Assembly: GCF_900156045.1 (NCBI RefSeq) | Contig: NZ_FTMX01000011.1 | Coordinates: 1-64,000, forward strand | DNA: 64,000 bases | From: Peribacillus simplex | GTDB taxonomy: Bacteria > Bacillota > Bacilli > Bacillales > DSM-1321 | Direction: 5' to 3' | Part shown: positions 1 through 64,000 of the stretch, one piece after another | Layout: each line of letters begins with the position of its first letter | Numbering within the stretch: the stretch's first letter is position 1 | Notes under the pieces: model-generated | The model's input: the letters and a program-made list of their open reading frames with translations, nothing else | The model's database searches: none | What the model was told of the DNA's origin: nothing | Program-made: the position numbers and the translations under genes

Positions 1-230
1 GAAATGGCGCTGACCGTATCATTTTTCAACACATCATCAGTCGCAACCGATTGAGCGAAATCATAAGACTTTGTTAAAATATTCACTAACTCAGTTAGTT
101 GTGGTAACTGCTCGACTAAAGTGTTCAATGATTCCTGAACCTCAGGCTTTAATAATTGGTCCAGTACATCTAATTGTTTTTGGCGGGCATTAAGTTGTTC
201 AGTTTGTGATTGGGTAATCGTTTCTGACAT
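1..230 (-). CDS. DUF1641 family protein, partial (YrhD/YjgD-like)
   Basis: The first 76 residues are present; the 3' part lies beyond the window edge. The N-terminus is polar and Gln/Glu-rich, followed by a segment containing LNTLVEQLPQLTELVNIL and YDFAQSVATDD, typical of DUF1641 proteins. In Bacillus these small proteins are usually encoded next to formate dehydrogenase-like oxidoreductases (yrhE/yrhD, yjgC/yjgD); their biochemical role is not settled. The ATG at 228-230 has an AAGGAG box about 7 nt upstream on the minus strand. The expected oxidoreductase partner cannot be checked because the sequence stops. Family assignment is by recognition of the motif only. Confidence 0.7.
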   Translation of the reverse strand, partial: MSETITQSQTEQLNARQKQLDVLDQLLKPEVQESLNTLVEQLPQLTELVNILTKSYDFAQSVATDDVLKNDTVSAI

Positions 231-548
231 ATCCAATTCTCCTTTGCAATAAGCATTTTGTTGATGTAAATAGAAAAACTTGTAAAATATTACACAATAT
301 GTGACAAGAAAAAATACTAACAAAAATGTAATAAAAGCTAAACTATAGTATATCCCTTTAGTGGCTTGAAAACAGCTGATTTTTTAAAAAAGATTCATAA
401 AATAATCTTTTCCTGCTTATTTAAGTACAGAATCTGCTGGTATATTCCATTCTTTACCTAAAATGGACTTTGAGGGTGACTATCTTCATCGCCTGTCATA
501 CATATTTCCATCTTGATTTGCCATCCTAAAAGTTGGAGGTGAAAAAAT
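231..548. other. Intergenic region without a gene
   Basis: These 318 bases separate the divergent DUF1641 gene and the small ORF at 549. They are AT-rich and contain poly-A tracts near 290-330. No ORF with a ribosome-binding site and no clear terminator hairpin was seen. Promoters for both flanking genes presumably lie here, but no convincing -35/-10 pair can be named. Confidence 0.5.
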
Positions 549-719
549 GTGACTGATTCAGAATCTAAACTTACAGAAGAGAATGATGATAAGAAGCTTC
601 ATAAACTGGTTGGCAGTATGGAATATACTGAAGCGCAACTATTGGAAGGCATGAATGGAATTTCTGAAGTTTACCTCAAAAACAGTGAGGAAGGCACGTC
701 GGAAACATCTGATAAATAA
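549..719 (+). CDS. Small acidic hypothetical protein, 56 aa
   Basis: A GTG start at 549 is preceded by GGAGG at 536-540 with about 8 nt spacing; the overlapping ATG at 547 is followed at once by a stop, so GTG is the only workable start. The product is hydrophilic and acidic, with a Ser/Glu/Thr-rich tail (EEGTSETSDK), and has no membrane segment or recognisable motif. It stands alone, followed by a decayed gene fragment. Function unknown; the call rests on the good ribosome-binding site and coding-like composition. Confidence 0.5.
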   Translation: MTDSESKLTEENDDKKLHKLVGSMEYTEAQLLEGMNGISEVYLKNSEEGTSETSDK

Positions 720-742
720 TATTGTTGTGTAATTATACTTAA

Positions 743-946
743 AATATCAGGAACAACCGTAAACAATGGCTTGAGGAAAACATACAAAGCGTGGAAGATA
801 AATTCGCCAACGGCGAGCTGGATAGTCTGGATGTCATTCGCCAGTATGGTGTCATCATCGATTATGCAACGAATAAAGTCCTGCCAGAATCAACAAAACA
901 GTTCCGTGAATCCATGAAAACCCGTTCATTGGCTTATTGGAAGTAA
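743..946 (+). pseudogene. C-terminal remnant of a hydantoinase B/oxoprolinase family gene
   Basis: An open frame of 67 codons starts directly after an in-frame stop (740-742) with no start codon or ribosome-binding site. Its translation includes LDVIRQYGVIIDYATNKVLP, which resembles the extreme C-terminus of N-methylhydantoinase B/acetone carboxylase-type subunits (usual pattern: region ending in a YGVVID-like motif followed by a short tail). Intact family members are over 500 residues, so this is a deletion relic. It may be a leftover of an older hydantoin- or ureide-type catabolic locus. A family search with the 67 residues would confirm or refute this. Confidence 0.55.
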
Positions 947-955
947 CGTGAAAAA

Positions 956-1024
956 GGTTCCGAATTCATTCGGAACCCCTGACTGCAGATGAACTCGAAA
1001 AGACGAGTTTGCCTGCAGTTTTTT
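956..1024 (+). terminator. Two adjacent terminator-like hairpins
   Basis: The first hairpin (956-977) has a perfect 10-bp stem, GGTTCCGAAT against ATTCGGAACC, but no T-run. The second (982-1019) has an outer stem ACTGCAG/CTGCAGT and an inner stem ACTCG/CGAGT, followed by six T. The second hairpin has relatives at 10559-10604 and 47709-47747, each followed by the same degenerate repeat, so it may be part of a repeated unit. Confidence 0.6.
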
Positions 1025-1033
1025 CTTTGAAAA

Positions 1034-1088
1034 AAGTTGCAGTTGATTTCAGGTATCCGCTCCCTTTCCGCCGAGTGCCTGGAGCGGT
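1034..1088. repeat. Degenerate relic of the GC-rich interspersed element
   Basis: The stretch from 1036 reads TTGCAGTTGATTTCAGGTAT, then TCCGCTCCCTTTCCGCCGAG and TGCCTGGAGCGG. It matches segments at 10615-10670 and, less well, 3340-3370 and 47757-47785. In reverse complement it resembles one end of the intact elements at 34862, 36880, 45868 and 48657 (GGAGCGG, GCGGAAAG, AAATCAAC). Read as an old, decayed, oppositely oriented copy. Confidence 0.5.
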
Positions 1089-1096
1089 AATCAATC

Positions 1097-1681
1097 TTAA
1101 TGGAAGCCCATCAATTCCTTCACATGTTTACAATTATTTCTTGAAGTGAGCATTTCCAAGAGCGTAAAGGCAACATCGAAAGCTGTGGATGGATTGTAGG
1201 ATGTAATGATATTGTCCGTGACGACAATCGGTTCATTAACGACAATCGCACCAAAATCTTTTAGCTGCCCCTGTCTCTTGCTGGTTGGATGGGTGTATGT
1301 AGTGGCCTTTCTTCCATTCAATATCCCGCTTTTTCCTAGTGGGAGAGAACCTACACAAATGGTTGCTATGATTTTGTTCTTATCATGAAAATGCTTGATC
1401 ACATCAAGAAACCTCTGATCATAGGCATCCTCATAGAAACCGGCTTCTTCAAAACCTCCTGGAATGGCCAAAGCATCGAAGTCATCAAGGTTCACTTGAT
1501 CGAGGGTCAATTCCGGCTGCACGATGAAATTCCATGTGCATTTCAATTGTTCATGAAGTCCCACCGTAACCAGGTCAGTCGTACCATCACCCTCTAATTT
1601 ATTCCAGCCCAATACATCTGTAAACACACTTGCTTCAACCGCTTCGAATCCATTTGATAGCAGCATCAATACTTTTTTCAT
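1097..1681 (-). CDS. DJ-1/PfpI family protein (class I glutamine amidotransferase-like)
   Basis: The 194-aa product has the DJ-1/ThiJ/PfpI fold signature: an N-terminal strand and turn with Glu (NGFEAVEAS, residues 10-18), a central FDALAIPGG, and the nucleophile elbow IATICVGSLPLGKSGIL with Cys109 as the expected reactive cysteine. The family includes glyoxalase III/protein deglycase-like and chaperone-like enzymes; which activity applies here cannot be told. The length is normal for a single-domain member. The gene is divergent from the Lrp-type regulator at 1831, separated by about 150 bp, so that regulator may act on it. Cytoplasmic; no signal peptide. Confidence 0.85.
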   Translation of the reverse strand: MKKVLMLLSNGFEAVEASVFTDVLGWNKLEGDGTTDLVTVGLHEQLKCTWNFIVQPELTLDQVNLDDFDALAIPGGFEEAGFYEDAYDQRFLDVIKHFHDKNKIIATICVGSLPLGKSGILNGRKATTYTHPTSKRQGQLKDFGAIVVNEPIVVTDNIITSYNPSTAFDVAFTLLEMLTSRNNCKHVKELMGFH

Positions 1682-1830
1682 CGTGCATCCCCCTTATTTA
1701 TATTTGTATTTATTATATAAAAAGCGAATTCCCTAATACATAAGATAAATTACGTAATCGTTTTATTTCTATTTATTTTATAATGTATTTAGGTGAATTT
1801 TATTAATAATAAAAAGTGGGAGTGATTGAA

Positions 1831-2262
1831 ATGGATCGAACGGACAAAAAGATACTTTCCTTGCTGGAGATTAATGGGCGCATGTCCATGAAAGAACTGG
1901 CACATGAAGTTTCCTTAACGGCTCCAGCAACGAAAGAACGTGTGAATAAATTAGAGGAAAGCGGAGTGATAAAAGGATATAAAACTGAAATATCCCTTGA
2001 AAAACTTGATAGGAGCATAACGGCATTCATATTATTCGAAACGGACAGATGCAAAGACTTTTATCAATTTAGCTTGAACCATCCGGAAGTACTGGAATGC
2101 CACCGGTTAGCAGGTCAATATAGTTATTTGATTAAAATAAGTACATTTTCCATGGAAACGCTGGAAGACTTCGTCGATGAAGCCATTAAATATGGGAAAT
2201 CGTCCACACATCTGATATTTTCTTCCGCAACGAAAAATGTTTTTTCAGGAGAGGAGATATAA
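1831..2262 (+). CDS. Lrp/AsnC family transcriptional regulator
   Basis: The 143-aa protein has an N-terminal winged helix-turn-helix (residues 1-60: DRTDKKILSLLEINGRMS, then SMKELAHEVSLTAPATKERV) and a C-terminal RAM-type ligand domain (about 65-140; ECHRLAGQYSYLIKIS). Lrp/AsnC proteins usually sense amino acids and form dimers or octamers. A GTG at 1816 is in frame, but the GTGGGAGTG ribosome-binding site overlaps it and sits 6-7 nt before the ATG at 1831, so 1831 is chosen. It is divergent from the DJ-1/PfpI gene, a common arrangement for a regulator and its target. Confidence 0.85.
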   Translation: MDRTDKKILSLLEINGRMSMKELAHEVSLTAPATKERVNKLEESGVIKGYKTEISLEKLDRSITAFILFETDRCKDFYQFSLNHPEVLECHRLAGQYSYLIKISTFSMETLEDFVDEAIKYGKSSTHLIFSSATKNVFSGEEI

Positions 2263-2389
2263 ATCGGTTTTAACCATTTACTATCCATATTTTTAATATA
2301 TGGGCAATCAGCAGGAAAAAGCTCCATCCATATAGAAAGTAAATAGTAACAAAAATCACAGTTGGAGTTCAAAAAGGGAGTGGAGAAGA

Positions 2390-3220
2390 GTGAGTTTTGT
2401 TTATGAGGAAGATATAATAATGGAATTCCTTTTACAGAATAAAAGTGAGTTTGAAGAATATCTTTTATCAGCAGCGGTCAATGTAAGGGATAAAATCGAA
2501 GAAATCCTTCTGATTGGAAATGTCGACCTTTTGAATAATGCACATAAGCTCATCCGTTATATAGTGGAACAGAATGAAACGGATTTGATTGCCTTTGCCG
2601 AACAAGAGGGAGTTACGTGGGCAACCCACTCCTTGACGCTTTCATTCAAGCTGGAATGGATTCAGGCCCTTCGCAGAACGCTTTGGACGTTTCTCTATAA
2701 GTTTGAACAAGAAAAGGAAGCGTTTATTGAGGATTCCATAGTATTTTTTGAATTAGAGAAAAAAGTGAATGAAAAAGTTGATGTTTTTCTAAAATCCTTT
2801 TTCGTCAGTTATTCCGATTATAAAGACAAATTGATTCTCGCTCAGCAAAACTTGGTGGAAAATCTATCCGTCCCGATCATTCCCGTCACTCCCACCACCT
2901 GTGTCCTTCCGTTAATTGGGACAATCGATTATTCACGAATACAGATAATAGAAGAAAAAGTATTGATGGAGATAGGTAAACTGCGGATAACGACCTTGAT
3001 CTTGGATTTGTCCGGTATCATCGAAATGGAAGTTGAAATGATCAATGATTTGATGAAAATCCTCGATGGAACGGCAATGATGGGGTGTAAGGCTGTGGTG
3101 ACTGGATTACGCCCAGAGGTTGTAACGAAAATGATCCGTGCAGGAATTCAGCTCGATAATAAAGCAGAGACCAAGGGTACACTGCAGCAGGCCTTGAAGG
3201 ACTATCTTGTAGTCACCTAA
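2390..3220 (+). CDS. RsbR-like stressosome paralogue with STAS domain
   Basis: The 276-aa protein has an N-terminal all-helical, non-haem globin-like region (about 10-160) and a C-terminal STAS domain (about 165-272) containing VLPLIGTID, LILDLSGI and KAVVTGLRPEVV. This is the plan of RsbR co-antagonists that build the stressosome and relay environmental stress to sigma-B. One of the two conserved phospho-acceptors is retained (Thr238 in VVTGLRPE). The other, normally the Thr of a DT pair, aligns with Val215 (the D position is Glu214). The start is GTG 2390 after GGGAGTGGAG; an ATG at 2420 with GAGGAA is a real alternative. Confidence 0.8.
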   Translation: MSFVYEEDIIMEFLLQNKSEFEEYLLSAAVNVRDKIEEILLIGNVDLLNNAHKLIRYIVEQNETDLIAFAEQEGVTWATHSLTLSFKLEWIQALRRTLWTFLYKFEQEKEAFIEDSIVFFELEKKVNEKVDVFLKSFFVSYSDYKDKLILAQQNLVENLSVPIIPVTPTTCVLPLIGTIDYSRIQIIEEKVLMEIGKLRITTLILDLSGIIEMEVEMINDLMKILDGTAMMGCKAVVTGLRPEVVTKMIRAGIQLDNKAETKGTLQQALKDYLVVT

Positions 3221-3234
3221 AATCGTGAAGTTGG

Positions 3235-3262
3235 AGTCGCCATGTTTTGGTGACTTTTTTTT
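3235..3262 (+). terminator. Rho-independent terminator after the RsbR-like gene
   Basis: The stem AGTCGCCA pairs with TGGTGACT (one G-T pair) and is followed by a run of eight T. It lies 15 bp after the stop codon. Confidence 0.75.
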
Positions 3263-3322
3263 GTAGGTAATTTGGAATATAAAGGAAGTTTATTTACAGT
3301 TTTATCTTTTTCAAATAAGTAA

Positions 3323-3450
3323 ATGGAATGGGGAAACCAGAAATCCGTCCCCTTTACGCCGGTTGACTGCCAAGCCCTCATCAATGCAGGCATCTCCGGG
3401 GTCTTGGCTAGCCAGTCATTCGGCAGGAGTTTCGCGAAGAACCATTCAAA
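3323..3450. repeat. Degenerate relic of the GC-rich interspersed element
   Basis: The segment AGAAATCCGTCCCCTTTACG, a GGGGTCTTGGCTAGCCAGTC block and a GGCAGGAGTTTCGCGAAGAA block match the layout at 10620-10730. Both resemble, in reverse complement, the intact elements at 34-49 kb (TTTCCGCGGGGC, GGGGTCTC, GGGAGTCTCGCA). The C-terminal codons of the GNAT gene on the minus strand abut or slightly overlap its right end. No intact ends or target duplication can be seen. Confidence 0.45.
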
Positions 3451-3976
3451 GAGGCTTCAGCAAGGAATAGACATATGTATCATGAGGGATACCGTTTTGG
3501 TAAATATAACTCCTTAATATTCCTTCCTGGATGAAGCCCAGCTTAAGCAAGAGCTCACTTGATGGCTTGTTTTCCAGGAAAACGACTGCGCCGATGCGGG
3601 TTAAATCAAGGTCGTTGAAGCCGTAAGCGATAATTTCTTTAAGAGCTTCTGACGCAAATCCTTTCCGCCAATGTGCTGGATCGATTTCATAACCAATTTC
3701 CGCCCGTCTGTATTTATGACTGTGGGCATGAAAACCGATGGTACCAATCAATTCCTGTGTATCTTTTCTTTCAATTCCCCATCGGATTGCTCTTTTTTCA
3801 AGATAGTTTTTCGCAAAAGACGCTATGATATCCTTCGCCTGTTCGACATTTTCCAATGAATCCTGCCCATAAAAGCGGGTGACTTCATCTTTTGATAAGC
3901 ATTGGAAAACAGCTTCCGCATCACTTTCACGAATTTCCCGAAAGCATAACCTTTCCGTGTTCAATACAGGAAACAT
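3446..3976 (-). CDS. GNAT family N-acetyltransferase (RimJ/RimL type)
   Basis: The 176-aa product starts LNTERLCFREIRESDAEAVF and has GIERKDTQELIGTIGFH, AEIGYEIDPAHWRKGFASEAL (acetyl-CoA pyrophosphate loop RKGFA at 104-108) and VVFLENKPSSELLLKLGF. This is the order of motifs of Acetyltransf_3 enzymes acting on N-terminal or amino groups of proteins or small molecules. The specific acceptor is unknown. The ATG has a GAGGG box on the minus strand. It is monocistronic and ends at the relic repeat. Confidence 0.85.
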   Translation of the reverse strand: MFPVLNTERLCFREIRESDAEAVFQCLSKDEVTRFYGQDSLENVEQAKDIIASFAKNYLEKRAIRWGIERKDTQELIGTIGFHAHSHKYRRAEIGYEIDPAHWRKGFASEALKEIIAYGFNDLDLTRIGAVVFLENKPSSELLLKLGFIQEGILRSYIYQNGIPHDTYVYSLLKPL

Positions 3977-4133
3977 TTTTTTCCCTCCTCATATATCAGT
4001 TTTACATCTATTCGGTCTCCGCGATGGTTTTTCCTTTATTATGAAGTGCCTATTTTGCCGGTATTTTCGGTGGTAATCGGACAAGCTAACAATAGTTCAA
4101 CATAAATAGCTTTGAATGAAGGGGAGACAGATC

Positions 4134-4280
4134 ATGGGAAAAAAACATCGTAACCGTACCGGTTCACCGAAAAAGAATAACCATATTCCGAAAGCGGACA
4201 TCATTGCAGAACATGAAGCACACGGTAAGGAATATTCTGCGAATAAACGAAAGAACGGCCCTGGGTCCAATACAGATTGA
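4134..4280 (+). CDS. Small basic hypothetical protein, 48 aa
   Basis: The ATG at 4134 follows AAGGGGAGA with about 8 nt spacing, and the gene is closed by a terminator hairpin at 4294. The product is very hydrophilic, rich in Lys, Asn, His and Gly (start MGKKHRNRTGSPKKNN, end KRKNGPGSNTD), with no membrane segment. Size and composition recall small acid-soluble or minor spore proteins of bacilli, but I do not recognise a family, so the spore link is only a guess. Confidence 0.6.
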   Translation: MGKKHRNRTGSPKKNNHIPKADIIAEHEAHGKEYSANKRKNGPGSNTD

Positions 4281-4293
4281 GTAAAACTTAGTG

Positions 4294-4329
4294 ACCGCTC
4301 TTGCCTTAAAAGGCAGGGCGGTTGTTTCT
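4294..4329 (+). terminator. Rho-independent terminator of the 48-aa gene
   Basis: Outer stem ACCGC/GCGGT and inner stem TTGCC(T)/(A)GGCA, followed by TTGTTTCTT, 13 bp after the stop codon. Confidence 0.65.
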
Positions 4330-4391
4330 TGCCACCAAAGGGTTCATCCTATATCTTAAAGAATGAAGAAGCATTGAAGGGAGTTAGGATG

Positions 4392-5357
4392 ATGAAAGCA
4401 CTTGTCTTTGATGATTTTGGCGGGCCGGAAGTTCTGTCTGTAAGGGAAATTGCAGAACCTGAACATTCAAGATCAGCCGTGATCGTACGAATGAAAGCAA
4501 TCGGATTGAATTTTGCTGATGTATATAGAAGGAAAGGGAATTATCATTTGGTGGGTGATCCCCCATTTATTCTAGGTTATGAGGGGGCAGGGGTCATCGA
4601 ATATGTCGGGGAAGATGTCCATCATGTGAAAGCCGGTGATCGTGTCGGGTTCGCTGATGTTCCCCATGCCAATGCGGAGCTGGTTTCAGTTCCAGCTGAT
4701 AAGCTGTTACCGCTGCCTGAGGGCATTTCCTTTGAAACGGCCGCATCCGTTTTACTTCAAGGATTGACTGCCCAATATTTAACTCATGACAGTCATCAAG
4801 TTAAAGAAGGAGAAACCATTCTGGTCCATGCCGCTGCTGGGGGAGTCGGTCAATTACTGACACAGATGATCAAGATGAAGGGCGGTCGGGTCATTGGCTT
4901 GACCTCATCAAATGATAAAGCGGCGGTTGCCAAACAAATGGGTGCGGATCATGTTTTCCTTTACGGTTCGGACTGGGTGGAATCCATCAAGGATGTAACC
5001 GGCGGTGAAGGCGTTGATGTCGTTTATGAATCAGTGGGTCAAACCTTGATGGATAGTTTCGAGGCGACCAAGACTGGAGGAACGGTTGTATTTTTTGGGA
5101 TGGCAGGCGGTGATCCAGAGAAAATCGATCCAAGAATGCTAATGGATACATCGAAAGCATTAATAGGTGGAGACCTTTGGAATGTCCTGACCACCCATGA
5201 AGAACGGACAAGAAGAACAGCAGAGCTGTTTCAATGGATTCTGTCGGGGGAAATCCTCATCAAAGAACCGACTCTTTTCTCTTTGGAAAATGGGGCGGAT
5301 GCCCATAGACTTCTTGAAAGCCGGAAAAGTTCGGGGAAAATATTATTAATGCCATAA
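4392..5357 (+). CDS. Quinone oxidoreductase-like zinc-free MDR family dehydrogenase
   Basis: The 321-aa protein is a medium-chain dehydrogenase/reductase of the NADPH:quinone reductase group: GroES-like N-terminal domain (FGGPEVLSVREI, GLNFADVYRRKGNY, LGYEGAGVIEYVG) and Rossmann domain with the nucleotide loop HAAAGGVGQLL (AAAGGVG at 147-153). The catalytic-zinc residues of alcohol dehydrogenases are absent, as usual for this group. It would reduce quinones or enones using NADPH in the cytoplasm. ATG 4392 is chosen because the AAGGGAG box is 8 nt upstream; ATG 4389 is possible. A longer frame from a TTG at 4329 would start inside the terminator and is rejected. Confidence 0.85.
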   Translation: MKALVFDDFGGPEVLSVREIAEPEHSRSAVIVRMKAIGLNFADVYRRKGNYHLVGDPPFILGYEGAGVIEYVGEDVHHVKAGDRVGFADVPHANAELVSVPADKLLPLPEGISFETAASVLLQGLTAQYLTHDSHQVKEGETILVHAAAGGVGQLLTQMIKMKGGRVIGLTSSNDKAAVAKQMGADHVFLYGSDWVESIKDVTGGEGVDVVYESVGQTLMDSFEATKTGGTVVFFGMAGGDPEKIDPRMLMDTSKALIGGDLWNVLTTHEERTRRTAELFQWILSGEILIKEPTLFSLENGADAHRLLESRKSSGKILLMP

Positions 5358-5757
5358 CAAGTCATGAGGGCTTTCCATTTTAAATGGGGCCCATTTCTTT
5401 TACCCGAATAGCGGCCTGCCTGGATTCAACACCTTATTCATACTGATGTTCAAAACCTTTTTCAGTTCCTTTATATAGACCCATTCTTAGACCCTTAGAA
5501 TAACTCCGCATAAATGCCCTTGCCCATGCAGGGGTCATGGCCTGCCTTCAAAAAAAAATGCTGTCCAAGTTCCCTTATCCACAAAATCCATATGCAATAC
5601 ACGAATTCAGGGGAGAAATCCACAATGGCCAATCACCAAACCACACTCGCCATTCTGCAATTCACAGCCGTCCATCGTTACAAGCAAAAAAAAAGAGAAC
5701 GGATCCGTTCTCTTGGAAAACAAATGACCTATTAAAAGGTTTAAACCGGATGATTTT
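5358..5757. other. Intergenic region with one terminator
   Basis: The 400 bases between two convergent genes contain no ORF with a ribosome-binding site. The only clear structure is the minus-strand terminator at 5693-5714. A C/A-rich stretch from 5580 to 5690 shows nothing recognisable. Confidence 0.5.
5687..5714 (-). terminator. Terminator of the 463-aa gene
   Basis: A perfect 22-bp palindrome centred on GGATCC (arms AAGAGAACGG and its complement) is preceded on the plus strand by a run of A (5687-5694), which is the T-tract on the minus strand. Confidence 0.75.
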
Positions 5758-7149
5758 TTAAGAGGAAATGGGGAGAGCGTCGAGACGCTCCTTTTGAATC
5801 GCGAAATAGGATTGGAGGGTTTCCTTTTTCTTAGTGAGAGGGAAGTTCCGGACAGCTGGGGCCACAGCATGATTGCCGAATTTAAGAATCAAGGTCAACA
5901 GCTTGTCCAACTGGTCATATGTATCGTTTCTAATGCGCATCATATATTCGGCCGCGGCCTGCTTATCAGCATCGGTACTTTTCCTTTTTCCTTCTGCCTG
6001 AAATTCTTCTGTCACTGACTTTACACGGGAAATGAGCCATGTTTCGCACCAGTCGTTCAGCACATGACGGATGAAGTCTGCTTGATGGTACTTTTGGAGA
6101 ATGGGCTTGATATGTTCTGCCATTTTCAAATCATTCACTTCCCGGCAGAGAGCTTTCTCGGAGATGTTTCTATGAAAATGAACGCGTTCAAGCAGGCTTT
6201 TGATGGATTCCGCCTGGTGGGCATACTTGACCATCTGTTCCAATGCTTCATTGTACATGATCTTGCTTAAATAGGCAGAGGCTTGTTTGGGGGCAAGAAG
6301 TAACTGCTCTTTGGCAGGAATCGCCTGGCCAAATTTCTTAAGAGAATGAGAATAGACGAAACGGGCTAACTTCTGCAGTTCCATTTGGATATCATTGGAG
6401 ATGTTTGTCGTTTCCTGCAGAAATGAACGGAAAATATATTTGCCTACCCGTTCCAATTCCCTGCATACAGAATCATTGATATGCCCAAGGTAGCCAGAGT
6501 CAAAGATCGTTCTCCGCAACCATGTCCGTTCCGACCTATTTTCCTTATACTGCTCCAAGATGCCTTCTGTAAAGGTGAATACCAGGATTTCTTTCTTTGA
6601 AAAAGCCTTGCTAGCAAAAGAAATCGTCACTACATGGCCTAAAGCGGCATGGATGGCATCGACTGCATCCAATAGGCGCTTCCTCGTGAATTGCGAGTTG
6701 GAATCAGGAACGATTTCATTATAATCGAATAGAACTTCTTCAGACTTCAAAACAGACATTCGGAAAGCGCCCATGAGCAGCAGCCGTTTTCCATGAATCG
6801 TTAAGGTTTTGAAAGCATCGCAATAAAAGAAACGGTATTTCTTGCAATAACGGTCCGTCTTCCTGTTATAGCCAAGATTACTTGCAGGACCAAGGTTAAA
6901 CTTATATAAAATATCTTCACCTTGATGAACAGGCACAAACACTCTTTTTAGTGATCCTTGTGGTGCGGTGAATTTATTGATGATCTGCCTTAAGTACTTT
7001 TCTGTCGTTCCGACTCCTCGGGCCATCATATGAAGCGGGCTCTGGATGACACCGTCCCAATCACTGTGGAGCAAGGCGTACAAACACGTATCGAATTCAG
7101 TGGAAGATACATTCCTTAATAGGTATTGGTAAGTTTCTTCGTAAATCAT
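5758..7149 (-). CDS. Hypothetical protein, 463 aa
   Basis: I do not recognise this family. The protein is soluble, with no signal peptide or membrane segment. The first ~100 residues (VGTTEKYLRQIINKFTAP, then basic residues such as NRKTDRYCKKYRFFY) could form a winged-helix DNA-binding domain. The middle and C-terminal parts look mainly helical and charged, with a possible amphipathic segment near 370-420 (VKSVTEEFQAEGKRKSTDAD). This plan resembles replication-initiator-like or regulatory proteins, but no defining motif is seen. It is a single gene with its own terminator; composition is like the neighbours. The ATG at 7149 is followed by IYEETYQYLL; a weak GGGGGCGAAG box lies upstream. Confidence 0.6.
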   Translation of the reverse strand: MIYEETYQYLLRNVSSTEFDTCLYALLHSDWDGVIQSPLHMMARGVGTTEKYLRQIINKFTAPQGSLKRVFVPVHQGEDILYKFNLGPASNLGYNRKTDRYCKKYRFFYCDAFKTLTIHGKRLLLMGAFRMSVLKSEEVLFDYNEIVPDSNSQFTRKRLLDAVDAIHAALGHVVTISFASKAFSKKEILVFTFTEGILEQYKENRSERTWLRRTIFDSGYLGHINDSVCRELERVGKYIFRSFLQETTNISNDIQMELQKLARFVYSHSLKKFGQAIPAKEQLLLAPKQASAYLSKIMYNEALEQMVKYAHQAESIKSLLERVHFHRNISEKALCREVNDLKMAEHIKPILQKYHQADFIRHVLNDWCETWLISRVKSVTEEFQAEGKRKSTDADKQAAAEYMMRIRNDTYDQLDKLLTLILKFGNHAVAPAVRNFPLTKKKETLQSYFAIQKERLDALPISS

Positions 7150-7349
7150 AAGGCTTCGCCCCCTTTGGCATCCAACCTATTCTAGAGTCTATATAAACAT
7201 TAAATCGATAAAAGTAGCATCGTTGGAGCAAATGATATTGGCAGTTTTTTTACGTTATTTCGATATTTTAAAAAATAGTAAATTAGTTGTACAAAAGTGA
7301 TAAAATGGGTAAATGGGAACATACATGACAAGGAGAGATTTTTAAAACC

Positions 7350-7706
7350 ATGATAATTTCATTACTCGTTTTCATCTTGAAAGGAATTTTATTGAAGATG
7401 CCATTTGCCATATTGGGACTTTCCTTGATTCCGCAGAGATGGACAAACGCAATCACCAAAAAGGAGATACCTTTTTTCATTGAACAGGTGCTGAGACTTT
7501 TAGTTTCTGCTGCCATACTTTTTTTCGTTATCGATATCATGCTGCTGGATCTCACTCCCGCTGCATTCTTTTCGAGTTTTGCCATTATACTTGGGCTCAT
7601 TCTCATCATCGATTCAAGAATTTATGTGTACAGTGCCAGTGATTCTTCTAGCACCCGACGGAATCGGAGGGGAAATGAAACAGCAAAGCAATCAAAAACA
7701 CCTTGA
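7350..7706 (+). CDS. Hypothetical membrane protein, 118 aa
   Basis: The product has three probable membrane segments: residues 1-25 (IISLLVFILKGILLKMPFAI), 48-67 (LLVSAAILFFVIDIMLLDL) and 70-88 (AAFFSSFAIILGLILIID). A basic, Ser/Thr/Arg-rich cytoplasmic tail follows (SSSTRRNRRGNETAKQ). AGGAGAG lies 12 nt before the ATG. Its stop overlaps the TTG start assumed for the next gene (TTGA), suggesting translational coupling and a shared role at the membrane. No family recognised. Confidence 0.65.
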   Translation: MIISLLVFILKGILLKMPFAILGLSLIPQRWTNAITKKEIPFFIEQVLRLLVSAAILFFVIDIMLLDLTPAAFFSSFAIILGLILIIDSRIYVYSASDSSSTRRNRRGNETAKQSKTP

Positions 7707-9145
7707 ACGTACATTTCAACAGTTTGATAGGTGTCGTTTTGATATTAGCATGGGTCATCATGCTGTTTTACCCCATCACTTTTGCCGCTGATCTGCATGG
7801 ATTGGCGAAAGTCGATAAGAAAAAAGAGCTGGAAGAAGTTCAAGATATAAAAACCATGCCGCTTGTTACTGTGAAAATGGCTGACGCAAAAGGCGATGCA
7901 GCGATTAATAAAATAGAAAATGCATCATATTTCACTGAAGGTGAATACCGATTAACCAATATCAATGATGAATTGGCTTATACATCACCCATTGAAATGG
8001 ACGGATTTTTGAAAGCCGGGAAAGCGGAATACACGCCAGGTTATAATCTGATTTCCGCCGTATCGACGGATAAAGGGGCAAGTACTGTCAAAGGGAAGAT
8101 GCTGTATGCTCCCTCACAGTATCTCGATCATGATTTGGAAAGAACCATCCGCAAGGCATATCCGAATAAAATCATCCATGATTCATATTTGGAACCGAAC
8201 GAAGATGGAAAGCCTTTCTTCATTGCTTCAGTCGGACATTATTTGAAATACCGCAGCGGTCCCGTAGTGGACGGGGTGGTATTGGTGAATCCGGAAACGG
8301 GGGACACGAAATACTATCCAAAAGGAAAAGAACCTAAATGGGTAGATCGGACATTCACATTGGAAACAGCCCTGGAATATTGGACCTACTGGGGGAAATA
8401 TGTTCACGGGTGGAAAAACCAGTCCTTGATTGGGCCGAAGAAAGATGTCCTGATTCCTAATGAGGATAATATGCAAGTTACGTTTAATGAAAAAGGCGAA
8501 TTGATTTATGTAGTGGACTTTACCCGGGCTAAATCAAAAGGCAACTCCAAAACCCTTGTAGGTTATGGTGTTTTCAATGCCAAAACCGGTGAAATGACAT
8601 ACTATAAAGGCGTCACGTCCGTTCTGACTGGAAAGGAGGCAAAATCCAACGCAAATGCGAGTGAGTTTTTGTCTAAATATCCAGGCTGGAAAGCCACTAA
8701 TGGAATTTTCTATACGATTTATGGTGCTCCCACATATGTGATTCCGGTTACAAAGGGCAGCAAGTTCCAAGGTGTGGCGATCGTTTACGCCAATAGCGAT
8801 AATCCCCAAGTGGTCTTTGGGAAAACGAAAGACGAAGCTTTCCGCAATTATAAAAAACTGATTGCCTCTTTAGGGAAAGTGAGCGGTGTGACGCCTCAAA
8901 AAGGATTTGAGATGAAAGAAATAAAGGGGAAGGTAATAAGGATCAATGATGCCAATCTCTCAAATGGATACGTATTCCATTTGATCGTCGAAGGCAATTC
9001 CAAGAGGTTCTCGGTGGATCCAGGTGTCAATGCGCTTTCTGACATTGTGTTGACGAATGTAGGGGACCGGGTTGTGCTGAAGGTGATGGATATGGAAGAA
9101 GACATCGTTCCAGTCGATGAATTCACTAATCTGGACTTACCGTAG
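7703..9145 (+). CDS. Hypothetical membrane-anchored protein, 480 aa
   Basis: A single N-terminal membrane segment (SLIGVVLILAWVIMLFYPIT, about 7-28) precedes a large, probably extracytoplasmic domain rich in beta-type repeats (TGDTKYYPKGKEPKWV, GEMTYYKGVTSVL) and an OB-like C-terminal part (KGKVIRINDANLSNGYVFHL). No enzymatic motif recognised. The start is uncertain: TTG 7703 overlaps the preceding stop but lacks its own ribosome-binding site. An ATG at 7675, behind GGAGGGG, is in a different frame and would join this frame if one A of the CAAAAACA tract were lost. It ends at a strong bidirectional terminator. Confidence 0.65.
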   Translation: MNVHFNSLIGVVLILAWVIMLFYPITFAADLHGLAKVDKKKELEEVQDIKTMPLVTVKMADAKGDAAINKIENASYFTEGEYRLTNINDELAYTSPIEMDGFLKAGKAEYTPGYNLISAVSTDKGASTVKGKMLYAPSQYLDHDLERTIRKAYPNKIIHDSYLEPNEDGKPFFIASVGHYLKYRSGPVVDGVVLVNPETGDTKYYPKGKEPKWVDRTFTLETALEYWTYWGKYVHGWKNQSLIGPKKDVLIPNEDNMQVTFNEKGELIYVVDFTRAKSKGNSKTLVGYGVFNAKTGEMTYYKGVTSVLTGKEAKSNANASEFLSKYPGWKATNGIFYTIYGAPTYVIPVTKGSKFQGVAIVYANSDNPQVVFGKTKDEAFRNYKKLIASLGKVSGVTPQKGFEMKEIKGKVIRINDANLSNGYVFHLIVEGNSKRFSVDPGVNALSDIVLTNVGDRVVLKVMDMEEDIVPVDEFTNLDLP

Positions 9146-9194
9146 AAATGATAATGGTCCAGGTGGATACCTGCTTGCCGTCTTAGATATAAAA

Positions 9195-9234
9195 CATGAA
9201 AAAAGCATTGTTATCAGCAATGCTTTTTTTCATG
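9195..9234. terminator. Bidirectional terminator between convergent genes
   Basis: Stem CATGAAAAAAGCATTG against CAATGC, a T-run and CATG, with loop TTATCA; A-run on one side and T-run on the other serve both strands. Confidence 0.85.
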
Positions 9235-9251
9235 TCTTCGAATGATAGTCA

Positions 9252-9944
9252 TTATAAGTCCGATAGATTGAATGAATGGATGGATTCCATATAATATCCT
9301 TTTTGAATGACGGCTTTTATTGCGAAGTGCCCATTTATCCGTTTCCGCACCCGGTACAGCAGTGAAGCGATTTCTTCTGCCGTCACAATTTGCTCGGGAT
9401 CACCGACTCTCTCCGGCCATACTTGCTGGACAATCTCTTCCTTTGAAATAAGGTTGTCCAAATTTTCATAAAGCAGCTTAAAGCAATTGAATTCCTTTGT
9501 CGGCATTTTTATGGGTGTTTCTTCATTGATGATCACGGTCTGAAGGTGCTCATTGATCGTGACGGTTTGCTGGAACTCAGGGTTCACCGGAGTGAAATCC
9601 CGTGTTAAATCGTTGTCGATGGAAATCATGAATTCGATCAGTCCATTGATCAAAGTAATCGAATCCCCCGGTTCAATGTGACAGGGATTGCCCGGTACGA
9701 GCGGCATCTGGTTCACCGAGGTACCGTGTTTGCTTGCCAAATCCTCAATGAAAAGCTGTCCTTCCTCCATATAAATCCGGCAATGTTCCCTGGAAACGAA
9801 GTCATTGTAAAGCTTGAAATCAGCTTTGGAGTGCTGGCTTGCACGGCCGATCAGCAAGCTTTTCCCTTCAAAAACATAAGCGAATTCCTCGGTTTGGCCT
9901 TTGTGCAAGGCTCTTAATACAACCTTGAAAGTTTTATAGATCAT
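9252..9944 (-). CDS. FHA domain-winged helix fusion protein
   Basis: The 230-aa protein has an N-terminal FHA phosphothreonine-binding domain (about 25-110) with the expected signature residues: LLIGRAS, DFVSREHCRI, and DLASKHGTSVNQ. A C-terminal OmpR/PhoB-type winged helix (about 140-225; MPTKEFNCFKLLYENL, LISKEEIVQQVW, LLYRVRKRINGHFAIKAVIQ, KGYYM) follows. A phosphothreonine reader fused to a DNA-binding domain suggests a regulator controlled by a Ser/Thr kinase. No kinase or phosphatase gene lies nearby, so the partner must be encoded elsewhere. ATG at 9942-9944 with a weak purine-rich box upstream. Monocistronic. Confidence 0.8.
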   Translation of the reverse strand: MIYKTFKVVLRALHKGQTEEFAYVFEGKSLLIGRASQHSKADFKLYNDFVSREHCRIYMEEGQLFIEDLASKHGTSVNQMPLVPGNPCHIEPGDSITLINGLIEFMISIDNDLTRDFTPVNPEFQQTVTINEHLQTVIINEETPIKMPTKEFNCFKLLYENLDNLISKEEIVQQVWPERVGDPEQIVTAEEIASLLYRVRKRINGHFAIKAVIQKGYYMESIHSFNLSDL

Positions 9945-10264
9945 TCACTTCATACCCCTTAAAAAGTCTGAATATTTAAATTATTTTTATGGATTTATCA
10001 TTTTGGCTACATGGCTGTTTAGCGGGTTCAATTTTATAATTATAAATTATCAGTCGCTTACTTACTAACGAAAAAATGAAAAAATGCAAATTAGGCACAA
10101 AGCCATTATAACAAAGTGGAATGAAGGATGAAGAAGAAACTCTATTTTTGCTGATGTACGCTTTGACTGTGGGAGAAGTGCTTCCTCAAAGCCGGCCAGG
10201 CAGCACCGGAAGAAGTTTGCGATGAAAATGTACCTTACGCTTGTGGAAAAGGAGTTGACCAAAG
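9945..10264. other. Intergenic region, no secure gene
   Basis: The 320 bases are AT-rich at the left. A short frame from 10121 (34 codons, MKDEEETLFLLMYALTVGEV...) and another from 10223 (20 codons, ending KELTKGEYVER) might be pieces of one small gene broken by a frameshift, but neither is convincing alone. Confidence 0.35.
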
Positions 10265-10414
10265 GTGAGTATGTGGAGAGATAGGATAAATGCCTTCAGC
10301 ATCCTGCTGATGATCATTAGTATGATAGTATATATTATTTTTCCCCAGCCCTTTACCCTCATTCTGTACTGTATATTTGGCATTGCCTTTATCAGCCTGA
10401 CTTTATTGAATTAA
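10265..10414 (+). CDS. Small hydrophobic protein, 49 aa
   Basis: A GTG at 10265 follows AAAAGGAG with 10 nt spacing (an in-frame ATG lies at 10271). The product has two predicted membrane segments: residues 10-26 (AFSILLMIISMIVYIIF) and 30-48 (FTLILYCIFGIAFISLTLL). No family recognised. It stands alone and is followed by terminator-like hairpins at 10530 and 10559. Short, so moderate confidence, but the ribosome-binding site and uniform hydrophobicity favour a real gene. Confidence 0.5.
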   Translation: MSMWRDRINAFSILLMIISMIVYIIFPQPFTLILYCIFGIAFISLTLLN

Positions 10415-10524
10415 GACTACCCTTGAATGGAAGAGGGATGCGGGAGATGAAGCGGGAAGGAAGAAGACAGAAAAAGGTGGGGAGGCATTCTGAAAACATG
10501 AATCCTCCACACGATAGATGAAAT

Positions 10525-10555
10525 AAAAAAAGCCTGCCGAATCAAAGGCAGGCTT
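10525..10555 (-). terminator. Terminator-like hairpin
   Basis: Stem AAGCCTGCC/GGCAGGCTT with loop GAATCAAA; the A-run at 10525-10530 is a T-run only on the minus strand. No minus-strand gene ends right here, so its role is unclear. Confidence 0.5.
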
Positions 10556-10558
10556 CAG

Positions 10559-10604
10559 ACTGTAGACAACTTTCAAGAAAGAGAGTTTGCCTACAGTTTT
10601 TTTT
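10559..10604 (+). terminator. Terminator-like hairpin next to the relic repeat
   Basis: Outer stem ACTGTAG/CTACAGT followed by eight T; same design as the hairpins at 982-1024 and 47709-47747, and like them directly followed by the degenerate element. Confidence 0.6.
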
Positions 10605-10614
10605 ATTGGAAAAA

Positions 10615-10740
10615 CGTTCCAGTTGATTTCAGAAATCCGCTCCCTTTCCGCCGACTGTCTGCCAAGATTCATTAAAGCAAGTGCCTGTGGGGTCTCGTCT
10701 AGCTAGTTATTCGGCGGGAGTGTCGCAAATTTCTTCAATC
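10615..10740. repeat. Degenerate relic of the GC-rich interspersed element
   Basis: From left to right the relic contains TTCCAGTTGATTTCAGAAAT, CCGCTCCCTTTCCGCCGA, GCCTGTGGGGTCTCGTCTAG, CGGCGGGAGTGTCGCA and TTCAATCCAAT. These blocks match, in order, the reverse complement of the intact MITE copies. The ends are decayed and no target duplication is seen. The rest of the gene-free interval 10741-10914 is AT-rich and shows nothing else. Confidence 0.6.
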
Positions 10741-10914
10741 CAATGAGGGGTTTATCCATATAAAAAAGTAAAAAACATGAAGGGTAATCAAGTCTTCTTT
10801 AAAATCATCGTTCGGGTTGGGAGTTACTCTTAATAGATAAGGATGAGATTTTCATAAAAAAGTTTAATCATTTTGTGATGCTTATGCCATTAAAGCGACC
10901 GACTCTGGAATATT

Positions 10915-10948
10915 GAAAAAAAGAGGCCATCCTTTTTGGACAGCCCCC
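10915..10948 (-). terminator. Terminator of the CoxG-like gene
   Basis: Stem GAGGCCATCC pairs with GGACAGCCCC (with G-T pairs); the A-run at 10915-10922 gives a T-tract on the minus strand. It lies 10 bp past the stop of the 10959 gene. Confidence 0.7.
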
Positions 10949-10958
10949 TTTTCGCTAA

Positions 10959-11399
10959 CTATGAGAATACTGCAATTTTACGTGCGATGGATTCTGTTAA
11001 ACGAGATGCTACTTTTGGAACAGCCCATTTAATAAGTGGTGTTAACACCGCACCAGATATTCCGCCTGCATGGACTTCCACCGTACAAGTCATTAGTGTT
11101 TCACCATTAACATCTTCTGCAGTAAAGTGACCGCTTCCTGTAAAATTATCTGATAAACCTTTTAGTTCAAACTTAATATTTGAAGGTTCATTCCATTCGG
11201 TAATATCTACCTGCGCTTGTATGGTTTTTTTAATACCTTTCACACTACCTTCAAATGTCCAAATAGATTGCTTGTCATTTATGATTTCATGTTCTTTATA
11301 GGCTGGTACTGTCGTTGCCCATTTTTCGAGATCACTGACATAATCCCAAACTGCTTGTACATCTACTGGAACTACTACTGTATGCGTTCCCGTTGCCAT
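10959..11399 (-). CDS. CoxG-like SRPBCC family protein
   Basis: The 146-aa product begins GTHTVVVPVDVQAVWDYVSD and continues LEKWATTVPAYKEHEIIN, the hallmark opening of CoxG/START-like (SRPBCC) proteins, with a central GSGHFTAEDVNGETLMTCTV and a C-terminal helix containing KVASRLTESIARKI. CoxG proteins bind hydrophobic ligands and in other bacteria help attach CO dehydrogenase to the membrane; no CO dehydrogenase is present here, so the ligand is unknown. A longer frame reaches 11513, but the ATG at 11399 has a GGTGGGGA box 5-6 nt upstream and matches the family start. Confidence 0.8.
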   Translation of the reverse strand: MATGTHTVVVPVDVQAVWDYVSDLEKWATTVPAYKEHEIINDKQSIWTFEGSVKGIKKTIQAQVDITEWNEPSNIKFELKGLSDNFTGSGHFTAEDVNGETLMTCTVEVHAGGISGAVLTPLIKWAVPKVASRLTESIARKIAVFS

Positions 11400-11900
11400 T
11401 ATGATCCCCACCTTCACTATGTATGAATTGTAACTTTCCATTTCTACAAAATAATTATTACATAAAAAGCATAAACTTACATCACTAATTATACATAACT
11501 TTCCTTCTTCCAATCCTCCACAATCTGGCCCTTTAACGGAACAACTCCATTTTCAATCAACAGTTCATTAATGCACCTTTAAATTCAGATGTATCTCTGC
11601 TTACCTATCCTTTTATATTTAAACATTTTCTTGACTAATAAAACATTAAGGTTGCCTTCTTTTTTTCATTCTAAGGGACCGATGAGATATTGGCGCTTTA
11701 CACAATCGTCTTAGCGAACCTGGGAATTATCATGGATTTAACGCTACTTTAAAAGAGCCATTTTTATACAGAAACGGTATAATTAATTGTTAGAGGTAGA
11801 CATTAAAAAATGGACTGCAACTGAGTTTTATACCGTGTTTTAACTGAATCTTGAGAGAACGAACCTTTATACAAAAGTCAAAATAAGAAAAGGAGAAAAC
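11400..11900. other. Intergenic region without a gene
   Basis: About 500 AT-rich bases between divergent genes. A TATAAT at 11778-11783 could be the -10 box of the SelO gene but lacks a good -35. The segment at 11812 (AAAATGGACTGCAACTGAG) resembles the left part of the hairpin at 49394, itself similar to IS3-family ends. No ORF with a ribosome-binding site was found. Confidence 0.45.
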
Positions 11901-13358
11901 ATGACTAATGAAACAGGATGGAATTTAGACAATAGCTATGCGCGTCTTCCGGAAAAGTTTTTCACGAGCACGAACCCGACTCCTGTACGTTCACCGGAGT
12001 TGGTCATTCTCAATGAGAGTTTGGCTGGAACTCTTGGTTTGGACGTGAAAAAGCTACAAGGCGAAGATGGCGTGGCGGTGTTTGCCGGAAACGAGGTTCC
12101 TGAAGGTGCTTCACCCCTTGCACAAGCATATGCTGGGCATCAATTCGGTCATTTTAACATGTTGGGGGACGGCCGGGCGATATTGCTTGGCGAGCAGGTC
12201 TTGCCAGAAGGCGAGAGGGTCGATATCCAGCTGAAGGGTCCAGGAAGAACGCCGTACTCCCGCGGGGGCGATGGCCGGGCTGCACTTGGACCGATGCTGC
12301 GCGAATACATCATCAGCGAGGCGATGCACGGACTCGGCATTCCTACCACCAGAAGTCTGGCTGTCGTGACGACAGGTGAAACGGTAATCCGTGAAACCGG
12401 GCTGCCTGGTGCCATCATGACCCGTGTGGCTTCGAGTCATCTTCGTGTCGGAACCTTTCAATTCGCTGCAAAATGGGGCACGCTCGAGGAACTCCGGACA
12501 CTTGCCGACTATGCCATTAAGCGTCATTTTCCAGACATTGAAGCAGATGAAAGCCGATATCTCTCACTGCTGCAGGAAGTGGTCAAGCGTCAGGCTGAGC
12601 TCATTGCCCAATGGCAGCTGGTTGGTTTCATTCATGGGGTGATGAACACCGACAACATGACGATCAGCGGGGAAACCATCGATTATGGCCCTTGCGCCTT
12701 CATGGATGCCTATGACCCTGCAACGGTATTCAGTTCAATTGATAGACAAGGCCGCTATGCCTATGGCAACCAGCCGGTTATTGGGGGATGGAACCTTGCG
12801 CGATTCGCTGAATCCTTATTGCCGCTGTTGCATGATGACCAGGATCAGGCCGTTACACTGGCACAAGATAAGATTTCCATTTTTAATGATCTGTATCATG
12901 CTAATTGGTTAGCGGGAATGAGGGCGAAGTTGGGGATATTCAACGAAGAGACTCAGGATGAAGCCCTTATTAATGGCATCCTCAGCATGATGAAGAAGCA
13001 TGGTGCCGACTATACCAATACATTCCGTGCTTTGACCTTTGATAAAGTGGAGGATACGGTCCTTTTCGGTACACCGGAATTCGCTCAGTGGCAAGAGCTT
13101 TGGCAGGCGAGACTGGGCAGGCAGAAGGAATCGAAAGAAGCTTCGAATCAGTTGATGCAGGACAGCAATCCTGCAGTGATCCCACGGAACCACCGGGTGG
13201 AAGAGGCGTTGAAAGCGGCAGTGGAACAAGGGGACTACAGCGTGATGGAACGGCTTTTGGCTGTTCTTGCAAAACCTTATGCACACTGCGAGGAACAAAC
13301 TGAATACGCCGCATTGCCTGAGTCAACTAAGCCATACCGGACCTTTTGCGGTACCTGA
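11901..13358 (+). CDS. selO: Protein adenylyltransferase SelO (YdiU/UPF0061)
   Basis: The 485-aa protein is a full-length SelO pseudokinase that transfers AMP from ATP to Ser/Thr/Tyr side chains. Visible motifs: [38 protein letters not shown] (active-site Lys112), RVGTFQFAA and [12 protein letters not shown] followed by TIDYGPCAF. Asp251, Asn252 and Asp261 correspond to the proton acceptor and metal ligands known in the family. The C-terminus reads YRTFCGT, with cysteine where eukaryotic homologues have selenocysteine. AAAAGGAGAAAAC precedes the ATG. The family is linked to oxidative stress. Single gene with strong terminator. Confidence 0.95.
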
Positions 13359-13383
13359 TTATAAAACATGCATGTATGAAGGA

Positions 13384-13440
13384 GCTCCCGGGATTGAATT
13401 GATTTTTTGTCAACTTCAATCCCGGGAGCCATTTTTGTTT
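13384..13440 (+). terminator. Strong terminator of selO
   Basis: A perfect 15-bp stem (GCTCCCGGGATTGAA and its complement) with a 16-nt loop, followed by CATTTTTGTTTA. It sits between convergent genes. Confidence 0.85.
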
Positions 13441-13442
13441 AT

Positions 13443-13871
13443 TTAGTAAAAAAGTTTTGTTTGAAGAATGTCCAGGGCACGGTCAATATCCGCTAAATCT
13501 TCCTTTGATGCATGCTGCAGCCGGCTTTGGAAACGGGATTCCACGATTGCAAAAGCCTCGTTCATCATCATTTCCCCCTCTTTGGAGAGGCGGATGTATT
13601 GTTTCCGTCTATCTTCCGAATCACTTATTTTTTCGATTAAATTCTTTTCGCTTAATTTTTTCAGTTCACGACTCGTGTTAGGCATGGAAATGTGCTGACA
13701 GTCACTGATTTCACTTGGTGTGACAGGCTGGCTGACTGTTATATATTCAAGGATTTTATATTGTACCGGCGTGATGGAATCGGATTTGGCGTTTTGGGTC
13801 AATTCGTGTGTCACTTGATGTACGGAAGTTGTAAATGTGACCATTTTTTCAAAAAGAGCTTTTTTGTCCAT
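13443..13871 (-). CDS. MarR family transcriptional regulator
   Basis: The 142-aa protein has the MarR winged helix: ITPVQYKILEYITVSQ, PSEISDCQHISMPNTSRELK, KKLSEKNLIEKISDSEDRRK (wing with the DR signature) and QYIRLSKEGE, flanked by N- and C-terminal dimerisation helices. MarR proteins usually repress a neighbouring gene and release DNA on binding phenolic or oxidising ligands. The ATG at 13871 has AGAGAGGTGAAA upstream; a longer frame to 13919 has none. It is divergent from a flavodoxin-fold reductase with ATCAAA-rich operators between them, so it very likely represses both. Confidence 0.85.
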   Translation of the reverse strand: MDKKALFEKMVTFTTSVHQVTHELTQNAKSDSITPVQYKILEYITVSQPVTPSEISDCQHISMPNTSRELKKLSEKNLIEKISDSEDRRKQYIRLSKEGEMMMNEAFAIVESRFQSRLQHASKEDLADIDRALDILQTKLFY

Positions 13872-13893
13872 AACTTTCACCTCTCTTGTGAAG

Positions 13894-13973
13894 ATATCAA
13901 AAGTGTTATCAAAATACAATTATCATTTGACAACAAAAAAGGTACTGTTATAATTATTGTTATCAAATGATAA
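13894..13973 (+). promoter_or_regulatory. Divergent promoter region with MarR-type operators
   Basis: For the 13993 gene there is a TTGACA (13927-13932) and TATAAT (13949-13954) with 16 bp spacing. TTATCAAATGATAA (13960-13973) has perfect TTATCA/TGATAA arms and lies at the start point. A near copy, TTATCATTTGACAA (13920-13933), covers the -35 box, and further TATCAAAA half-sites occur from 13895. Binding at these sites would block transcription both ways. Confidence 0.7.
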
Positions 13974-13992
13974 GTAAATAGGGGGGTACGTC

Positions 13993-14580
13993 ATGAACGT
14001 GCTGGTCATTTACACATATCCAAATCATGAAAGCTTAAGCCATGCTTTTTTAGAAAAAGTCATCCAAGGCAGTAAGGAGAACTCCAACATAAAGGGGCTG
14101 CAGGTATTGGATTTATATGAAGAGGGCTTTAATCCGCTCTTGGTGTTCAATGAGCATAAACGAAGGCGTGATATGCATCGTGATCCTCAGCTTGAAAAAT
14201 ATAGAAATCAAATTACCTGGGCAGACAAGATTGTCTTTATCTATCCAATCTGGTGGGGGAGGCCTCCTGCAATGCTGATGGGATACATTGATCAATTGTT
14301 TTCTGCGAATTTTGCCTACAGGGATAAAAAGGGATTGTTCCCAGAGGGTCTCCTAAAGGGAAAGTCGGTCGTTTGTGTATCCACGATGAAGGGACCTGCA
14401 AAGTATCCGCTTCTCTGGTTGAATGATGCGCATAAATTCTTGATGAAAAGAGCGTTATTCAATTTTGTCGGAATCAAAAAAGTGAAGTTTTTCGAATTCG
14501 GAAATATGGAAAGCCCAAAGGGGAAACAGATTCAAAAGCTAGAAAAGGTTTATCGGTATTTCAGAAAGGTGGCAAGCTAA
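13993..14580 (+). CDS. NAD(P)H dehydrogenase (quinone)-type flavodoxin-fold protein
   Basis: The 195-aa protein belongs to the Flavodoxin_2/MdaB-YwrO group: MNVLVIYTYPNHESLSHAFL (FMN/FAD phosphate loop), LQVLDLYEEGFNPLL, WADKIVFIYPIWWGRPPAML (FAD-contacting YPIWW segment), and KGKSVVCVSTMKGP. Such enzymes reduce quinones, azo or nitro compounds by two electrons from NAD(P)H. AGGGGGG precedes the ATG by 7 nt. The divergent MarR gene and shared operators suggest induction by a quinone or electrophile. The C-terminal part is basic (KKVKFFEFGN). Single gene. Confidence 0.85.
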   Translation: MNVLVIYTYPNHESLSHAFLEKVIQGSKENSNIKGLQVLDLYEEGFNPLLVFNEHKRRRDMHRDPQLEKYRNQITWADKIVFIYPIWWGRPPAMLMGYIDQLFSANFAYRDKKGLFPEGLLKGKSVVCVSTMKGPAKYPLLWLNDAHKFLMKRALFNFVGIKKVKFFEFGNMESPKGKQIQKLEKVYRYFRKVAS

Positions 14581-14602
14581 GTTATTACGAGATAAAAAGA
14601 AG

Positions 14603-14628
14603 AACCCCATTCATAATGAATGGGGTTT
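14603..14628. terminator. Bidirectional terminator
   Basis: Stem AACCCCATTCAT/ATGAATGGGGTT lies between the convergent reductase and SSS permease genes, with an A-rich left flank and a short T-run on the right. Confidence 0.75.
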
Positions 14629-14635
14629 GCATTAT

Positions 14636-15961
14636 TTATGGTTTTGTTTTCACGAACCTCCATTTGTTCTTGATGAGGGTAAGGATCATACAAATCACCA
14701 GGATCGTCAATGAAGCCAATCCGCTGAACCATATGCTTTGGAATTCACTTACATAAGGCTGGATGATGTATGAAGCCACAATGGCAAGGATCGCGCTTAT
14801 CGGTATGTAATCAGCGACTTTCCCTTTGCTGAATACGATGACCAGGATTGGGGCCAGCAATGCCGAATATATATTGCCTGAATAAAATAAGAGCTCTAAT
14901 AGGTTTGGGGAATAGAAGAGTGTAGCAACGAAAACCAATCCTCCAATACAGATTGAAAGCAGGCAGGCCATCCTTATTTTTTGCTGGTCGCTTTTTTTTG
15001 TTTGTAATGGTTCAAGAATATTGGCTACGATCAGGCTTACCAATGAATGCAGGCAGGCGCCGAATGTTGAGGTGATTGCACTGAAAGCGCAGAGCACAAA
15101 AAGGATGAAAAAGAATGGTGTCGTTATTTTGTTTGCCAATCCATCCAGGATCGAGTGTATATCAGTGAAGCCTCCCGTAAAGATGACCATGATGAACAGG
15201 GATGAAAATGAGAGCGGGAATATGATCCAGATAAGGCCGGATAAAGAGAATGTTAAGGGAACCTTTTTCATTTCCATCATGAATAATCGCTGCCATGATG
15301 TCAGGTCAAAGAAAAACTGGCCGAACCCGACAAGAAGTCCTGCAAAAAGAAAACTCCATAGATCATACTTATTGATTACGAGCATGTATGGATGGTATAA
15401 GCGAATCCCATCATAAACAGGCTGAATCCCTTCCTTGACGAAAAAGTATAATGGAATCAAGATAACTGCGGCAAACATGAAGATGACTTGAAAAGCTGCG
15501 AACCCATGAATGAGCTTTAACCCGCCGAATCCAGCATAAAGGACACAGAAACCGAAAAAAAAGAACAACCCGACATACAGCGGTGTATCGAAAAGAAACT
15601 GACATAGTGTGGACGCGGCCATTCCCTGAATGAAAAGGATGTGTAAACTGGTTATGACCAGGATCACGATCAATATCCAATATCCGAGCGGGTGAAGCCG
15701 GGCTTTTAAATAGTCCCCGATGGTCAAACCCACGGGGAAATCCTGCCGAACCCTTTTCCCGATGAAGCTGAACATCGACAGGGCGATCGCTCCCATCAGT
15801 GCGTACCCGATCCCTCCGAAAACTCCATACTTCACCATCGATTCGGGGGAGGATAATATCGTTGTTCCTGTCACCCAGCGTGCCAGGAGGGAGATGATCC
15901 CTAAACCCATCCCGATTTGGATGGGGCCTTGTACGTATTCTTGAAATGTACGTGATCGCAA
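14636..15961 (-). CDS. Sodium:solute symporter family permease
   Basis: The 441-aa protein has about 12 membrane segments and the start typical of SSS (TC 2.A.21) permeases: GMGLGIISLLARWVTGTTIL, then GVFGGIGYALMGAIALSMFS. The central WQRLFMMEMKKVP and AFSAITSTFGACLHSLVSLI are also in family style. It is shorter than most SSS proteins (about 480-550 aa), mainly at the N-terminus. The substrate cannot be read from sequence. The start is TTG 15961 behind AAAGGAAA, only 3 bp after the response regulator stop, so it is the last gene of the histidine kinase-regulator-permease operon. Confidence 0.8.
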   Translation of the reverse strand: MRSRTFQEYVQGPIQIGMGLGIISLLARWVTGTTILSSPESMVKYGVFGGIGYALMGAIALSMFSFIGKRVRQDFPVGLTIGDYLKARLHPLGYWILIVILVITSLHILFIQGMAASTLCQFLFDTPLYVGLFFFFGFCVLYAGFGGLKLIHGFAAFQVIFMFAAVILIPLYFFVKEGIQPVYDGIRLYHPYMLVINKYDLWSFLFAGLLVGFGQFFFDLTSWQRLFMMEMKKVPLTFSLSGLIWIIFPLSFSSLFIMVIFTGGFTDIHSILDGLANKITTPFFFILFVLCAFSAITSTFGACLHSLVSLIVANILEPLQTKKSDQQKIRMACLLSICIGGLVFVATLFYSPNLLELLFYSGNIYSALLAPILVIVFSKGKVADYIPISAILAIVASYIIQPYVSEFQSIWFSGLASLTILVICMILTLIKNKWRFVKTKP

Positions 15962-15964
15962 TGT

Positions 15965-16663
15965 TCATTTTCCTTTCTCGCGGAACTCCTTGGGCGTGAT
16001 TCCCTCTATCTTCCGGAATAAAGTGCTGAAATAATGCTGGCTATTGAAACCCGAGTTTTCAGCGACGTCTGATATGCTCCAGCTGGTGTTATTGGTCAAG
16101 GCCCTTTTAGCAGCCTTTATTCTATAGTGCATTAAATATTCCGAAAAGGAAGTGCCGACTTCTTCATGGAATTTCCTGCTTAAATAAGTCGGATTGGTAT
16201 GCACTTCACGAGCGATGTCCGAAAGGGAGAGTTTTTCGGCATAATTTTCATGAATGAATGAAAGCGAATGGTGGATAAGGGTTGAATAGTTATGGGAAGA
16301 TTCCCTTTTGTCATACTTGGCCAGGACTTTATGCAAATCACTTTCTATGACAGGTTTCGTTAAATAATCAACCACGCCTATCCTGATGGATTGCTGGGCA
16401 TAATCGAAACTTTGATGTGCGGTCACCATTATGATTTCGACTTCTTTGTTCAGTGCCCTTAGGTCTTCACCGAATTCAAGACCAGATCGCCCCGGCAGAT
16501 TAATATCCAGGAAAGCGAGGTTGATTTTATGATTTTGATTGAGGGTCAGTGCCTGACAGGCATCAGCAGCTTTGTGAAACTTCCAAAAAGGGTATATGGA
16601 CTGAATCATATATTCCATTTGTTCAAGGACCAATGGTTCGTCATCAACTAATAATACATTCAT
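15965..16663 (-). CDS. Response regulator, CheY-AraC type (YesN-like)
   Basis: The 232-aa protein has a receiver domain (1-120) with acidic pair Asp7/Asp8, phospho-acceptor Asp53 (LAFLDINLPGRSG), MVTAHQSFDYAQQSI and Lys near 103 (DYLTKPV). An AraC-type double helix-turn-helix follows (about 130-228: LSDIAREVHTNPTYLSRKFH, SISDVAENSGFNSQHYFSTL, FRKIEGITPKEFR). Its start overlaps the kinase stop by 4 bp (ATGA). AraC-type regulators bind direct repeats about 21 bp apart, so it is the best local candidate to act at the three direct-repeat promoters at 21.4, 26.2 and 27.9 kb; that link is inference. Confidence 0.9.
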   Translation of the reverse strand: MNVLLVDDEPLVLEQMEYMIQSIYPFWKFHKAADACQALTLNQNHKINLAFLDINLPGRSGLEFGEDLRALNKEVEIIMVTAHQSFDYAQQSIRIGVVDYLTKPVIESDLHKVLAKYDKRESSHNYSTLIHHSLSFIHENYAEKLSLSDIAREVHTNPTYLSRKFHEEVGTSFSEYLMHYRIKAAKRALTNNTSWSISDVAENSGFNSQHYFSTLFRKIEGITPKEFREKGK

Positions 16664-17427
16664 TCCGGCTCCGCCTCCTCCAATTCCTTATCAAAAACCA
16701 GTGGCCATGATACCTCTACCTTAGTTCCCGATTCATTAGAAGCTATATTCAATTGTGCACGGTCATTAAAATACAAATAAAGACGTTTTTTGATATTATC
16801 CAGGCCATGGCCGCCTTCGTCCGTAACGGAAGATTCATTTCCCATTAATCCATTATCCGCCACTTCCAGATATACCGTCTGCGAATCCAGATGGAAACGG
16901 ATATGCAGCAGGGCTTCACCCACTTTTTTTTCCAAACCGTGTTTAAACGAATTCTCCACCAATGTCTGGAGAATGAAGGGTGGGACCAGTGCGATAGATA
17001 ATGGTTCTGGGCACTCCATGTCAATCTTGAGCCGATCACCGAAGCGAAGGGTCTGGATGTCGAGATAATGCTGGGTATACTGGATTTCCTGGGAAAGGGG
17101 GATCAATGGTTCTGATGCTTTATATTTGAATTTCAGGAATTGCGAAAATGCCTCTAATGCACGAATCAATTCAGCCGTCCTGTTCAGGCGGGCCAAGCCC
17201 AGTATGACATTCAGTGTATTGAACAAAAAGTGTGGCTGGATTTGCTGGTTCAATTTATTATACTGTGCTTCTTGCAGTGCTTGCTCCAGGCGGATCTCTT
17301 TGTTTTTATTTTCAAGAAGGTCGATCCTTTTCTCGAATATGAATAGAAATAAAAGAGCGATAGCTCCCATGATGGGAGCTAAAATGAAGAGCATGATAAT
17401 TAATGTGAATCCTTCGTAACTTAGCAT
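16660..17427 (-). CDS. Sensor histidine kinase, LytS/YesM type
   Basis: The 255-aa kinase has one N-terminal membrane helix (8-31), a short coiled-coil linker (KRIDLLENKNKEIRLEQALQ), and the His_kinase domain with phospho-acceptor His66 in QQIQPHFLFNTLNVI. The ATPase domain shows FILQTLVENSFKHGLEKKVG (N box) and GGHGLDNIKKRL (G box). It lacks a large extracytoplasmic sensor, so it may sense via its membrane segment or a partner such as the co-encoded SSS permease. AGAGG precedes the ATG. First gene of the minus-strand operon. Confidence 0.9.
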   Translation of the reverse strand: MLSYEGFTLIIMLFILAPIMGAIALLFLFIFEKRIDLLENKNKEIRLEQALQEAQYNKLNQQIQPHFLFNTLNVILGLARLNRTAELIRALEAFSQFLKFKYKASEPLIPLSQEIQYTQHYLDIQTLRFGDRLKIDMECPEPLSIALVPPFILQTLVENSFKHGLEKKVGEALLHIRFHLDSQTVYLEVADNGLMGNESSVTDEGGHGLDNIKKRLYLYFNDRAQLNIASNESGTKVEVSWPLVFDKELEEAEPE

Positions 17428-17515
17428 GGTGAACCTCTGCTGGTTATATTTTTAAATAACTTGAATTATTCTGTTTATTAGTATCATACTAAAGACCCCT
17501 CCGGAAATCTACAGC

Positions 17516-18505
17516 TTATGACACAATGTGACAAGCCACTTGATGGTTTTGTGCCGATCTTTTTAGTTCAGGCAGCTGTGTTTTGCAGATATCCTGTACA
17601 AAAGGGCACCGTGTATGGAAGCGGCAGCCGCTTGGAGGGTCGATGGGTGAGGGGACATCACCCGTCAATAGGATCCGTTCTCTTTCATGCACAGGATTCG
17701 GTACTGGGATGGCCGATAGCAATGCCCTTGTATATGGATGCTGCGGCTGTTCGAAAATGGACTTTTTATCGGCTATTTCGACTATCTTTCCGAGATACAT
17801 GACCATAACCCGATCCGAGATATGCCTGACCACGCCTAAATCATGTGATATGAAAAGAAAGGTAAGGTCGAACTGGCGCTGTAAGGATTTTAATAAATTC
17901 AGCACTTGCGCTTGAATGGAGACATCCAGTGCAGATACAGCTTCGTCACATATGATCAATTTTGGGTCCACTGCAAGAGCCCGCGCAATGCCGACCCGCT
18001 GTCTCTGGCCGCCGCTGAATTCATGCGGGTATCTTTCCATGGACTCCGGTCTCAGCCCGACATGTCCCAATAATTCTTCAATCCGGCTCTTCCGGTTTTC
18101 TTTAGGTACTACATTTTGGATGGACAAAGCTTCTCCGAGAATTTGGCCGATCGTCTGTCTCGGGTTAAGGGAAGCAAATGGATCTTGAAAAATGACTTGC
18201 AGATCCTTCCTTGTACGCCTCATTTCTTTTTTTCCTAAACTCAGTAAATCCTTATCCTGAAAGTGAATGCTCCCGCTTGTTGGTTCATCCAATCGAAGGA
18301 TGGCCCTTCCGGTAGTCGATTTTCCGCAGCCGGATTCGCCGACTATGCTTAAGGTCTCGCCCTGATGGATATCGAAGGTAATGTCATCGACGGCTTTTAC
18401 ATGATTGATGGTTCTTCCGAAAAACCCGCCCTTGATCGGAAAGTATTGTTTCAATTGATCAACTTTAAGCAGAACCTTTTTCTCTGCAGCTGGTACACCC
18501 ATCAT
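17516..18505 (-). CDS. Dipeptide/oligopeptide-type ABC transporter ATPase (OppF/DppF-like)
   Basis: The 329-aa protein is an OppF-type subunit: [20 protein letters not shown] at the N-terminus, Walker [16 protein letters not shown], the Q-loop region [16 protein letters not shown], signature [14 protein letters not shown], Walker [13 protein letters not shown] and the C-terminal oligo_HPY region ([10 protein letters not shown], which carries Cys residues). It hydrolyses ATP to drive import with the D/B/C subunits. Its ATG shares one base with the OppD stop (TAATG). Last gene of a four-gene operon running from 21375. Confidence 0.9.
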
Positions 18506-19527
18506 TACATTCCCACCTTCTCTTGAGCGTCATATTCCTTCTCCCATTGAGGGGTGAACATCCAGCAGCTGACCTCGGTGCTTGGGCCGATAGCTTGGAG
18601 ATCCGGTACGGCTTGTTCACAAATGCCCCTCGCATGTGCACAGCGGGGAGCGAAGCTGCAGCCCTTGGGCATGTTGTAAGGACTTGGAACGGTCCCGGGG
18701 ATTGTAGTCAGTTCTTCCTGGTCCATGTCCAGACGCGGAAGGGAGTTCAATAAGCCAATCGTGTATGGATGTTTTGGGTTTGTGAATATTTCCTTGGCCA
18801 AAGTGTATTCGACGATTTTTCCTGCGTACATGACGGCAACCCGATCACAGGTTTCATATACGACACCCAAATCATGAGTGATCAAAATGACAGCCGTCCC
18901 GAAATCCTTTTGCAGCGTCTTGATCAGTTCAAGGATTTGGGCTTGGATCGTCACATCCAGTGCTGTTGTAGGTTCATCCGCTATTAGAACCTCAGGGTGG
19001 CAGGCAAGTGCCATGGCAATCATGACCCTTTGCCTCATTCCGCCGCTTAGCTCATGCGGCTCCTGTTTTGCCCTTTTTTCGGGTGAGGGGATGCCGACGA
19101 GCCGAAGCATGTCGACCGCTTTATTCCATGCTTCCTTTTTTCCCAGCTTTTGATGGAGCCGGATCGCTTCCGCAATTTGCTCGCCCGCTGGATATACGGG
19201 ATTCAATGATGTCATCGGCTCCTGAAATATCATCGAAATTTCATTCCCGCGTATGGACCGCATCTGCTTTTCAGACTTCGTAAGCAAATCCTCCCCTTTA
19301 AAAAGGATGCTGCCACCGGCAATCTTGCCGGGGGGCGATGGAATGAGCCTTAATAATGATAGCGATGTTATGCTTTTCCCGCTTCCGGACTCCCCGACGA
19401 TTCCAAGCGTTTCCCCTTTATTAAGGGAGAAACTGATTCCGTTGACCGCTTTACTCGTTCCTTCGTCAGTGAAAAAGTGGGTTTGCAGATTTTTTACCTC
19501 CAGTATTTTATCATCAACCTGTTTCAT
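18505..19527 (-). CDS. Dipeptide/oligopeptide-type ABC transporter ATPase (OppD/DppD-like)
   Basis: The 340-aa subunit shows Walker [32 protein letters not shown], signature [14 protein letters not shown], Walker [17 protein letters not shown], switch His (LITHDLGVV) and the oligo_HPY tail ([15 protein letters not shown]). The start is placed at 19527 because TAAGGAGGT, which contains the stop of the preceding permease, sits 6 nt upstream; ATGs at 19530 and 19533 are too close. Pairs with the OppF-like ATPase. Confidence 0.9.
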
Positions 19528-19539
19528 CATCATACCTCC

Positions 19540-20460
19540 TTAGTTCAAGTCTATTCTTTTGTTAAAGTATCGATAGAGGACATCCACTGCCAAATTCATG
19601 AATACGAAGATAACGGAAGCGATGAGGACCCCGCCTTGGACCATCGGCAAATCCCTCGTTCTGATTGCATCGACTATCAATCTCCCAAGTCCATTGATGG
19701 CAAAAACGGACTCTGTCAATACTGTGCCGCCAAGGAGTGCACCGAACTGGAGGCCAACGACTGTAATGACGGGGATAAGCGCATTTTTCAGGCCATGTTT
19801 ATAAATGATGATATATTCTTTCAATCCTTTGGCTCTTGCGGTCCGGATGTAGTCCTGGCGAACGACTTCAAGCATGCTCGACCTGGTCATCCTGGCGACA
19901 ATGGCCGCTCCGCCGGCCCCAAGGGTTATGGCTGGGAGTATCATGTGGCTGAAAGTTCCCCAACCTGAAACCGGAAACAAATGAAGGTTTACGGAAAAGA
20001 AGTAGATAAGCATGAGGCCCAGCCAAAAACTAGGTAACGAGATTCCCAGTAAAGCAACGATCATGATGGAAATGTCAGCTGCCGAGTATTGCTTGGTGGC
20101 CGAGATGATTCCTGCGATCATTCCAAGCACGACCGTTATGAAAATGCTTGCAAGTGCCAGTTCAAGGGTGATGGGCAAACGGACCATGATTTCGTCCAAA
20201 ACAGGGCGGCTGCTGCGGAGGGATTCCCCGAAGTCACCTTGAACGGCATGAAGGACATAGTCGACGTATTGATAGAGGATTGGACGATCCAAGCCAAGCT
20301 CATGCCGCAGCGATTCAATCGTTTCTTTAGTCGCTCCTTCACCTGCAAGCAGTGTCGCCGGGTCTCCCGGGACCATTTGCATGATGAGGAACACAACAAG
20401 ACTTACTCCCAGTAATACCGGTATGGTTTGAAGTACCCGTCGGATAATGAATACGAACAT
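19540..20460 (-). CDS. Dipeptide/oligopeptide-type ABC permease (DppB/OppB-like)
   Basis: The 306-aa integral membrane protein has six membrane segments and the family start MFVFIIRRVLQTIPVLLGVS. It also has DPATLLAGEGATKE, YVLHAVQGDFGES and the EAA-type loop RQDYIRTARAKGLKEYIIIY, which contacts the ATPases. It forms the channel with the DppC-like permease. GGAGAG lies upstream of the ATG and 12 bp separate it from the previous gene. Confidence 0.9.
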   Translation of the reverse strand: MFVFIIRRVLQTIPVLLGVSLVVFLIMQMVPGDPATLLAGEGATKETIESLRHELGLDRPILYQYVDYVLHAVQGDFGESLRSSRPVLDEIMVRLPITLELALASIFITVVLGMIAGIISATKQYSAADISIMIVALLGISLPSFWLGLMLIYFFSVNLHLFPVSGWGTFSHMILPAITLGAGGAAIVARMTRSSMLEVVRQDYIRTARAKGLKEYIIIYKHGLKNALIPVITVVGLQFGALLGGTVLTESVFAINGLGRLIVDAIRTRDLPMVQGGVLIASVIFVFMNLAVDVLYRYFNKRIDLN

Positions 20461-20472
20461 TTTCTCTCCTCC

Positions 20473-21375
20473 TTATTTTTTCATTCTTGGATCCAGGGCA
20501 TCTCTAAGTCCATCCCCGAAGATGTTGAAACCAAGTACCAGTGTTGATATCGCTATCCCCGGAAACAAAGCGATGTGGGGGGCGCTGAACAAATAATCCC
20601 GACCGCTGCTCAGCATCGCTCCCCATTCTGGAGAAGGCGGCTGGGCTCCCAGGCCCAGAAATGATAATCCGGCTGCCGACAGAATGGCAGTTGCCAGACG
20701 TAATGTGGCTTGAACGATGACAGGTGATAGAATATTCGGAAAAATATGCTTGCATATGATCGTGATGTCAGTGGCTCCCAATGCACGAATGGCATCGATA
20801 TATTCCAGCTTCCTGACTGACAATGTGGAACCGCGTACAATCCGGGCGAACATCGGTATGGAAAAGACGCCGACCGCTACCATTACATTGATTAAACTTG
20901 GACCAAGGGCACTGATGATGGCAAGAGCAAGCAAAATTCCCGGGAAAGCCAGCAGAACATCGACAATCCTCATGATGACGGTATCGATCCATTTTCCGTA
21001 ATACCCGGCAGTTAACCCGAGGAGTATCCCAATGAACGCCCCGAAGAATACAGAGACAAACCCGACCGTTAATGAAAGCCTTGTCCCATATAATAATCTG
21101 CTTAAAATATCCCTTCCCTTATCATCCGTACCCATCAAATGTTCGGCCGATGGAGGCTGGAGTTTGTTGACTAAGTCAATTTCATACGGATCCTGCGGTG
21201 AGATCAAAGGTGCAAAGATAGCCAATAAAATATAAAAAATTACGATATACCCGCCTACCAATGCCAATTTATTTCGTTTGAATTTTTTATAAAAGGCTTT
21301 CCAGTGTCTTAGTTTCGGAGATTTTCTTTCGTTTACATTCAATTCGGTATTATTGATTACGACCTCTGGCTTCAT
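20473..21375 (-). CDS. Dipeptide/oligopeptide-type ABC permease (DppC/OppC-like)
   Basis: The 300-aa permease carries the N-terminal cytoplasmic OppC_N segment (RHWKAFYKKFKRNKLALVGG), HLMGTDDKGRDILSRLLYGT, the EAA loop (KLEYIDAIRALGATDITIIC) and the C-terminal GDGLRDALDPRMKK. ATG 21375 is chosen for its AAAGGAGG box 7 nt upstream; an upstream ATG at 21411 lacks one. It heads the transporter operon and is divergent from the binding-protein gene at 21586, so both may be controlled from the direct-repeat region between them. Confidence 0.9.
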   Translation of the reverse strand: MKPEVVINNTELNVNERKSPKLRHWKAFYKKFKRNKLALVGGYIVIFYILLAIFAPLISPQDPYEIDLVNKLQPPSAEHLMGTDDKGRDILSRLLYGTRLSLTVGFVSVFFGAFIGILLGLTAGYYGKWIDTVIMRIVDVLLAFPGILLALAIISALGPSLINVMVAVGVFSIPMFARIVRGSTLSVRKLEYIDAIRALGATDITIICKHIFPNILSPVIVQATLRLATAILSAAGLSFLGLGAQPPSPEWGAMLSSGRDYLFSAPHIALFPGIAISTLVLGFNIFGDGLRDALDPRMKK

Positions 21376-21445
21376 TGGACTTCCTCCTTTTCTTTCATTC
21401 AATTTATTCAAAAAAGGAATTGAAGTAAATATGATGAGGAAAAGC

Positions 21446-21509
21446 AGTAAAGATAATTAAAAAATGAGTAAAGATTCTGAAAATATAAAATTTTATTTTT
21501 TTTTATAAT
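21446..21509 (+). promoter_or_regulatory. Direct-repeat-controlled promoter (copy 1)
   Basis: AGTAAAGAT at 21446-21454 is repeated at 21467-21475, exactly 21 bp apart. The second repeat is followed by TCTGAAAA and, after 28 bp, by a TATAAT at 21504-21509. There is no good -35 box, so an activator is expected. A third, weaker unit AGTAAATAT lies at 21424. The same geometry occurs at 26217-26280 and 27948-28011. Confidence 0.75.
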
Positions 21510-21585
21510 TTACAGTAAGCCCGATGTACCCATAGCTGAAAGTTACTTGGAGAAACAAAGGGAGGATGAAAAGGGAGGAAATAGA

Positions 21586-23142
21586 ATGAGAAAAGGTATG
21601 ATTGGGTTGCTTTTTGCCTCTTTATTAGGCATCTCATCCGTTTTATCAGGGTGTGCAACAGAACAAACCGGCAGCAAGGAAACAGAGGAAAAAGCGAAAG
21701 AAGGAGGAACGCTGATCGTCGCGCGATTATCTGACGCGACCACCTTGGACCCTCATTTCATAACAGACATTCCATCGGCAAACGTCATTTATGAAAAGGT
21801 TTATCAAACATTGGTCGTTCCTGACAAAAACATGGATCCTAAACCGCTGCTCGCAAAAGAGTGGAAACAGCTGGATGATGTCACGTGGGAGTTTAAATTG
21901 CAGGAGGGAGTCAAATTCCATGATGGGGCCCCATTCAATGCCGAAGCGGTGAAAACCAATTTCGACAGGATACTGGACCCGGCAACAGCTTCTCCTCAGG
22001 CTGGTAAATTGGAAATGATCAAAGAAATTAAAGTCGTTGACGAAACGACCGTACAATTCAAGCTGAAATATCCTTATGCTCCGCTGTTATCGATTTTAGT
22101 GAGTAATGAAGGAAGCATCATCAGCCCTAAAGCGATTAAGGAAAATAGTGACAAACTGGCTCAAAACCCCGTTGGGACAGGGCCATTCGTTTTTAAATCG
22201 TGGAAGCCTGGTGAAGAAATCACACTTTCGAAAAACAAGGATTACTGGGGGGACAAGCCTAAGATCGATGGGGTGGTATTCAAGGTTGTCCCTGAAGATG
22301 CCACGAGGATTGCGATGATTGAAACGGGTGAAGCACATGTGACAGATCAAGTGCCAGTGACGGAGATAGATAGGATCGAAGCTTCGGGCACGATGGATTT
22401 ATATCGCACGGAGGGACTTGCCGTTGAATACTTAAGCTTCAATGTTAAGAAAAAACCTTTTGATGATGTGCGGGTCCGCAAGGCGGTCGCTCATGCCATC
22501 GAGGTGGATTCCATTATCAAAGGGGTTTATAACGACGTCGGTACGAGGGCAAATTCAACAATGAGCCCAAAGGTGTTTGGATATGATCCGGATATAAAAG
22601 GCTACGACTATGATATTAATGAATCGAAGAAGCTCTTGACTGAAGCGGGGGTCAAGGATGGTTTGGAGTTTACACTGACGACGAGTGATCGTAAGGAAAG
22701 GATCAATATGGCCGAGGTGATCCAATCCCAGTTAAAAGGAATTGGAATCAAGGTCAAGATTCAAGTCCTTGAGTATGGGGCTTACATTGATGCGACAGCC
22801 AAGGGCGAGCACCAGGTAGCGATAGGCGGCTGGGGCAATGCTACCGGTGATGGAGATTATAATCAATTCAATCTTTTCAATAGCAAATCCCAAGGTGCTG
22901 CGGGAAATAGTTCATTCTACAGCAACCCGGAAGTGGATAAATTGATTGAAAATGCACGTAAAGAATCGGATGGCGATAAACGTAAGGAACTGTATTCCAA
23001 GGCACAAGCCATTGAAAGGGAAGAAGTTCCATATGTTCCGATCCGTAACTATGAGCACTTGGCCGTATATGGCGGGACGGTTAAAGGACTTTGGCTGAAT
23101 CCGGCAAATTATTTAATGCTTGATGACGTAACCGTGAAGTAG
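21586..23142 (+). CDS. ABC transporter substrate-binding lipoprotein, family 5 (Dpp/Opp type), copy 1
   Basis: The 518-aa protein has a lipoprotein signal (KGMIGLLFASLLGISSVLSG, lipid-modified Cys23) and SBP_bac_5 motifs: TLDPHFITDIPSANVIYEKV, LLAKEWKQLDDVTWEFKL, GVKFHDGAPFNAEAVKTNF and NPVGTGPFVFKSW. It would capture the solute outside the membrane for the DppBCDF-like transporter encoded divergently. A paralogue lies at 26321. ATG 21586 follows GGGAGGAAATAGA; a longer frame from 21547 lacks a good site. It leads an operon with two amidohydrolases, which suggests the imported solute is an amide, ureide or related heterocycle rather than a peptide. Confidence 0.9.
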   Translation: MRKGMIGLLFASLLGISSVLSGCATEQTGSKETEEKAKEGGTLIVARLSDATTLDPHFITDIPSANVIYEKVYQTLVVPDKNMDPKPLLAKEWKQLDDVTWEFKLQEGVKFHDGAPFNAEAVKTNFDRILDPATASPQAGKLEMIKEIKVVDETTVQFKLKYPYAPLLSILVSNEGSIISPKAIKENSDKLAQNPVGTGPFVFKSWKPGEEITLSKNKDYWGDKPKIDGVVFKVVPEDATRIAMIETGEAHVTDQVPVTEIDRIEASGTMDLYRTEGLAVEYLSFNVKKKPFDDVRVRKAVAHAIEVDSIIKGVYNDVGTRANSTMSPKVFGYDPDIKGYDYDINESKKLLTEAGVKDGLEFTLTTSDRKERINMAEVIQSQLKGIGIKVKIQVLEYGAYIDATAKGEHQVAIGGWGNATGDGDYNQFNLFNSKSQGAAGNSSFYSNPEVDKLIENARKESDGDKRKELYSKAQAIEREEVPYVPIRNYEHLAVYGGTVKGLWLNPANYLMLDDVTVK

Positions 23143-23208
23143 GAATTCATCACAAAAGGAAGGCAGCATAAGGATGTTATGCTGTCTTCTCAATTAGGAG
23201 GGGAAAAT

Positions 23209-24720
23209 ATGATAGATTTACTGCTAACCCATGGGACCGTGATAACCATGGATCAAAACAGGAGAATTCTGCCGGATGGAGCGGTCGCCATACATCAAGG
23301 AAGGATTTTAGCCGTTGATTCAAGCGAAAAACTGAAATTGCAGTATGAGGCTGTAAAAGTCATCGATTGCAGCCATCAATGCATATTGCCGGGATTGATA
23401 GATGTTCATGGGCATGGGGGACATTCCATGTTCAAAACGATCGCAATGGAAAATATTGATTTTTGGATGCCCATCATGACGAATGCGTACAAGCATTTTG
23501 TTACAGATGACTTTTGGTACTACGAAGGAAAGCTATCCTCCCTTGAGAGATTAAAGGCGGGCGTGACAACCGGTGTGAGCGTGTTAGGTTCCATGCCGCG
23601 GTCCGATGAACCCATTTTTGCCCTCAATCATGCAAAAGCATACGCCGAAGTGGGAATCAGGGAAGTGGTATGCACGGGTCCTTGCAACCCTCCATGGCCC
23701 CATTCATTCAGCAGGTGGATCGACGGAAAGAGAGTGGTGAAGGAAGTTACCTATGAAGAAGTGCTACAGGGGGCGGAAGCTGTAATCGAGGCGCTGAACC
23801 ATGCGAATGAAGACCGCACGAGAGCATTCATTACGCCATTTGTCATCGTGACATCCGTGGATCCCTCAAATCCCACATCTCCTGACAGGCTTTATGGGCT
23901 GAATGATCATGACCTTTATCAAGCGAAGAAAATAAGGGAGATTGCCAGGAAATATAATACACGCATTCACTCTGATGCCTTTGGCGGGATGATTCATTTG
24001 GCGATACAGGATAAGGAAAATGCCCTATTGGGTCCAGATGTCCATTTACAGCACTGTCGGGGCATTTCCTTCGATGAGGCAAGAATACTGGCAGAAACAG
24101 GTACCAACGTCAGTGCATCACCTGGATTTGGCCAGGTTCATGCCCGTACCCCGATAACTGAATTATTGGAGATGGGTGCAACTGTGGCAATCTCCACGGA
24201 TGGGACTTCCCCTTCCACAAGTTTCGATATGTTTCAGGCAATGAGGAAAACACAGTTTGTTCACCAGGCAGCGCTTAGGGACTACTATTATTTACCCCCA
24301 GGCAAGCTGTTGGAAATGATCACGATAGATGCTGCGAAATGCATTGGCTGGGATGATGAAATAGGCTCCATTGAGATCGGGAAAAAAGCGGATGTCATTA
24401 CGGTCAATCTGCATCAGCCTCATCTGACCCCCGAATTCATGCATGTTCATCGGCTTGTATTTCAAGCAGTGGCGAATGATGTGGAGCATGTCATCGTGGA
24501 TGGGAAATTGATTATGGAAGGGAGGAATGTACGGACGGTCCATGAAAGTACAGTGCTTGATGAAGCGAATGAGGAGGCCTTTTCAACGATTAAGCGTGCG
24601 GGGCTCGAAAAGTATATGCAACCGACGAAATATTTCTGGGGCCATGCCAGGGCATATGTAGATGAAAAGCGATATGACGAACGAGAAGAAGACGCTGCCG
24701 CGATGGTGAAAGGGGAATAA
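23209..24720 (+). CDS. Amidohydrolase, ATZ/TRZ-like metal-dependent hydrolase
   Basis: The 503-aa enzyme has the composite beta-sandwich and TIM-barrel plan. Metal ligands are visible: His67 and His69 (PGLIDVHGHGG), His254 (RIHSDAF), His282 (LQHCRGI) and Asp331 (ISTDGTSP). The C-terminal GSIEIGKKADVITVNLHQPH closes the sandwich domain. Enzymes of this group deaminate or dechlorinate heterocycles or hydrolyse cyclic amides; the substrate here is unknown. ATG 23209 follows AGGAGGGG. The next gene starts 1 bp after its stop. The hairpin-like AGGCAGCATAAGGATGTTAT before it may be structural. Confidence 0.85.
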   Translation: MIDLLLTHGTVITMDQNRRILPDGAVAIHQGRILAVDSSEKLKLQYEAVKVIDCSHQCILPGLIDVHGHGGHSMFKTIAMENIDFWMPIMTNAYKHFVTDDFWYYEGKLSSLERLKAGVTTGVSVLGSMPRSDEPIFALNHAKAYAEVGIREVVCTGPCNPPWPHSFSRWIDGKRVVKEVTYEEVLQGAEAVIEALNHANEDRTRAFITPFVIVTSVDPSNPTSPDRLYGLNDHDLYQAKKIREIARKYNTRIHSDAFGGMIHLAIQDKENALLGPDVHLQHCRGISFDEARILAETGTNVSASPGFGQVHARTPITELLEMGATVAISTDGTSPSTSFDMFQAMRKTQFVHQAALRDYYYLPPGKLLEMITIDAAKCIGWDDEIGSIEIGKKADVITVNLHQPHLTPEFMHVHRLVFQAVANDVEHVIVDGKLIMEGRNVRTVHESTVLDEANEEAFSTIKRAGLEKYMQPTKYFWGHARAYVDEKRYDEREEDAAAMVKGE

Positions 24721-24721
24721 G

Positions 24722-26221
24722 ATGAAAACCAAGCTTAAAGGAAGATATGTAATTGGGTATGATGGATGCGATCATGTCATTTTGGAAAACGCGGAAATCG
24801 TTTATGAAAAAGATACGATTCTGTATGTCGGAAAAAATTATCCTGGAGAAGTGGACGAGGTAATGGATGCCGGTAACGCCATTATCAGTCCCGGGTTCAT
24901 AGATTTAAATGCATTAGGGGACATTGACCATGATATTTTACATTTTGAAGCCGATGCCGGCAGACAGAAAAATCTTCTCTGGTCAGAGAATCATATAAAA
25001 AGCGGACATCCTGAATTAATGACCGAGGAAGAAGAAGCTTTTAAATCACTATATGCTTATTCACAACTCATCCTTCATGGCGTGACGACGGCGATGCCCA
25101 TTACTTCCGTTTTTTATAAAAGCTGGGCTGAAACCTATGATGAATTGGCAGCTGCGGCAGAACATGCAGCTGGATTGGGGTTAAGGATATACCTTGGCCC
25201 GAGTTTCCAATCAGGAATGAGGGTCGTCCAGCCTAACGGGAATATTAAACTGCATTGGGATGAAAAAGCCGGGGAAGCGGGATTACGGAAAGCGGTCGAG
25301 TTTGTGGGAAAATTCGATGGTGCTTATGAAGGCATGGTCAGAGGGATGCTTGCCCCAGAACGTATAGAGTCCCAAACGGCAGATCAATTAAAACAGATTA
25401 AATATTACAGCGAAAAATTGGACGTACCCATAAAGCTGCATGCTGCACAAGGAAGTTTTGAATTCAACACCATCTGGAATGCCCATCAAGTTACACCAAT
25501 CAGATATTTGTACGACCTTGGATTTCTCGGTCCAAGAACAGGGATCCCGCATGCCCACTTTGTTTCAGGATATAGTAAAGCGAAATATGGACAGGGTGAT
25601 GACCTGGCACTGCTTGCTGAAACGAACACAACGGTGATTCATTGCCCTCTGATCATCGGGAGGCATGGGGAGGCACTGGAATCTTTTGCTAAATATAAAC
25701 GGGCTGGGATCAATATAGCCCTTGGAACGGACACATTCCCTCCGGATATGTTCCAGAACGTCAGGACGGGCAGCATGCTCTCACGGATGGTGGAAGGAGA
25801 AACGGAAGGCTCTGTCTATGCCGATTTCTTTCGGTCAGCCACACTTGATGCCGCCGCTTTTCTTGGCAGGAACGATTTAGGGCGCATCGCAGCGGGGGCC
25901 AAGGCTGATATCATCGCGATTGACTTGGACGGTTTTCATATGGGAGTGATCGATGATCCCATTCGAACCATGTTCGTAAGCGGGTCGGGGAGGGACGTTA
26001 AATTATCGATCATAAATGGAAAGGTAGTCATGAGGGATCAAATAATCCCCAATCTGGATTTAACGGATATCAAATATAAGGGCCAACAATATTTTAAGAA
26101 GATGAGAAGAGGATATATGGAAAGGGATTATCAGGAGCTTCCCGAGAAAGAATTGTTTAAGCCATCATTCAAGGTCGTGGAATCGATAAGCGGGACGGAA
26201 GCGATTCATGACAACAAGTAA
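24722..26221 (+). CDS. Amidohydrolase-like protein with altered metal site
   Basis: The 499-aa protein has the amidohydrolase frame (ISPGFIDLNALGDIDHDIL at the usual first-strand position, PIKLHAAQGSFEF, GIPHAHFVSGYS, LGTDTFPPD, GRIAAGAKADIIAIDLDGFH). His240, His277/His279 and Asp337 are in the expected places. However, the HxH pair that follows PGFID in most members is Asn63-Ala-Leu65. It may therefore bind one metal differently, use nearby His70/His74, or be inactive. It is coupled to the preceding gene (1-bp gap) and probably acts with it. The second direct-repeat promoter overlaps its last codons. Confidence 0.8.
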   Translation: MKTKLKGRYVIGYDGCDHVILENAEIVYEKDTILYVGKNYPGEVDEVMDAGNAIISPGFIDLNALGDIDHDILHFEADAGRQKNLLWSENHIKSGHPELMTEEEEAFKSLYAYSQLILHGVTTAMPITSVFYKSWAETYDELAAAAEHAAGLGLRIYLGPSFQSGMRVVQPNGNIKLHWDEKAGEAGLRKAVEFVGKFDGAYEGMVRGMLAPERIESQTADQLKQIKYYSEKLDVPIKLHAAQGSFEFNTIWNAHQVTPIRYLYDLGFLGPRTGIPHAHFVSGYSKAKYGQGDDLALLAETNTTVIHCPLIIGRHGEALESFAKYKRAGINIALGTDTFPPDMFQNVRTGSMLSRMVEGETEGSVYADFFRSATLDAAAFLGRNDLGRIAAGAKADIIAIDLDGFHMGVIDDPIRTMFVSGSGRDVKLSIINGKVVMRDQIIPNLDLTDIKYKGQQYFKKMRRGYMERDYQELPEKELFKPSFKVVESISGTEAIHDNK

Positions 26222-26280
26222 AGAAAATGAAAAACATAGTAAAGATATTCGAAAAAAATAGTCAGAATATTTCCTATAAT
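26217..26280 (+). promoter_or_regulatory. Direct-repeat-controlled promoter (copy 2)
   Basis: AGTAAAGAA (26217-26225, overlapping the stop of the preceding gene) and AGTAAAGAT (26238-26246) are 21 bp apart. The -10 TATAAT at 26275-26280 follows 28 bp after the second unit, identical to copies 1 and 3. It drives the second binding-protein gene. Confidence 0.75.
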
Positions 26281-26320
26281 TAGATAAATGTTAAAAAACG
26301 AAATTGGGAGGTAGAAGACC

Positions 26321-27886
26321 ATGGGGTTAAAACGTGGGACAGGTAAGCTTTTTCTAGTCATGATCATGGCTATCATCATTACGGGCTGTTCTTCTAACAA
26401 TGACGTAAACACAACGGCAAGTGATCCAAACCGGGCATCAAACGAAGGGGGTACATTGGTCATTGCCCGCTTATCCGACGCTGAGAATCTGGATCAGCAG
26501 TTCATGTCCACGATTAACGCCGCTAGCGTCACTCACCATAAAGTCTATGAAGGTCTTGTTCAACGGGATGAGAATAGTGAGATACAGCCTATGCTGGCAG
26601 AAAAATGGAAGCAAATAAATGACACGACCTGGGAATTCAAGCTTAGGGAAGATGTAAAGTTTCATGATGGCACGCCATTTAATGCAGACGCAGTAAAAAG
26701 GACGTTTGATCGACTGTTAGATCCGAAGGTCGCTTCTCCGAGGGCGGTAGTGTTCGAAATGGTAAAAGAGGTGAAACCGGTTGATGAATTTACCGTGCAA
26801 TTCATTTTGAAGGAACCTTTTTCCCCTCTCCTTTCCATATTGGCGAATCACGAAGGCGGAATCATCAGTCCGAAAACGATTGAAAAGTATGGCAAAAAGA
26901 TCATCCAGGAACCGAATGGAACCGGTCCTTTCGTTTTTGATTCATGGTCCCCGGGCCAGGAAATCACATTGACGAAAAACGACAGCTATTGGGGAGACGA
27001 GCCAAAAGTGGACAAGGTCATCTTCAAGGTCGTCCCGGAAGACTCCACGAGGATATCGATGATTGAAACCGGTGAAGCGCATATTGCTGAGCCTCTTCCT
27101 GTAGCGGTCATGGACCAGGTTGAATCTTCACCGGCTATGGATGTTTACCGCAGTGAAGGGTATGGTACCGAATATTTAGGGTTCAATGTCAATAAAGAAC
27201 CGTTCAAGGATGTAAGGGTCCGTAAAGCCATCGCCCATGCCATTGAAATGGACTCGATCATCAAGGGTGTCTTTAATAATGTGGGAGTGAAGGCGAACTC
27301 CTTGATGGGCTCTAAAGTATTCGGTTACAACGAAGAACTCGAAGCCTATGATTACAACCTGAAGGAAGCGAAGAAACTGATGGCCGAAGCCGGATATTCT
27401 GAAGGCTTGGATGCAACCATCCTGACAATGGACAGTAAAGAAAGAGTCAACTTGGCCGAGGTCCTGCAATCCCAACTAAAAGGTATCGGGATTAATTTGA
27501 AGGTACAGGTGATGGAGTACGGTTCGTTCGTGGAACAAGTGAATAAAGGGCAATCGGAAATGTTCATCATCAGTTGGAGAAACGCGACAGGGGATGCCGA
27601 TTATAATCAATATAATCTATTTCATACGGAATCACAGGGAGCGGCAGGAAATACATTCTTTTACAGCAATCAGAAGGTTGATCGTTTAATAGATGCCGCC
27701 AGGAAGGAAAAAGAAGAAGGCAAACGCAAAGAACTATACGCAGAGGCACAGGAAATCGAGATGGGTGACACCCCGTATATTCCTGTAAGGGTCATAGAAA
27801 ATGTTGCTGCAGTCGCTAAAGAAGTAAAAGGATTTTCAATCAGCCCTTCAGGCTACCTGGAAATAAATGAAGTCACGATAAAGTGA
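26321..27886 (+). CDS. ABC transporter substrate-binding lipoprotein, family 5, copy 2
   Basis: The 521-aa paralogue of the 21586 protein has the same order of motifs (TLVIARLSDAENLDQQFM, LREDVKFHDGTPFNADAVKR, PNGTGPFVFDSW, GEAHIAEPLPVAV, KDVRVRKAIAHAIEMDSII) and a lipoprotein signal ending in IITGC (Cys23). No second set of permeases is present, so both lipoproteins probably feed the one DppBCDF-like transporter and widen its substrate range. GGGAGG precedes the ATG. It has its own direct-repeat promoter and terminator. Confidence 0.9.
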   Translation: MGLKRGTGKLFLVMIMAIIITGCSSNNDVNTTASDPNRASNEGGTLVIARLSDAENLDQQFMSTINAASVTHHKVYEGLVQRDENSEIQPMLAEKWKQINDTTWEFKLREDVKFHDGTPFNADAVKRTFDRLLDPKVASPRAVVFEMVKEVKPVDEFTVQFILKEPFSPLLSILANHEGGIISPKTIEKYGKKIIQEPNGTGPFVFDSWSPGQEITLTKNDSYWGDEPKVDKVIFKVVPEDSTRISMIETGEAHIAEPLPVAVMDQVESSPAMDVYRSEGYGTEYLGFNVNKEPFKDVRVRKAIAHAIEMDSIIKGVFNNVGVKANSLMGSKVFGYNEELEAYDYNLKEAKKLMAEAGYSEGLDATILTMDSKERVNLAEVLQSQLKGIGINLKVQVMEYGSFVEQVNKGQSEMFIISWRNATGDADYNQYNLFHTESQGAAGNTFFYSNQKVDRLIDAARKEKEEGKRKELYAEAQEIEMGDTPYIPVRVIENVAAVAKEVKGFSISPSGYLEINEVTIK

Positions 27887-27902
27887 TGGGGAGATAAGAC
27901 GA

Positions 27903-27938
27903 AAGGGTTCATCCAATTTAGGGTGAGCCTTTTTCTTT
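27903..27938 (+). terminator. Terminator after the second binding-protein gene
   Basis: A 13-bp stem (AAAGGGTTCATCC with GGGTGAGCCTTTT, three G-T pairs) ends in TTTTTC. It isolates the binding-protein gene from the amidohydrolase array, which has its own promoter. Confidence 0.65.
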
Positions 27939-27947
27939 GGCACAATA

Positions 27948-28011
27948 AGTAAAAATAACATAAAAACAAGTAAAAATTCTGAAATGATTTGTTGATTTTT
28001 AGAACTATAAT
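27948..28011 (+). promoter_or_regulatory. Direct-repeat-controlled promoter (copy 3)
   Basis: AGTAAAAAT occurs at 27948-27956 and 27969-27977 (21 bp apart), the second followed by TCTGAAA; TATAAT at 28006-28011 comes 28 bp later. Same layout as copies 1 and 2; drives the three-gene amidohydrolase array. Confidence 0.75.
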
Positions 28012-28053
28012 GAAAGTGATGCATATTCAATCTGGAGTGGAAGGGTGAGTTTA

Positions 28054-29301
28054 ATGTCTCAATCTTATTGGTTGACGAATGTACGCTTGGAAAATGGTTT
28101 TACTTATAATGAAAATGAAACGATCACCGGCACTGAGACCGGAAATTACCACATTAAGATTGAAAATGGAAAAATATCCTCCATTTTATTGGCGAAGGAA
28201 TCGATAACGGATCAGGACCCACAGCATGATGTTCACGGTCTTCTGATGGTCCCCTCGTTTAAGGAAATGCATATCCACATTGATAAAACCTATTATGGCG
28301 GTCCGTGGAAGGCTTGCACGCCTGCCATTAATGGCGTGAAAACCCGGATAGAGGAAGAGCAGGTCTTACTGCCAGAATTATTGCCTACCGCTAAAGTAAG
28401 GGCGGAAAAAATGCTCGATTTATTATTGGACTTCGGATCTACCCATATACGCACACATTGCAACATTGACCCCGTCATAGGTCTGAAAAACTTAGAGGCA
28501 ACCATTCAGGCATTGGAAGGATATAAGGATAAATTGACGTATGAAATCGTTGCATTCCCACAGCATGGACTATTACGCAGCAATTCCGTCGGTTTGATAA
28601 GGCAGGCCATGAAGAATGGGGCGAATCTGGTAGGCGGCGTGGATCCCGCCACCATTGATGAAAACATAGAGCGGTCCCTTGAAACGATCATGGATATCGC
28701 GGTTGAATACAATTCCGATATCGATGTCCATTTACATGATCCGGATCACCTTGGACTCTTCACGATGCAGCGTCTCGCTTCACTGACGGAAGACGCAGGC
28801 TGGCAAGGAAGGGTCACGGTTAGCCACGCAAGCGGTTTGGCAGATCTTTCAGTCCCGGAGGCAACGGGCATAGCCGAAAGGTTTTCGGAAACGGGCATAT
28901 CGATTACATCCACAGTGCCGATCTTCAGAACGATCCCCATCCCCCTGCTTCATGAAAAAGGGGTGAAAGTCGAATTGGGTAATGACAGCCTCACTGATCA
29001 TTGGACACCCTTTGGCATCGGGGACAATCTGGAAAAGGCCGGTCGCCTTGCAGAGAGATTTCGCATGATTGAAGAGCGTTCCTTAGCGCAAAGCCTGCAA
29101 TTCATAACAGGAGGGAAGACCCCATTAAACCAGGACGGGGTCAAGGCGTGGCCTAATGTCGGGGATGAGGCGAATATCGTGTTGCTTGAAGCCAGCTGTT
29201 CTGCGGAAGCGGTGGCTAGAAGGGCAAAGCGTGCCGCTGTCATCTTCAGGGGCAATGTTGTTAGCGGATCTATTTCATCTTTTGAGACGACAGGTGTTTA
29301 A
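28054..29301 (+). CDS. Cytosine deaminase-like amidohydrolase, tandem copy 1
   Basis: The 415-aa enzyme is of the cytosine deaminase/AtzC-like branch: His73 and His75 (EMHIHIDKTYYGGPWKACTP), THIRTHCNIDP, FPQHGLLRSNSVGL, His226 (DIDVHLHDPDHLG), His258 (TVSHASGLADL) and Asp311 (LGNDSLTDHWTPFG) supply the expected metal and catalytic sites. It hydrolyses a C-N bond in a heterocycle or exocyclic amine; the substrate is unknown. ATG 28054 is chosen because both paralogues start at the equivalent place (xxxYWLxNVxL); GTG 28045 is in frame. First of three adjacent paralogues. Confidence 0.85.
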   Translation: MSQSYWLTNVRLENGFTYNENETITGTETGNYHIKIENGKISSILLAKESITDQDPQHDVHGLLMVPSFKEMHIHIDKTYYGGPWKACTPAINGVKTRIEEEQVLLPELLPTAKVRAEKMLDLLLDFGSTHIRTHCNIDPVIGLKNLEATIQALEGYKDKLTYEIVAFPQHGLLRSNSVGLIRQAMKNGANLVGGVDPATIDENIERSLETIMDIAVEYNSDIDVHLHDPDHLGLFTMQRLASLTEDAGWQGRVTVSHASGLADLSVPEATGIAERFSETGISITSTVPIFRTIPIPLLHEKGVKVELGNDSLTDHWTPFGIGDNLEKAGRLAERFRMIEERSLAQSLQFITGGKTPLNQDGVKAWPNVGDEANIVLLEASCSAEAVARRAKRAAVIFRGNVVSGSISSFETTGV

Positions 29302-29325
29302 TCTTCTATTAAAGAGAGTGATTTG

Positions 29326-30576
29326 ATGAATGAAGCATACTGGCTTACAAACGTTACACTTGATAGTGGATTTGTTTTTGAGAATGGAAGAATTGATCGG
29401 ACGAAGACAGCTGCATACAACATGTATATAAAAAATGGGATCATAAAGCAATTGCAATTGGCTTCAAGTGTGCCTTTGAAAACGGATGATCCTGTTCACG
29501 ACGCGGGGAAGCTGCTTGCACTTCCTCCTTTTAAGGAGATGCATAACCATCTTGATAAGACTTATTTAGGACTGCCATGGAAATCATGCACTCCGGTTCC
29601 GAATTTAATCGAACGCTTAAAGTTAGAAGCAAAAGAGCTTGCTGAACTGGCTGAAACCGGTCGGCTCCGGGCAGAACGGATGCTTCAACTATTGTTAAGC
29701 GGCGGGGCGACGCATGTAAGGACGCATGTTAACGTTGATCCATACATCGGTATGAAGAACTTGGAAGAGATTCAACGTGCATTATATCGTTTCAAAGGGA
29801 AAATGACATACGAGATCGTGGCTTTCCCACAGCATGGACTGTTAAGAACGAATTCAAAAGGGTTGATGAGACAAGCGATGAAAGAAGGGGCGTCTTTGGT
29901 GGGCGGCCTGGATCCTGGCGGAGTGGATAATAATATAGAAGCTTCCCTATATGAAATGGTCGATTTGGCCGTTGAATTTGATGCGGATATTGATATTCAT
30001 ATACATGACCCCGGTCATCTAGGTTTATATACGATCAAGAAACTCGCTTCTTTGATCGATGAAGCAGGGTGGAAAAACAGAGCGGCCATCAGTCATGCTT
30101 TTGCACTTGGTGATGTTTCTATAGGAGAATCAAATGAACTGGCCAGTGAATTATCAAACCTGGGGGTAGCCATTATGTCTACAGTTCCGATCAACAGGGT
30201 CATTCCCCCGATTGATTCACTGCATGAAAAGGGCGTCCATGTTGCCCTCGGATGCGATGGCTTTTATGACTCCTGGTCCCCGTTCGGTACAGGGGATATG
30301 CTGGAAAAGGCAGGCCGATTGGCCGAAAGGTACAACTGGAAGGACGAGTATGCATTGTCCCAATCGCTCCAATTCATTACGGGAGGGGTCAAGACACTGG
30401 ACCCTGAAGGAAATCGTTTATGGCCGAATGTGGGAAATGACGCTAGTATGGTTTTTGTGGATGCTTCATGTTCTGCCGAGGCAGTTGCCAGGAGGTCGGA
30501 GCGTGCTGCGGTTATGGTCGGTGGAAATCTGGTTTACGGCGGACTCGATCGCGAATCTGCCTTGAAGTCGAATTGA
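29326..30576 (+). CDS. Cytosine deaminase-like amidohydrolase, tandem copy 2
   Basis: The 416-aa paralogue keeps the metal motifs: EMHNHLDKTYLGLPWKSCTP, THVRTHVNVDPYIG, FPQHGLLRTNSKGL, DIDIHIHDPGHLGLY, ISHAFALGDV and LGCDGFYDSWSPFG. Residues around the substrate loop differ from copy 1 (HNH for HIH, CDGFYDSW for NDSLTDHW), consistent with a shifted substrate range. ATG 29326 has AGAGAG 7 nt upstream. It starts 24 bp after the previous stop and is followed by the third copy. Confidence 0.85.
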   Translation: MNEAYWLTNVTLDSGFVFENGRIDRTKTAAYNMYIKNGIIKQLQLASSVPLKTDDPVHDAGKLLALPPFKEMHNHLDKTYLGLPWKSCTPVPNLIERLKLEAKELAELAETGRLRAERMLQLLLSGGATHVRTHVNVDPYIGMKNLEEIQRALYRFKGKMTYEIVAFPQHGLLRTNSKGLMRQAMKEGASLVGGLDPGGVDNNIEASLYEMVDLAVEFDADIDIHIHDPGHLGLYTIKKLASLIDEAGWKNRAAISHAFALGDVSIGESNELASELSNLGVAIMSTVPINRVIPPIDSLHEKGVHVALGCDGFYDSWSPFGTGDMLEKAGRLAERYNWKDEYALSQSLQFITGGVKTLDPEGNRLWPNVGNDASMVFVDASCSAEAVARRSERAAVMVGGNLVYGGLDRESALKSN

Positions 30577-30604
30577 AGGTCTATTTCAAGAAGGGATGAA
30601 GATC

Positions 30605-31852
30605 ATGAATACAATCTATTGGTTAAAGAATGTTCGTTTGGAATGTGGTTACAAGAAAGAGAATGAAAGAGTTACAGGAACGATGACCGGGCTATTTCAT
30701 CTGTTGATGGAGGATGGAAGGATCGCGAAGATTGTCAAAGGTGGGGAAGCCATACATGATGATTTACCGGTGGAGGATGCAAAAGGTTTGCTGGCGTTAC
30801 CATCGTTTATCGAAAAGCATGTTCATCTTGATAAGACACTGATGGGGGATGTTTGGAGAGCGTGCACTCCTTCTTCAAGCGTCATTGAACGTTTTGAAAA
30901 TGAGAAAAGGGTACTGCCTTCCATTGCGACAAGCACATGTAAACGTGCAGAATCTTTGCTGGAAATCCTTTTAGCTTCCGGCTCTGCACATATACGGACA
31001 CATGTTGATATCTATCCTGAAGTGGGATTGCAAAACTTAGATCAAGTGCAACAGGCGCTTGCTGGCTATTCTAATAGACTCAGTTCAGAAATAGTCGCAT
31101 TTGCGCAGCACGGATTGCTGCGGTCCGGTTCTGTCGAGCTTGTCAGGGAGGCATTGCGAAACGGAGCAGGAATCGTCGGGGCGGTCGATCCAGCAACAGT
31201 CGATAACAATATTGAAGCATCGCTGGTTCAATTGATGGATTTAGCAGTGGAAGCGAACGCTGATGTGGACTTGCATTTGCATGATCCAGGCCATCTGGGC
31301 ACGTTCACCATGAAACGTTTGGCAGCTCTGACCAAGCAGGCGGGCTGGGAAGGCAGGGTAGCATTAAGCCATGCTTTCGGTATCGGGGACGTATCCAAGG
31401 AAGAAGCCTGTGATTTGGCTGACAATCTTAGGGATGCGGGGATTTCCATCGTCACCAGCGTCCCTATTAACAGGCAGATGCCCCCTGTTGATTTATTACA
31501 TGAAAGAGGGGTTGAAGTATCAGTAGGAAATGATAATATCTTTGATGTATGGTCCCCTCTTGGGAATGGTGACATCTTGGAGAGAGCAGGAAGGCTCGCA
31601 GAACGTTTCAAATGGATCGATGAAGTCTCACTTTCCCGAACACTCGGGTATATAACCGGCGGAAAAACCCCATTGGACGAAAAGGGTAACCAGGTATGGC
31701 CGAAAGCGGGAGATGCCGCAAGTTTGGTGTTAATTGACGCAAGTTGTTCTGCAGAGGCAGTTGCCAGGCGTTCTGAACGTAAAGCAGTCATTTACAAAGG
31801 AAACTTAGTTTCCGGTTCACTGTATAAACAAAAGCAGTCAATTGAACGGTAA
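30605..31852 (+). CDS. Cytosine deaminase-like amidohydrolase, tandem copy 3
   Basis: The 415-aa paralogue has EKHVHLDKTLMGDVWRACTP, AHIRTHVDIYPEVG, FAQHGLLRSGSVEL, DVDLHLHDPGHLGTF, LSHAFGIGDVS and VGNDNIFDVWSPLG. The last motif is the closest of the three to the GHDDVFDPW loop of E. coli CodA. All metal ligands are kept. ATG 30605 is 9 nt after AAGGG; an ATG at 30596 abuts the box and is rejected. Last gene of the array, followed by a terminator. Confidence 0.85.
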   Translation: MNTIYWLKNVRLECGYKKENERVTGTMTGLFHLLMEDGRIAKIVKGGEAIHDDLPVEDAKGLLALPSFIEKHVHLDKTLMGDVWRACTPSSSVIERFENEKRVLPSIATSTCKRAESLLEILLASGSAHIRTHVDIYPEVGLQNLDQVQQALAGYSNRLSSEIVAFAQHGLLRSGSVELVREALRNGAGIVGAVDPATVDNNIEASLVQLMDLAVEANADVDLHLHDPGHLGTFTMKRLAALTKQAGWEGRVALSHAFGIGDVSKEEACDLADNLRDAGISIVTSVPINRQMPPVDLLHERGVEVSVGNDNIFDVWSPLGNGDILERAGRLAERFKWIDEVSLSRTLGYITGGKTPLDEKGNQVWPKAGDAASLVLIDASCSAEAVARRSERKAVIYKGNLVSGSLYKQKQSIER

Positions 31853-31856
31853 GACT

Positions 31857-31905
31857 AAACGAAAAAGGATTTCTGGATACTTCCGGATTTCCTTTTTCGT
31901 TTTGT
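31857..31905 (+). terminator. Terminator of the amidohydrolase array
   Basis: Stem AACGAAAAAGGA/TCCTTTTTCGTT with an internal TTTCTGGA...TTCCGGA extension, followed by TTGTT. Confidence 0.7.
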
Positions 31906-32181
31906 TATGGAACGGGTTCCGCTTCCATGTACTTTTACTTACTTATGTTATATGCTGTGGAAGTGATTTTTTTACTATTTGCCTTGCAGCCTCAGTCAAG
32001 CCAACAAATTAGCAGGGAGCCGCAGTCTTTGTTACTATTAATGGTAACGTTATCATATCGCATGCCCCGTCCGGGGACCGCGTTTATTAGCATGGTGCTC
32101 TCTTATCGCCTTTTTCAAGGGAAGGGCAGTTTAAATTCACCATGAGCTTGAAAAGTATCATGTTCAAAGGAGATGGAATCT

Positions 32182-33477
32182 ATGAAAAGTTGGAGTTCTT
32201 CTGTGACTCTATTTTCTTCTTTTCAATGGTTGTTTTTTATTTTTGCAAATACGGTAGTTGTGCCCATATCGATTGGCGCAGCTTTTGATCTTCCCCCCGA
32301 TATTACGGAAATGACCATGAGAAGCTCGCTCATTTTCACCGGGATCGCTTGCGTGTTTCAGGGGTGGAAGGGGCATAAGTATCCACTTATGGAAGGTCAC
32401 TCCGGTCTATTGTGGGGAGTGATGTTGAATTTAGGGTTATCAGCACCATCCATAGGGCTCGGTTATGCCGAGATTGGAGGGGGAATTGCTACTGGTCTCA
32501 TTGCAGCTGGTATCGTGACCCTCATTATTGCTGCCTTCAACCTGATTTCTTATGTCCAGAAGATTTTCACTCCCATGGTCATGACGGTTTATTTATTCCT
32601 TCTGACGTTCCAGCTCATTTTTGTATTTTTTAAGGGGATGCTTGGGATTACGGAGAATGGGGAAATTAATATCCCGGTCAGTTTCCTATCAGTGGGGATT
32701 GTACTTTTAGTAAGTATATTAAAGATAAAAGGACCAAGGACCATAAGCAATTTCTCCATATTGATCGGGATTATGGTGGGATGGATTTTTTACGAGCTGT
32801 TATTTCCGGAAGCCGGGGGAGAATTGGGGTCGACGGGTGCCGCTTTTTCACTTTTCCCATTAGGTGCACCAAACCTGGAATTCGGGATAATAGCGATTTC
32901 CTTTTTTGCAGGATTACTGAATTTGTGCAACACGTTCGCTTCCATCCAAGCCGCATCGGAATTAATCGGTGATGAAGCTGAACACAAGCAGTACCGAAAT
33001 TCTTTATTCATGACTGGCGGTTTTACCATTTTCGCCCCGTTGCTTGGCCTTGTTCCGTATACACCTTTTACTTCATCCATCGGATTTTTGCAGAGCACTC
33101 AAATCTATGAGCGGAGGCCCTTCTTGCTTGGAGGCATGTTACTGACCATAATTGGGCTCATTCCTCCTTTCATCTCTTTCCTGGCCACCATGCCGATAAC
33201 AGTCGGGAATGCAGTATTGTTCGTTGCTTACCTTCAGCTGTTCGGTACGGCTTTCAACAGCGTCAAGGGCCAGCATTTCACTTCAGACACGATATTCAGG
33301 CTTGCCGTACCCGTATTGATTGGAGTGAGCTTGATGAATATCCTGCCTAGTGCATTTTCGAACGTTCCCACGCTTTTACTGCCCTTTTTGACGAATGGGC
33401 TTATAATGGGCGTATTGATATCAATCGTGCTGGAAAAATCGGTGAACTGGACTCGTTATGAACAACTGGAGAACTAA
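32182..33477 (+). CDS. NCS2-type nucleobase permease (uracil/xanthine permease family)
   Basis: The 431-aa protein has about 12-14 membrane segments with NCS2 features: an early WLFFIFANTVVVPISIGAAF (TM1 with small polar residues), GHKYPLMEGHSGLLWGVMLN, LLNLCNTFASIQAASELIG (the region equivalent to the NCS2 signature in TM8/9) and LFGTAFNSVKG. It would import a nucleobase or similar heterocycle by ion symport. It follows the cytosine-deaminase-like genes, which fits a purine/pyrimidine-like or ureide substrate. ATG 32182 is 9 nt after AGGAG; ATG 32173 abuts the box. The 31908-32172 leader has a near-palindrome GTTACTATTAATGGTAAC at 32031-32048, a possible operator. Confidence 0.8.
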   Translation: MKSWSSSVTLFSSFQWLFFIFANTVVVPISIGAAFDLPPDITEMTMRSSLIFTGIACVFQGWKGHKYPLMEGHSGLLWGVMLNLGLSAPSIGLGYAEIGGGIATGLIAAGIVTLIIAAFNLISYVQKIFTPMVMTVYLFLLTFQLIFVFFKGMLGITENGEINIPVSFLSVGIVLLVSILKIKGPRTISNFSILIGIMVGWIFYELLFPEAGGELGSTGAAFSLFPLGAPNLEFGIIAISFFAGLLNLCNTFASIQAASELIGDEAEHKQYRNSLFMTGGFTIFAPLLGLVPYTPFTSSIGFLQSTQIYERRPFLLGGMLLTIIGLIPPFISFLATMPITVGNAVLFVAYLQLFGTAFNSVKGQHFTSDTIFRLAVPVLIGVSLMNILPSAFSNVPTLLLPFLTNGLIMGVLISIVLEKSVNWTRYEQLEN

Positions 33478-33637
33478 TTGGAAAGAGTGATGTGTGGAAT
33501 TCTTACTAAGCACAATAGATAACCTCCGGCAGTACATAAGTGATTCTCCCATCAATAAGGGTGGGACAATCTTTATAATAAGGATTTTTTCATTGTAAAT
33601 GCCAAAGAAAAAGGTTACTTGTAAGGCAATTAATATG

Positions 33638-33674
33638 AAAACCAGAAGGGTGTTGGGGACCTTCTGGTTTTTTT
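33638..33674. terminator. Bidirectional terminator
   Basis: Stem AAACCAGAAGG/CCTTCTGGTTT followed by TTTTG, between the convergent permease and LuxR-type genes. Confidence 0.8.
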
Positions 33675-33682
33675 GATTGTGT

Positions 33683-34468
33683 TTAAGGTTTAACAATTTT
33701 ATAGCATAAACTTGTTCGGTTTGAGACATCAAACTTTCTATAAAGATTTTGCAAATGTCTTTTTACTGTATTAACACTTATAAATAGTTCGCTGGCAATG
33801 GTGATATTGGTATGCCCTTTTAGAACCAGTTGTAATATTTCTGCTTCTTTTACTGTTAAATCTGGTTGCCTGAGATCTTGAGAACTGGCCAGAATCTTAT
33901 TTTTCAAAGGATTAATCAGGCTTTCTTTGGAAACGCTTACAGAATGATTAGGGAAATCGCTTGTTTTTTGCGATAAGAACCTGGAAATAACCTCTAGACA
34001 CATAATATCGGATGTACTAAAGGGCTTCTCCTTTTTGGATCTAACGAAGTTCAGAACACCTTTAATACTGTTTTTATCATGTAAAAAAACACCCACATCA
34101 TAATAAAATCCATATTTTAGCATGAAATCATTGTAGTATACACTTTTTTCATATAATTCAGGAGGAAGTAAATCAAGGTTTTTTATAACAGTCTGTTTAC
34201 TTGCTTTTGGCATAGTATATTTTGGGACTAGCAAATCTAATTGATAAAAGTTATTAAGATAATCATCGATAACATATTTATCTATATTTAACGTAATAGG
34301 TTCGAACAAATCATTATTATCATCACATAACCAAAAAATAGATTGGCAGTAACCGAATAAATTTTCAAAGGTCTGTAGTACCTTTTCACGGAAATTTTCA
34401 TTAGAAAAGGTGATTTCATCCATAAAAGATAAAATTTTTTTGTAGCTGCGGTTAGACATTTCCTTCAT
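33683..34468 (-). CDS. LuxR/GerE-type transcriptional regulator
   Basis: The 261-aa protein has a C-terminal LuxR helix-turn-helix (about 195-255: LTVKEAEILQLVLKGHTNIT, IASELFISVNTVKRHLQNLY, RKFDVSNRTSL). An N-terminal GAF-like sensory region (about 15-175, FSNENFREKVLQTFENLFGY, GVFLHDKNSIKGVLNFVRSK) replaces the usual receiver domain, so it probably binds a ligand. ATG 34468 is 7 nt after GGAGG; ATG 34474 overlaps the box and is not used. It lies alone between the permease and the amine oxidation genes and could regulate either; nothing in the sequence decides. Confidence 0.8.
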   Translation of the reverse strand: MKEMSNRSYKKILSFMDEITFSNENFREKVLQTFENLFGYCQSIFWLCDDNNDLFEPITLNIDKYVIDDYLNNFYQLDLLVPKYTMPKASKQTVIKNLDLLPPELYEKSVYYNDFMLKYGFYYDVGVFLHDKNSIKGVLNFVRSKKEKPFSTSDIMCLEVISRFLSQKTSDFPNHSVSVSKESLINPLKNKILASSQDLRQPDLTVKEAEILQLVLKGHTNITIASELFISVNTVKRHLQNLYRKFDVSNRTSLCYKIVKP

Positions 34469-34853
34469 AGGCATTCCTCCAGGTTAACTTTTTTTGATTA
34501 TATAACATTTTAAAATAAAATGAATTACTTTTTGATATAAAATGACCCATTTGGGTAATGGTAAATTTTTTGATTTTTCTGGATAATATAAAATACTTAC
34601 ATGTAATAGTCAGTAAATTAGAAAGGTTTTTTAAAATTAACCTAAGGAGATGAAAGAAGCCGCAGTGTGTGAGGTAGAAAAATAAACATCTCCTTATCAA
34701 AACTGAATAAGTGGATGCGTAGTGCACTTTGAGTTATTGATTTAAGGTTATTTGAAGGAGAGTAAGGTTTATTTATATAACATTTTTATAACGGTTGTTG
34801 AATTTTTTGGTATATTTATGTGTTTTTTAGAGTTATTAATTACTCTATGTCTT
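34469..34853. other. AT-rich intergenic region
   Basis: About 385 bases upstream of the LuxR-type gene, strongly AT-rich. An 11-codon frame at about 34649 (MKEAAVCEVEK) follows AAGGAG but is too short to call. Promoter elements cannot be separated from the AT-rich background. Confidence 0.4.
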
Positions 34854-34861
34854 TAAAAAAA

Positions 34862-35080
34862 GGCTCTTTTCGTAAAGATTGTTGTTTTTAAAACGAAACG
34901 ATTTAAGGTTGATTGGAGCGGATGTGCGAGACTCCTGCGGGAGCAGCGGGACAGGTGAGACCCCACAGGCGTTTACGCCGAGGAGGCTCATCGCCCGCCC
35001 CGCGGAAAGCGAGCATCTGGAGGGGAAATCAACCACACCGCATTACTTGGTAAATAGCAACAAAGTATGCGAAAACAGCC
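34862..35080. mobile_element. MITE-like element, copy 1
   Basis: A 219-bp element starts GGCTCTTTTCGTAAAGATTG and ends ATGCGAAAACAGCC, giving inverted ends of about 14 bp (GGCT-TTTTCG). Inside is a GC-rich, highly structured core (GAGACTCCTGCGGGAGCAGC; CCCACAGGCGTTTACGCCGA; GCCCGCCCCGCGGAAAGCGA). It is flanked by 8-bp direct repeats TAAAAAAA (34854-34861) and TAATAAAA (35081-35088), one mismatch. No transposase is encoded; the frames inside are not genes. A phenylacetate-CoA ligase remnant follows. Confidence 0.8.
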
Positions 35081-35109
35081 TAATAAAATAATGGAAGAGG
35101 TATGCTTTC

Positions 35110-35163
35110 ATGTACAATTCAGAAATTGAAACGCTAACTCGTGCTGAAATAGAAGCACTATAA
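35110..35163 (+). pseudogene. N-terminal remnant of a phenylacetate-CoA ligase (paaK-like) gene
   Basis: Seventeen codons, MYNSEIETLTRAEIEAL then a stop, match the start typical of phenylacetate-CoA ligases (M-[FY]-x-x-EIET-[ML]-x-R-x-E-[LI]-EAL). The intact enzyme has about 440 residues. The frame ends at TAA 35161 and nothing ligase-like follows. The fragment lies between MITE copy 1 and an aldehyde dehydrogenase, next to an amine oxidase, which is just where a ligase completing phenylethylamine catabolism would be expected. The assignment rests on a short match. The following 35164-35381 holds no recognisable gene. Confidence 0.5.
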
Positions 35164-35381
35164 ATGAGCATATTTCAACCTGCATCACTTAAGAGTTCAT
35201 TATCCATGTTGAAAAATCACAAAGATGTAACCGCTTTCCAACACTGCGTGTAAACAAAGTTAGGATCTTTTAGCTTATTCAAGACACATCACATAAGGAA
35301 ACCTAGCTATCTATGTTTTTCAAAATTGTATGGTTAGTAATTTCGAAGTTTTATCAAAAAAATAAATAAGAGGTGGAGAAA

Positions 35382-36845
35382 ATGAAAAAATATCAACTAT
35401 TTATCGGTGGAAAATGGACAGATTCACTCTCGGGAGAAACATTTGAATCGATTAATCCTGGCACAGGAGAAGTTCATGCCCTTGTTTCACAAGGGGGCGA
35501 GGAAGATTTAAACCATGCAGTTAAAGCAGCTCGAAAAGCGTTCGAATCCGGACCATGGGCGACTATGTCTCCTAGTGACCGAGGTAGACTTCTGTATAAA
35601 GCAGCTCAGAAAATGTGGGAGAATTCAGACTTTTTAGCGAAAGTTGAATCAAAAGATAATGGTTTACCAATCAATGAAACCAAGCATATAGCTCTTCCTT
35701 CTACCATAGATGTACTGGAGTTCTATGCAGGACTTGCAAATAAGGTTCAAGGTGATACATTAGCATCGCCTCACAATCGTTTCAACTACACACTAAAAGA
35801 ACCATTAGGTGTAATTGGTGCCATTGTCCCTTGGAACTTTCCTTTAATGCTGACGATGTGGAAATTAGCTCCTGCTTTAGCTGCTGGAAATACAATTGTT
35901 ATTAAGCCAGCAAAAGAAACATCAACAAGTATTCTAGAACTGGCTAAACTGTTCCAAGAAGTCGGTATTCCTGATGGAGTGATTAATATTGTACCCGGTC
36001 CAGGTTCAACCGTGGGATCTGCTTTAGCTTCTCATCCAGACGTCGATAAAATTGCTTTTACGGGGTCAACGGACACGGGGCGCTTAATCATGCAAGCAGC
36101 TACAAAAAACTTGAAACCGGTTTCTTTAGAACTGGGAGGGAAATCACCTAACATTGTATTTGACGATGCCACTCTTGAAGATGCAGTTAATGGAGCGATG
36201 TTTGGCATTTACTTTGCACAAGGTCAAGTTTGTGCTTCTGGGTCTCGTTTATTTGTCCAAGAAAGTATTTATGATAAATTTATGGATCTTTTTGCTAGTA
36301 AAGTACAGTCAATACGGGTAGGAAATCCCCTTGAAGCGACAACGCAAATGGGTCCACAAGTTTCTGCACAACAGTTAAAGACGATTGAAAAGTATGTAGA
36401 GGTTGGTCTTGAAGAAGGTGCGGAATTAGTGACAGGCGGCCAAAGAGGCAAGAAAAATGGATATTATTTTACACCTACCATCTTTGGAGATGTCACCAAC
36501 GAAATGACAATTGCGCGTGAAGAGATATTTGGACCAGTTGTATCGGTTATTCGCTTCAAAGATGAAGAGGATGCTCTACGGCAAGCAAATGATACTATTT
36601 ACGGTTTAGCTTCAGGGATATGGACCAATGACTTAAAAAGAGCTCATCGTATGGCACGTGGTATCCAAGCGGGAACTGTCTATGTGAATACGTACAGTAT
36701 GCTAGATAGTACAACTCCTTTTGGAGGAATGAAACAAAGTGGATTTGGTAGAGAATTAGGGGTCCAAGCCATGGATATGTATACACAATCAAAGAGTGTA
36801 TGGATTGATTTAGGTGAAAAAGGCTTAAATTGGTACGGTGGTTAA
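35382..36845 (+). CDS. Aldehyde dehydrogenase (phenylacetaldehyde/betaine aldehyde dehydrogenase-like)
   Basis: The 487-aa enzyme is a complete NAD(P)-dependent aldehyde dehydrogenase: GAIVPWNFPLML (Asn152), VIKPAKETSTS (Lys175, cofactor), FTGSTDTGRLI, general base Glu250 in VSLELGGKSPNIV, and catalytic Cys284 in FAQGQVCASGSRLF; IFGPVVSVIRF and PFGGMKQSGFGRELG follow. It oxidises an aldehyde to the acid. With the amine oxidase next to it, phenylacetaldehyde or 4-hydroxyphenylacetaldehyde is a likely substrate (inference). AGAGGTGGAG precedes ATG 35382. It is bracketed by MITE copies 1 and 2. Confidence 0.9.
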   Translation: MKKYQLFIGGKWTDSLSGETFESINPGTGEVHALVSQGGEEDLNHAVKAARKAFESGPWATMSPSDRGRLLYKAAQKMWENSDFLAKVESKDNGLPINETKHIALPSTIDVLEFYAGLANKVQGDTLASPHNRFNYTLKEPLGVIGAIVPWNFPLMLTMWKLAPALAAGNTIVIKPAKETSTSILELAKLFQEVGIPDGVINIVPGPGSTVGSALASHPDVDKIAFTGSTDTGRLIMQAATKNLKPVSLELGGKSPNIVFDDATLEDAVNGAMFGIYFAQGQVCASGSRLFVQESIYDKFMDLFASKVQSIRVGNPLEATTQMGPQVSAQQLKTIEKYVEVGLEEGAELVTGGQRGKKNGYYFTPTIFGDVTNEMTIAREEIFGPVVSVIRFKDEEDALRQANDTIYGLASGIWTNDLKRAHRMARGIQAGTVYVNTYSMLDSTTPFGGMKQSGFGRELGVQAMDMYTQSKSVWIDLGEKGLNWYGG

Positions 36846-36879
36846 GACTATTATTTAGCTAATGAAAGTTAAAAATAAA

Positions 36880-37098
36880 GGCTGTTTTCGTAAAGATTGT
36901 TGTTTTTAAAACGAAACGATTTAAGGTTGATTGGAGCGCAAGTGCGAGACTCCTGCGGGAGCAGCGGGACAGGTGAGACCCCACAGGCGTTTACGCCGAG
37001 GAGGCTCACCGCCCGCCCCGCGGAAAGCGAGCATCTGGAGTGGAAATCAACCATACCGCTTTACTTGGTAAATAGCAACAAAGTATGCGAAAACAGCC
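36880..37098. mobile_element. MITE-like element, copy 2
   Basis: A 219-bp copy, nearly identical to the others. Ends GGCTGTTTTCGTA and TATGCGAAAACAGCC are inverted. It is flanked by perfect 8-bp direct repeats AAAATAAA at 36872-36879 and 37099-37106. It separates the aldehyde dehydrogenase and amine oxidase genes, and its right end is only 27 bp before the oxidase ATG, so it may carry or block that promoter. Confidence 0.85.
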
Positions 37099-37125
37099 AA
37101 AATAAAAAATGAAAGGAAACATTCT

Positions 37126-39441
37126 ATGAAAACAAAGAAAAGAACTTTCAAAGCAGCAATTATTGGAATGACTGCACTAACTTTCATATTCTCTCCTTAT
37201 TCACTAATTCATAATAACAATGCTTCTGCTCATGGCGGTGAAGTGGAATTAATTAAGCTAGAAACAGCTTTAGAAGGTACTGGTGCAACTGTTAAATCTG
37301 ATTTTTGGAGTTTTTTCACAAAAAAAATCACCATCGAAAAAGATGATACGGTCATAAAAATAATACCTGATTCCGATAAAGCGTATATTAATGGAAAAGA
37401 GATTACACTTGAATCAAACGTGATAGAAAAAGATGAGAAAATCTACGTAACTGATCATTTTGTAAATGAAGTTCTCCCTGACATCAAGCAAACAGCTAAA
37501 ATAAAAGACGCTTATCATCCTTTAGATCCTTTAACTCCTAAAGAAATTAAAGCGGTGGTTAATGTAATCAAAAAGGCAGGGAAATATAAAGATACTCTTC
37601 GTTTTACAGAAATTACACTGAAGCTTCCCGATAAAAAGAAAGTGTGGGAGTGGGACTACGATAAAGAGAAAAAAGACAACGCATTTACAAGAAAAGCAGA
37701 GTTCATTGCATTGAATGGCAAACAAGTTATTGAGGGTGAAGTGAATATATCATCAAAAAAACTAGTTTCATGGAATGAAATGGACGGCGTTCATGGCATG
37801 ATTATTCTGGATGATTTTGCTACTGTTCAAGGAGCCATTGAAGCAAGTGAAGACTATGCAAAAGCGCTAAAAAAGCGGGGGATAGATGACCCTAAAAAGG
37901 TCGTTGCGACCCCTTTGACAGTAGGTTATTTCGATGGTGAAGATAAATTGGAGCATGATAAGCGTCTATTGAAAATAGTATCTTATTTGGATACAGGGGA
38001 TGGGAATTTTTGGGCGCATCCAATTGAAAATTTGGTCGCTGTTGTAGATCTTGAAAAGAAAGCGGTTATTAAAATAGAAGATGAAGGTGTCATTCCAATC
38101 CCGATGCAATTAAACGCATATGATGGCAGAGATTATGAGAAGAAATCCGATGCAAAACCGCTTAATATTACCGAGCCTGAAGGCAAGAACTATGAAATAA
38201 AAGGAAATACGATTAGCTGGCAAAACTGGGATTTCCACTTGAGATTGGATACTCGGGTAGGACCTGTGTTATCAACCGTTACTTATGATGACCATGGAAA
38301 AAAAAGAAAAATTATGTATGAAGGATCGCTGGGCGGGATGATAGTTCCTTACGGAGATCCTGACGTTGGCTGGTACTTCAAATCCTATTTGGATGCTGGT
38401 GAATATGGAATGGGCACATTAACTGCACCGCTAGAACTTGGAGCTGACGTACCAGAAAACGCCGTCCTGCTGGATGCAACAATTGCAGATAACTCGGGCA
38501 ATCCTTACGTTATTAAAAATGCCATTGCAGTATTTGAACAATATGCGGGGCCAGAATATAAACATGCTGACCTTGCGACATTTAAAGAAGAAAATCAAAG
38601 CCGTGAACGCCGTGAATTAGTGGTTCGCTGGGTTAGTACAATAGGAAACTATGATTATATCTTTGATTGGAAGTTATCACAAAATGGAGTAATTAATATT
38701 GATGTAGGAGCATCCGGTATTGAAGCAGTAAAAGGTGTTAAATCAAAAACAATGCATGACAAAACTGCAAAAGAGGATACAAAATATGGTACTTTGCTTG
38801 ATAATAATATTGTCGGGACCACACACCAGCACATTTACAATTTCAGACTTGACCTAGATGTTGATGGCGAAAGTAATTCCCTAATGGAAATTAATCCAAA
38901 GGTAGAAAAAAATCAAGAGGGCGGTCCACGCAAAAGTGTTATGGTAACAGAAGAAAAAACAGTAAAGACGGAGCAAGAGTCGATTCAAAAATTTGATTCT
39001 TCCACTATTCGACTGTTCAGTAATCTTAATAAAGAGAATAAGGTAGGAAATCCAGTTTCCTATCAAATCATCCCTTTTGCAGGAGGCACTCACCCGATTG
39101 CCAAAGGAGCCTTATTTAGTGATGATGATTGGCTTTTCAAGCGAGTTAACTTTATGGACAAGCAGTTGTGGGTCACAAATTATGACCCGGATGAGCGATA
39201 TCCGGAAGGTAAATATCCGAACCGCAGCAAAACAGATACAGGATTAGGAAAATATTCGGCAAACAACGGTTCCATTGACAATACAGATAATGTGGTATGG
39301 ATGACCACAGGTGCAACTCATGTAGCACGAGCTGAAGAATGGCCAATGATGCCAACAGAATGGGTACACGCCATGTTAAAACCGTGGAATTTCTTTGATC
39401 GTACTCCAACATTAGACTTACCAAAAGAAAATTCAAAGTGA
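37126..39441 (+). CDS. Secreted copper amine oxidase (TynA-like primary-amine oxidase)
   Basis: The 771-aa protein has a Sec-type signal (KKRTFKAAIIGMTALTFIFS), an extra N-terminal domain as in E. coli TynA, two N-domains and the catalytic domain. Tyr509 in STIGNYDY is the topaquinone precursor, Asp423 (YLDAGEYG) the catalytic base, and His567, His569 (THQHIYNF) with a third His in GATHVARAEEWP bind copper. It oxidises primary amines such as phenylethylamine or tyramine to aldehyde, ammonia and peroxide outside the membrane. The aldehyde dehydrogenase upstream is the natural next step. GAAAGGAAA precedes the ATG. Confidence 0.92.
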   Translation: MKTKKRTFKAAIIGMTALTFIFSPYSLIHNNNASAHGGEVELIKLETALEGTGATVKSDFWSFFTKKITIEKDDTVIKIIPDSDKAYINGKEITLESNVIEKDEKIYVTDHFVNEVLPDIKQTAKIKDAYHPLDPLTPKEIKAVVNVIKKAGKYKDTLRFTEITLKLPDKKKVWEWDYDKEKKDNAFTRKAEFIALNGKQVIEGEVNISSKKLVSWNEMDGVHGMIILDDFATVQGAIEASEDYAKALKKRGIDDPKKVVATPLTVGYFDGEDKLEHDKRLLKIVSYLDTGDGNFWAHPIENLVAVVDLEKKAVIKIEDEGVIPIPMQLNAYDGRDYEKKSDAKPLNITEPEGKNYEIKGNTISWQNWDFHLRLDTRVGPVLSTVTYDDHGKKRKIMYEGSLGGMIVPYGDPDVGWYFKSYLDAGEYGMGTLTAPLELGADVPENAVLLDATIADNSGNPYVIKNAIAVFEQYAGPEYKHADLATFKEENQSRERRELVVRWVSTIGNYDYIFDWKLSQNGVINIDVGASGIEAVKGVKSKTMHDKTAKEDTKYGTLLDNNIVGTTHQHIYNFRLDLDVDGESNSLMEINPKVEKNQEGGPRKSVMVTEEKTVKTEQESIQKFDSSTIRLFSNLNKENKVGNPVSYQIIPFAGGTHPIAKGALFSDDDWLFKRVNFMDKQLWVTNYDPDERYPEGKYPNRSKTDTGLGKYSANNGSIDNTDNVVWMTTGATHVARAEEWPMMPTEWVHAMLKPWNFFDRTPTLDLPKENSK

Positions 39442-39444
39442 TTA

Positions 39445-39486
39445 AATAAAGTCCTTGTATAAGTTAATGCAAGGGCTTTATTTTTG
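39445..39486 (+). terminator. Terminator of the amine oxidase gene
   Basis: Stem AATAAAGTCCTTG/CAAGGGCTTTATT followed by TTTT, directly after the stop codon. Confidence 0.8.
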
Positions 39487-39893
39487 TCCGAAGCGAGATT
39501 GAATTCATAAATTGATTGTTTGGAGTAGCATCGTAATTCATTATAAAAAGGATATTGAGGTTCTATGTTTCTAACTTGCACCTGAGCCTTTTTCGAGTTG
39601 ATAAGCTAACCTCCTATCCTAGGCCTGCCAACTTAGTTCCAGGTTCTTTCAGCTATGTTCGAAGTTTTTCATTTGTACCAAGCCACATTATTAATAAAGT
39701 GATTATCCTGTTTCCGTCTTGAACCGTTTTATGAAGATTCAATAAAAATGGGCTTTTGAATAAGTGGCAATGCCCACTCCCCTGACATAATTTGTTGGAG
39801 GGAATACTTGACATGGTTTTATTCCCTGACCATTTCGTTCCGGTTTCCTGTTCTAAGCAATACCTTATAAATAATAAACGGAGGTTATATAAA
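39487..39893. other. Leader/promoter region of the TOMM precursor gene
   Basis: About 400 bases with no gene. A hairpin at 39799-39828 (GGAGGGAATA with TATTCCCT) includes a TTGACA at 39808-39813; its meaning is unclear. A TATAAA at 39866 may be a -10 box. The remainder shows nothing recognisable. Confidence 0.4.
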
Positions 39894-40157
39894 ATGTATG
39901 AATTTCAAAATCAATTGCAAAATCTGAATGTCGATGATTTCCAGGTAACTCAGCCGGTTCCATGGGATCAAAACCAGTACAATCTGGATGATTCATCCCG
40001 GCAATTCATTGGTGTGGGTGGCTGCTTTGGCTGTTTTGGCTGTTTCTTGTGCTTCGGTTGCTTTGGTTGCGGCGGTCGCTGTGGTCGTTGTGGTCGCTGT
40101 GGAGGATGCGGACGCTGCGGAGGTTGCGGCGGTCGTTGCGGACGTTGCGGCGGTTAA
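39894..40157 (+). CDS. Heterocycloanthracin/sonorensin-type TOMM precursor peptide
   Basis: The 87-aa peptide has a leader of about 43 residues (MYEFQNQLQNLNVDDFQVTQ, PVPWDQNQYNLDDSSRQFIG) and a core of 14 cysteines at regular spacing: five CF(G/L) units, then CGGR, CGR and CGG units. Such Cys-Gly arrays are converted by YcaO cyclodehydratase and a flavin dehydrogenase into thiazol(in)es. Compared with the Trp/Met/Ser-rich spacing residues I associate with sonorensin, this core uses Phe in the first half and Arg in the second. ATG 39894 is 9 nt after GGAGG. It is followed by a terminator and three modification genes. Confidence 0.9.
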   Translation: MYEFQNQLQNLNVDDFQVTQPVPWDQNQYNLDDSSRQFIGVGGCFGCFGCFLCFGCFGCGGRCGRCGRCGGCGRCGGCGGRCGRCGG

Positions 40158-40177
40158 GTATCCAGGTTTTCTAAAGG

Positions 40178-40207
40178 AAGTCCCTGCATGTGCAGGGACT
40201 TTTCTTT
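40178..40207 (+). terminator. Terminator between the TOMM precursor and its modification genes
   Basis: Stem AAGTCCCTGCA/TGCAGGGACTT with a 2-nt loop and TTCTTT. It probably lets only part of the transcripts read into the enzyme genes, giving excess precursor. Confidence 0.75.
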
Positions 40208-40306
40208 ATAGCATGAGACATAAGGGACAAATTGTCGTACATAGGATTAAAGTGAAGTGCTGTGCTAATAGCAGTACTTAGAATGCATCGGGTTAGGAGG
40301 AACGGA

Positions 40307-42256
40307 ATGGTGAATTTGACCCCTTCTATGCGTTTAAAAGTGAAAAGGGATACGTTTTTTCTTCCGGAACCGAACAGAGGTGTGTATTTCAGGAATAACA
40401 TAAGTTCGTTCCGTATGGAGGGCAGCTCGATCGTACAGTGGATTGAAAAGCTATTACCGATGTTCAACGGGAATCATACATTAAGCGAGTTGACGGACGG
40501 ATTGCCTGGCCCATACCGGAACAGGGTGATGGAAATTGCCGAGGTTTTGTACGGTAATGGGTTTGTTCGGGATGTGAGTCAGGACAGTCCCCATCAATTA
40601 AGGAATCAAGTACTTGAAAGGTATGCTTCACAAATCGAGTTCCTGGAAAGCTGCGGCGATTCCGGGGCTTACCGTTTTGAAACTTATCGAAAGAAAAAGG
40701 CGTTGGCTATAGGTTCTGGCCCATTGTTCCTTTCATTGGTGTCCTCGCTGATTGAATCCGGATTGCCCACATTCCATATCTTCATTACGGACACGGTACC
40801 GACCAATAGAAAAAGATTGAATGAAATCGTGACACATGCGCGTAAGACGGACGACGAGGTTGCCATAGGGGAGGTCGTGCGTGAAAAGGGAGTAGAGATT
40901 GAATGGCAGGAGATCGTGCAGCCTTTTGACTCAATTTTATATGTGTCACAAGAAGGTGATATAGAGGAGTTAAGAGAACTTCATTCGGTTTGCAGGCAAG
41001 GGAAAAAGATCCTGTTTCCTGCATTGATCATTAATCAAGTAGGCATGGCTGGTCCGCTCGTCCATCCGGATTCCAAGGGGTGTTGGGAGTCAGCTTGGCA
41101 TCGTTTACATCAAGCTGAGCTGGAAAAAGATCAGGCACCATCTTCCTCTCCCGCCACAGCCGGAGCAATGTTAGCCAATATAATGGTATTCGAATGGTTT
41201 AAAGACGCTACAGGCGTTACGACTGCAGAACAAGCCAATCAATTTTATCTGTTGGATATGGATACATTGGAGGGGAAATGGCATCCGTTCATTCCCCACC
41301 CGGGAGTGACGGGAAAGGGGACTGCTGCATGGATTGAAGATTTTGATCAACGGCTCGAGCAGAAATCGGACCCGAGTGAGCCGGGGAAGGTGTTTATGTA
41401 TTTCAGCCGGTTGACATCCGCGGAATCCGGAATCTTTCATCGTTGGGATGAGGGAGATTTAAAACAGCTGCCGTTGGCCCAATGCCGCGTTCAGGTTGTT
41501 GACCCGCTGTCGTCCGGTCCGGCCGAACTGCTGCCCGAAATTATCCGTTCAGACCTCACGCATGAGGAAGCGAGAAGGGAAGCCGGTCTTGCAGGAGTTG
41601 AAGCATATGTATCCCGAACACTCAGCCAGCTTGTCCCGACTCTTCCACCGCTTCAGGGGGCAGACGATATAAAGGAATCGGCCGGTGTCGGAGCAGGGGA
41701 AACATTTGCTGAATGTGTTTGCCGTGGATTGCAAAGCAGTTTGGATAAAGAGTTTGGCAATAAGAGGTTCAACCAGGAGAAACTCGTGACGGTGCAGTTG
41801 GCTCAAGTGGAAGATGAGCGCTGCAGATATTATCTACAAGCGCTGACCCGGCTTCAAGGAGAACCGATCATCGCGTTGGGTGAGGAAGTGTCCGGTTTCC
41901 CGGTAGTTTGGGCCGGAACGAGCGACGGTTGGTCCGGAGCTGTCGGTTTGAATGTAACGATCGCATTACGGAATGCCTTGCAAATGGCCGTCATGAAAGT
42001 CCAAAATCAGACGGTTTGCTTAACAGCTCCAGGTTTAGTGGCATCACCTGTTCTTGAGGAAGAAAAGATGCCCCTGAATCTTGTGATTCCTTCATGCGGG
42101 GTGAAAGGGAATTCCGAACTAGTACAGTCGGCCATTCAAGTTTTGAAGAAGAACAATAAGCGAATTTGTGTTTTCGAATTAAATCTGGAACCTTTCTTGA
42201 AGGAAGAAATGGCAGGAGTGTTTGGGGTGTTCTTGCGAGAGGAGGAATCAGGGTGA
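40307..42256 (+). CDS. Putative thiazole-containing bacteriocin maturation protein (Ocin-ThiF-like)
   Basis: The 649-aa protein starts with a winged-helix-like region (SMRLKVKRDTFFLPEPNRGV, HTLSELTDGLPGPYRNRVME) resembling RiPP recognition elements, then an E1/ThiF-like segment without obvious nucleotide loop (KKALAIGSGPLFLSLVSSLI), and a long C-terminal part. This is the composition of the maturation protein found only in heterocycloanthracin-type clusters; its exact role is not established. ATG 40307 follows TAGGAGG by 6 nt. Its stop overlaps the next gene's GTG (GTGA), showing translational coupling. Confidence 0.8.
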   Translation: MVNLTPSMRLKVKRDTFFLPEPNRGVYFRNNISSFRMEGSSIVQWIEKLLPMFNGNHTLSELTDGLPGPYRNRVMEIAEVLYGNGFVRDVSQDSPHQLRNQVLERYASQIEFLESCGDSGAYRFETYRKKKALAIGSGPLFLSLVSSLIESGLPTFHIFITDTVPTNRKRLNEIVTHARKTDDEVAIGEVVREKGVEIEWQEIVQPFDSILYVSQEGDIEELRELHSVCRQGKKILFPALIINQVGMAGPLVHPDSKGCWESAWHRLHQAELEKDQAPSSSPATAGAMLANIMVFEWFKDATGVTTAEQANQFYLLDMDTLEGKWHPFIPHPGVTGKGTAAWIEDFDQRLEQKSDPSEPGKVFMYFSRLTSAESGIFHRWDEGDLKQLPLAQCRVQVVDPLSSGPAELLPEIIRSDLTHEEARREAGLAGVEAYVSRTLSQLVPTLPPLQGADDIKESAGVGAGETFAECVCRGLQSSLDKEFGNKRFNQEKLVTVQLAQVEDERCRYYLQALTRLQGEPIIALGEEVSGFPVVWAGTSDGWSGAVGLNVTIALRNALQMAVMKVQNQTVCLTAPGLVASPVLEEEKMPLNLVIPSCGVKGNSELVQSAIQVLKKNNKRICVFELNLEPFLKEEMAGVFGVFLREEESG

Positions 42257-44196
42257 AAACTGACGTATTGGTTGTCGGGGAAGGAGTGTTGGCCGACCAT
42301 GTTCATGGGGACCTGTCCGGCCAATATCAGGTGAATCGCCAAACCGATTTCGAGGCGGGAATACCGAAAACGGCGGCTATGGTCCTTCTGCTGCAAGATG
42401 CCTGGAATCCCGCTGTCCATTTAAAGGCGGAAGAGGTGATAAGGCAAGCGGGCATTCCATGGCTGCGGGGGTTCGTATCATTTGGAGAGGGAGTGATAGG
42501 TCCGTTGGTGCGCCCGGATGTTCCTGGCTGCTCACAGTGTGCGGACCATAGGCATCTCATGGCCGGGCGCGATCGAAAAGAAATGTGGGGAATCCGCAAA
42601 CAGCTGGAGGAAAATGGGGGGATAGATCGTGATGCGGCTGCATCACGCACAGGCCTTTTACAGATGTCCCACTTGATTTGTGCAGAGGTAAGGCAGGCGA
42701 TGAAAGGAGAAGGCACCCGTTCGGAAGGGTGTGTATCAATCATCAACTTGAAAACGCTGAATGGCTCGTGGCACTCATTTTTACCAGATCCATTGTGTCC
42801 GGTTTGCTCAGCATTACCTGATGACTCGAAGGAGCGTGCCAGGATTTCGTTGCAGCCAAGTCCGAAAATCAGTCCCGGCAGTTACCGTACCCGTTCAATG
42901 GAGGAGCTGAATGAAGTTCTGGCCAAGGATTACTTGGACCATCGCACAGGTTTCTTGAATAATAAAATGATAGACCTTGTGCCGCCATTTGCCGATGTAA
43001 GTGTTAATTTGCCTTTGTTCATAGGAGATGAGGGGGCGGCAGGCCGTACTCTCTCATATGCGGTCAGTGAGATGACTGCCATATTGGAGGGATTGGAAAG
43101 GTATTGCGGAATGGAGCCCCGCGGTAAACGGACAGTCATACATGACAGTTACAACAACCTTAAAGATTTTGCGCTCGATCCCATCAGGATAGGGGTACAC
43201 TCGAAGGAAAATTATGCACAGCGCGATTTCCCGTTTCAGCCGTTTAATCCTGACCGCTCGATAGATTGGGTGTGGGGCCACTCATTTTTGCAAGAGCGGC
43301 CGATCTTGGTCCCGGAATTGCTTTCCTATTACAGCTTGGGCTGCGGTCATGGATTTGTCTATGAAACTTCCAATGGCTGTGCTTTAGGGGGAAGTTTGGA
43401 GGAGGCCATTTTCTACGGCATCATGGAAGTGGTAGAACGTGATTCGTTTCTTCTGACCTGGTATGCGCAGCTGCCCCTCACACGTCTTGACCCATATTCA
43501 GCAAATGACAAAGAACTTGAGCTGATGATTGACAGGGCGAGGGCGGCAGCGGGATATGATATCCATTTGTTTAATTCGACCATGGAACATGGTATCCCGA
43601 GCGTATGGGCGTTGGCGAAAAACAGGAAACAAGAAGGATTGAATATCATCTGTGCAGCAGGGGCCCATTTGGACCCGGTCCGGGCTGTGAAAAGCGCGGT
43701 TTTCGAGTTGGCGGGCATGATGCTGACACTTGACGATAAATTGGAAGAGAACCAGGATGAGGTTGAGAAAATGCTGCATGATTCCTCACTGGTACGGAAA
43801 ATGGATGATCATGGCATGCTTTACGGTTTACCGCAAGCCGAAGAGCGGCTGCAGTTTCTGCTGGATGATGACCGCCCGATGCGAACGTTCGCTGAAGAAT
43901 ACGGGGAAAAGGTGAACCATCCGGACTTGACGGAAGATTTGCAGGAAATCCTTCAGGAGTTTCGCCGATTGCAACTCGAGGTGATCGTGGTGGATCAGAC
44001 GACACCGGAAATTGCTCGGAATGGGTTACATTGCGTGAAAGTGCTGATACCGGGGATGCTGCCGATGACATTCGGCCATCATCTTACCCGCATAACGGGG
44101 CTTGAGAGAATACTGAGGGTTCCGATGGAAATAGGATATGCTGAACGGCCGCTTGAATTCGAACAGCTCAATCCGCATCCGCATCCTTTTCCATAA
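42253..44196 (+). CDS. Fused TOMM cyclodehydratase (E1-like docking domain plus YcaO)
   Basis: The 647-aa protein fuses an E1-like partner domain (1-200) with a zinc tetrad, Cys93/Cys96 (GCSQCADHR) and Cys182/Cys185 (PLCPVCSAL), to a YcaO domain (about 235-647). YcaO ATP-binding residues lie in LSYAVSEMTAILEGLERYCG and SLEEAIFYGIMEVVERDSFL. The C-terminus NPHPHPFP is the Pro-rich tail important for cyclodehydratases. It uses ATP to turn Cys residues of the precursor into thiazolines. The GTG at 42253 overlaps the preceding stop; GGAGG lies 8 nt upstream. Confidence 0.92.
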   Translation: MKTDVLVVGEGVLADHVHGDLSGQYQVNRQTDFEAGIPKTAAMVLLLQDAWNPAVHLKAEEVIRQAGIPWLRGFVSFGEGVIGPLVRPDVPGCSQCADHRHLMAGRDRKEMWGIRKQLEENGGIDRDAAASRTGLLQMSHLICAEVRQAMKGEGTRSEGCVSIINLKTLNGSWHSFLPDPLCPVCSALPDDSKERARISLQPSPKISPGSYRTRSMEELNEVLAKDYLDHRTGFLNNKMIDLVPPFADVSVNLPLFIGDEGAAGRTLSYAVSEMTAILEGLERYCGMEPRGKRTVIHDSYNNLKDFALDPIRIGVHSKENYAQRDFPFQPFNPDRSIDWVWGHSFLQERPILVPELLSYYSLGCGHGFVYETSNGCALGGSLEEAIFYGIMEVVERDSFLLTWYAQLPLTRLDPYSANDKELELMIDRARAAAGYDIHLFNSTMEHGIPSVWALAKNRKQEGLNIICAAGAHLDPVRAVKSAVFELAGMMLTLDDKLEENQDEVEKMLHDSSLVRKMDDHGMLYGLPQAEERLQFLLDDDRPMRTFAEEYGEKVNHPDLTEDLQEILQEFRRLQLEVIVVDQTTPEIARNGLHCVKVLIPGMLPMTFGHHLTRITGLERILRVPMEIGYAERPLEFEQLNPHPHPFP

Positions 44197-44219
44197 GCGG
44201 TGATTTAGGAGGTTGGAGG

Positions 44220-45788
44220 ATGAGTCTAGAGGCATTTTTACACAATTTGCATTTTGATATCGAAAAGGCAAGTCCGCCGGATTGGGAAGTGGATTGGAAT
44301 GATGCACCGCTGACGTATAAGCTTTACCGTGACTTGCCTGTTTTTCCGCTATCACTGGAGGTGCCGCTGACGCTCGAGGGGTGCAGCGGACCTTCAAAAC
44401 AGGACCTCGAAGGAATCGGTCATTTCCTCTGGTATGCATATGGCCTGACCCAAGTCAGTCAGGTACCGAGCTCCTCGGAATCTGAGGACCTCATGCAGTC
44501 ATTCCGGCGTTTTCCGCCATCAGGGGGAGCTTTATATCCAAGTGAATTGTACGTGTACTTGAAGCTGGAGGGATTATCTGCTGGTGTATACCATTATGAT
44601 GCGGCACACCACCGGTTGGTTTTGCTGCGGGAAGGGAATTTTGATTCATATATAACAAAAGCTCTTGGTGAAACCTTTGATATGTCAGCATGCTTTGGCA
44701 CCGTTTTTGTATCGACGATGTTTTGGAAAAACTTCTACAAATATAATAACTTTTCATACCGTCTGCAAGGTCTGGATGCAGGCGTGCTTCTTGGACAGTT
44801 GCTCGAAGTGGCGAAACGGTTTGGAATCGCAGCTGGGGTGTGCTTCCAATTCCTTGATCGGGCCATCAATCATCTGCTTGGGCTTTCGGAAGAGGAAGAG
44901 AGCACGTATGCATTAATCCCCTTATCGGAAGAACCTTCTTTTAGATTTAGAGAAGAAAGGAGTATGGACCGGCCTGTCAATTCAACGGAATTATTGCTGG
45001 AATTGACGGATATTCAGCCTGAACACTATGTTCGGTCGCAAAGAATCAGGGAATTTCCGATGCTAACTAAAATGAATGGAGCATCCATGATCGAATCCAC
45101 CCAATCATTCCGGCGGATCAGTCCGAAGAAGGGGGCGAAGCCCGAAGGACATATTGTAGCCCTTCCTATCGTGAATCGGTTGTCCTATGACTTGGCATCA
45201 GTTTGCCGGAAGCGATTTTCACCTGAAATGGACTTCGTACTCGGTAAAGTCAGTCAATGGCAACTGGCTGCTCTCCTGCAGGAGGCAACCGCTTCTTTCT
45301 CCTATCGAAATGACTTGGATGGAAAAAACGAGAACAACGAACATCGCGTTTCATTATATGCTTGTTTGTATAATGTGGAAGACATTCAAGATGGTGCATA
45401 CCATTACGACAGCACGACACATTCATTACGACAGATACAATCAGGAGATCAGAGGCTCCTATTGCAATACGGAATGTCCCTCGATATCATGAATTTTCAG
45501 CAAGTGCCGATCTGCATACATGTAGTTGGTGAGCGGGATTATTCCAAAACGCAACTTGGATATAGAGGATACCGCATCCAGCAAATGGAAGCGGGGATGC
45601 TCGTTCAGAAATTACTGCTAGCGTCGTCAGCCCTCGGAATGAACGGGCACCCGCTGCTCGGCTTTGATGTGAATATGTGTGATGAACTTTACAAGTTAGG
45701 CGGTCCGCAAAGGAAAACGAGCCTGATCCAAATCCCGATCGGACACTATCATGATCGCCCTTGGCTGAAGGCGAGTCTGCATAGTTAA
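44220..45788 (+). CDS. SagB-type azoline dehydrogenase with two nitroreductase-like domains
   Basis: The 522-aa flavoprotein contains two nitroreductase-like halves: residues 50-235 (FRRFPPSGGALYPSELYVYL, SAGVYHYDAAHHRLVLLREG) and about 285-515 (ALLQEATASFSYRNDL, DGAYHYDSTTHSLRQIQSGD, GYRGYRIQQMEAGMLVQKLL). SagB-type enzymes use FMN to oxidise thiazolines to thiazoles. Double-domain forms are normal in heterocycloanthracin clusters. AGGAGGTTGG precedes the ATG. It ends the operon; no exporter or immunity gene follows. Confidence 0.88.
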   Translation: MSLEAFLHNLHFDIEKASPPDWEVDWNDAPLTYKLYRDLPVFPLSLEVPLTLEGCSGPSKQDLEGIGHFLWYAYGLTQVSQVPSSSESEDLMQSFRRFPPSGGALYPSELYVYLKLEGLSAGVYHYDAAHHRLVLLREGNFDSYITKALGETFDMSACFGTVFVSTMFWKNFYKYNNFSYRLQGLDAGVLLGQLLEVAKRFGIAAGVCFQFLDRAINHLLGLSEEEESTYALIPLSEEPSFRFREERSMDRPVNSTELLLELTDIQPEHYVRSQRIREFPMLTKMNGASMIESTQSFRRISPKKGAKPEGHIVALPIVNRLSYDLASVCRKRFSPEMDFVLGKVSQWQLAALLQEATASFSYRNDLDGKNENNEHRVSLYACLYNVEDIQDGAYHYDSTTHSLRQIQSGDQRLLLQYGMSLDIMNFQQVPICIHVVGERDYSKTQLGYRGYRIQQMEAGMLVQKLLLASSALGMNGHPLLGFDVNMCDELYKLGGPQRKTSLIQIPIGHYHDRPWLKASLHS

Positions 45789-45800
45789 AGATGTAATTAT

Positions 45801-45840
45801 AGCCTTCATTTCTTTTAAAGAATGAAGGCCGTTTCTATTT
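45801..45840 (+). terminator. Terminator of the TOMM operon
   Basis: Stem GCCTTCATT/AATGAAGGC followed by CGTTTCTATTT, 13 bp after the dehydrogenase stop. Confidence 0.7.
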
Positions 45841-45867
45841 AATGAGGAAACTCCAATTATTAATAAA

Positions 45868-46086
45868 GGCACTTTTCGTTAAGATTGTTGTTTTTAAAAC
45901 GAAACGATTTAAGGTTGATTGGAGCGCAAGTGCGAGACTCCTGCGGGAGCAGCGGGACAGGTGAGACCCCACAGGCGTTTACGCCGAGGAGGCTCACCGC
46001 CCGCCCCGCGGAAAGCGAGCATCTGGAGGGGAAATCAACCACACCGCATTACTTGGTAAATGGCAACAAAGTATGCGAAAACAGCC
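45868..46086. mobile_element. MITE-like element, copy 3
   Basis: A 219-bp copy (ends GGCACTTTTCGTTAAGATTG and ATGCGAAAACAGCC) with perfect 8-bp direct repeats TTAATAAA at 45860-45867 and 46087-46094. It lies between the TOMM operon and the MocR gene. A frame that runs out of its right end codes LELEKWYSFQPKSAILAAED, possibly a remnant of an interrupted gene, not recognised. Confidence 0.85.
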
Positions 46087-46257
46087 TTAATAAAAAACTG
46101 GAACTTGAAAAATGGTATAGCTTCCAACCTAAAAGTGCAATACTCGCGGCTGAAGATTATACTGAATTATAAGGTTTTACTGCTTTTGGGAATGAATAAG
46201 TATATAAAATTCATAATTTAGTACGCTTTTAACTAAACATTTTAAAGGATGTAGCTT

Positions 46258-47688
46258 ATGGAATGGAAAATTGACAGAAAATCCAAGAAGCCTTTATATA
46301 AACAAATTGCAGCTTACATCGAGAGTGGCATTGCTGATGGAACATTTTTATTGGATAAGCCGCTACCGTCTGAACGCTTCTTGGCAAGTGAACTGGGAGT
46401 TAACAGAAGCACAGTTGTTAAGGCATATGATGAATTGGAAGCAAATGGACTGGTTGAACGAATAAAAGGAAGCGGAACGGTGATCAGCAAGGATATCTGG
46501 GGAGTTACACGAAAACGTATACCTAGTTGGAATCGATATATTGAAGCGGGTTCTTTTTTGCCCAATATGCCAGTAACCCAAAGAATACGTAAAGAGACGG
46601 AAGGGCATCGAGTTATTAACTTAGCTAGCGGGGAGCTTTCAGAAGACTTATTTCCAGTCCAATCCTTACGTGAAATCATTTCCAATAGGTCCTTCATTGG
46701 TAGTTTGGGTTATGATCACCCACAGGGCAATGCTGTTTTGAGGGAAACGATAACCAATCATGTTAAACAGTATAGGAGAATTGACACGCATCCATCTTCC
46801 ATACTCATTACTTCTGGTGCACAGCAGGCCCTGCATCTGGTGGTCCAATGCTTGTTAAAGCCAGGAGATGCCGTTGTAATGGAAGATCCATCATATAGTT
46901 ACAACCTTCCCATCTTTCAATCCGCGGGGCTAAGGATTTTTCCTTTACCAGTTGATAAAGATGGCATCAACCCGGAGGATTTATTGGAACTCCATAAAAA
47001 ACACCGGATCAGGATGATTTTTTTGAACCCTGTATTTCAAAACCCTACAGGAACTGTCCTGCATATCAACCGTCGCAAACGGATTCTGGAACTTTCATCC
47101 GATTATGGAATACCGGTCATAGAAGACGATCCTTATAGTTTAACTTCCTTTGCCGGTGAAGAAATTTCCACTCTTAAATCGATGGATAACAACGGAAATG
47201 TTTTATATATAAGTTCATTGTCAAAAATTGTTGCTTCCGGTTTAAGAATTGGGTGGATTATCGGACCGAAACCCGTTATAGAGAGACTATCTGATGCTAA
47301 GCAGCAGGTTGATTTCGGCCATGGCTCATTCACTCAATGGATAGCAAATGATTTTTTGGATTCAGAGTATTTTCCTGCCCATATTACCTACTTAAGGGGG
47401 CAACTGGAAAAAAGAAGGGATGCAATCGTTTCGAGTCTTCAACAATTCCTGCATAAAGAAGTTGAGTATTATTCGCCAAATGGTGGAATTCATTTGTGGT
47501 GTAAGCTGAAGGTGCCATTGAACGAAATAAAGTTACTGGAGGAATCCATCAAAAGGGGAGTCATATACGTTCCAGGTTCAACATTAGGTACAAATAAGGA
47601 ATATGTACGCTTTACTTTTGGAAGGGAAAATGAGGATTCCATTCACGAAGGCATCAAAAGGTTTGTGGAGGCTGTAAAAAGTTTATAA
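46258..47688 (+). CDS. MocR/PdxR family regulator (GntR helix-turn-helix plus aminotransferase domain)
   Basis: The 476-aa protein has an N-terminal GntR winged helix (about 5-75: PLYKQIAAYIESGIADGTFL, LPSERFLASELGVNRSTVVK) and a fold type I aminotransferase domain (about 110-475). Typical PLP residues appear: SGAQQALHLVVQCLLKPGDA, EDPSYSYN, the Asn-Pro segment PVFQNPTGTV, EDDPYS, and the Schiff-base Lys in ISSLSKIVASGLRIGW. MocR proteins sense PLP or an amino compound and control amino acid, vitamin B6 or transporter genes. The target is not evident; it sits alone between MITE copies 3 and 4. Confidence 0.88.
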   Translation: MEWKIDRKSKKPLYKQIAAYIESGIADGTFLLDKPLPSERFLASELGVNRSTVVKAYDELEANGLVERIKGSGTVISKDIWGVTRKRIPSWNRYIEAGSFLPNMPVTQRIRKETEGHRVINLASGELSEDLFPVQSLREIISNRSFIGSLGYDHPQGNAVLRETITNHVKQYRRIDTHPSSILITSGAQQALHLVVQCLLKPGDAVVMEDPSYSYNLPIFQSAGLRIFPLPVDKDGINPEDLLELHKKHRIRMIFLNPVFQNPTGTVLHINRRKRILELSSDYGIPVIEDDPYSLTSFAGEEISTLKSMDNNGNVLYISSLSKIVASGLRIGWIIGPKPVIERLSDAKQQVDFGHGSFTQWIANDFLDSEYFPAHITYLRGQLEKRRDAIVSSLQQFLHKEVEYYSPNGGIHLWCKLKVPLNEIKLLEESIKRGVIYVPGSTLGTNKEYVRFTFGRENEDSIHEGIKRFVEAVKSL

Positions 47689-47708
47689 TCATATGCTTTC
47701 ATATTCAT

Positions 47709-47747
47709 ACTGTAGACAAACTGGTTCGGTTTGCCTGCAGTTTTTTT
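47709..47747 (+). terminator. Terminator-like hairpin after the MocR gene
   Basis: Stem ACTGTAGACAAAC pairs with GTTTGCCTGCAGT (one mismatch) and is followed by seven T. Same family as hairpins at 982 and 10559, again followed by the relic repeat. Confidence 0.75.
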
Positions 47748-48213
47748 AATTAAAAGGTTCCGGTGATTTCAGAAATCCACATCTAAATGATAACCATACC
47801 CGAGGAGTTAAAGGTGTTGTTTTGGGTCAGTTGATTCAGGAACATCATTTGATGAAAGTTATGTTATTCGACGAACTTTTGTCTTTTTCGAGGAAGCAAG
47901 TTAGGTCTGGAGTTACCACGAGGCGTGGTATCTTAGCCGTTCCTTCAGAGGCGCTTTACCCTTTTCTATGTATATTAACGAGAATTCAGCAAGTGGATGG
48001 TGGAAATTTCACTTGATTGGATGGTCCTAAAATTGGCTGTTCTTTTATTATAGAGAAGTAGGGTTTTCTAATATATTTACGATGAGCGATCAACCTGGAC
48101 AATTTAATTTTGACATGCCAATTAGGAATGATTTTTATGTAGTTACACAGCGATATGCGATGAGAATCGGAATAATTTGAAATGGCTCAAGGAAGTAAAG
48201 GAGGCGTTGAATC
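47748..48213. other. Intergenic region with a short relic repeat
   Basis: Bases 47755-47785 (GGTTCCGGTGATTTCAGAAA, TCCACATC) match the start of the relics at 1036 and 10620. Frames at 47822 (64 codons) and 48082 (32 codons, MSDQPGQFNFDMPIRN) lack good ribosome-binding sites and are not called. Nothing else was seen. Confidence 0.45.
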
Positions 48214-48408
48214 ATGACGATAAGTGTAATATTAGTAGTAGCCATTAGTTTAGTTGCCCTGGTTGGCACCCTTTCGTTAGCGGGGAAGAGTGATAGTGAT
48301 TATTCTGCAGCAACGAGAGGGAATTTGCTGAACCTAAGTTATATTTATATGGGTCTTGCCCTAATATTAACTGTGGGCATCATCTACTTCGTAATAAAAT
48401 TAACCTAA
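48214..48408 (+). CDS. Small membrane protein, 64 aa, two membrane segments
   Basis: The product has hydrophobic segments at 3-23 (ISVILVVAISLVALVGTLSL) and 43-62 (YIYMGLALILTVGIIYFVIK), joined by a polar loop (AGKSDSDYSAATRGN). AAGGAGG lies 9 nt before the ATG, which supports translation. No family is recognised. It is monocistronic; the following 250 bases contain a Crp/Fnr-like palindrome and a terminator-like hairpin, then MITE copy 4. Confidence 0.65.
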   Translation: MTISVILVVAISLVALVGTLSLAGKSDSDYSAATRGNLLNLSYIYMGLALILTVGIIYFVIKLT

Positions 48409-48527
48409 GATATCATGTGAATGATTGCTATAATAGCAAATCAAAATGTTTAGAAATATAGGCTTAATTATATAAAGCTAGTGTTTTGTACGAGTGATAT
48501 AAAAGACATGCTCTATTTGTGGAAAAA

Positions 48528-48543
48528 TGTGAATTTGTTCACA
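48528..48543. promoter_or_regulatory. Crp/Fnr-type palindrome
   Basis: TGTGAATTTGTTCACA fits the Fnr/Crp consensus TGTGA-N6-TCACA exactly. A half-site TGTGAC follows at 48545. The next gene is separated from it by a hairpin and MITE copy 4, so no target is clear; it may be an orphan site left by an insertion or deletion. Confidence 0.45.
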
Positions 48544-48609
48544 TATGTGACGAAAATGTGAACGAAAAGAATCTGATTGATTCGTAAAAAAATAGCTTTT
48601 GTAAGCTGA

Positions 48610-48645
48610 ACGGTCACTACAAAGAAGAACTGACCGTCTCTTTCA
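48610..48645 (+). terminator. Terminator-like hairpin
   Basis: Stem ACGGTCA/TGACCGT with a 14-nt loop and CTCTTTC tail, just left of MITE copy 4. Confidence 0.5.
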
Positions 48646-48656
48646 TTTAATCATTA

Positions 48657-48876
48657 GGCTCTTTTCGTAAAGCTAGTTGTTTTTAAAACGAAACGATTTA
48701 AGGTTGATTGGAGCGCAAGTGCGAGACTCCTGCGGGAGCAGCGGGACATGTGAGATCCCATAGGCGTTTACGGCGAGGAGGCTCACCGCCCGCCCCGCGG
48801 AAAGCGAGCATCTGGAGGGGAAATCAACCACACCGCTTTACTTGGTAAATAGCAACAAAGTATGCGAAAAACAGCC
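48657..48876. mobile_element. MITE-like element, copy 4
   Basis: A 220-bp copy (one extra A near the right end, small differences such as ACATGTGAGATCCCATAGGC). The ends GGCTCTTTTCGTAAAG and ATGCGAAAAACAGCC are inverted. Perfect 8-bp direct repeats AATCATTA occur at 48649-48656 and 48877-48884. It lies 36 bp before the YfmQ-like ATG. Confidence 0.85.
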
Positions 48877-48912
48877 AATCATTAAATTATAACGTAGCGG
48901 AGATGATGAAAT

Positions 48913-49362
48913 ATGACAGTGCCTGTATTGATTTTGACAATTATCTTAGGTTTGCTTAAATTATTAGTTACCTGCCTTCCAACCGATGCAGTGAATTGGA
49001 TTCTGAGTAAATTTAAAATACATTCAGAAATTAGTGGCGCGAATGCAATCGTAACCTTTGATGGAAAACGTTTGGAAGGTGAAGACAAAATTCAAGTAAT
49101 TGATTATTTTAACGAAGCTAAGTTTTTGAAAAAAAATCATATATTCCCAGGGAACGAGCAATTGTTTTTACATCCTGAGAACGGTGGTATTCCAATAATG
49201 ATTGATACTAAAAGAGGAAAAAACGATGTTCGATTATTTTTGTACATTTACAACGACCACGTGGATGTAGTCAAACAGTACAAGAATAAGGTAGTTGCGT
49301 ATAGCCTTCTTTCCGAGAGCCTCCAAGAACGTTCCATGCCAGTAATAAGGAAATTAGTTTAA
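48913..49362 (+). CDS. YfmQ-like protein
   Basis: The 149-aa product has an N-terminal membrane segment (VPVLILTIILGLLKLLVTCL) and a soluble domain with VTFDGKRLEGEDKIQVIDYF, HIFPGNEQLFLHPENGGIP, DTKRGKNDVRLFLYIY and VVAYSLLSESLQERSM. From memory this matches the B. subtilis YfmQ family in length and motif order; its function is unknown. The box before the ATG (AGCGGAGATGATGAA) is GGAG with suitable spacing. MITE copy 4 lies just upstream and probably displaced the original promoter. Confidence 0.65.
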   Translation: MTVPVLILTIILGLLKLLVTCLPTDAVNWILSKFKIHSEISGANAIVTFDGKRLEGEDKIQVIDYFNEAKFLKKNHIFPGNEQLFLHPENGGIPIMIDTKRGKNDVRLFLYIYNDHVDVVKQYKNKVVAYSLLSESLQERSMPVIRKLV

Positions 49363-49397
49363 AAGGAACATAAAAAAAAAGACGTCTTTAAAATGGA

Positions 49398-49447
49398 CTG
49401 CACCCCAATTGTTAGTAACTTACAAGCAATTGGAGATGCAGTTTTTT
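49398..49447 (+). terminator. Terminator-like hairpin resembling fused IS3-type ends
   Basis: Stem CTGCA...AATTG pairs with CAATT...TGCAG and is followed by six T. The left arm, from 49394 (TGGACTGCACCCCAATTGTT), looks like an IS3-family terminal repeat, so the hairpin may be a solo relic now acting as the YfmQ terminator. Confidence 0.6.
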
Positions 49448-49499
49448 ATATGACTCGTGTATTGGTAAGTACATGTACTTTTTATGGATCGGCCAAAAG

Positions 49500-50378
49500 T
49501 CAGTCGTTCTCGGTCAATACCTTTAAAGTCTTTTCCCTGATGCTTATCCTGTTCTTATAATCTTTAGCGACCAATTCTGTATATATTAAATCAAAAAGTA
49601 ATAGCAGCGGAAGCAATGGGGAGATGTTTTGCCCCATATGCATACTGTTCTTGCTCGTGACCAATAGCGATATATCGCCAAGCTTTGAGAGCTCGGAATT
49701 CTTATCCCCAGTAAAGATCAGGATGCGTGAGCCTTGCCTCTTTGCGATTTTAACTGCAGAAATCACTTCCTTCGTTGTTCCGGAAATGGAAATGCCGATG
49801 ACAACACTATTCTCGTTACTTAAAGCTGCATCCATCATTGACTGGTGGGGATCTGTAATAGCTTCAACAGTTAAGCCGATACGGAAAAACTTTGACTTGA
49901 ACTCCTGTGCCGCTATACCTGAACTCCCTATTCCATAAACATGAATCTTATTTGCCTGTGTAAGGTAAGATACAGCTTTTTGGATATCGTCATATGTGGT
50001 TATATGAAAGGTATTATCAATGATGCCTAAGTGATCTTGATACAGTTTAGCGAAGTAATCCACCTGCTTGATGTTCTTCATATTTTTCGGTGTATTTCGG
50101 AGATCCACGAACCTTTTTAACTCATGCCTGAACTCATTGAACCCGGAAAAGGCTAATTTCTGGCAAAAACGCGTAATGGTTGCAGGTGAAATATGAAGCT
50201 TTTTAGCGATTTGACTAATGGTTAACTGACTTACTTCTTCAGGGCGCTGCAGAATGTAATTGGCCAATTCTTCTTCTGTTTTGGTGAATTTGTCCATGCT
50301 GCACTCAATGCCATATATGAGGTTTTCTGCGAGATATTCCATTTGATCACCCATTTCAAATTTCTTATATGTATTCAT
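49500..50378 (-). CDS. RpiR/MurR family transcriptional regulator
   Basis: The 292-aa protein has an N-terminal RpiR helix-turn-helix (about 25-100: FTKTEEELANYILQRPEEVS, LTISQIAKKLHISPATITRF, CQKLAFSGFNEFRHELKRFV) and a C-terminal SIS sugar-phosphate-binding domain (about 135-270: KIHVYGIGSSGIAAQEFKSK, NSVVIGISISGTTKEVISAV). It probably controls the adjacent PTS-nanE genes in response to an amino-sugar phosphate. The first ATG (50378) has a weak box; ATG at 50342 (MEYLAEN), behind GGGTGAT, is possible. Confidence 0.88.
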   Translation of the reverse strand: MNTYKKFEMGDQMEYLAENLIYGIECSMDKFTKTEEELANYILQRPEEVSQLTISQIAKKLHISPATITRFCQKLAFSGFNEFRHELKRFVDLRNTPKNMKNIKQVDYFAKLYQDHLGIIDNTFHITTYDDIQKAVSYLTQANKIHVYGIGSSGIAAQEFKSKFFRIGLTVEAITDPHQSMMDAALSNENSVVIGISISGTTKEVISAVKIAKRQGSRILIFTGDKNSELSKLGDISLLVTSKNSMHMGQNISPLLPLLLLFDLIYTELVAKDYKNRISIREKTLKVLTEND

Positions 50379-50429
50379 AGTTTAATGTATCCATTGGCGG
50401 CGTCAATAACCTGAGGAGCCATGAATCGC

Positions 50430-50465
50430 AAAAAAGACCCAAACTGTTGCCAGTCTGGGTCTTTT
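50430..50465 (-). terminator. Terminator after nanE
   Basis: Stem AAAGACCCAGACTG/CAGTTTGGGTCTTT (minus strand) followed by T-run; it lies between nanE and the RpiR gene. Confidence 0.8.
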
Positions 50466-50484
50466 CATTACTATGTGCAACGTT

Positions 50485-51177
50485 CTATTCTTGGATAGCA
50501 TCCACGAATCTTTTAGTGATTTGCTGCGGCCTGGTAATGGCACCGCCCACTACTACTGCATGGACATTCATATCCAATACAGAGCGGGCGATTTCTGGTG
50601 TTATGACATTTCCTTCCGCGATCACTTTCGCTTTTTTCACTGCTTTTACTATCTCTTTGAGCACAGCATAGTCATCCTCATATATTTTCTGGCCGAACGT
50701 TTCGTCGGTATAGCCGAATAAAGTGGGCGCTACGATATCGAATCCTAATTCGTCAGCGAAAATGGCTTCCTCAATGGTGGATACATCCGCCATTAGTAAA
50801 ACATCCGGATATTTTGCTCTTATTTCACCATAAAACTGCTTTAGCGTTTTACCGTCCGGTCTTACCCTGGATGTAGCATCCGTCGCAATGATTTCCGCTT
50901 TCGTTTCCATCAATGCATCGATTTCGGCCATGGTGGGAGTGATATAGACATCGTTTTGTCCATACACCTGTTTAATGATCCCTATGACTGGAAGGTCCAC
51001 ATTTTTCTTGATTTCGATTATGTCAGCTACAGAGTTTGCGCGGATGCATTTCGCACCGCCTTCTTTGGCAGCAATGGCCATGCGTCCCATAATAAAAGAG
51101 CTGTGCAGCGGCTCATTCTCCAATGCTTGACATGATACAATTAAGCTTTTGTGAATTTTATCCAGCACCTGTTGCAT
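50485..51177 (-). CDS. nanE: N-acetylmannosamine-6-phosphate 2-epimerase
   Basis: The 230-aa TIM-barrel enzyme shows [51 protein letters not shown] (Lys), [35 protein letters not shown] and [12 protein letters not shown] (Glu), all characteristic of NanE. It interconverts ManNAc-6-P and GlcNAc-6-P. ATG 51177 with AAGGA 10 nt upstream matches the family start; a longer frame overlaps the PTS gene. It follows the PTS permease by 31 bp. No nanA lyase or nanK kinase is nearby, consistent with PTS import delivering the 6-phosphate directly. Confidence 0.9.
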
Positions 51178-51208
51178 GTTTAACACGTCCTTATCGTTAT
51201 CTATGTTC

Positions 51209-52744
51209 TTAATGACCCAAGTATTCTTCCACTTCATTTTTGATGATCGTCACTTGGGGACCGTATACTATTTGAATGCCATTTCCTTTTTTTACGACGC
51301 CTTTTGAACCGGTTTGTTTAATGACGTCTTCTTTCACCAATGATTCATCCTTTACCGTGACACGCAGACGGGTTGCACAGCAATCGACTATATCGATATT
51401 TTCCTGTCCGCCTAAACCATTGACGATGGTCTGGGTTCTCTCTGATGCGGTTACTTGTGTAACGGCGGCCTGTTCATCATCTTCACGGCCGACCACTTTC
51501 AAGTTCTTCTTCCTGATCAAGAATTTAAAAGTGAAGTAATATAGGAAAAACCATGGAATGCCGACGAGCAGTACATAAATCCAGTTTGTTTTACTGATTC
51601 CCTGGAGTATCCCGAATAAAGTAAAATCAATAAACCCTCCAGAAAAAGTTTGACCGATCGTTATATTGAATATATCTGCCATCATGAAGGCAAGTCCGTC
51701 AAACAAGGCATGAAAAACATAAAGGATCGGGGCGACAAATAAGAAACTGAATTCAAGCGGTTCGGTTATGCCTGTTAAGAAAGAGGTCAAGGCAGCTGAA
51801 AGAAGCAAGCCGGCCACGACTTTCTTATTTTTAGGTTTAGCGCAGTGATAAATGGCCAGTGCCGCGCCGGGTAAACCAAACATCATCGTGATGAACCGTC
51901 CGGACATGAACCGGGAAACACCCTCATAGTACTTGACGGTAGTCGGATCGGCCAATTGCGCAAAGAAGATATTCTGGGTCCCGCTTACAATCTGCCCTTT
52001 TATCTCCATCGTTCCGCCTAATGCTGTTTGCCAGAAGGGAAGGTAGAAAATATGGTGCAACCCTAACGGCCCGAGCATCCGTAATATGAATCCGTAAAAG
52101 AAAGTCCCGATCGTACCTGTGCTCGTTACCAGCGCACCTAATTGGTTAATGAGAAGCTGGAAATAAGGCCACACGATAAAAAGCACGGCTCCAACCAAGA
52201 TGGATGCGAAGGAAACGATGATCGGAATGAAACGGGAACCGCCGAAAAACCCTAAAACTTGCGGAAGCTGAATTTTATTATATTTATTGTGCAAAAATGC
52301 GGCGACGACACCTACTACGATACCGCCAAACACACCGGTCTCCAGTGTTTGGATCCCGACCGCCATTCCCTGTCCGGCACCTGCCAAATTCTCTTTGGCA
52401 AGTTCCCCGTTAATTTGAAGCAGTGCATTTATTGAACTGTTCATGACGAAGTAGCCGATCATGGCTGCCAGTGCAGCGGTCCCTTTATCCGAACGTGCCA
52501 ATCCTACTGCAACACCTACGGCAAAAATGACCGGCAAGTTGCCGAATACGATGCTTCCTGCAGAACTCATGATCGTGAAAATGGCCTGCAGCCAAGCAAA
52601 GTCTAAAAAAGGATAGGCCTCAACTGTATTTGGATTGGAAAGCGCCCCGCCAATTCCCAGCAATAAACCGGCCGCTGGCAAAACGGCAATCGGGAGCATA
52701 AAAGATTTACCGAACTGCTGCGCTTTCTCAAAAGCTTTCTTCAT
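51209..52744 (-). CDS. PTS transporter subunit IICB, glucose/N-acetylglucosamine superfamily
   Basis: The 511-aa protein has an EIIC domain (about 1-400: [71 protein letters not shown]) and a C-terminal EIIB domain with phospho-acceptor Cys456 ([13 protein letters not shown]). No EIIA is fused, so a shared EIIA is needed. Coupling with nanE and an RpiR regulator points to an N-acetylated amino sugar such as N-acetylmannosamine (inference). GGGAGGAATT precedes the ATG, and a perfect cre box lies 79 bp upstream. Confidence 0.88.
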
Positions 52745-52822
52745 AATAATTCCTCCCTTATTTAACGAGCCTTTGATACTCTCTATTTTTTATCGCTCTA
52801 TACTAACTATATTAAATCCGAA

Positions 52823-52836
52823 TGATAGCGTTTTCA
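52823..52836. promoter_or_regulatory. Catabolite-response element (cre)
   Basis: TGATAGCGTTTTCA fits the CcpA consensus TGWNANCGNTNWCA at every position. Placed upstream of the PTS-nanE operon, it should mediate carbon catabolite repression. The rest of the 52745-53095 interval is AT-rich and without a gene; a TATATAAT at 53064 may serve the plus-strand gene. Confidence 0.7.
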
Positions 52837-53095
52837 ATGCGATGCAAGGTTATATCAATTGTTTTCAATCCTGCGCTTATTTCTCTGAAAAAGTTTTCAT
52901 TAATAGAAGTGCTGGATTGAATATAAAGTTATATAAATATATTGAAATCTCCTTATGCTTATTTTTATAATTCGTGTATTGGTGAGTAAATGTACTATTT
53001 AATTTAAAAAAACATTTTTTTTGTGCGAAATCCGAATATTATCTTGTGCAATTAAAAAAAAGTATATATAATTACCTCAAACGATAGTTTGGCAG

Positions 53096-53455
53096 GTGAT
53101 AGTCATCTTACCGATAAACTCTAACGAAACGAAGAAATTGCTTTCTCATATGTATAATGAGGTATCGAAGGAATTGTTCGGCTTTGGTACGACGCTGCTG
53201 AAGGTTACTGTTGAGCAGAATGTGATTACATTTCAGGCCAAACATCGACGTGCCCCGCGCTCTGAAGCTTTGGAAGGGGAAGTTCCCAGCCTGAAGCAGG
53301 AGGTGGACTTTCATATGTCCCTGCTTTATAAAAAGAAATTGAAACAAAAGCTGGAAACGCAAACAAATTGGGATATTGAAGCTGTCCTGAGGGATTATGA
53401 CTCAGCGACGCAGCTGGCATTCACCAATATTGTTTTGAAGGAAAAAATTAAGTAA
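53096..53455 (+). CDS. DUF2294/MpsC family protein
   Basis: The 119-aa product contains KELFGFGTTLLKVTVEQNVI, a charged patch with SEALEGEVPSL, and LLYKKKLKQKLETQTNWDIE followed by AVLRDYDSATQLAFTNIVLK. This is the DUF2294 pattern, named MpsC for a proposed role in a sodium-translocating membrane-potential system in Staphylococcus. No mpsA/mpsB genes are present here. The GTG at 53096 has only a weak upstream box; the true start could be elsewhere. Single gene. Confidence 0.75.
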   Translation: MIVILPINSNETKKLLSHMYNEVSKELFGFGTTLLKVTVEQNVITFQAKHRRAPRSEALEGEVPSLKQEVDFHMSLLYKKKLKQKLETQTNWDIEAVLRDYDSATQLAFTNIVLKEKIK

Positions 53456-53540
53456 TCATATAAATGGATTTCACTTCGGATTTATCTGGAGGGAACGCCA
53501 CTATAGAACCAAATGATAAGTTTTATCTTTGTTTACAAAG

Positions 53541-53588
53541 AAAAGACAATCTTGGGTAGAATTTTAATTCTATTTAAGATTGTCTTTT
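53541..53588 (+). terminator. Long terminator hairpin before the nucleoside operon
   Basis: Stem AAAAGACAATCTT/AAGATTGTCTTTT with an inner stem TAGAATT/AATTCTA and a run of T. It may terminate the MpsC gene or attenuate the operon that starts 60 bp downstream. No known riboswitch fold was recognised in 53456-53540. Confidence 0.75.
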
Positions 53589-53647
53589 TTTACATTTATA
53601 TCAGTAAAAAGGAAATTTTAAAAAATATGAACTTGGAGGTTTGGATG

Positions 53648-54685
53648 ATGAAAAAAATATTGATGATGTTATCACTTTTCACATTAGTTTTAGCTGCATG
53701 CTCTTCAAAAGAGGATGGTAAGGAAAAACCAACCAAATTAGTCGTTTCCACTTGGGGATTCGCCGATGATTTCTTCCGTCCGGAAGTTTATGAGCCATTT
53801 GAAAAGAAGCATAATGTAGAGATTGTTGTTGATTCAGGAAATAATGCAGATCGATTGAACAAAGTACGCCAAGCGAATAGCGATGTGGATGTTATCTATT
53901 TATCCGACTACTATGCACAGCAGGGCATCGATGAAGGATTATTCGAGAAAGTCGACCATAGCAAAATTCCGAATATTGATAATATATACGACAAGGCAAA
54001 AGCGCCGAATGGCGATGACTTTGGACCAGCCTATACGATTGCACAATTTGGCATTGCCTATAATCCCGATGAAGTGAGTAAACCGATCACCTCTTGGAAA
54101 GATCTTTGGAGCAAGGATTTGGCAGGGAAGATCACGATCCCATCCATCACTTCAACAACTGGACCGATGTTTTTGGATGCCGCTTCAAAAGTTAGCGGAA
54201 GTAAAGAGTTCAATGAAGATAAAGCCTTCGATCAAATGAAAAAGATCATGCCGAATGCGGTTAAGGAATATGGGCAAACATCAGAGTTCGTCAACATGTT
54301 CTCGCAAGGGGAGATCGCTGCAGGCCCGATCATGGAAATGTATTTTGGCGATTTACAGGAAGCCGTTCCCAATGCTAAGTTCATTTCCCCTGAAGAAGGC
54401 GGCTACGCAGTGATGAATACGGTGAATATTGTTAAAGCCAGCGATCAAAAAGAATTGGCCGGCGAATTCATGAATTACATCTTAAGCAAGGAAGTTCAGG
54501 AAAAATCAGCGAAAGCGAAAGTGGATTCTCCTGTCAATACGGAAGTCAAGCTCTCTAAAACGGAAGCGAAAGGCTTAACCTATGGAGATGACGTCATTAA
54601 CAGCCTCCGTGTATTGGACATGAAGTTTGTAAATGAGGACTCTAAACAATGGATCGATCGTTGGAATCGTGAGCTTACACACTAA
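53648..54685 (+). CDS. ABC transporter substrate-binding lipoprotein, PotD-like
   Basis: The 345-aa lipoprotein (signal MKKILMMLSLFTLVLAAC, Cys18) has the spermidine/putrescine-binding-protein plan: STWGFADDFFRPEVYEPFEK, DVDVIYLSDYYAQQGIDEGL, YTIAQFGIAYNPDEVSKPIT, GPIMEMYFGDLQEAVPNAKF and EGGYAVMNTVNIVKAS. Although PotD-like, the operon also encodes a nucleoside hydrolase and adenine deaminase, so the ligand is probably a nucleoside or nucleobase. ATG 53648 is 8 nt after GGAGG; the longer upstream frame runs through a terminator. First gene of a six-gene operon. Confidence 0.85.
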   Translation: MKKILMMLSLFTLVLAACSSKEDGKEKPTKLVVSTWGFADDFFRPEVYEPFEKKHNVEIVVDSGNNADRLNKVRQANSDVDVIYLSDYYAQQGIDEGLFEKVDHSKIPNIDNIYDKAKAPNGDDFGPAYTIAQFGIAYNPDEVSKPITSWKDLWSKDLAGKITIPSITSTTGPMFLDAASKVSGSKEFNEDKAFDQMKKIMPNAVKEYGQTSEFVNMFSQGEIAAGPIMEMYFGDLQEAVPNAKFISPEEGGYAVMNTVNIVKASDQKELAGEFMNYILSKEVQEKSAKAKVDSPVNTEVKLSKTEAKGLTYGDDVINSLRVLDMKFVNEDSKQWIDRWNRELTH

Positions 54686-54706
54686 GAAAGAAACGAGGTG
54701 TGCTTG

Positions 54707-55636
54707 ATGAAGAAAAAAATGATTCTTGATGTGGATACTGGAATAGATGATGCAATCGGGATCATTCTTGCTGTTAAAAGCCGTCAATTCGACATATTGG
54801 CGGTAACAACGGTGAACGGGAATGTATCACTTGATACGGCCACATTGAATACATGCAAAATATTGGATTTATTGAGTGAACAGGACATTTCAGTCATAAA
54901 GGGGGCAGATAGACCAATTATCAGGAGCCCCTTTTTTGAACACCGGGTCCATGGCGAAGACGGGATTGGCGGAGCCTTGAAGGATGTGCCAGTCAAAAAG
55001 CGGCCTGATGATGGATTTGCTTCTGATTTCATCATCAATTCCATTTTGAATTTTCCTGGTGAAGTGACGCTTGTCATGACGGGACCTCTTACGAATTTGG
55101 CATTAGCGGTGAAAAAATGTCCGCAAATCACCAAGCTCGTTAAAGAAGTCATTTTCATGGGCGGAGTCGTTCAAGGGGTTGGCAATGTCACGCCAACCTC
55201 TGAATATAACACGTATGTCGATCCTGAAGCAGCCAAAATCGTATTACAGGCGGGATTCACATCCATCACGCAAGTTGGTCTTGATGTCACGAGAAAGGTT
55301 CTATTGGGTGAAGAACATATCCAACTGATTCAAAACCTTGAACTTGCCGACTATATAAGGGAAAGTACATCAGATTATCGGAAAAGGTATTTTGAACGTA
55401 ACGGTATATGGGCCTGTGCGATGCATGATCCATTGGCTGTAGCCATTGCTTTGCAAGCAGATCTTGTCACCAGAGAAGAATATTATGTGGATGTTGAAAC
55501 AAAGAGTGATCTTTGTGACGGACAGATGGTCTGTGACTTTCAAAATAGGCTGATGAAGCCGCCAAATGCGCATGTTTGTCTGGACGTTGATGCGGAAGCG
55601 TTTTTCGACCTGTTCATTCGCATAATCAATTCATAA
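54707..55636 (+). CDS. Nucleoside hydrolase (inosine-uridine preferring family)
   Basis: The 309-aa enzyme starts with the calcium-binding motif DVDTGIDDA (Asp8, Asp10, Asp14, Asp15) and has VTTVNGNVSLDTATLNTCKI, the VHGEDGIGG loop, TLVMTGPLTNLALAVKKCP, FMGGVVQGVGNVTPTSEYNT, and the CAMHDPLAVAIA segment carrying the Asp of the active site. It hydrolyses the N-glycosidic bond of ribonucleosides to base and ribose. ATG 54707 is 6 nt after GAGGTG. It lies second in the operon; the adenine deaminase at its end would handle the base released from adenosine. Confidence 0.92.
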   Translation: MKKKMILDVDTGIDDAIGIILAVKSRQFDILAVTTVNGNVSLDTATLNTCKILDLLSEQDISVIKGADRPIIRSPFFEHRVHGEDGIGGALKDVPVKKRPDDGFASDFIINSILNFPGEVTLVMTGPLTNLALAVKKCPQITKLVKEVIFMGGVVQGVGNVTPTSEYNTYVDPEAAKIVLQAGFTSITQVGLDVTRKVLLGEEHIQLIQNLELADYIRESTSDYRKRYFERNGIWACAMHDPLAVAIALQADLVTREEYYVDVETKSDLCDGQMVCDFQNRLMKPPNAHVCLDVDAEAFFDLFIRIINS

Positions 55637-55660
55637 ATAATACGAACAGGGGGTTCCGAG

Positions 55661-56485
55661 GTGAAAAAACGCTATCTATACCTGTTGCTGTTTCCAGGCG
55701 TTCTATTTTTAACGATTTTCATGATCATTCCGATCCTAATGACGATTGGCACGACATTTTTTAATGAAAACGGCGGCTTTTCTATACAAGGATATCTCGA
55801 TTTTTTCCAAGATCGATACTTTATTGAAATTCTGCTGACGACACTTAGGGTGAGTCTGTTCACGACAATCATTTGCATTCTATTAGGATTTCCAGCAGCT
55901 TATTATATTTCAAAACTGAAACAACGAAAAAAAGCCATCATGCTTTTGCTGACGATCTTCCCGCTATTGACAAGCCCTGTGGTCCGCTCATTCAGCTGGA
56001 TGGTGATCATCGGTAAAAACGGAGTGGTGAATAAATTGCTCATGGGCATGGGCTTGATTGAAAAGCCGCTTGATATTTTGTATACGCCTACGGCCATCAT
56101 CATCGGATTGGTCCATTTATTCCTGCCATTGATCATCGTGACGCTGGTGGGTGTGATGGAGAACATCGAGACTGACTTATTAAAAGCGGCGGAGAGCCTT
56201 GGAGCATCAAGGTTGGCCGTATTCTCGAAAGTGGTCATCCCGCTTTCGGTTCCTGGTTTGGTCATTGGTAGCATCCTTGTTTTTGTAGGGAGCTTCACGG
56301 CCTATACAACGCCTGCTTTATTAGGCGGGAAACAGCGGGTCATTTCGACATTTCTTTATCAAAACGCGATTACATTGAACGAATGGCAAGTGGCATCGAT
56401 TGTCGCTACCATAATGATTGCGGTGACAGTCCTTATCATATCGATCATGAATGGTTTGGCAAAAAAATTAAATCCAAAGGGGTAG
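55661..56485 (+). CDS. ABC transporter permease, PotB-like
   Basis: The 274-aa permease has six membrane segments (KKRYLYLLLFPGVLFLTIFM near the start) and the EAA loop TDLLKAAESLGASRLAVFSK typical of PotB-type subunits. GTG 55661 follows GGGGGTTCCGAG. It pairs with the next permease, 6 bp away, to form the channel. Confidence 0.88.
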   Translation: MKKRYLYLLLFPGVLFLTIFMIIPILMTIGTTFFNENGGFSIQGYLDFFQDRYFIEILLTTLRVSLFTTIICILLGFPAAYYISKLKQRKKAIMLLLTIFPLLTSPVVRSFSWMVIIGKNGVVNKLLMGMGLIEKPLDILYTPTAIIIGLVHLFLPLIIVTLVGVMENIETDLLKAAESLGASRLAVFSKVVIPLSVPGLVIGSILVFVGSFTAYTTPALLGGKQRVISTFLYQNAITLNEWQVASIVATIMIAVTVLIISIMNGLAKKLNPKG

Positions 56486-56491
56486 AGGTGT

Positions 56492-57280
56492 ATGCAGGAA
56501 AAAAATCGAGGATTGGCCCTGTTTACTCTCCTGGTGTTCCTTTTTTTACTAGGGCCTTTGCTTATCATATCCGTTACGTCATTCGAAGGCGGAAATATTT
56601 TGAAGTTCCCGCCAGAAGAGTTTTCTTTAAGATGGTACGAAAATATTTTTAATGTGGAAATGTTTTTGGTCGCTTTTAAAACGTCCATCCTTGTTTCACT
56701 GGCAGGCAACCTTTTGGCACTGTTACTGGGAGTGCCGGCTGCCTATGCACTAAGCAGGTTTGATTTCAAAGGGAAAAGCGTGATCAATGCATTTTTCGTT
56801 TCTCCCATATTAATACCGGGAATTGTGCTCGGCTTTGCGTTTTTACGTTATATTGTGGGGACTTATCAGCTTCCGATTTATGCGGCCCTGTTTGTGGGAC
56901 ATACTGTTATCATGCTTCCGTTCATCATCCGCGTGATTTCTTCAAGCTTATCAAACTTTGACTTTTCCATTGAAGAAGCGGCGGAGAGTCTCGGCGCCAG
57001 TAAATTGGGCACATTCTTTACAGTCGTCCTTCCGAATATAAAATCAGGAATTCTTGCGGCAGTCATGATCGCCTTCTTGGAATCCTTCAATAATGTAGAC
57101 ATTTCAGTTTATATGACAGGCCCTGGGGTAAGTACGTTTCCGATTCAGATGCTGACGTATGTAGAGAACTACTTCGATCCTACCATTTCGGCCATTTCCG
57201 TATTACTCATGTTCATAACGGCATTCTTCATGTTTATAGTAGAACGGCTCATGGGATTGTCTTATTTCACAAAACGATAG
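56492..57280 (+). CDS. ABC transporter permease, PotC-like
   Basis: The 262-aa protein has six membrane segments (GLALFTLLVFLFLLGPLLII first) and the EAA loop SIEEAAESLGASKLGTFFTV. GFAFLRYIVGTYQLPIYAAL and VMIAFLESFNNVDISVYMTG follow PotC style. AGGGGTAGAGG precedes the ATG. Fourth gene of the operon. Confidence 0.88.
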   Translation: MQEKNRGLALFTLLVFLFLLGPLLIISVTSFEGGNILKFPPEEFSLRWYENIFNVEMFLVAFKTSILVSLAGNLLALLLGVPAAYALSRFDFKGKSVINAFFVSPILIPGIVLGFAFLRYIVGTYQLPIYAALFVGHTVIMLPFIIRVISSSLSNFDFSIEEAAESLGASKLGTFFTVVLPNIKSGILAAVMIAFLESFNNVDISVYMTGPGVSTFPIQMLTYVENYFDPTISAISVLLMFITAFFMFIVERLMGLSYFTKR

Positions 57281-57294
57281 GGAGGTAATGATGG

Positions 57295-58359
57295 ATGGCT
57301 TTATTCACTTTACAAGATATATCTGTAGCATATAACAAACAGAATATATTAAAAGATTTCAATCTTGAGATTGAAAAAGGGAAACTGGTATCCCTTCTTG
57401 GCCCGAGCGGCTGTGGGAAAACGACGACTCTAAGGTTAATTGCCGGGTTTTTACAGGCGAACGAAGGGAAGTTTTTATTCAAGGAAAAGGACTATACGAA
57501 AGTGCCCGTCAACAAGCGGAATTTTGGCTTTGTGTTCCAAAACTATGCATTATTTCCGCATTTGTCGATATTCGATAATATTGCATTCGGTCTCCGTCTG
57601 AGAAAAATTTCTAAAAGTGAAATCGAAAAAAAAGTAATGAATGTGCTCGAAATCGTCAATTTAAAAGGGTTTGAAAAGAGATATCCCCAAGAGCTTTCCG
57701 GAGGCCAAAAGCAGCGGGTTGCGATTGCCAGGGCGCTGGTGATAGAACCGGACATCCTATTATTTGATGAGCCTTTGAGTAATCTTGATGCCAACTTAAG
57801 GGTGAATATGAGGGTCGAGATCCGCCGTATCCAACAAGAGCTGGGGATTACAACGGTATATGTCTCCCATGACCAGGAAGAATGCTTTTCGATATCCGAC
57901 CAGGTGGCAATCATGAATAAAGGGATCATCGAGCAGCTTAGTGATCCTGCAACCATTTACAAATATCCTGAAACCAAATTTGTCGCAGACTTCATCGGCT
58001 TCAAGAACTTCATTGAGTTCGATAAGCGGACAGATCATGACGGTAAAATAGAACTGAACAAATCCGGCTACTCATTTGTGCTGCACAAGGATGCACAGAT
58101 GGCCAATACAACGGGAAAAACAGGCGCCATCAGGCCGGACGATCTGTTGATCAGGGAAAAAGATAACACTGGAGCTGTTCAGGAAAATAGTTTATCTGGC
58201 CGGGTTAAGGTAAGTACCTATCTGGGAAGAAGCTATCAATATGTCGTTGAAACTCCAATAGGGGATTTCACCGTGAATAAGGAAATGACGGAATCCTACC
58301 GGACGGGTCAGGAAATCATCCTTGAAATTCCGAAAAACCAGATGGTGCTTGTGGACTAG
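57295..58359 (+). CDS. ABC transporter ATP-binding protein, PotA-like
   Basis: The 354-aa ATPase has Walker A GPSGCGKTTTLRLI, Q-loop FVFQNYALFPHLS, signature LSGGQKQRVAIARAL, Walker B ILLFDEPLSNLD, switch His (YVSHDQEECFSI), and a C-terminal TOBE region (TGKTGAIRPDDLLIREKDN, SGRVKVSTYLGRSYQYVVE) as in PotA/FbpC-type subunits. It energises the two permeases. GGGAGG precedes ATG 57295. The next gene begins 16 bp after its stop. Confidence 0.9.
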   Translation: MALFTLQDISVAYNKQNILKDFNLEIEKGKLVSLLGPSGCGKTTTLRLIAGFLQANEGKFLFKEKDYTKVPVNKRNFGFVFQNYALFPHLSIFDNIAFGLRLRKISKSEIEKKVMNVLEIVNLKGFEKRYPQELSGGQKQRVAIARALVIEPDILLFDEPLSNLDANLRVNMRVEIRRIQQELGITTVYVSHDQEECFSISDQVAIMNKGIIEQLSDPATIYKYPETKFVADFIGFKNFIEFDKRTDHDGKIELNKSGYSFVLHKDAQMANTTGKTGAIRPDDLLIREKDNTGAVQENSLSGRVKVSTYLGRSYQYVVETPIGDFTVNKEMTESYRTGQEIILEIPKNQMVLVD

Positions 58360-58375
58360 CTTAGGAGGGTAAGTT

Positions 58376-60094
58376 ATGCGAATGGATATGCTTGTAAGAG
58401 ATATCAACGTGTTTAACAGCTATTTTAAAAGATTCATTAAAGGGAATGCAGCCATCAAGGATGGAAAGTTCTATTATATTGGAAACCGGGAATTGGATGC
58501 CTTCGAGTCGGATCGAATCGTCGATGGGCAAGGGAAGTATATGGTTCCAGGCCTGATCGATATCCATCTCCACATTGAAAGTACGATGGTGACGCCTGCG
58601 ACTTTTTCCTACGGGTTAATCAAGAATGGCGTGACGACGATCGTTCCGGAACCGCATGAAATGGCCAATGTTTTCGGAATTTCCGGTGTGAAGGAAATGA
58701 TCAAAGCGAGTAAAGATTGCGTAGCGGATATGTTTTATGCCATCCCGAGTTCCGTTCCTGCCACATCGATGGAAACAACAGGCGGTTCTATCGAAATAGA
58801 TGATATAGATGAATTGATGCAAACCGAGGACATTAAATGTCTCGGCGAGATCATGAATTACTATGAGGTCATAACCGACCCGGATTGCAAAACGAATAAG
58901 ATTTTGTCCCATATCCGTTCCCGTTATCCAGATCTGATCATAGAGGGGCACGTTCCAAAGCTGCTCGACTTGGATTTGCAGAAGATTGTTTATGCCGGAG
59001 TGAATTCAGACCATACACACCAGACCGTGGAAGGGATGGATGCGAGGATCGCTGCCGGGATGTTCATTGAGATTCAAGAAAAATCAATGACTGAAGAAGT
59101 GATAGATTACTTGAAGGAAAATCAGGTGGATGAGCATTTCTGCTTTGTCACCGATGATGTCATGACCGACTCTTTCCAAAACAGGGGACATCTGAATGTC
59201 CTTTTAAAGAAAGCCATTCAAATGGGGATGACTCCGGAAAAAGCGATATATGCATGCACCTATACACCTGCACAGCGGATGAGGATGTATGACCGGGGCG
59301 CCATTGCACCTGGAAAAACGGCAGATTTCCTGCTGCTATCGGACTTGGAAACATTTGAAATTGAACAAGTATACAAAACAGGTGAGCTCGTTTATGAATC
59401 TTCACGGCCATATGTGCAAGAAGTGAAGGAAAGACAATTTCCTGGGCATTTCTATCAAAGCGTGAAGCTTGCCGAACTTACGGAAAACGATTTTACCATC
59501 ACAATCCCGGAACAGCTTGAACGCAGCAAGTGCCGGATCATAAACGTGCAGAATGGTTCTACTTTCACATCTGAAACCCATGATCGTTTAGGTGGGAAGA
59601 ATGGTCAATTATGCTGGGAAGAAAGCCCTTATGGTTTAATCGCCACATTCGAACGATATGGGAAAAACGGTAATCGGGCGCACGGGTTGATCACCGGCGA
59701 TGTCTTGAAGCGTGGAGCGGTCGCCACAACCTATTCGCATGATAACCATAATCTCCTGGTGATTGGCCATAATAAGCAGGATATGATGATGGCCGCGAAC
59801 GAAGTAATAAGGAAGCAAGGCGGAGTCTGCTGCGTTGAAGACGGCAAGGTCCTATCCATGATTCCTCTTCCGGTAGGGGGGATCCTTTCCGAAGAGCCAA
59901 TGGACATCGTATCAAGGCAGGTTCAGCACCTGACAGATGCACTTAAATCGTTAGGCTACGAACATTATAATGTCATCATGTCATTAAGCACCTTATCGCT
60001 TCCTGTCAGTCCGGCCCTGAAAATAACCGACCATGGATTAATCAACGTGAATGAAGGGAAAACAGTCCCTCTCATAATGAGTGATGAAGCTTAA
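58376..60094 (+). CDS. Adenine deaminase
   Basis: The 572-aa protein is a full-length Ade-type deaminase: metal pair in PGLIDIHLHIEST, GVTTIVPEPHEMANVFG, IKCLGEIMNYYEV, IEGHVPKLL, AGVNSDHTHQTVEGM and FVTDDVMTDS, then the second domain with AVATTYSHDNHNLLVIG and VGGILSEEPMD, both diagnostic of adenine deaminases. It converts adenine to hypoxanthine and ammonia. GGAGGG precedes the ATG at 58376. As the last gene of the transporter/nucleoside hydrolase operon, it completes a route from imported adenosine (or adenine) to hypoxanthine. Confidence 0.92.
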   Translation: MRMDMLVRDINVFNSYFKRFIKGNAAIKDGKFYYIGNRELDAFESDRIVDGQGKYMVPGLIDIHLHIESTMVTPATFSYGLIKNGVTTIVPEPHEMANVFGISGVKEMIKASKDCVADMFYAIPSSVPATSMETTGGSIEIDDIDELMQTEDIKCLGEIMNYYEVITDPDCKTNKILSHIRSRYPDLIIEGHVPKLLDLDLQKIVYAGVNSDHTHQTVEGMDARIAAGMFIEIQEKSMTEEVIDYLKENQVDEHFCFVTDDVMTDSFQNRGHLNVLLKKAIQMGMTPEKAIYACTYTPAQRMRMYDRGAIAPGKTADFLLLSDLETFEIEQVYKTGELVYESSRPYVQEVKERQFPGHFYQSVKLAELTENDFTITIPEQLERSKCRIINVQNGSTFTSETHDRLGGKNGQLCWEESPYGLIATFERYGKNGNRAHGLITGDVLKRGAVATTYSHDNHNLLVIGHNKQDMMMAANEVIRKQGGVCCVEDGKVLSMIPLPVGGILSEEPMDIVSRQVQHLTDALKSLGYEHYNVIMSLSTLSLPVSPALKITDHGLINVNEGKTVPLIMSDEA

Positions 60095-60099
60095 ACCGC

Positions 60100-60134
60100 A
60101 AAGGGGATTATCCACTGGATAATCCCCTTTTTTT
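60100..60134 (+). terminator. Terminator of the nucleoside operon
   Basis: Stem AAAGGGGATTATCC/GGATAATCCCCTTT with loop ACT and a T-run. Confidence 0.9.
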
Positions 60135-60318
60135 AATGGCGAAACAGGCGTCAAATGTTAGCTGCACTTGTAAGACGCACACTCTCTTATCGTATTTAAT
60201 TTTCATATATTTTCCATAATGTGAAAGATATGATAAAATAGAGGGACAACTGAGGATAGAGTGGGAGGTCACTGTTTTGCTTTTCCATCTAATTATAGAT
60301 GGGAAAGGGGGTGGCCGT

Positions 60319-60474
60319 ATGATGCATTTCTTATTGAACTTAATTACAGATATGGGTAAAGAGATATTTGTTGCTGTAGCAACCAGTCTAATCCTGTCTG
60401 CGTTCGCCAAGAAAAGGAAAAAGAACCACTCATCCTCGCAAGATCGCAGTGGTTCTTCTTCTGACCAAGATTAA
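60319..60474 (+). CDS. Small membrane peptide, possible type I toxin
   Basis: The 51-aa product has one hydrophobic helix (residues 2-30, including FLLNLITDMGKEIFVAVATS) followed by a basic stretch (AKKRKKNHSS) and a Ser/Asp/Gln tail (SGSSSDQD). One helix plus a charged tail recalls Fst- and Bsr-type toxins, but I do not recognise a family. AAAGGGGGTGG precedes ATG 60319 (ATG 60322 is possible). A minus-strand terminator sits inside the 3' part of the gene, suggesting an antisense RNA. A plausible plus-strand -10 (TAAAAT near 60234) lies upstream. Confidence 0.55.
   Translation: MMHFLLNLITDMGKEIFVAVATSLILSAFAKKRKKNHSSSQDRSGSSSDQD
60405..60457 (-). terminator. Antisense terminator inside the small peptide gene
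   Basis: Stem AAGAACCACT (60421-60430) with AGTGGTTCTT (60448-60457), perfect 10 bp. On the minus strand it is followed by TTTCCTTTTCTT (complement of 60407-60420). No minus-strand protein gene ends here, so it would end an antisense transcript started near 60.5-60.6 kb. Confidence 0.5.
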
Positions 60475-60511
60475 ATTGTTTAGAAAAGTGATCGCTCACT
60501 CTTGCAGTTGT

Positions 60512-60544
60512 CACCCTCATGTTACCAGCATGGGGGTGTTTTTA
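60512..60544 (+). terminator. Terminator of the small peptide gene
   Basis: Stem CACCCTCATG/CATGGGGGTG (one G-T pair) followed by TTTTT. Confidence 0.75.
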
Positions 60545-60688
60545 GTTTATGTTAATATAAGGATATCATACCCCAATTCTAATGTAAATATTCAGAACTG
60601 AAAAGGGGAGTTACTGAAGCATTATGGCTGTTAAAGCCAATACCCCCTTGGTTACATGAATAGATTCGAAGGATGGCAAAAAAATGAA

Positions 60689-60717
60689 TTGACTCTTTCT
60701 TACTGATATGGTATGTT
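60689..60717 (+). promoter_or_regulatory. Promoter of the MutS2-like transcript
   Basis: TTGACT (60689-60694) and TATGTT (60712-60717) are spaced by 17 bp, so transcription should begin near 60724, about 415 nt before the MutS2-like ATG. This predicts a long structured leader. Confidence 0.55.
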
Positions 60718-60748
60718 AATTCCAATCTAAGAAAAGGTGTGGTGTTTT

Positions 60749-60772
60749 ATGTCGGGAGTAGGTATCAACTAA
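60749..60772 (+). CDS. Seven-codon leader peptide (putative)
   Basis: ATG TCG GGA GTA GGT ATC AAC TAA encodes MSGVGIN. AAAAGGTG lies 9 nt upstream, a normal ribosome-binding distance, just after the predicted transcription start. The stop codon is inside a perfect hairpin (CAACTAA/TTAGTTG, 60766-60780). Position, size and overlap with RNA structure are those of a regulatory leader peptide used in ribosome-mediated attenuation. No direct evidence of translation. Confidence 0.4.
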   Translation: MSGVGIN

Positions 60773-60785
60773 TTTAGTTGAATAA

Positions 60786-60830
60786 GGTATTTAATCACTG
60801 GTATGCCAGTGGATTAAGTATGCCTTTTTT
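60786..60830 (+). terminator. Leader terminator hairpin 1
   Basis: Stem GGTAT-TTAATC-ACTGG pairs with CCAGT-GGATTAA-GTATGCC (loop TATG, small bulges), followed by six T. The GGTATT at its 5' side can instead pair with AATACC at 60853-60858, so an alternative antiterminating fold is possible. A further hairpin, CACAGTGCA/TGCATTGTG, follows at 60831-60852. Confidence 0.6.
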
Positions 60831-60913
60831 CACAGTGCAATTCTGCATTGTGAATACCTACCTTAAGACTGCTTCCTTTTCCATAAATCGTGTAACATGC
60901 AGGTGTTACGGCG

Positions 60914-60949
60914 AAAAGCATGGTGGGATTTGTCCTATCATGCTTTTTT
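60914..60949 (+). terminator. Leader terminator hairpin 2
   Basis: A 15-bp stem, AAAAGCATGGTGGGA with TCCTATCATGCTTTT (two G-T pairs), loop TTTG region, and run of T. It is preceded by a smaller hairpin GTAACA/TGTTAC at 60892-60909. Confidence 0.75.
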
Positions 60950-61017
60950 GTGTACGCAGGTCTATTCGAGCTGCCCAATTTGTTATCGATTTTAGGTACT
61001 TATCCATAGATAAGGCC

Positions 61018-61092
61018 GATGCCCGCAGGAGCTTTCTACTCAAATGGCTTGTTCATTTGTAAAGGTAGGGGGACCATTGCGGGCATTTTTTT
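61018..61092 (+). terminator. Leader terminator hairpin 3
   Basis: ATGCCCGCA (61019-61027) pairs with TGCGGGCAT (61078-61086), followed by six more T, with a nested stem CAAATG/CATTTG inside. It lies only 47 bp before the MutS2-like ATG, so most transcripts would stop here unless it is prevented from folding. Confidence 0.7.
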
Positions 61093-61138
61093 GGATTCGG
61101 GAATTTTAATCACTCACTCATTCAAGGAGGATCATGAG

Positions 61139-63043
61139 ATGAATACAATGACTTATGAAAAATTACAATATATCCAACTCAAGGAAATGGTGAAAAACCA
61201 TTGCGTAAGCGGTTTAGGAAAAGCGTTATTGGATCAGCTTAAGCCGAGCAGCATTTTGAAAGTCGTTAAAAATCGTTTGAACGAGACAACGGAAGCAAGG
61301 AACTTACTGAATGCGGAAAGCCATATTCCCTTGAAAGGCATTTCACATATTGGACTCCATATCGACAAACTGGAAAAAGGAATGATTTTGGAGCCGTCAG
61401 AGTTAGTGGCGATAGCAGACTTCTTAAGAGGCTGCAGGAATATCAGGAAATTCATGATCGATAAAGAGTTCTTTGCACCAACACTGCATTCCTATGCCCG
61501 GTCCATGACTGAATTCAGGAGCATTGAAGAAGAAATCCAATTCACCATAAAAGGAAATGCTGTTGTTTCCGAAGCAAGCAAGGACCTGAAACGGATCAGG
61601 AACCAAATCATCAAGACAGAAAGTAAAATAGAGGAACGGCTGAATAAGTTCTTGAAGAGCGGAGCCAATAAAGAGTTCATTCAGGAATTTTTCATCAGTA
61701 AAAAGGATGATCGCTACACAATTCCGATCAAAGCTTCCTATAAAAATCAAGTGGCGGGAACGATTGTGGAAGTATCTGCAAAAGGGGCTACCGTGTTCAT
61801 CGAACCTGCCTCGGTGACGAAATTGAATGTAGAATTGGCCAGTTTAAAAGCGGAGGAATCGATGGAAGAGTATCAACTTTTGGCCACATTATCCGGAACG
61901 GTTTTCGAACAGCTGAAACCGATCAAGATAAACATCGAGTTAATCAGTCAATATGACATGATCTTCGCAAAAGCCAAGTTCAGTAAAAGCATGGATGCCA
62001 TCGAACCGAAAATCAATGATCACGGTTATATTAAATTACAGGGCTGTAAACATCCCCTTTTGCCGCAGGACAGCGTACCTTTGGATTTTGAAATCGGGAA
62101 GGACTATCGCAGCTTGATTATTACAGGCCCTAATGCAGGGGGTAAAACAGTCGTCCTGAAAACGATCGGCATCCTTACATTGGCCGTCATGTCAGGGCTG
62201 CATGTTGCCGGGAAAGAAGGAACGGAGCTTGCCGTCTTTGATCAGGTATTCGTCGATATCGGTGATAATCAAAGCATTGAAAATGCACTGAGCACGTTTT
62301 CATCGCATATGAAAAACATCTCGGAAATCATGGGGGCATTAACCAATAACTCCTTGCTGCTGTTCGATGAAATCGGGAGCGGAACGGAACCGAATGAAGG
62401 AGCCGCATTGGCGATTGCCATCCTTGAGGAATTTTATCAGAGGGGCTGCATAACCGTCGCGACCACCCATTATGGTGAAATCAAGCGCTATTCTGAAATA
62501 CACAGTGATTTCATGAATGCGGCCATGCAATTCAACAGTGAAACACTTGAGCCAAAATACAAGCTGTTGATCGGTCAATCCGGGGAAAGCAATGCCCTCT
62601 GGATAGCCAAAAAAATGAATGTTCGTGAACAGGTCCTGCAAAAGGCAAAGCTCTATATCGACAATAAAGACTACGACTTGGAGCGTGTCGAGGAAGGTAA
62701 AATCAAAAAAGCGAAGCCAACGGCCGTTCCTAAGGAAGCATCCTATGAATATGAAGTCGGTGACAAAGTGAAGGTAAGCGAACTGAATGGCTATGCAATC
62801 GTTTATAAGAAAAAAGATTCTTACAATAATGTCACCGTTCTTTTCGAAGATACCTTCAAGGAGGTTCATGCCAGTAGGCTCGAGTTGGAAATAAAGGCCG
62901 TCGATTTATATCCTGAAGGCTATGATCTCAATACTTTATTTGTTAGCTACAAAGAAAGGAAATTGAACCACGACCTTGAACGGGGGTCAAAGAAAGCGCT
63001 AAAGAACGTAGCAGCGGATATCCGGAAGAAGCTTGGTGAATAA
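61139..63043 (+). CDS. MutS2-like ATPase lacking the Smr domain
   Basis: The 634-aa protein has the MutS2 plan: N-terminal lever/clamp helices (about 1-300, KRIRNQIIKTESKIEERLNK, YTIPIKASYKNQVAGTIVEV, SAKGATVFIEPASV), an ATPase with Walker A GPNAGGKT (330-337), Walker B LLLFDE (406-411), GSGTEPNEGAALAIAILEEF and ATTHYGEIK. A KOW-like segment follows (about 545-590, YEVGDKVKVSELNGYAIVYK). B. subtilis MutS2 (about 785 aa) carries a C-terminal Smr nuclease domain; none is present here. MutS2 acts on DNA recombination intermediates and on stalled or collided ribosomes. ATG 61139 follows AAGGAGG; earlier in-frame codons lie in the leader hairpin. Confidence 0.85.
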   Translation: MNTMTYEKLQYIQLKEMVKNHCVSGLGKALLDQLKPSSILKVVKNRLNETTEARNLLNAESHIPLKGISHIGLHIDKLEKGMILEPSELVAIADFLRGCRNIRKFMIDKEFFAPTLHSYARSMTEFRSIEEEIQFTIKGNAVVSEASKDLKRIRNQIIKTESKIEERLNKFLKSGANKEFIQEFFISKKDDRYTIPIKASYKNQVAGTIVEVSAKGATVFIEPASVTKLNVELASLKAEESMEEYQLLATLSGTVFEQLKPIKINIELISQYDMIFAKAKFSKSMDAIEPKINDHGYIKLQGCKHPLLPQDSVPLDFEIGKDYRSLIITGPNAGGKTVVLKTIGILTLAVMSGLHVAGKEGTELAVFDQVFVDIGDNQSIENALSTFSSHMKNISEIMGALTNNSLLLFDEIGSGTEPNEGAALAIAILEEFYQRGCITVATTHYGEIKRYSEIHSDFMNAAMQFNSETLEPKYKLLIGQSGESNALWIAKKMNVREQVLQKAKLYIDNKDYDLERVEEGKIKKAKPTAVPKEASYEYEVGDKVKVSELNGYAIVYKKKDSYNNVTVLFEDTFKEVHASRLELEIKAVDLYPEGYDLNTLFVSYKERKLNHDLERGSKKALKNVAADIRKKLGE

Positions 63044-63067
63044 CCTGATGTAAAAACCAACATCGGC

Positions 63068-63112
63068 AGGGTATGAGTTCTGTATTTACAGGGGCTCATA
63101 CCCTTTAATTTT
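63068..63112 (+). terminator. Terminator of the MutS2-like gene
   Basis: Stem AGGGTATGAG/CTCATACCCT followed by TTAATTTT. Confidence 0.75.
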
Positions 63113-63294
63113 CCCTTGATTTCTCGTGTGGATCATTATCAGTCACATCTATTGCATGACCAAACATTTTAAAAAGGAATATATAATGGGAATGTACTGT
63201 TGTTTAAACAAGACAAGATTTTGGAAGGATGATCGATCGTTAGGTGAGGTAAAAAAGTTTGCGGTTTTTTGCAGCTTGAGTTACAATCAATTAC

Positions 63295-63316
63295 GGATAT
63301 TAAAAGTCTGTAATAG
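63295..63316 (+). promoter_or_regulatory. Probable Rrf2 operator, copy 1
   Basis: A dyad TATTA-N8-TAATA (63299-63316 region) within GGATATTAAAAGTCTGTAAT. Nineteen of 22 positions are shared with the site at 63786-63807. It lies 21 bp before the Rrf2 ATG, so autoregulation is likely. Confidence 0.6.
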
Positions 63317-63337
63317 TTTTAATTATGAGGTGCATCA

Positions 63338-63766
63338 ATGAAGTATTCAAAGGCAACCAATTATGCACTACATACAATGGTGCATTTAACGATGGAACCG
63401 AAAGGTCAGGCGGTAAGCGTGGATCAGCTGGCGTACATGCAAGATTTGTCTCCGACGTACTTGTCGAAGATTTTGACGAAGCTTGTGAAGGCAGGATTAA
63501 TTGAATCAGTGCCAGGGGCAAAAGGCGGCTACAGCATTTCACGACGCGCACAGGACATTTCGTTTCTGGATGTTATTGAAGCGGTGGAGGGTCAGTCGGT
63601 GCTGTTCAACTGTGCGTTTGACCATGACGAAAGCGAGTGTATAATTGAGCGCGTGATGTTCGAGGCGGAAGGCAACATGAAGAAAGAACTGGCTGGACGA
63701 ACGATTCAAAGCATTGCGGAGCAGATAGAAAAAAAACATGGTCATGAGACAAAAAAAGAAAAATAA
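63338..63766 (+). CDS. Rrf2 family transcriptional regulator
   Basis: The 142-aa protein has the Rrf2 winged helix (KYSKATNYALHTMVHLTMEP, SVDQLAYMQDLSPTYLSKIL, TKLVKAGLIESVPGAKGGYS) and the following dimer helix (ISFLDVIEAVEGQSVLFNC). Two cysteines in FNCAFDHDESEC are fewer than the three of Fe-S Rrf2 proteins, so redox sensing by thiols is more likely than a cluster. AATTATGAGGTGCATCA precedes the ATG. The next gene, a thioredoxin-reductase-like flavoprotein, has the same operator, indicating a redox-responsive pair. Confidence 0.9.
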   Translation: MKYSKATNYALHTMVHLTMEPKGQAVSVDQLAYMQDLSPTYLSKILTKLVKAGLIESVPGAKGGYSISRRAQDISFLDVIEAVEGQSVLFNCAFDHDESECIIERVMFEAEGNMKKELAGRTIQSIAEQIEKKHGHETKKEK

Positions 63767-63785
63767 ATTTTTTTACACAAATTAA

Positions 63786-63807
63786 GGATATTAAGGGTCT
63801 CTAATAG
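63786..63807 (+). promoter_or_regulatory. Probable Rrf2 operator, copy 2
   Basis: GGATATTAAGGGTCTCTAAT plus AG: the same dyad TATTA-N8-TAATA as the site before the Rrf2 gene, here 25 bp before the flavoprotein start. Confidence 0.6.
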
Positions 63808-63832
63808 ATTTTATAAAGAAGGAGTGTTTCAT

Positions 63833-64000
63833 GTGCTGGATTGTGTAATCATTGGCGGAGGACCTGCAGGACTGAATGCCGCATTGGTCATGGGGCGTGC
63901 TGGACGGAAAACAATTTTGTTTGATGAGGATAAACCCCGTAACCGGGTGACGCAGGAGTCGCACGGATTTATCACACAGGATGGGGTAAAGCCGTCAGAG
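63833..64000 (+). CDS. Thioredoxin reductase-like NAD(P)/FAD-dependent oxidoreductase, partial
   Basis: The first 56 codons are present. MLDCVIIGGGPAGLNAALVM has the FAD-binding GxGxxG (GGGPAG) of the pyridine nucleotide-disulphide reductase family, followed by GRAGRKTILFDEDKPRNRVT and ESHGFITQDGV, as in small thioredoxin-reductase-like proteins. GTG 63833 is 8 nt after AAGGAG; an overlapping ATG at 63831 hits a stop after five codons. The active-site CxxC, if any, is beyond the window. Linked to the Rrf2 gene by a shared operator. Confidence 0.85.
   Translation, partial: MLDCVIIGGGPAGLNAALVMGRAGRKTILFDEDKPRNRVTQESHGFITQDGVKPSE

Follow-up and report, generated by a model that had tools for sequence, protein, structure and literature searches.

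We asked why, in the window analysed here (the whole 64,000-nucleotide stretch of Peribacillus simplex DNA), a gene for a MutS2-like ATPase lies behind a conserved short ORF (uORF) and predicted intrinsic terminators, an arrangement resembling that of ribosome-mediated attenuators. An initial annotation had suggested drug induction of this gene and a role in ribosome rescue, both of which we infer as well. In our interpretation, the locus probably encodes an inducible MutS2 paralogue without the Smr domain that is controlled by ribosome-mediated transcription attenuation and acts on stalled ribosomes.

An Smr-less paralogue of MutS2

The gene and its product have the following features.

61139..63043, + strand: Smr-less MutS2-like ATPase gene (ATG 61139, stop 63043, 634 amino acids)
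Residues 330-337 of the 634-aa protein: Walker A, GPNAGGKT
Residues 406-415 of the 634-aa protein: Walker B, LLLFDEIGSG
Residues about 530-584 of the 634-aa protein: KOW-like domain; a conserved tail is also present

By sequence, the protein is a MutS2 paralogue with the core, the Walker motifs and a KOW-like domain and with no Smr. The NCBIfam model mutS2 (TIGR01069) matches residues 4-517 with 595.5 bits (cut-off 400), and Pfam finds MutS_V together with a weak MutS_III match below the cut-off. Its closest relatives of solved structure, 7qv3 and 8qpp, carry the chain name Endonuclease MutS2, and we take them to be MutS2 of Bacillus subtilis. Walker A is invariant in 24/24 orthologues, as is Walker B except at residue 412 (90% or more). 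The lack of Smr claimed in the initial annotation was borne out: with E values up to 0.01, Pfam detected neither Smr nor MSSS in any of the 24 orthologues, and Smr was also absent by Pfam from all five further Smr-less proteins. Both domains were detected in the positive control, an ordinary Smr-bearing MutS2 (L002) that is encoded in the same genome (G000) as the Smr-less protein (L001). The MSSS/KOW region of the 634-aa protein gave no Pfam match and was matched by profile-profile comparison (94.4%, E 8.9e-08, 54 columns). About 26 residues separate its ATPase from the KOW-like domain, versus about 120 in L002; judged by this spacing alone, there appears to be almost no coiled-coil stalk.

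Passages of PMC10897456 report that B. subtilis MutS2 splits stalled ribosomes, and that its Walker B mutant is erythromycin-sensitive, the KOW and SMR mutants being so only modestly. By analogy with this homologue, on which its splitting role rests, L002 would be the housekeeping splitting factor present beside L001. Core and ABC ATPase of the Smr-less protein align with B. subtilis MutS2 over profile positions 1-535, and a KOW-like domain appears to be retained; however, the Smr-less protein has no Smr, apparently almost no stalk and an extra conserved tail, its gene has its own leader, and the two lie on opposite sides of a tree branch. In this tree, which included no outgroup, the examined Smr-less proteins formed one side of a branch with an SH-aLRT value of 100.

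Smr-less MutS2 with the leader occurs in Bacilli, in one Clostridia record and in other Bacillota genomes. The representatives compared below (106 Smr-less and 31 Smr-bearing) were taken from best-match lists, from lists capped in length and from hand picks, and fractions describe this set and not the phylum. The idea of a recurrent neighbour was dropped: the commonest flanking cluster of the Smr-less gene, present at 19 of 80 loci, encodes an ABC-type ATPase by our reading. A defence system was rejected, the PADLOC matches being weak, short and located at the ATP-binding site. A phage or viral gene was likewise dismissed, as no relative is encoded by any of the five stretches matched in a scan of viral contigs. 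Three full-length matches did occur in phage-labelled records (L189, L190 and L191); by our reading the genes flanking L190 and L191 look chromosomal, and L189 was taken as host DNA too because its upstream sequence is nearly identical to that of L190.

The leader and its conservation

The region ahead of the gene is laid out as follows.

60689..60717, + strand: promoter, TTGACT, 17-nt spacer and TATGTT, with TGG ahead of TATGTT
60735..60739, + strand: Shine-Dalgarno core AGGTG of the uORF, from the sequence (AAAGGT is invariant in 41 aligned leaders)
60749..60772, + strand: uORF MSGVGIN, 7 codons, putative ribosome-stalling sensor (ATG 60749, TAA ends 60772)
60766..60780, + strand: hairpin P1, CAACT/AGTTG, containing the uORF stop
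60758-60765 with 60854-60861, + strand: long-range helix of uORF codons 4-6, GTAGGTAT with ATACCTAC, putative anti-antiterminator
60784..60826, + strand: hairpin T1, terminator-like or pause, followed by a T-run
60831..60852, + strand: hairpin H3, CACAGTGCA/TGCATTGTG
60867..60879, + strand: conserved box GACTGCTTCCTTT (class-A alignment, minimum-energy fold)
60913..60948, + strand: terminator-like hairpin T2 with T-run
61018..61087, + strand: terminator-like hairpin T3 with T-run, the last ahead of the gene
60857-60864 with 61062-61069 (within T3), + strand: candidate antiterminator, CCTACCTT with AAGGTAGG
61124..61130, + strand: Shine-Dalgarno AAGGAGG of the ATPase gene, from the sequence

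Thus, the promoter, the 7-codon ORF and the three T-run hairpins of the initial annotation could all be located. The folding check that it had called for was also positive: the leader (60724-61138) has a folding energy of -148.4 kcal/mol, whereas 100 shuffles gave -104.96 with an sd of 5.87, corresponding to z -7.40. The T3 region (61015-61095) folds with -32.9 kcal/mol, and the conserved box is partly complementary to the ribosome-binding region of the uORF. A simple scanner reported none of T1, T2 and T3, and Rfam at gathering scores gave no match within the window.

The ORF and the hairpins, whose conservation the initial annotation had made the test of its own proposal, are kept in related genomes, as is the promoter. 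Under a strict definition, the uORF is present in 79/106 Smr-less and 1/31 Smr-bearing representatives, while shuffled upstream regions gave a mean of 3.25/106 and a maximum of 8 (20 shuffles). A looser definition, made post hoc and lying outside these shuffle controls, which cover the strict one only, raises the counts to 95/106 and 3/31; the 11 Smr-less genes still lacking a uORF include L193, which has MSVNVLN. Terminator-like hairpins are found in 99/106 Smr-less and 7/31 Smr-bearing representatives (36/106 in one shuffled set), and TTGAC plus TGnTAnnnT lies 5' of the uORF in all 41 distinct class-A leaders, the class to which the window's leader belongs.

Peptide variants include MSGVGIN, VSAVGSK, MSVVVLN and MSEVVSA. 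Among the 95 uORFs, 83 have 7 codons and 44 have Asn at residue 7; Ser2 is encoded by both codon families (54 AGY and 29 TCN), and 11 uORFs have Leu at this position. The uORF recurs on leaders that are otherwise unlike in sequence.

The leader model R1 occurs as a single copy in 23 of 43 family genomes, always just upstream of the Smr-less gene, and no copy was found elsewhere in those 43 genomes at E 0.01 with strict filters. The class-B leader pattern was found in 4 of 398 genomes, again always upstream of the Smr-less gene (one copy is truncated). A weak R1 match in another genome (G157, E 0.0075), with no Smr-less gene beside it, was taken as chance. In the genomes searched, the leader was not found on other genes.

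Covariation and the candidate switch

In class A the fold covaries, and this extends to the helix between uORF codons and a site about 95 nt downstream. P1 is paired in 100% of cells over 40 distinct leaders, where a single pair varies on both strands (as C-G, A-U or G-U), and H3 is paired in 95.6% of cells, with five pairs that vary in this way among class-A leaders. For the uORF helix (60758-60765/60854-60861) these values are 99.4% and two pairs; 19/500 shuffles reach two double changes, and slid registers pair in 25-50%. Across leaders, the uORF-to-downstream pairing beats shuffles in 33/95, and in 0/8 of those with VSAVGSK. RNAalifold on class A additionally pairs ATGTC of the uORF with the GAC box through three invariant base pairs, and RNA structure may therefore hold part of uORF codon 2 in this class.

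The initial annotation had also proposed an alternative GGTATT/AATACC pairing. Its complementarity stands (90.0% of cells in 40 distinct leaders), whereas its antiterminator role is not favoured: only two pairs, in 2 cells, show changes of both partners, and the covariation score is no better than that of shuffles (119/500 reach it). The neighbouring register, TAAGGTA/TACCTTA, is paired in 86.4% of cells with no pair changed on both sides. Neither could prevent T1 from forming, because in both the T-run of T1 is already transcribed before the 3' strand emerges.

From the complementarity of 60857-60864 to the last terminator, T3, we propose instead this pairing as a candidate antiterminator. 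It outperforms 95% of shuffles in 27 of the 41 class-A leaders, most of these being closely related (the box of L045 is misplaced in this count and in the uORF-pairing count). An earlier and weaker test, now superseded, had 11/79 exceeding all 20 shuffles. L040 has a counterpart, CCTACCA/TGGTAGG, and in several lineages the pairing is absent or not significant. When equilibrium folding was combined with a ribosome footprint, T2 and T3 persisted and T1 changed without a clear trend, and no clear switch was seen.

Mechanism, alternatives and significance

In the mechanism that we propose, the uORF would be translated and left in the absence of stress, its codons 4-6 would pair about 95 nt downstream, and T1, T2 and above all T3 would then form, yielding little full-length mRNA. 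A ribosome stalling on the uORF, most likely through a drug block of early elongation, would free the downstream strand to pair with the 3' half of T3, and RNA polymerase could continue into the gene. The protein would act on stalled ribosomes by means of its MutS-type ATPase and KOW-like domain, allowing survival of the block. The best reading, by analogy, is that translation stress may induce it as a factor for ribosome splitting or rescue, like HflXr. Against this interpretation, a protein that has lost Smr and the stalk might no longer be recruited to ribosomes. Amino-acid attenuation was set aside because the gene is not biosynthetic. Literature passages raised the possibility that Ser2, as the penultimate residue, mediates sensing of phenicols or oxazolidinones, but the uORFs with Leu2 speak against this as a general rule.

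Short-ORF, terminator/antiterminator control is described for hflXr and vmlR in passages of PMC6310831 and PMC9226507. According to the former, HflXr (lmo0762) of Listeria monocytogenes is likewise a second splitting-factor copy behind a short-ORF attenuator-type leader; however, HflX is a GTPase, the leader ORF has 14 codons with an RLR motif, and drug induction and resistance were demonstrated there, whereas for Smr-less MutS2 they are putative. The B. subtilis vmlR leader, in the passages of PMC9226507, similarly has a uORF within a putative anti-antiterminator and a terminator before the gene, but its uORF is MIN and its gene encodes an ABC-F protein; our leader exceeds it in length and has three terminator-like hairpins and a candidate switch. 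The cplR, vmlR2 and lsaA uORFs (passages of PMC10201436) are also very short conserved sensors upstream of ribosome-protection genes, but with MR[I/M], MK[L/Q] and MAGN they have 3-4 codons and are not of the MSxV type. None of the sensor motifs that the literature passages give for comparable leaders fits our uORF.

Other explanations were also weighed. The leader might sense general translation trouble (slow early elongation or termination, collisions, lost rescue capacity) rather than a particular drug class, and the protein might then stand in as a reserve rescue factor whatever the cause of the stall. The clade-to-clade variation of a uORF whose length, and often Asn7, stays the same would suit this, as would the action of ordinary MutS2 on collisions described in literature passages and the multi-drug uORF that PMC12121999 reports for E. 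coli; we nevertheless find it rather doubtful, as the comparable Bacillota leaders in such passages (vmlR, hflXr and cplR) respond to drugs. It is unlikely that the leader is simply a structured 5' UTR that stabilises the RNA or lets the protein regulate its own synthesis, with uORF translation incidental. The stable, covarying structure, the lack of a clear ribosome-dependent switch on folding, and the part of uORF conservation that pairing accounts for all agree with it, but the start, ribosome-binding site, length and Ser2 (in two codon families) of the uORF are conserved, and the uORF recurs on leaders of otherwise different sequence. We regard it as highly improbable that the protein acts on DNA to control recombination, a function put forward for MutS2 in older work, with the leader serving that role: a ribosome-sensing leader would make little sense there, and the KOW-like domain was kept while Smr was lost, even though the protein belongs to the MutS family and Helicobacter pylori MutS2 is described as a recombination inhibitor.

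Beyond the inducible ribosome-directed factor that we favour, we entertain, tentatively, a wider reading: that Smr-less MutS2 is an ancient Bacillota-wide ribosome-protection or rescue system, and that the 7-codon MSxV-type peptide is a new arrest sequence, sensing stalled elongation itself and answering several drug classes as well as drug-free stalls. The impression of the initial annotation that this combination was undescribed agrees with the open-access literature, where no description of Smr-less MutS2 with its leader was found among the matches listed; the passages on Enterococcus faecalis contain nothing on the Smr-less gene. HflXr showed that inducible resistance can be provided by a second copy of a splitting factor. 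If our interpretation is true, Smr-less MutS2 would be: a further such case; a system whose dedicated sensor peptide has a sequence not described before; and an example of a MutS2 ATPase able to function with neither Smr nor stalk. To find the inducer, the leader itself could be used directly as a reporter.

Domain architecture and distribution of the Smr-less protein

The gene at 61139-63043 (+) encodes 634 residues (P0001), of which residues 4-517 match the NCBIfam MutS2 family at 595.5 bits, and Pfam gives MutS_V at 326-504 plus a weak MutS_III. Across 24 orthologues, Pfam found MutS_V in 24, MutS_III in 21 and AAA_21 in 10, and Smr and MSSS in none, consistent with the initial annotation of a MutS2-like ATPase without an Smr domain. 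As a control, Pfam recovered MutS_V, MSSS and Smr in L002, the genome's ordinary MutS2 (784 aa); five further Smr-less proteins gave neither MSSS nor Smr. Walker A (GPNAGGKT) is invariant in the 24 orthologues (56-96% identity), as is Walker B except at residue 412. In a profile comparison with 22 ordinary MutS2 proteins, the C-terminal part matched their KOW/MSSS region (94.4%, E 8.9e-08). This KOW-like region lies about 26 residues from the ATPase, versus about 120 in L002, and is followed by a conserved tail starting LYPxxYD.

For the wider comparison, 234 loci yielded 214 with a MutS2-like frame. Five of these were dropped as short, truncated or cut (L026, L030, L109, L124 and L161), which left 209 and, among them, 137 representatives. 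Of the representatives, 106 lack Smr (567-676 aa) and 31 carry it (781-797 aa); they were drawn from best-match and capped lists and hand picks, and all fractions describe that set. In a tree of the N-terminal parts of 63 Smr-less and 27 Smr-bearing proteins (a quick search without outgroup, with two long end branches), a single branch (SH-aLRT 100) separated the two groups.

Smr-less members are found both within the class to which the window belongs and elsewhere in the phylum, including one from a Clostridia record (L192, Acetoanaerobium). Hosts among the matches listed include Paenibacillus, Brevibacillus, Oceanobacillus, Psychrobacillus and Jeotgalicoccus, and bins of Aerococcus and Turicibacter. 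The spread is patchy, as a close copy (at least 67% identity) is present in 24 of the 43 genomes of the window's family, one of the 24 being broken. One member with an MSVNVLN leader (L193; NZ_CP013204.1, 31209-38095) is carried by a Paenibacillus plasmid of 115 kb, with an annotated integrase nearby. Three records that bear Enterococcus or Listeria phage labels (L189, L190, L191) also contain a MutS2-like gene; they are probably host DNA, as the neighbouring genes in L190 and L191 look chromosomal. In genomes G008, G036 (L033), G013 (L058), G031 and G041, fragments of 26-71 aa repeating the gene's C-terminus (77-94% identity) follow the intact copy at a distance of about 1.0-3.3 kb downstream, suggestive of an insertion that duplicated the 3' end.

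The leader ORF and its association with the gene

The elements of the leader (60724-61138) are:
60749-60772, upstream ORF (uORF) MSGVGIN
60784-60826, T1, terminator-like hairpin with T-run
60913-60948, T2, terminator-like hairpin with T-run
61018-61087, T3, terminator-like hairpin with T-run
60857-60864 (CCTACCTT) and 61062-61069 (AAGGTAGG), candidate antiterminator

Upstream of these, 60277-60474 is a small ORF for a hydrophobic peptide whose C-terminus is charged, and which may resemble small membrane peptides of the type I toxin kind; a terminator-like site (60512-60538) follows it.

An ORF of 6-8 codons with Ser2 and a Shine-Dalgarno (SD) sequence precedes the gene in 79 of the 80 named loci (the best 80 of 126), and is shorter in L103. 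Conservation of the leader ORF in relatives, which the initial annotation had proposed as a check, was borne out with a strict motif (start, Ser, any residue, then V/A/S/I/L; 6-8 codons; SD of at least 4 nt), which was present upstream of 79/106 Smr-less versus 1/31 Smr-bearing representatives (L171 being searched over 350 nt upstream only); 20 dinucleotide shuffles gave a mean of 3.25/106 and a maximum of 8. A looser definition, set post hoc and without shuffle control, gave 95/106 versus 3/31. These 95 uORFs mostly have 7 codons (83) and Val at residue 4 (71); at residue 2, 83 have Ser, 11 Leu and one Thr. Ser2 is encoded by both AGY (54) and TCN (29), an argument that selection acts on the residue.

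uORF variants by group
Window's leader type (class A): MSGVGIN, MSVVGIN
Class B: VSAVGSK, VSAVVSK
Genus g43 of family f31: MSEVVSA
With proteins of about 35-42% identity: MSVVVLN, MLGVVLN, MSESVIN, others
Enterococcus-like contigs: VSVVGI, VSVAGI

R1, a covariance model for class-A leaders, found one copy in each of 23 of the 43 family genomes, always just upstream of the Smr-less gene, and no other match there (E 0.01, strict filters); G018 gave none, and its gene has a class-B leader. Among 151 genomes of the class, R1 found the window's leader, two leaders of the Smr-less gene and one weak match attributed to chance. A class-B pattern (up to 3 mismatches) matched four times in 398 genomes, always upstream of the Smr-less gene, which is truncated in G108. 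In L026 (G015) the gene is split into two frames, yet its leader scores 169.4 bits with R1.

Leader fold and candidate antiterminators

In 41 aligned class-A leaders (40 distinct), 94.4% of cells form the repressed fold, versus 31-43% for slid versions. Double-sided changes affect 14 of its 40 pairs, against a shuffle mean of 7.9 and with 1/500 shuffles as high. For the helix joining uORF codons 4-6 to 60854-60861, 99.4% of cells are paired and 2/8 pairs changed on both sides (equalled by 19/500 shuffles); a GCA codon 4 (Val to Ala) is accompanied by a partner strand altered to match, and a GGC codon faces GCC. Part of the excess is built in, since the structure was derived from one aligned sequence. 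RNAalifold added three invariant pairs, ATGTC with the GAC box. Across clades, pairing of uORF codons with a site 25-165 nt downstream beat 95% of shuffles in 33/95 leaders, versus 3/95 for scrambled uORFs and about 4.8 expected; 0/8 VSAVGSK leaders passed. In many group-2 leaders the match differs in sequence (GTTCTTAAC/GTTAAGAAC), as expected if the pairing itself is kept.

The GGTATT/AATACC antiterminator of the initial annotation is retained as a pairing (90.0% of cells; two pairs with double-sided changes, each in a single sequence), but its covariation score was reached by 119/500 shuffles and its 3' strand lies after T1. The register TAAGGTA/TACCTTA (86.4% of cells, no double change) also has its 3' strand after T1. 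Alternatively, CCTACCTT, once freed from the uORF, would be available to pair with its complement AAGGTAGG inside T3, giving the order anti-antiterminator, antiterminator, terminator, as described for vmlR (PMC9226507). A matching double change occurs in L040, and 27/41 class-A leaders pass the shuffle test. Counting against this candidate are that L040 itself does not reach the 5% shuffle level, that the match is missing from several lineages, and that the passing leaders are mostly Peribacillus relatives. When a ribosome was placed on the uORF, equilibrium folding showed no clear switch: T3 stayed at about 0.95 and T2 at about 0.87, and T1 varied between 0.57 and 0.87, versus 0.59 for T1 without a ribosome.

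Relation to known systems

According to PMC10897456, B. subtilis MutS2 splits stalled ribosomes, and its loss makes cells sensitive to chloramphenicol, tetracycline and erythromycin. Mutating Walker B gives erythromycin sensitivity, whereas mutants in KOW or SMR show only a modest effect, so a version without Smr could still work. In logic, the direct analogue is HflXr (PMC6310831). The uORF is unlike the sensor ORFs compared with it, namely MIN (PMC9226507), MR[I/M], MK[L/Q] and MAGN (PMC10201436) and one with RLR (PMC6310831), so the inducer cannot be read from the sequence. Among the matches listed in full-text searches of open-access papers, no title or opening of an abstract described an Smr-less MutS2 under such a leader. 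We rate the control logic and the ATPase as already known, and their pairing, the sensor peptide and the reduced domain architecture as new.
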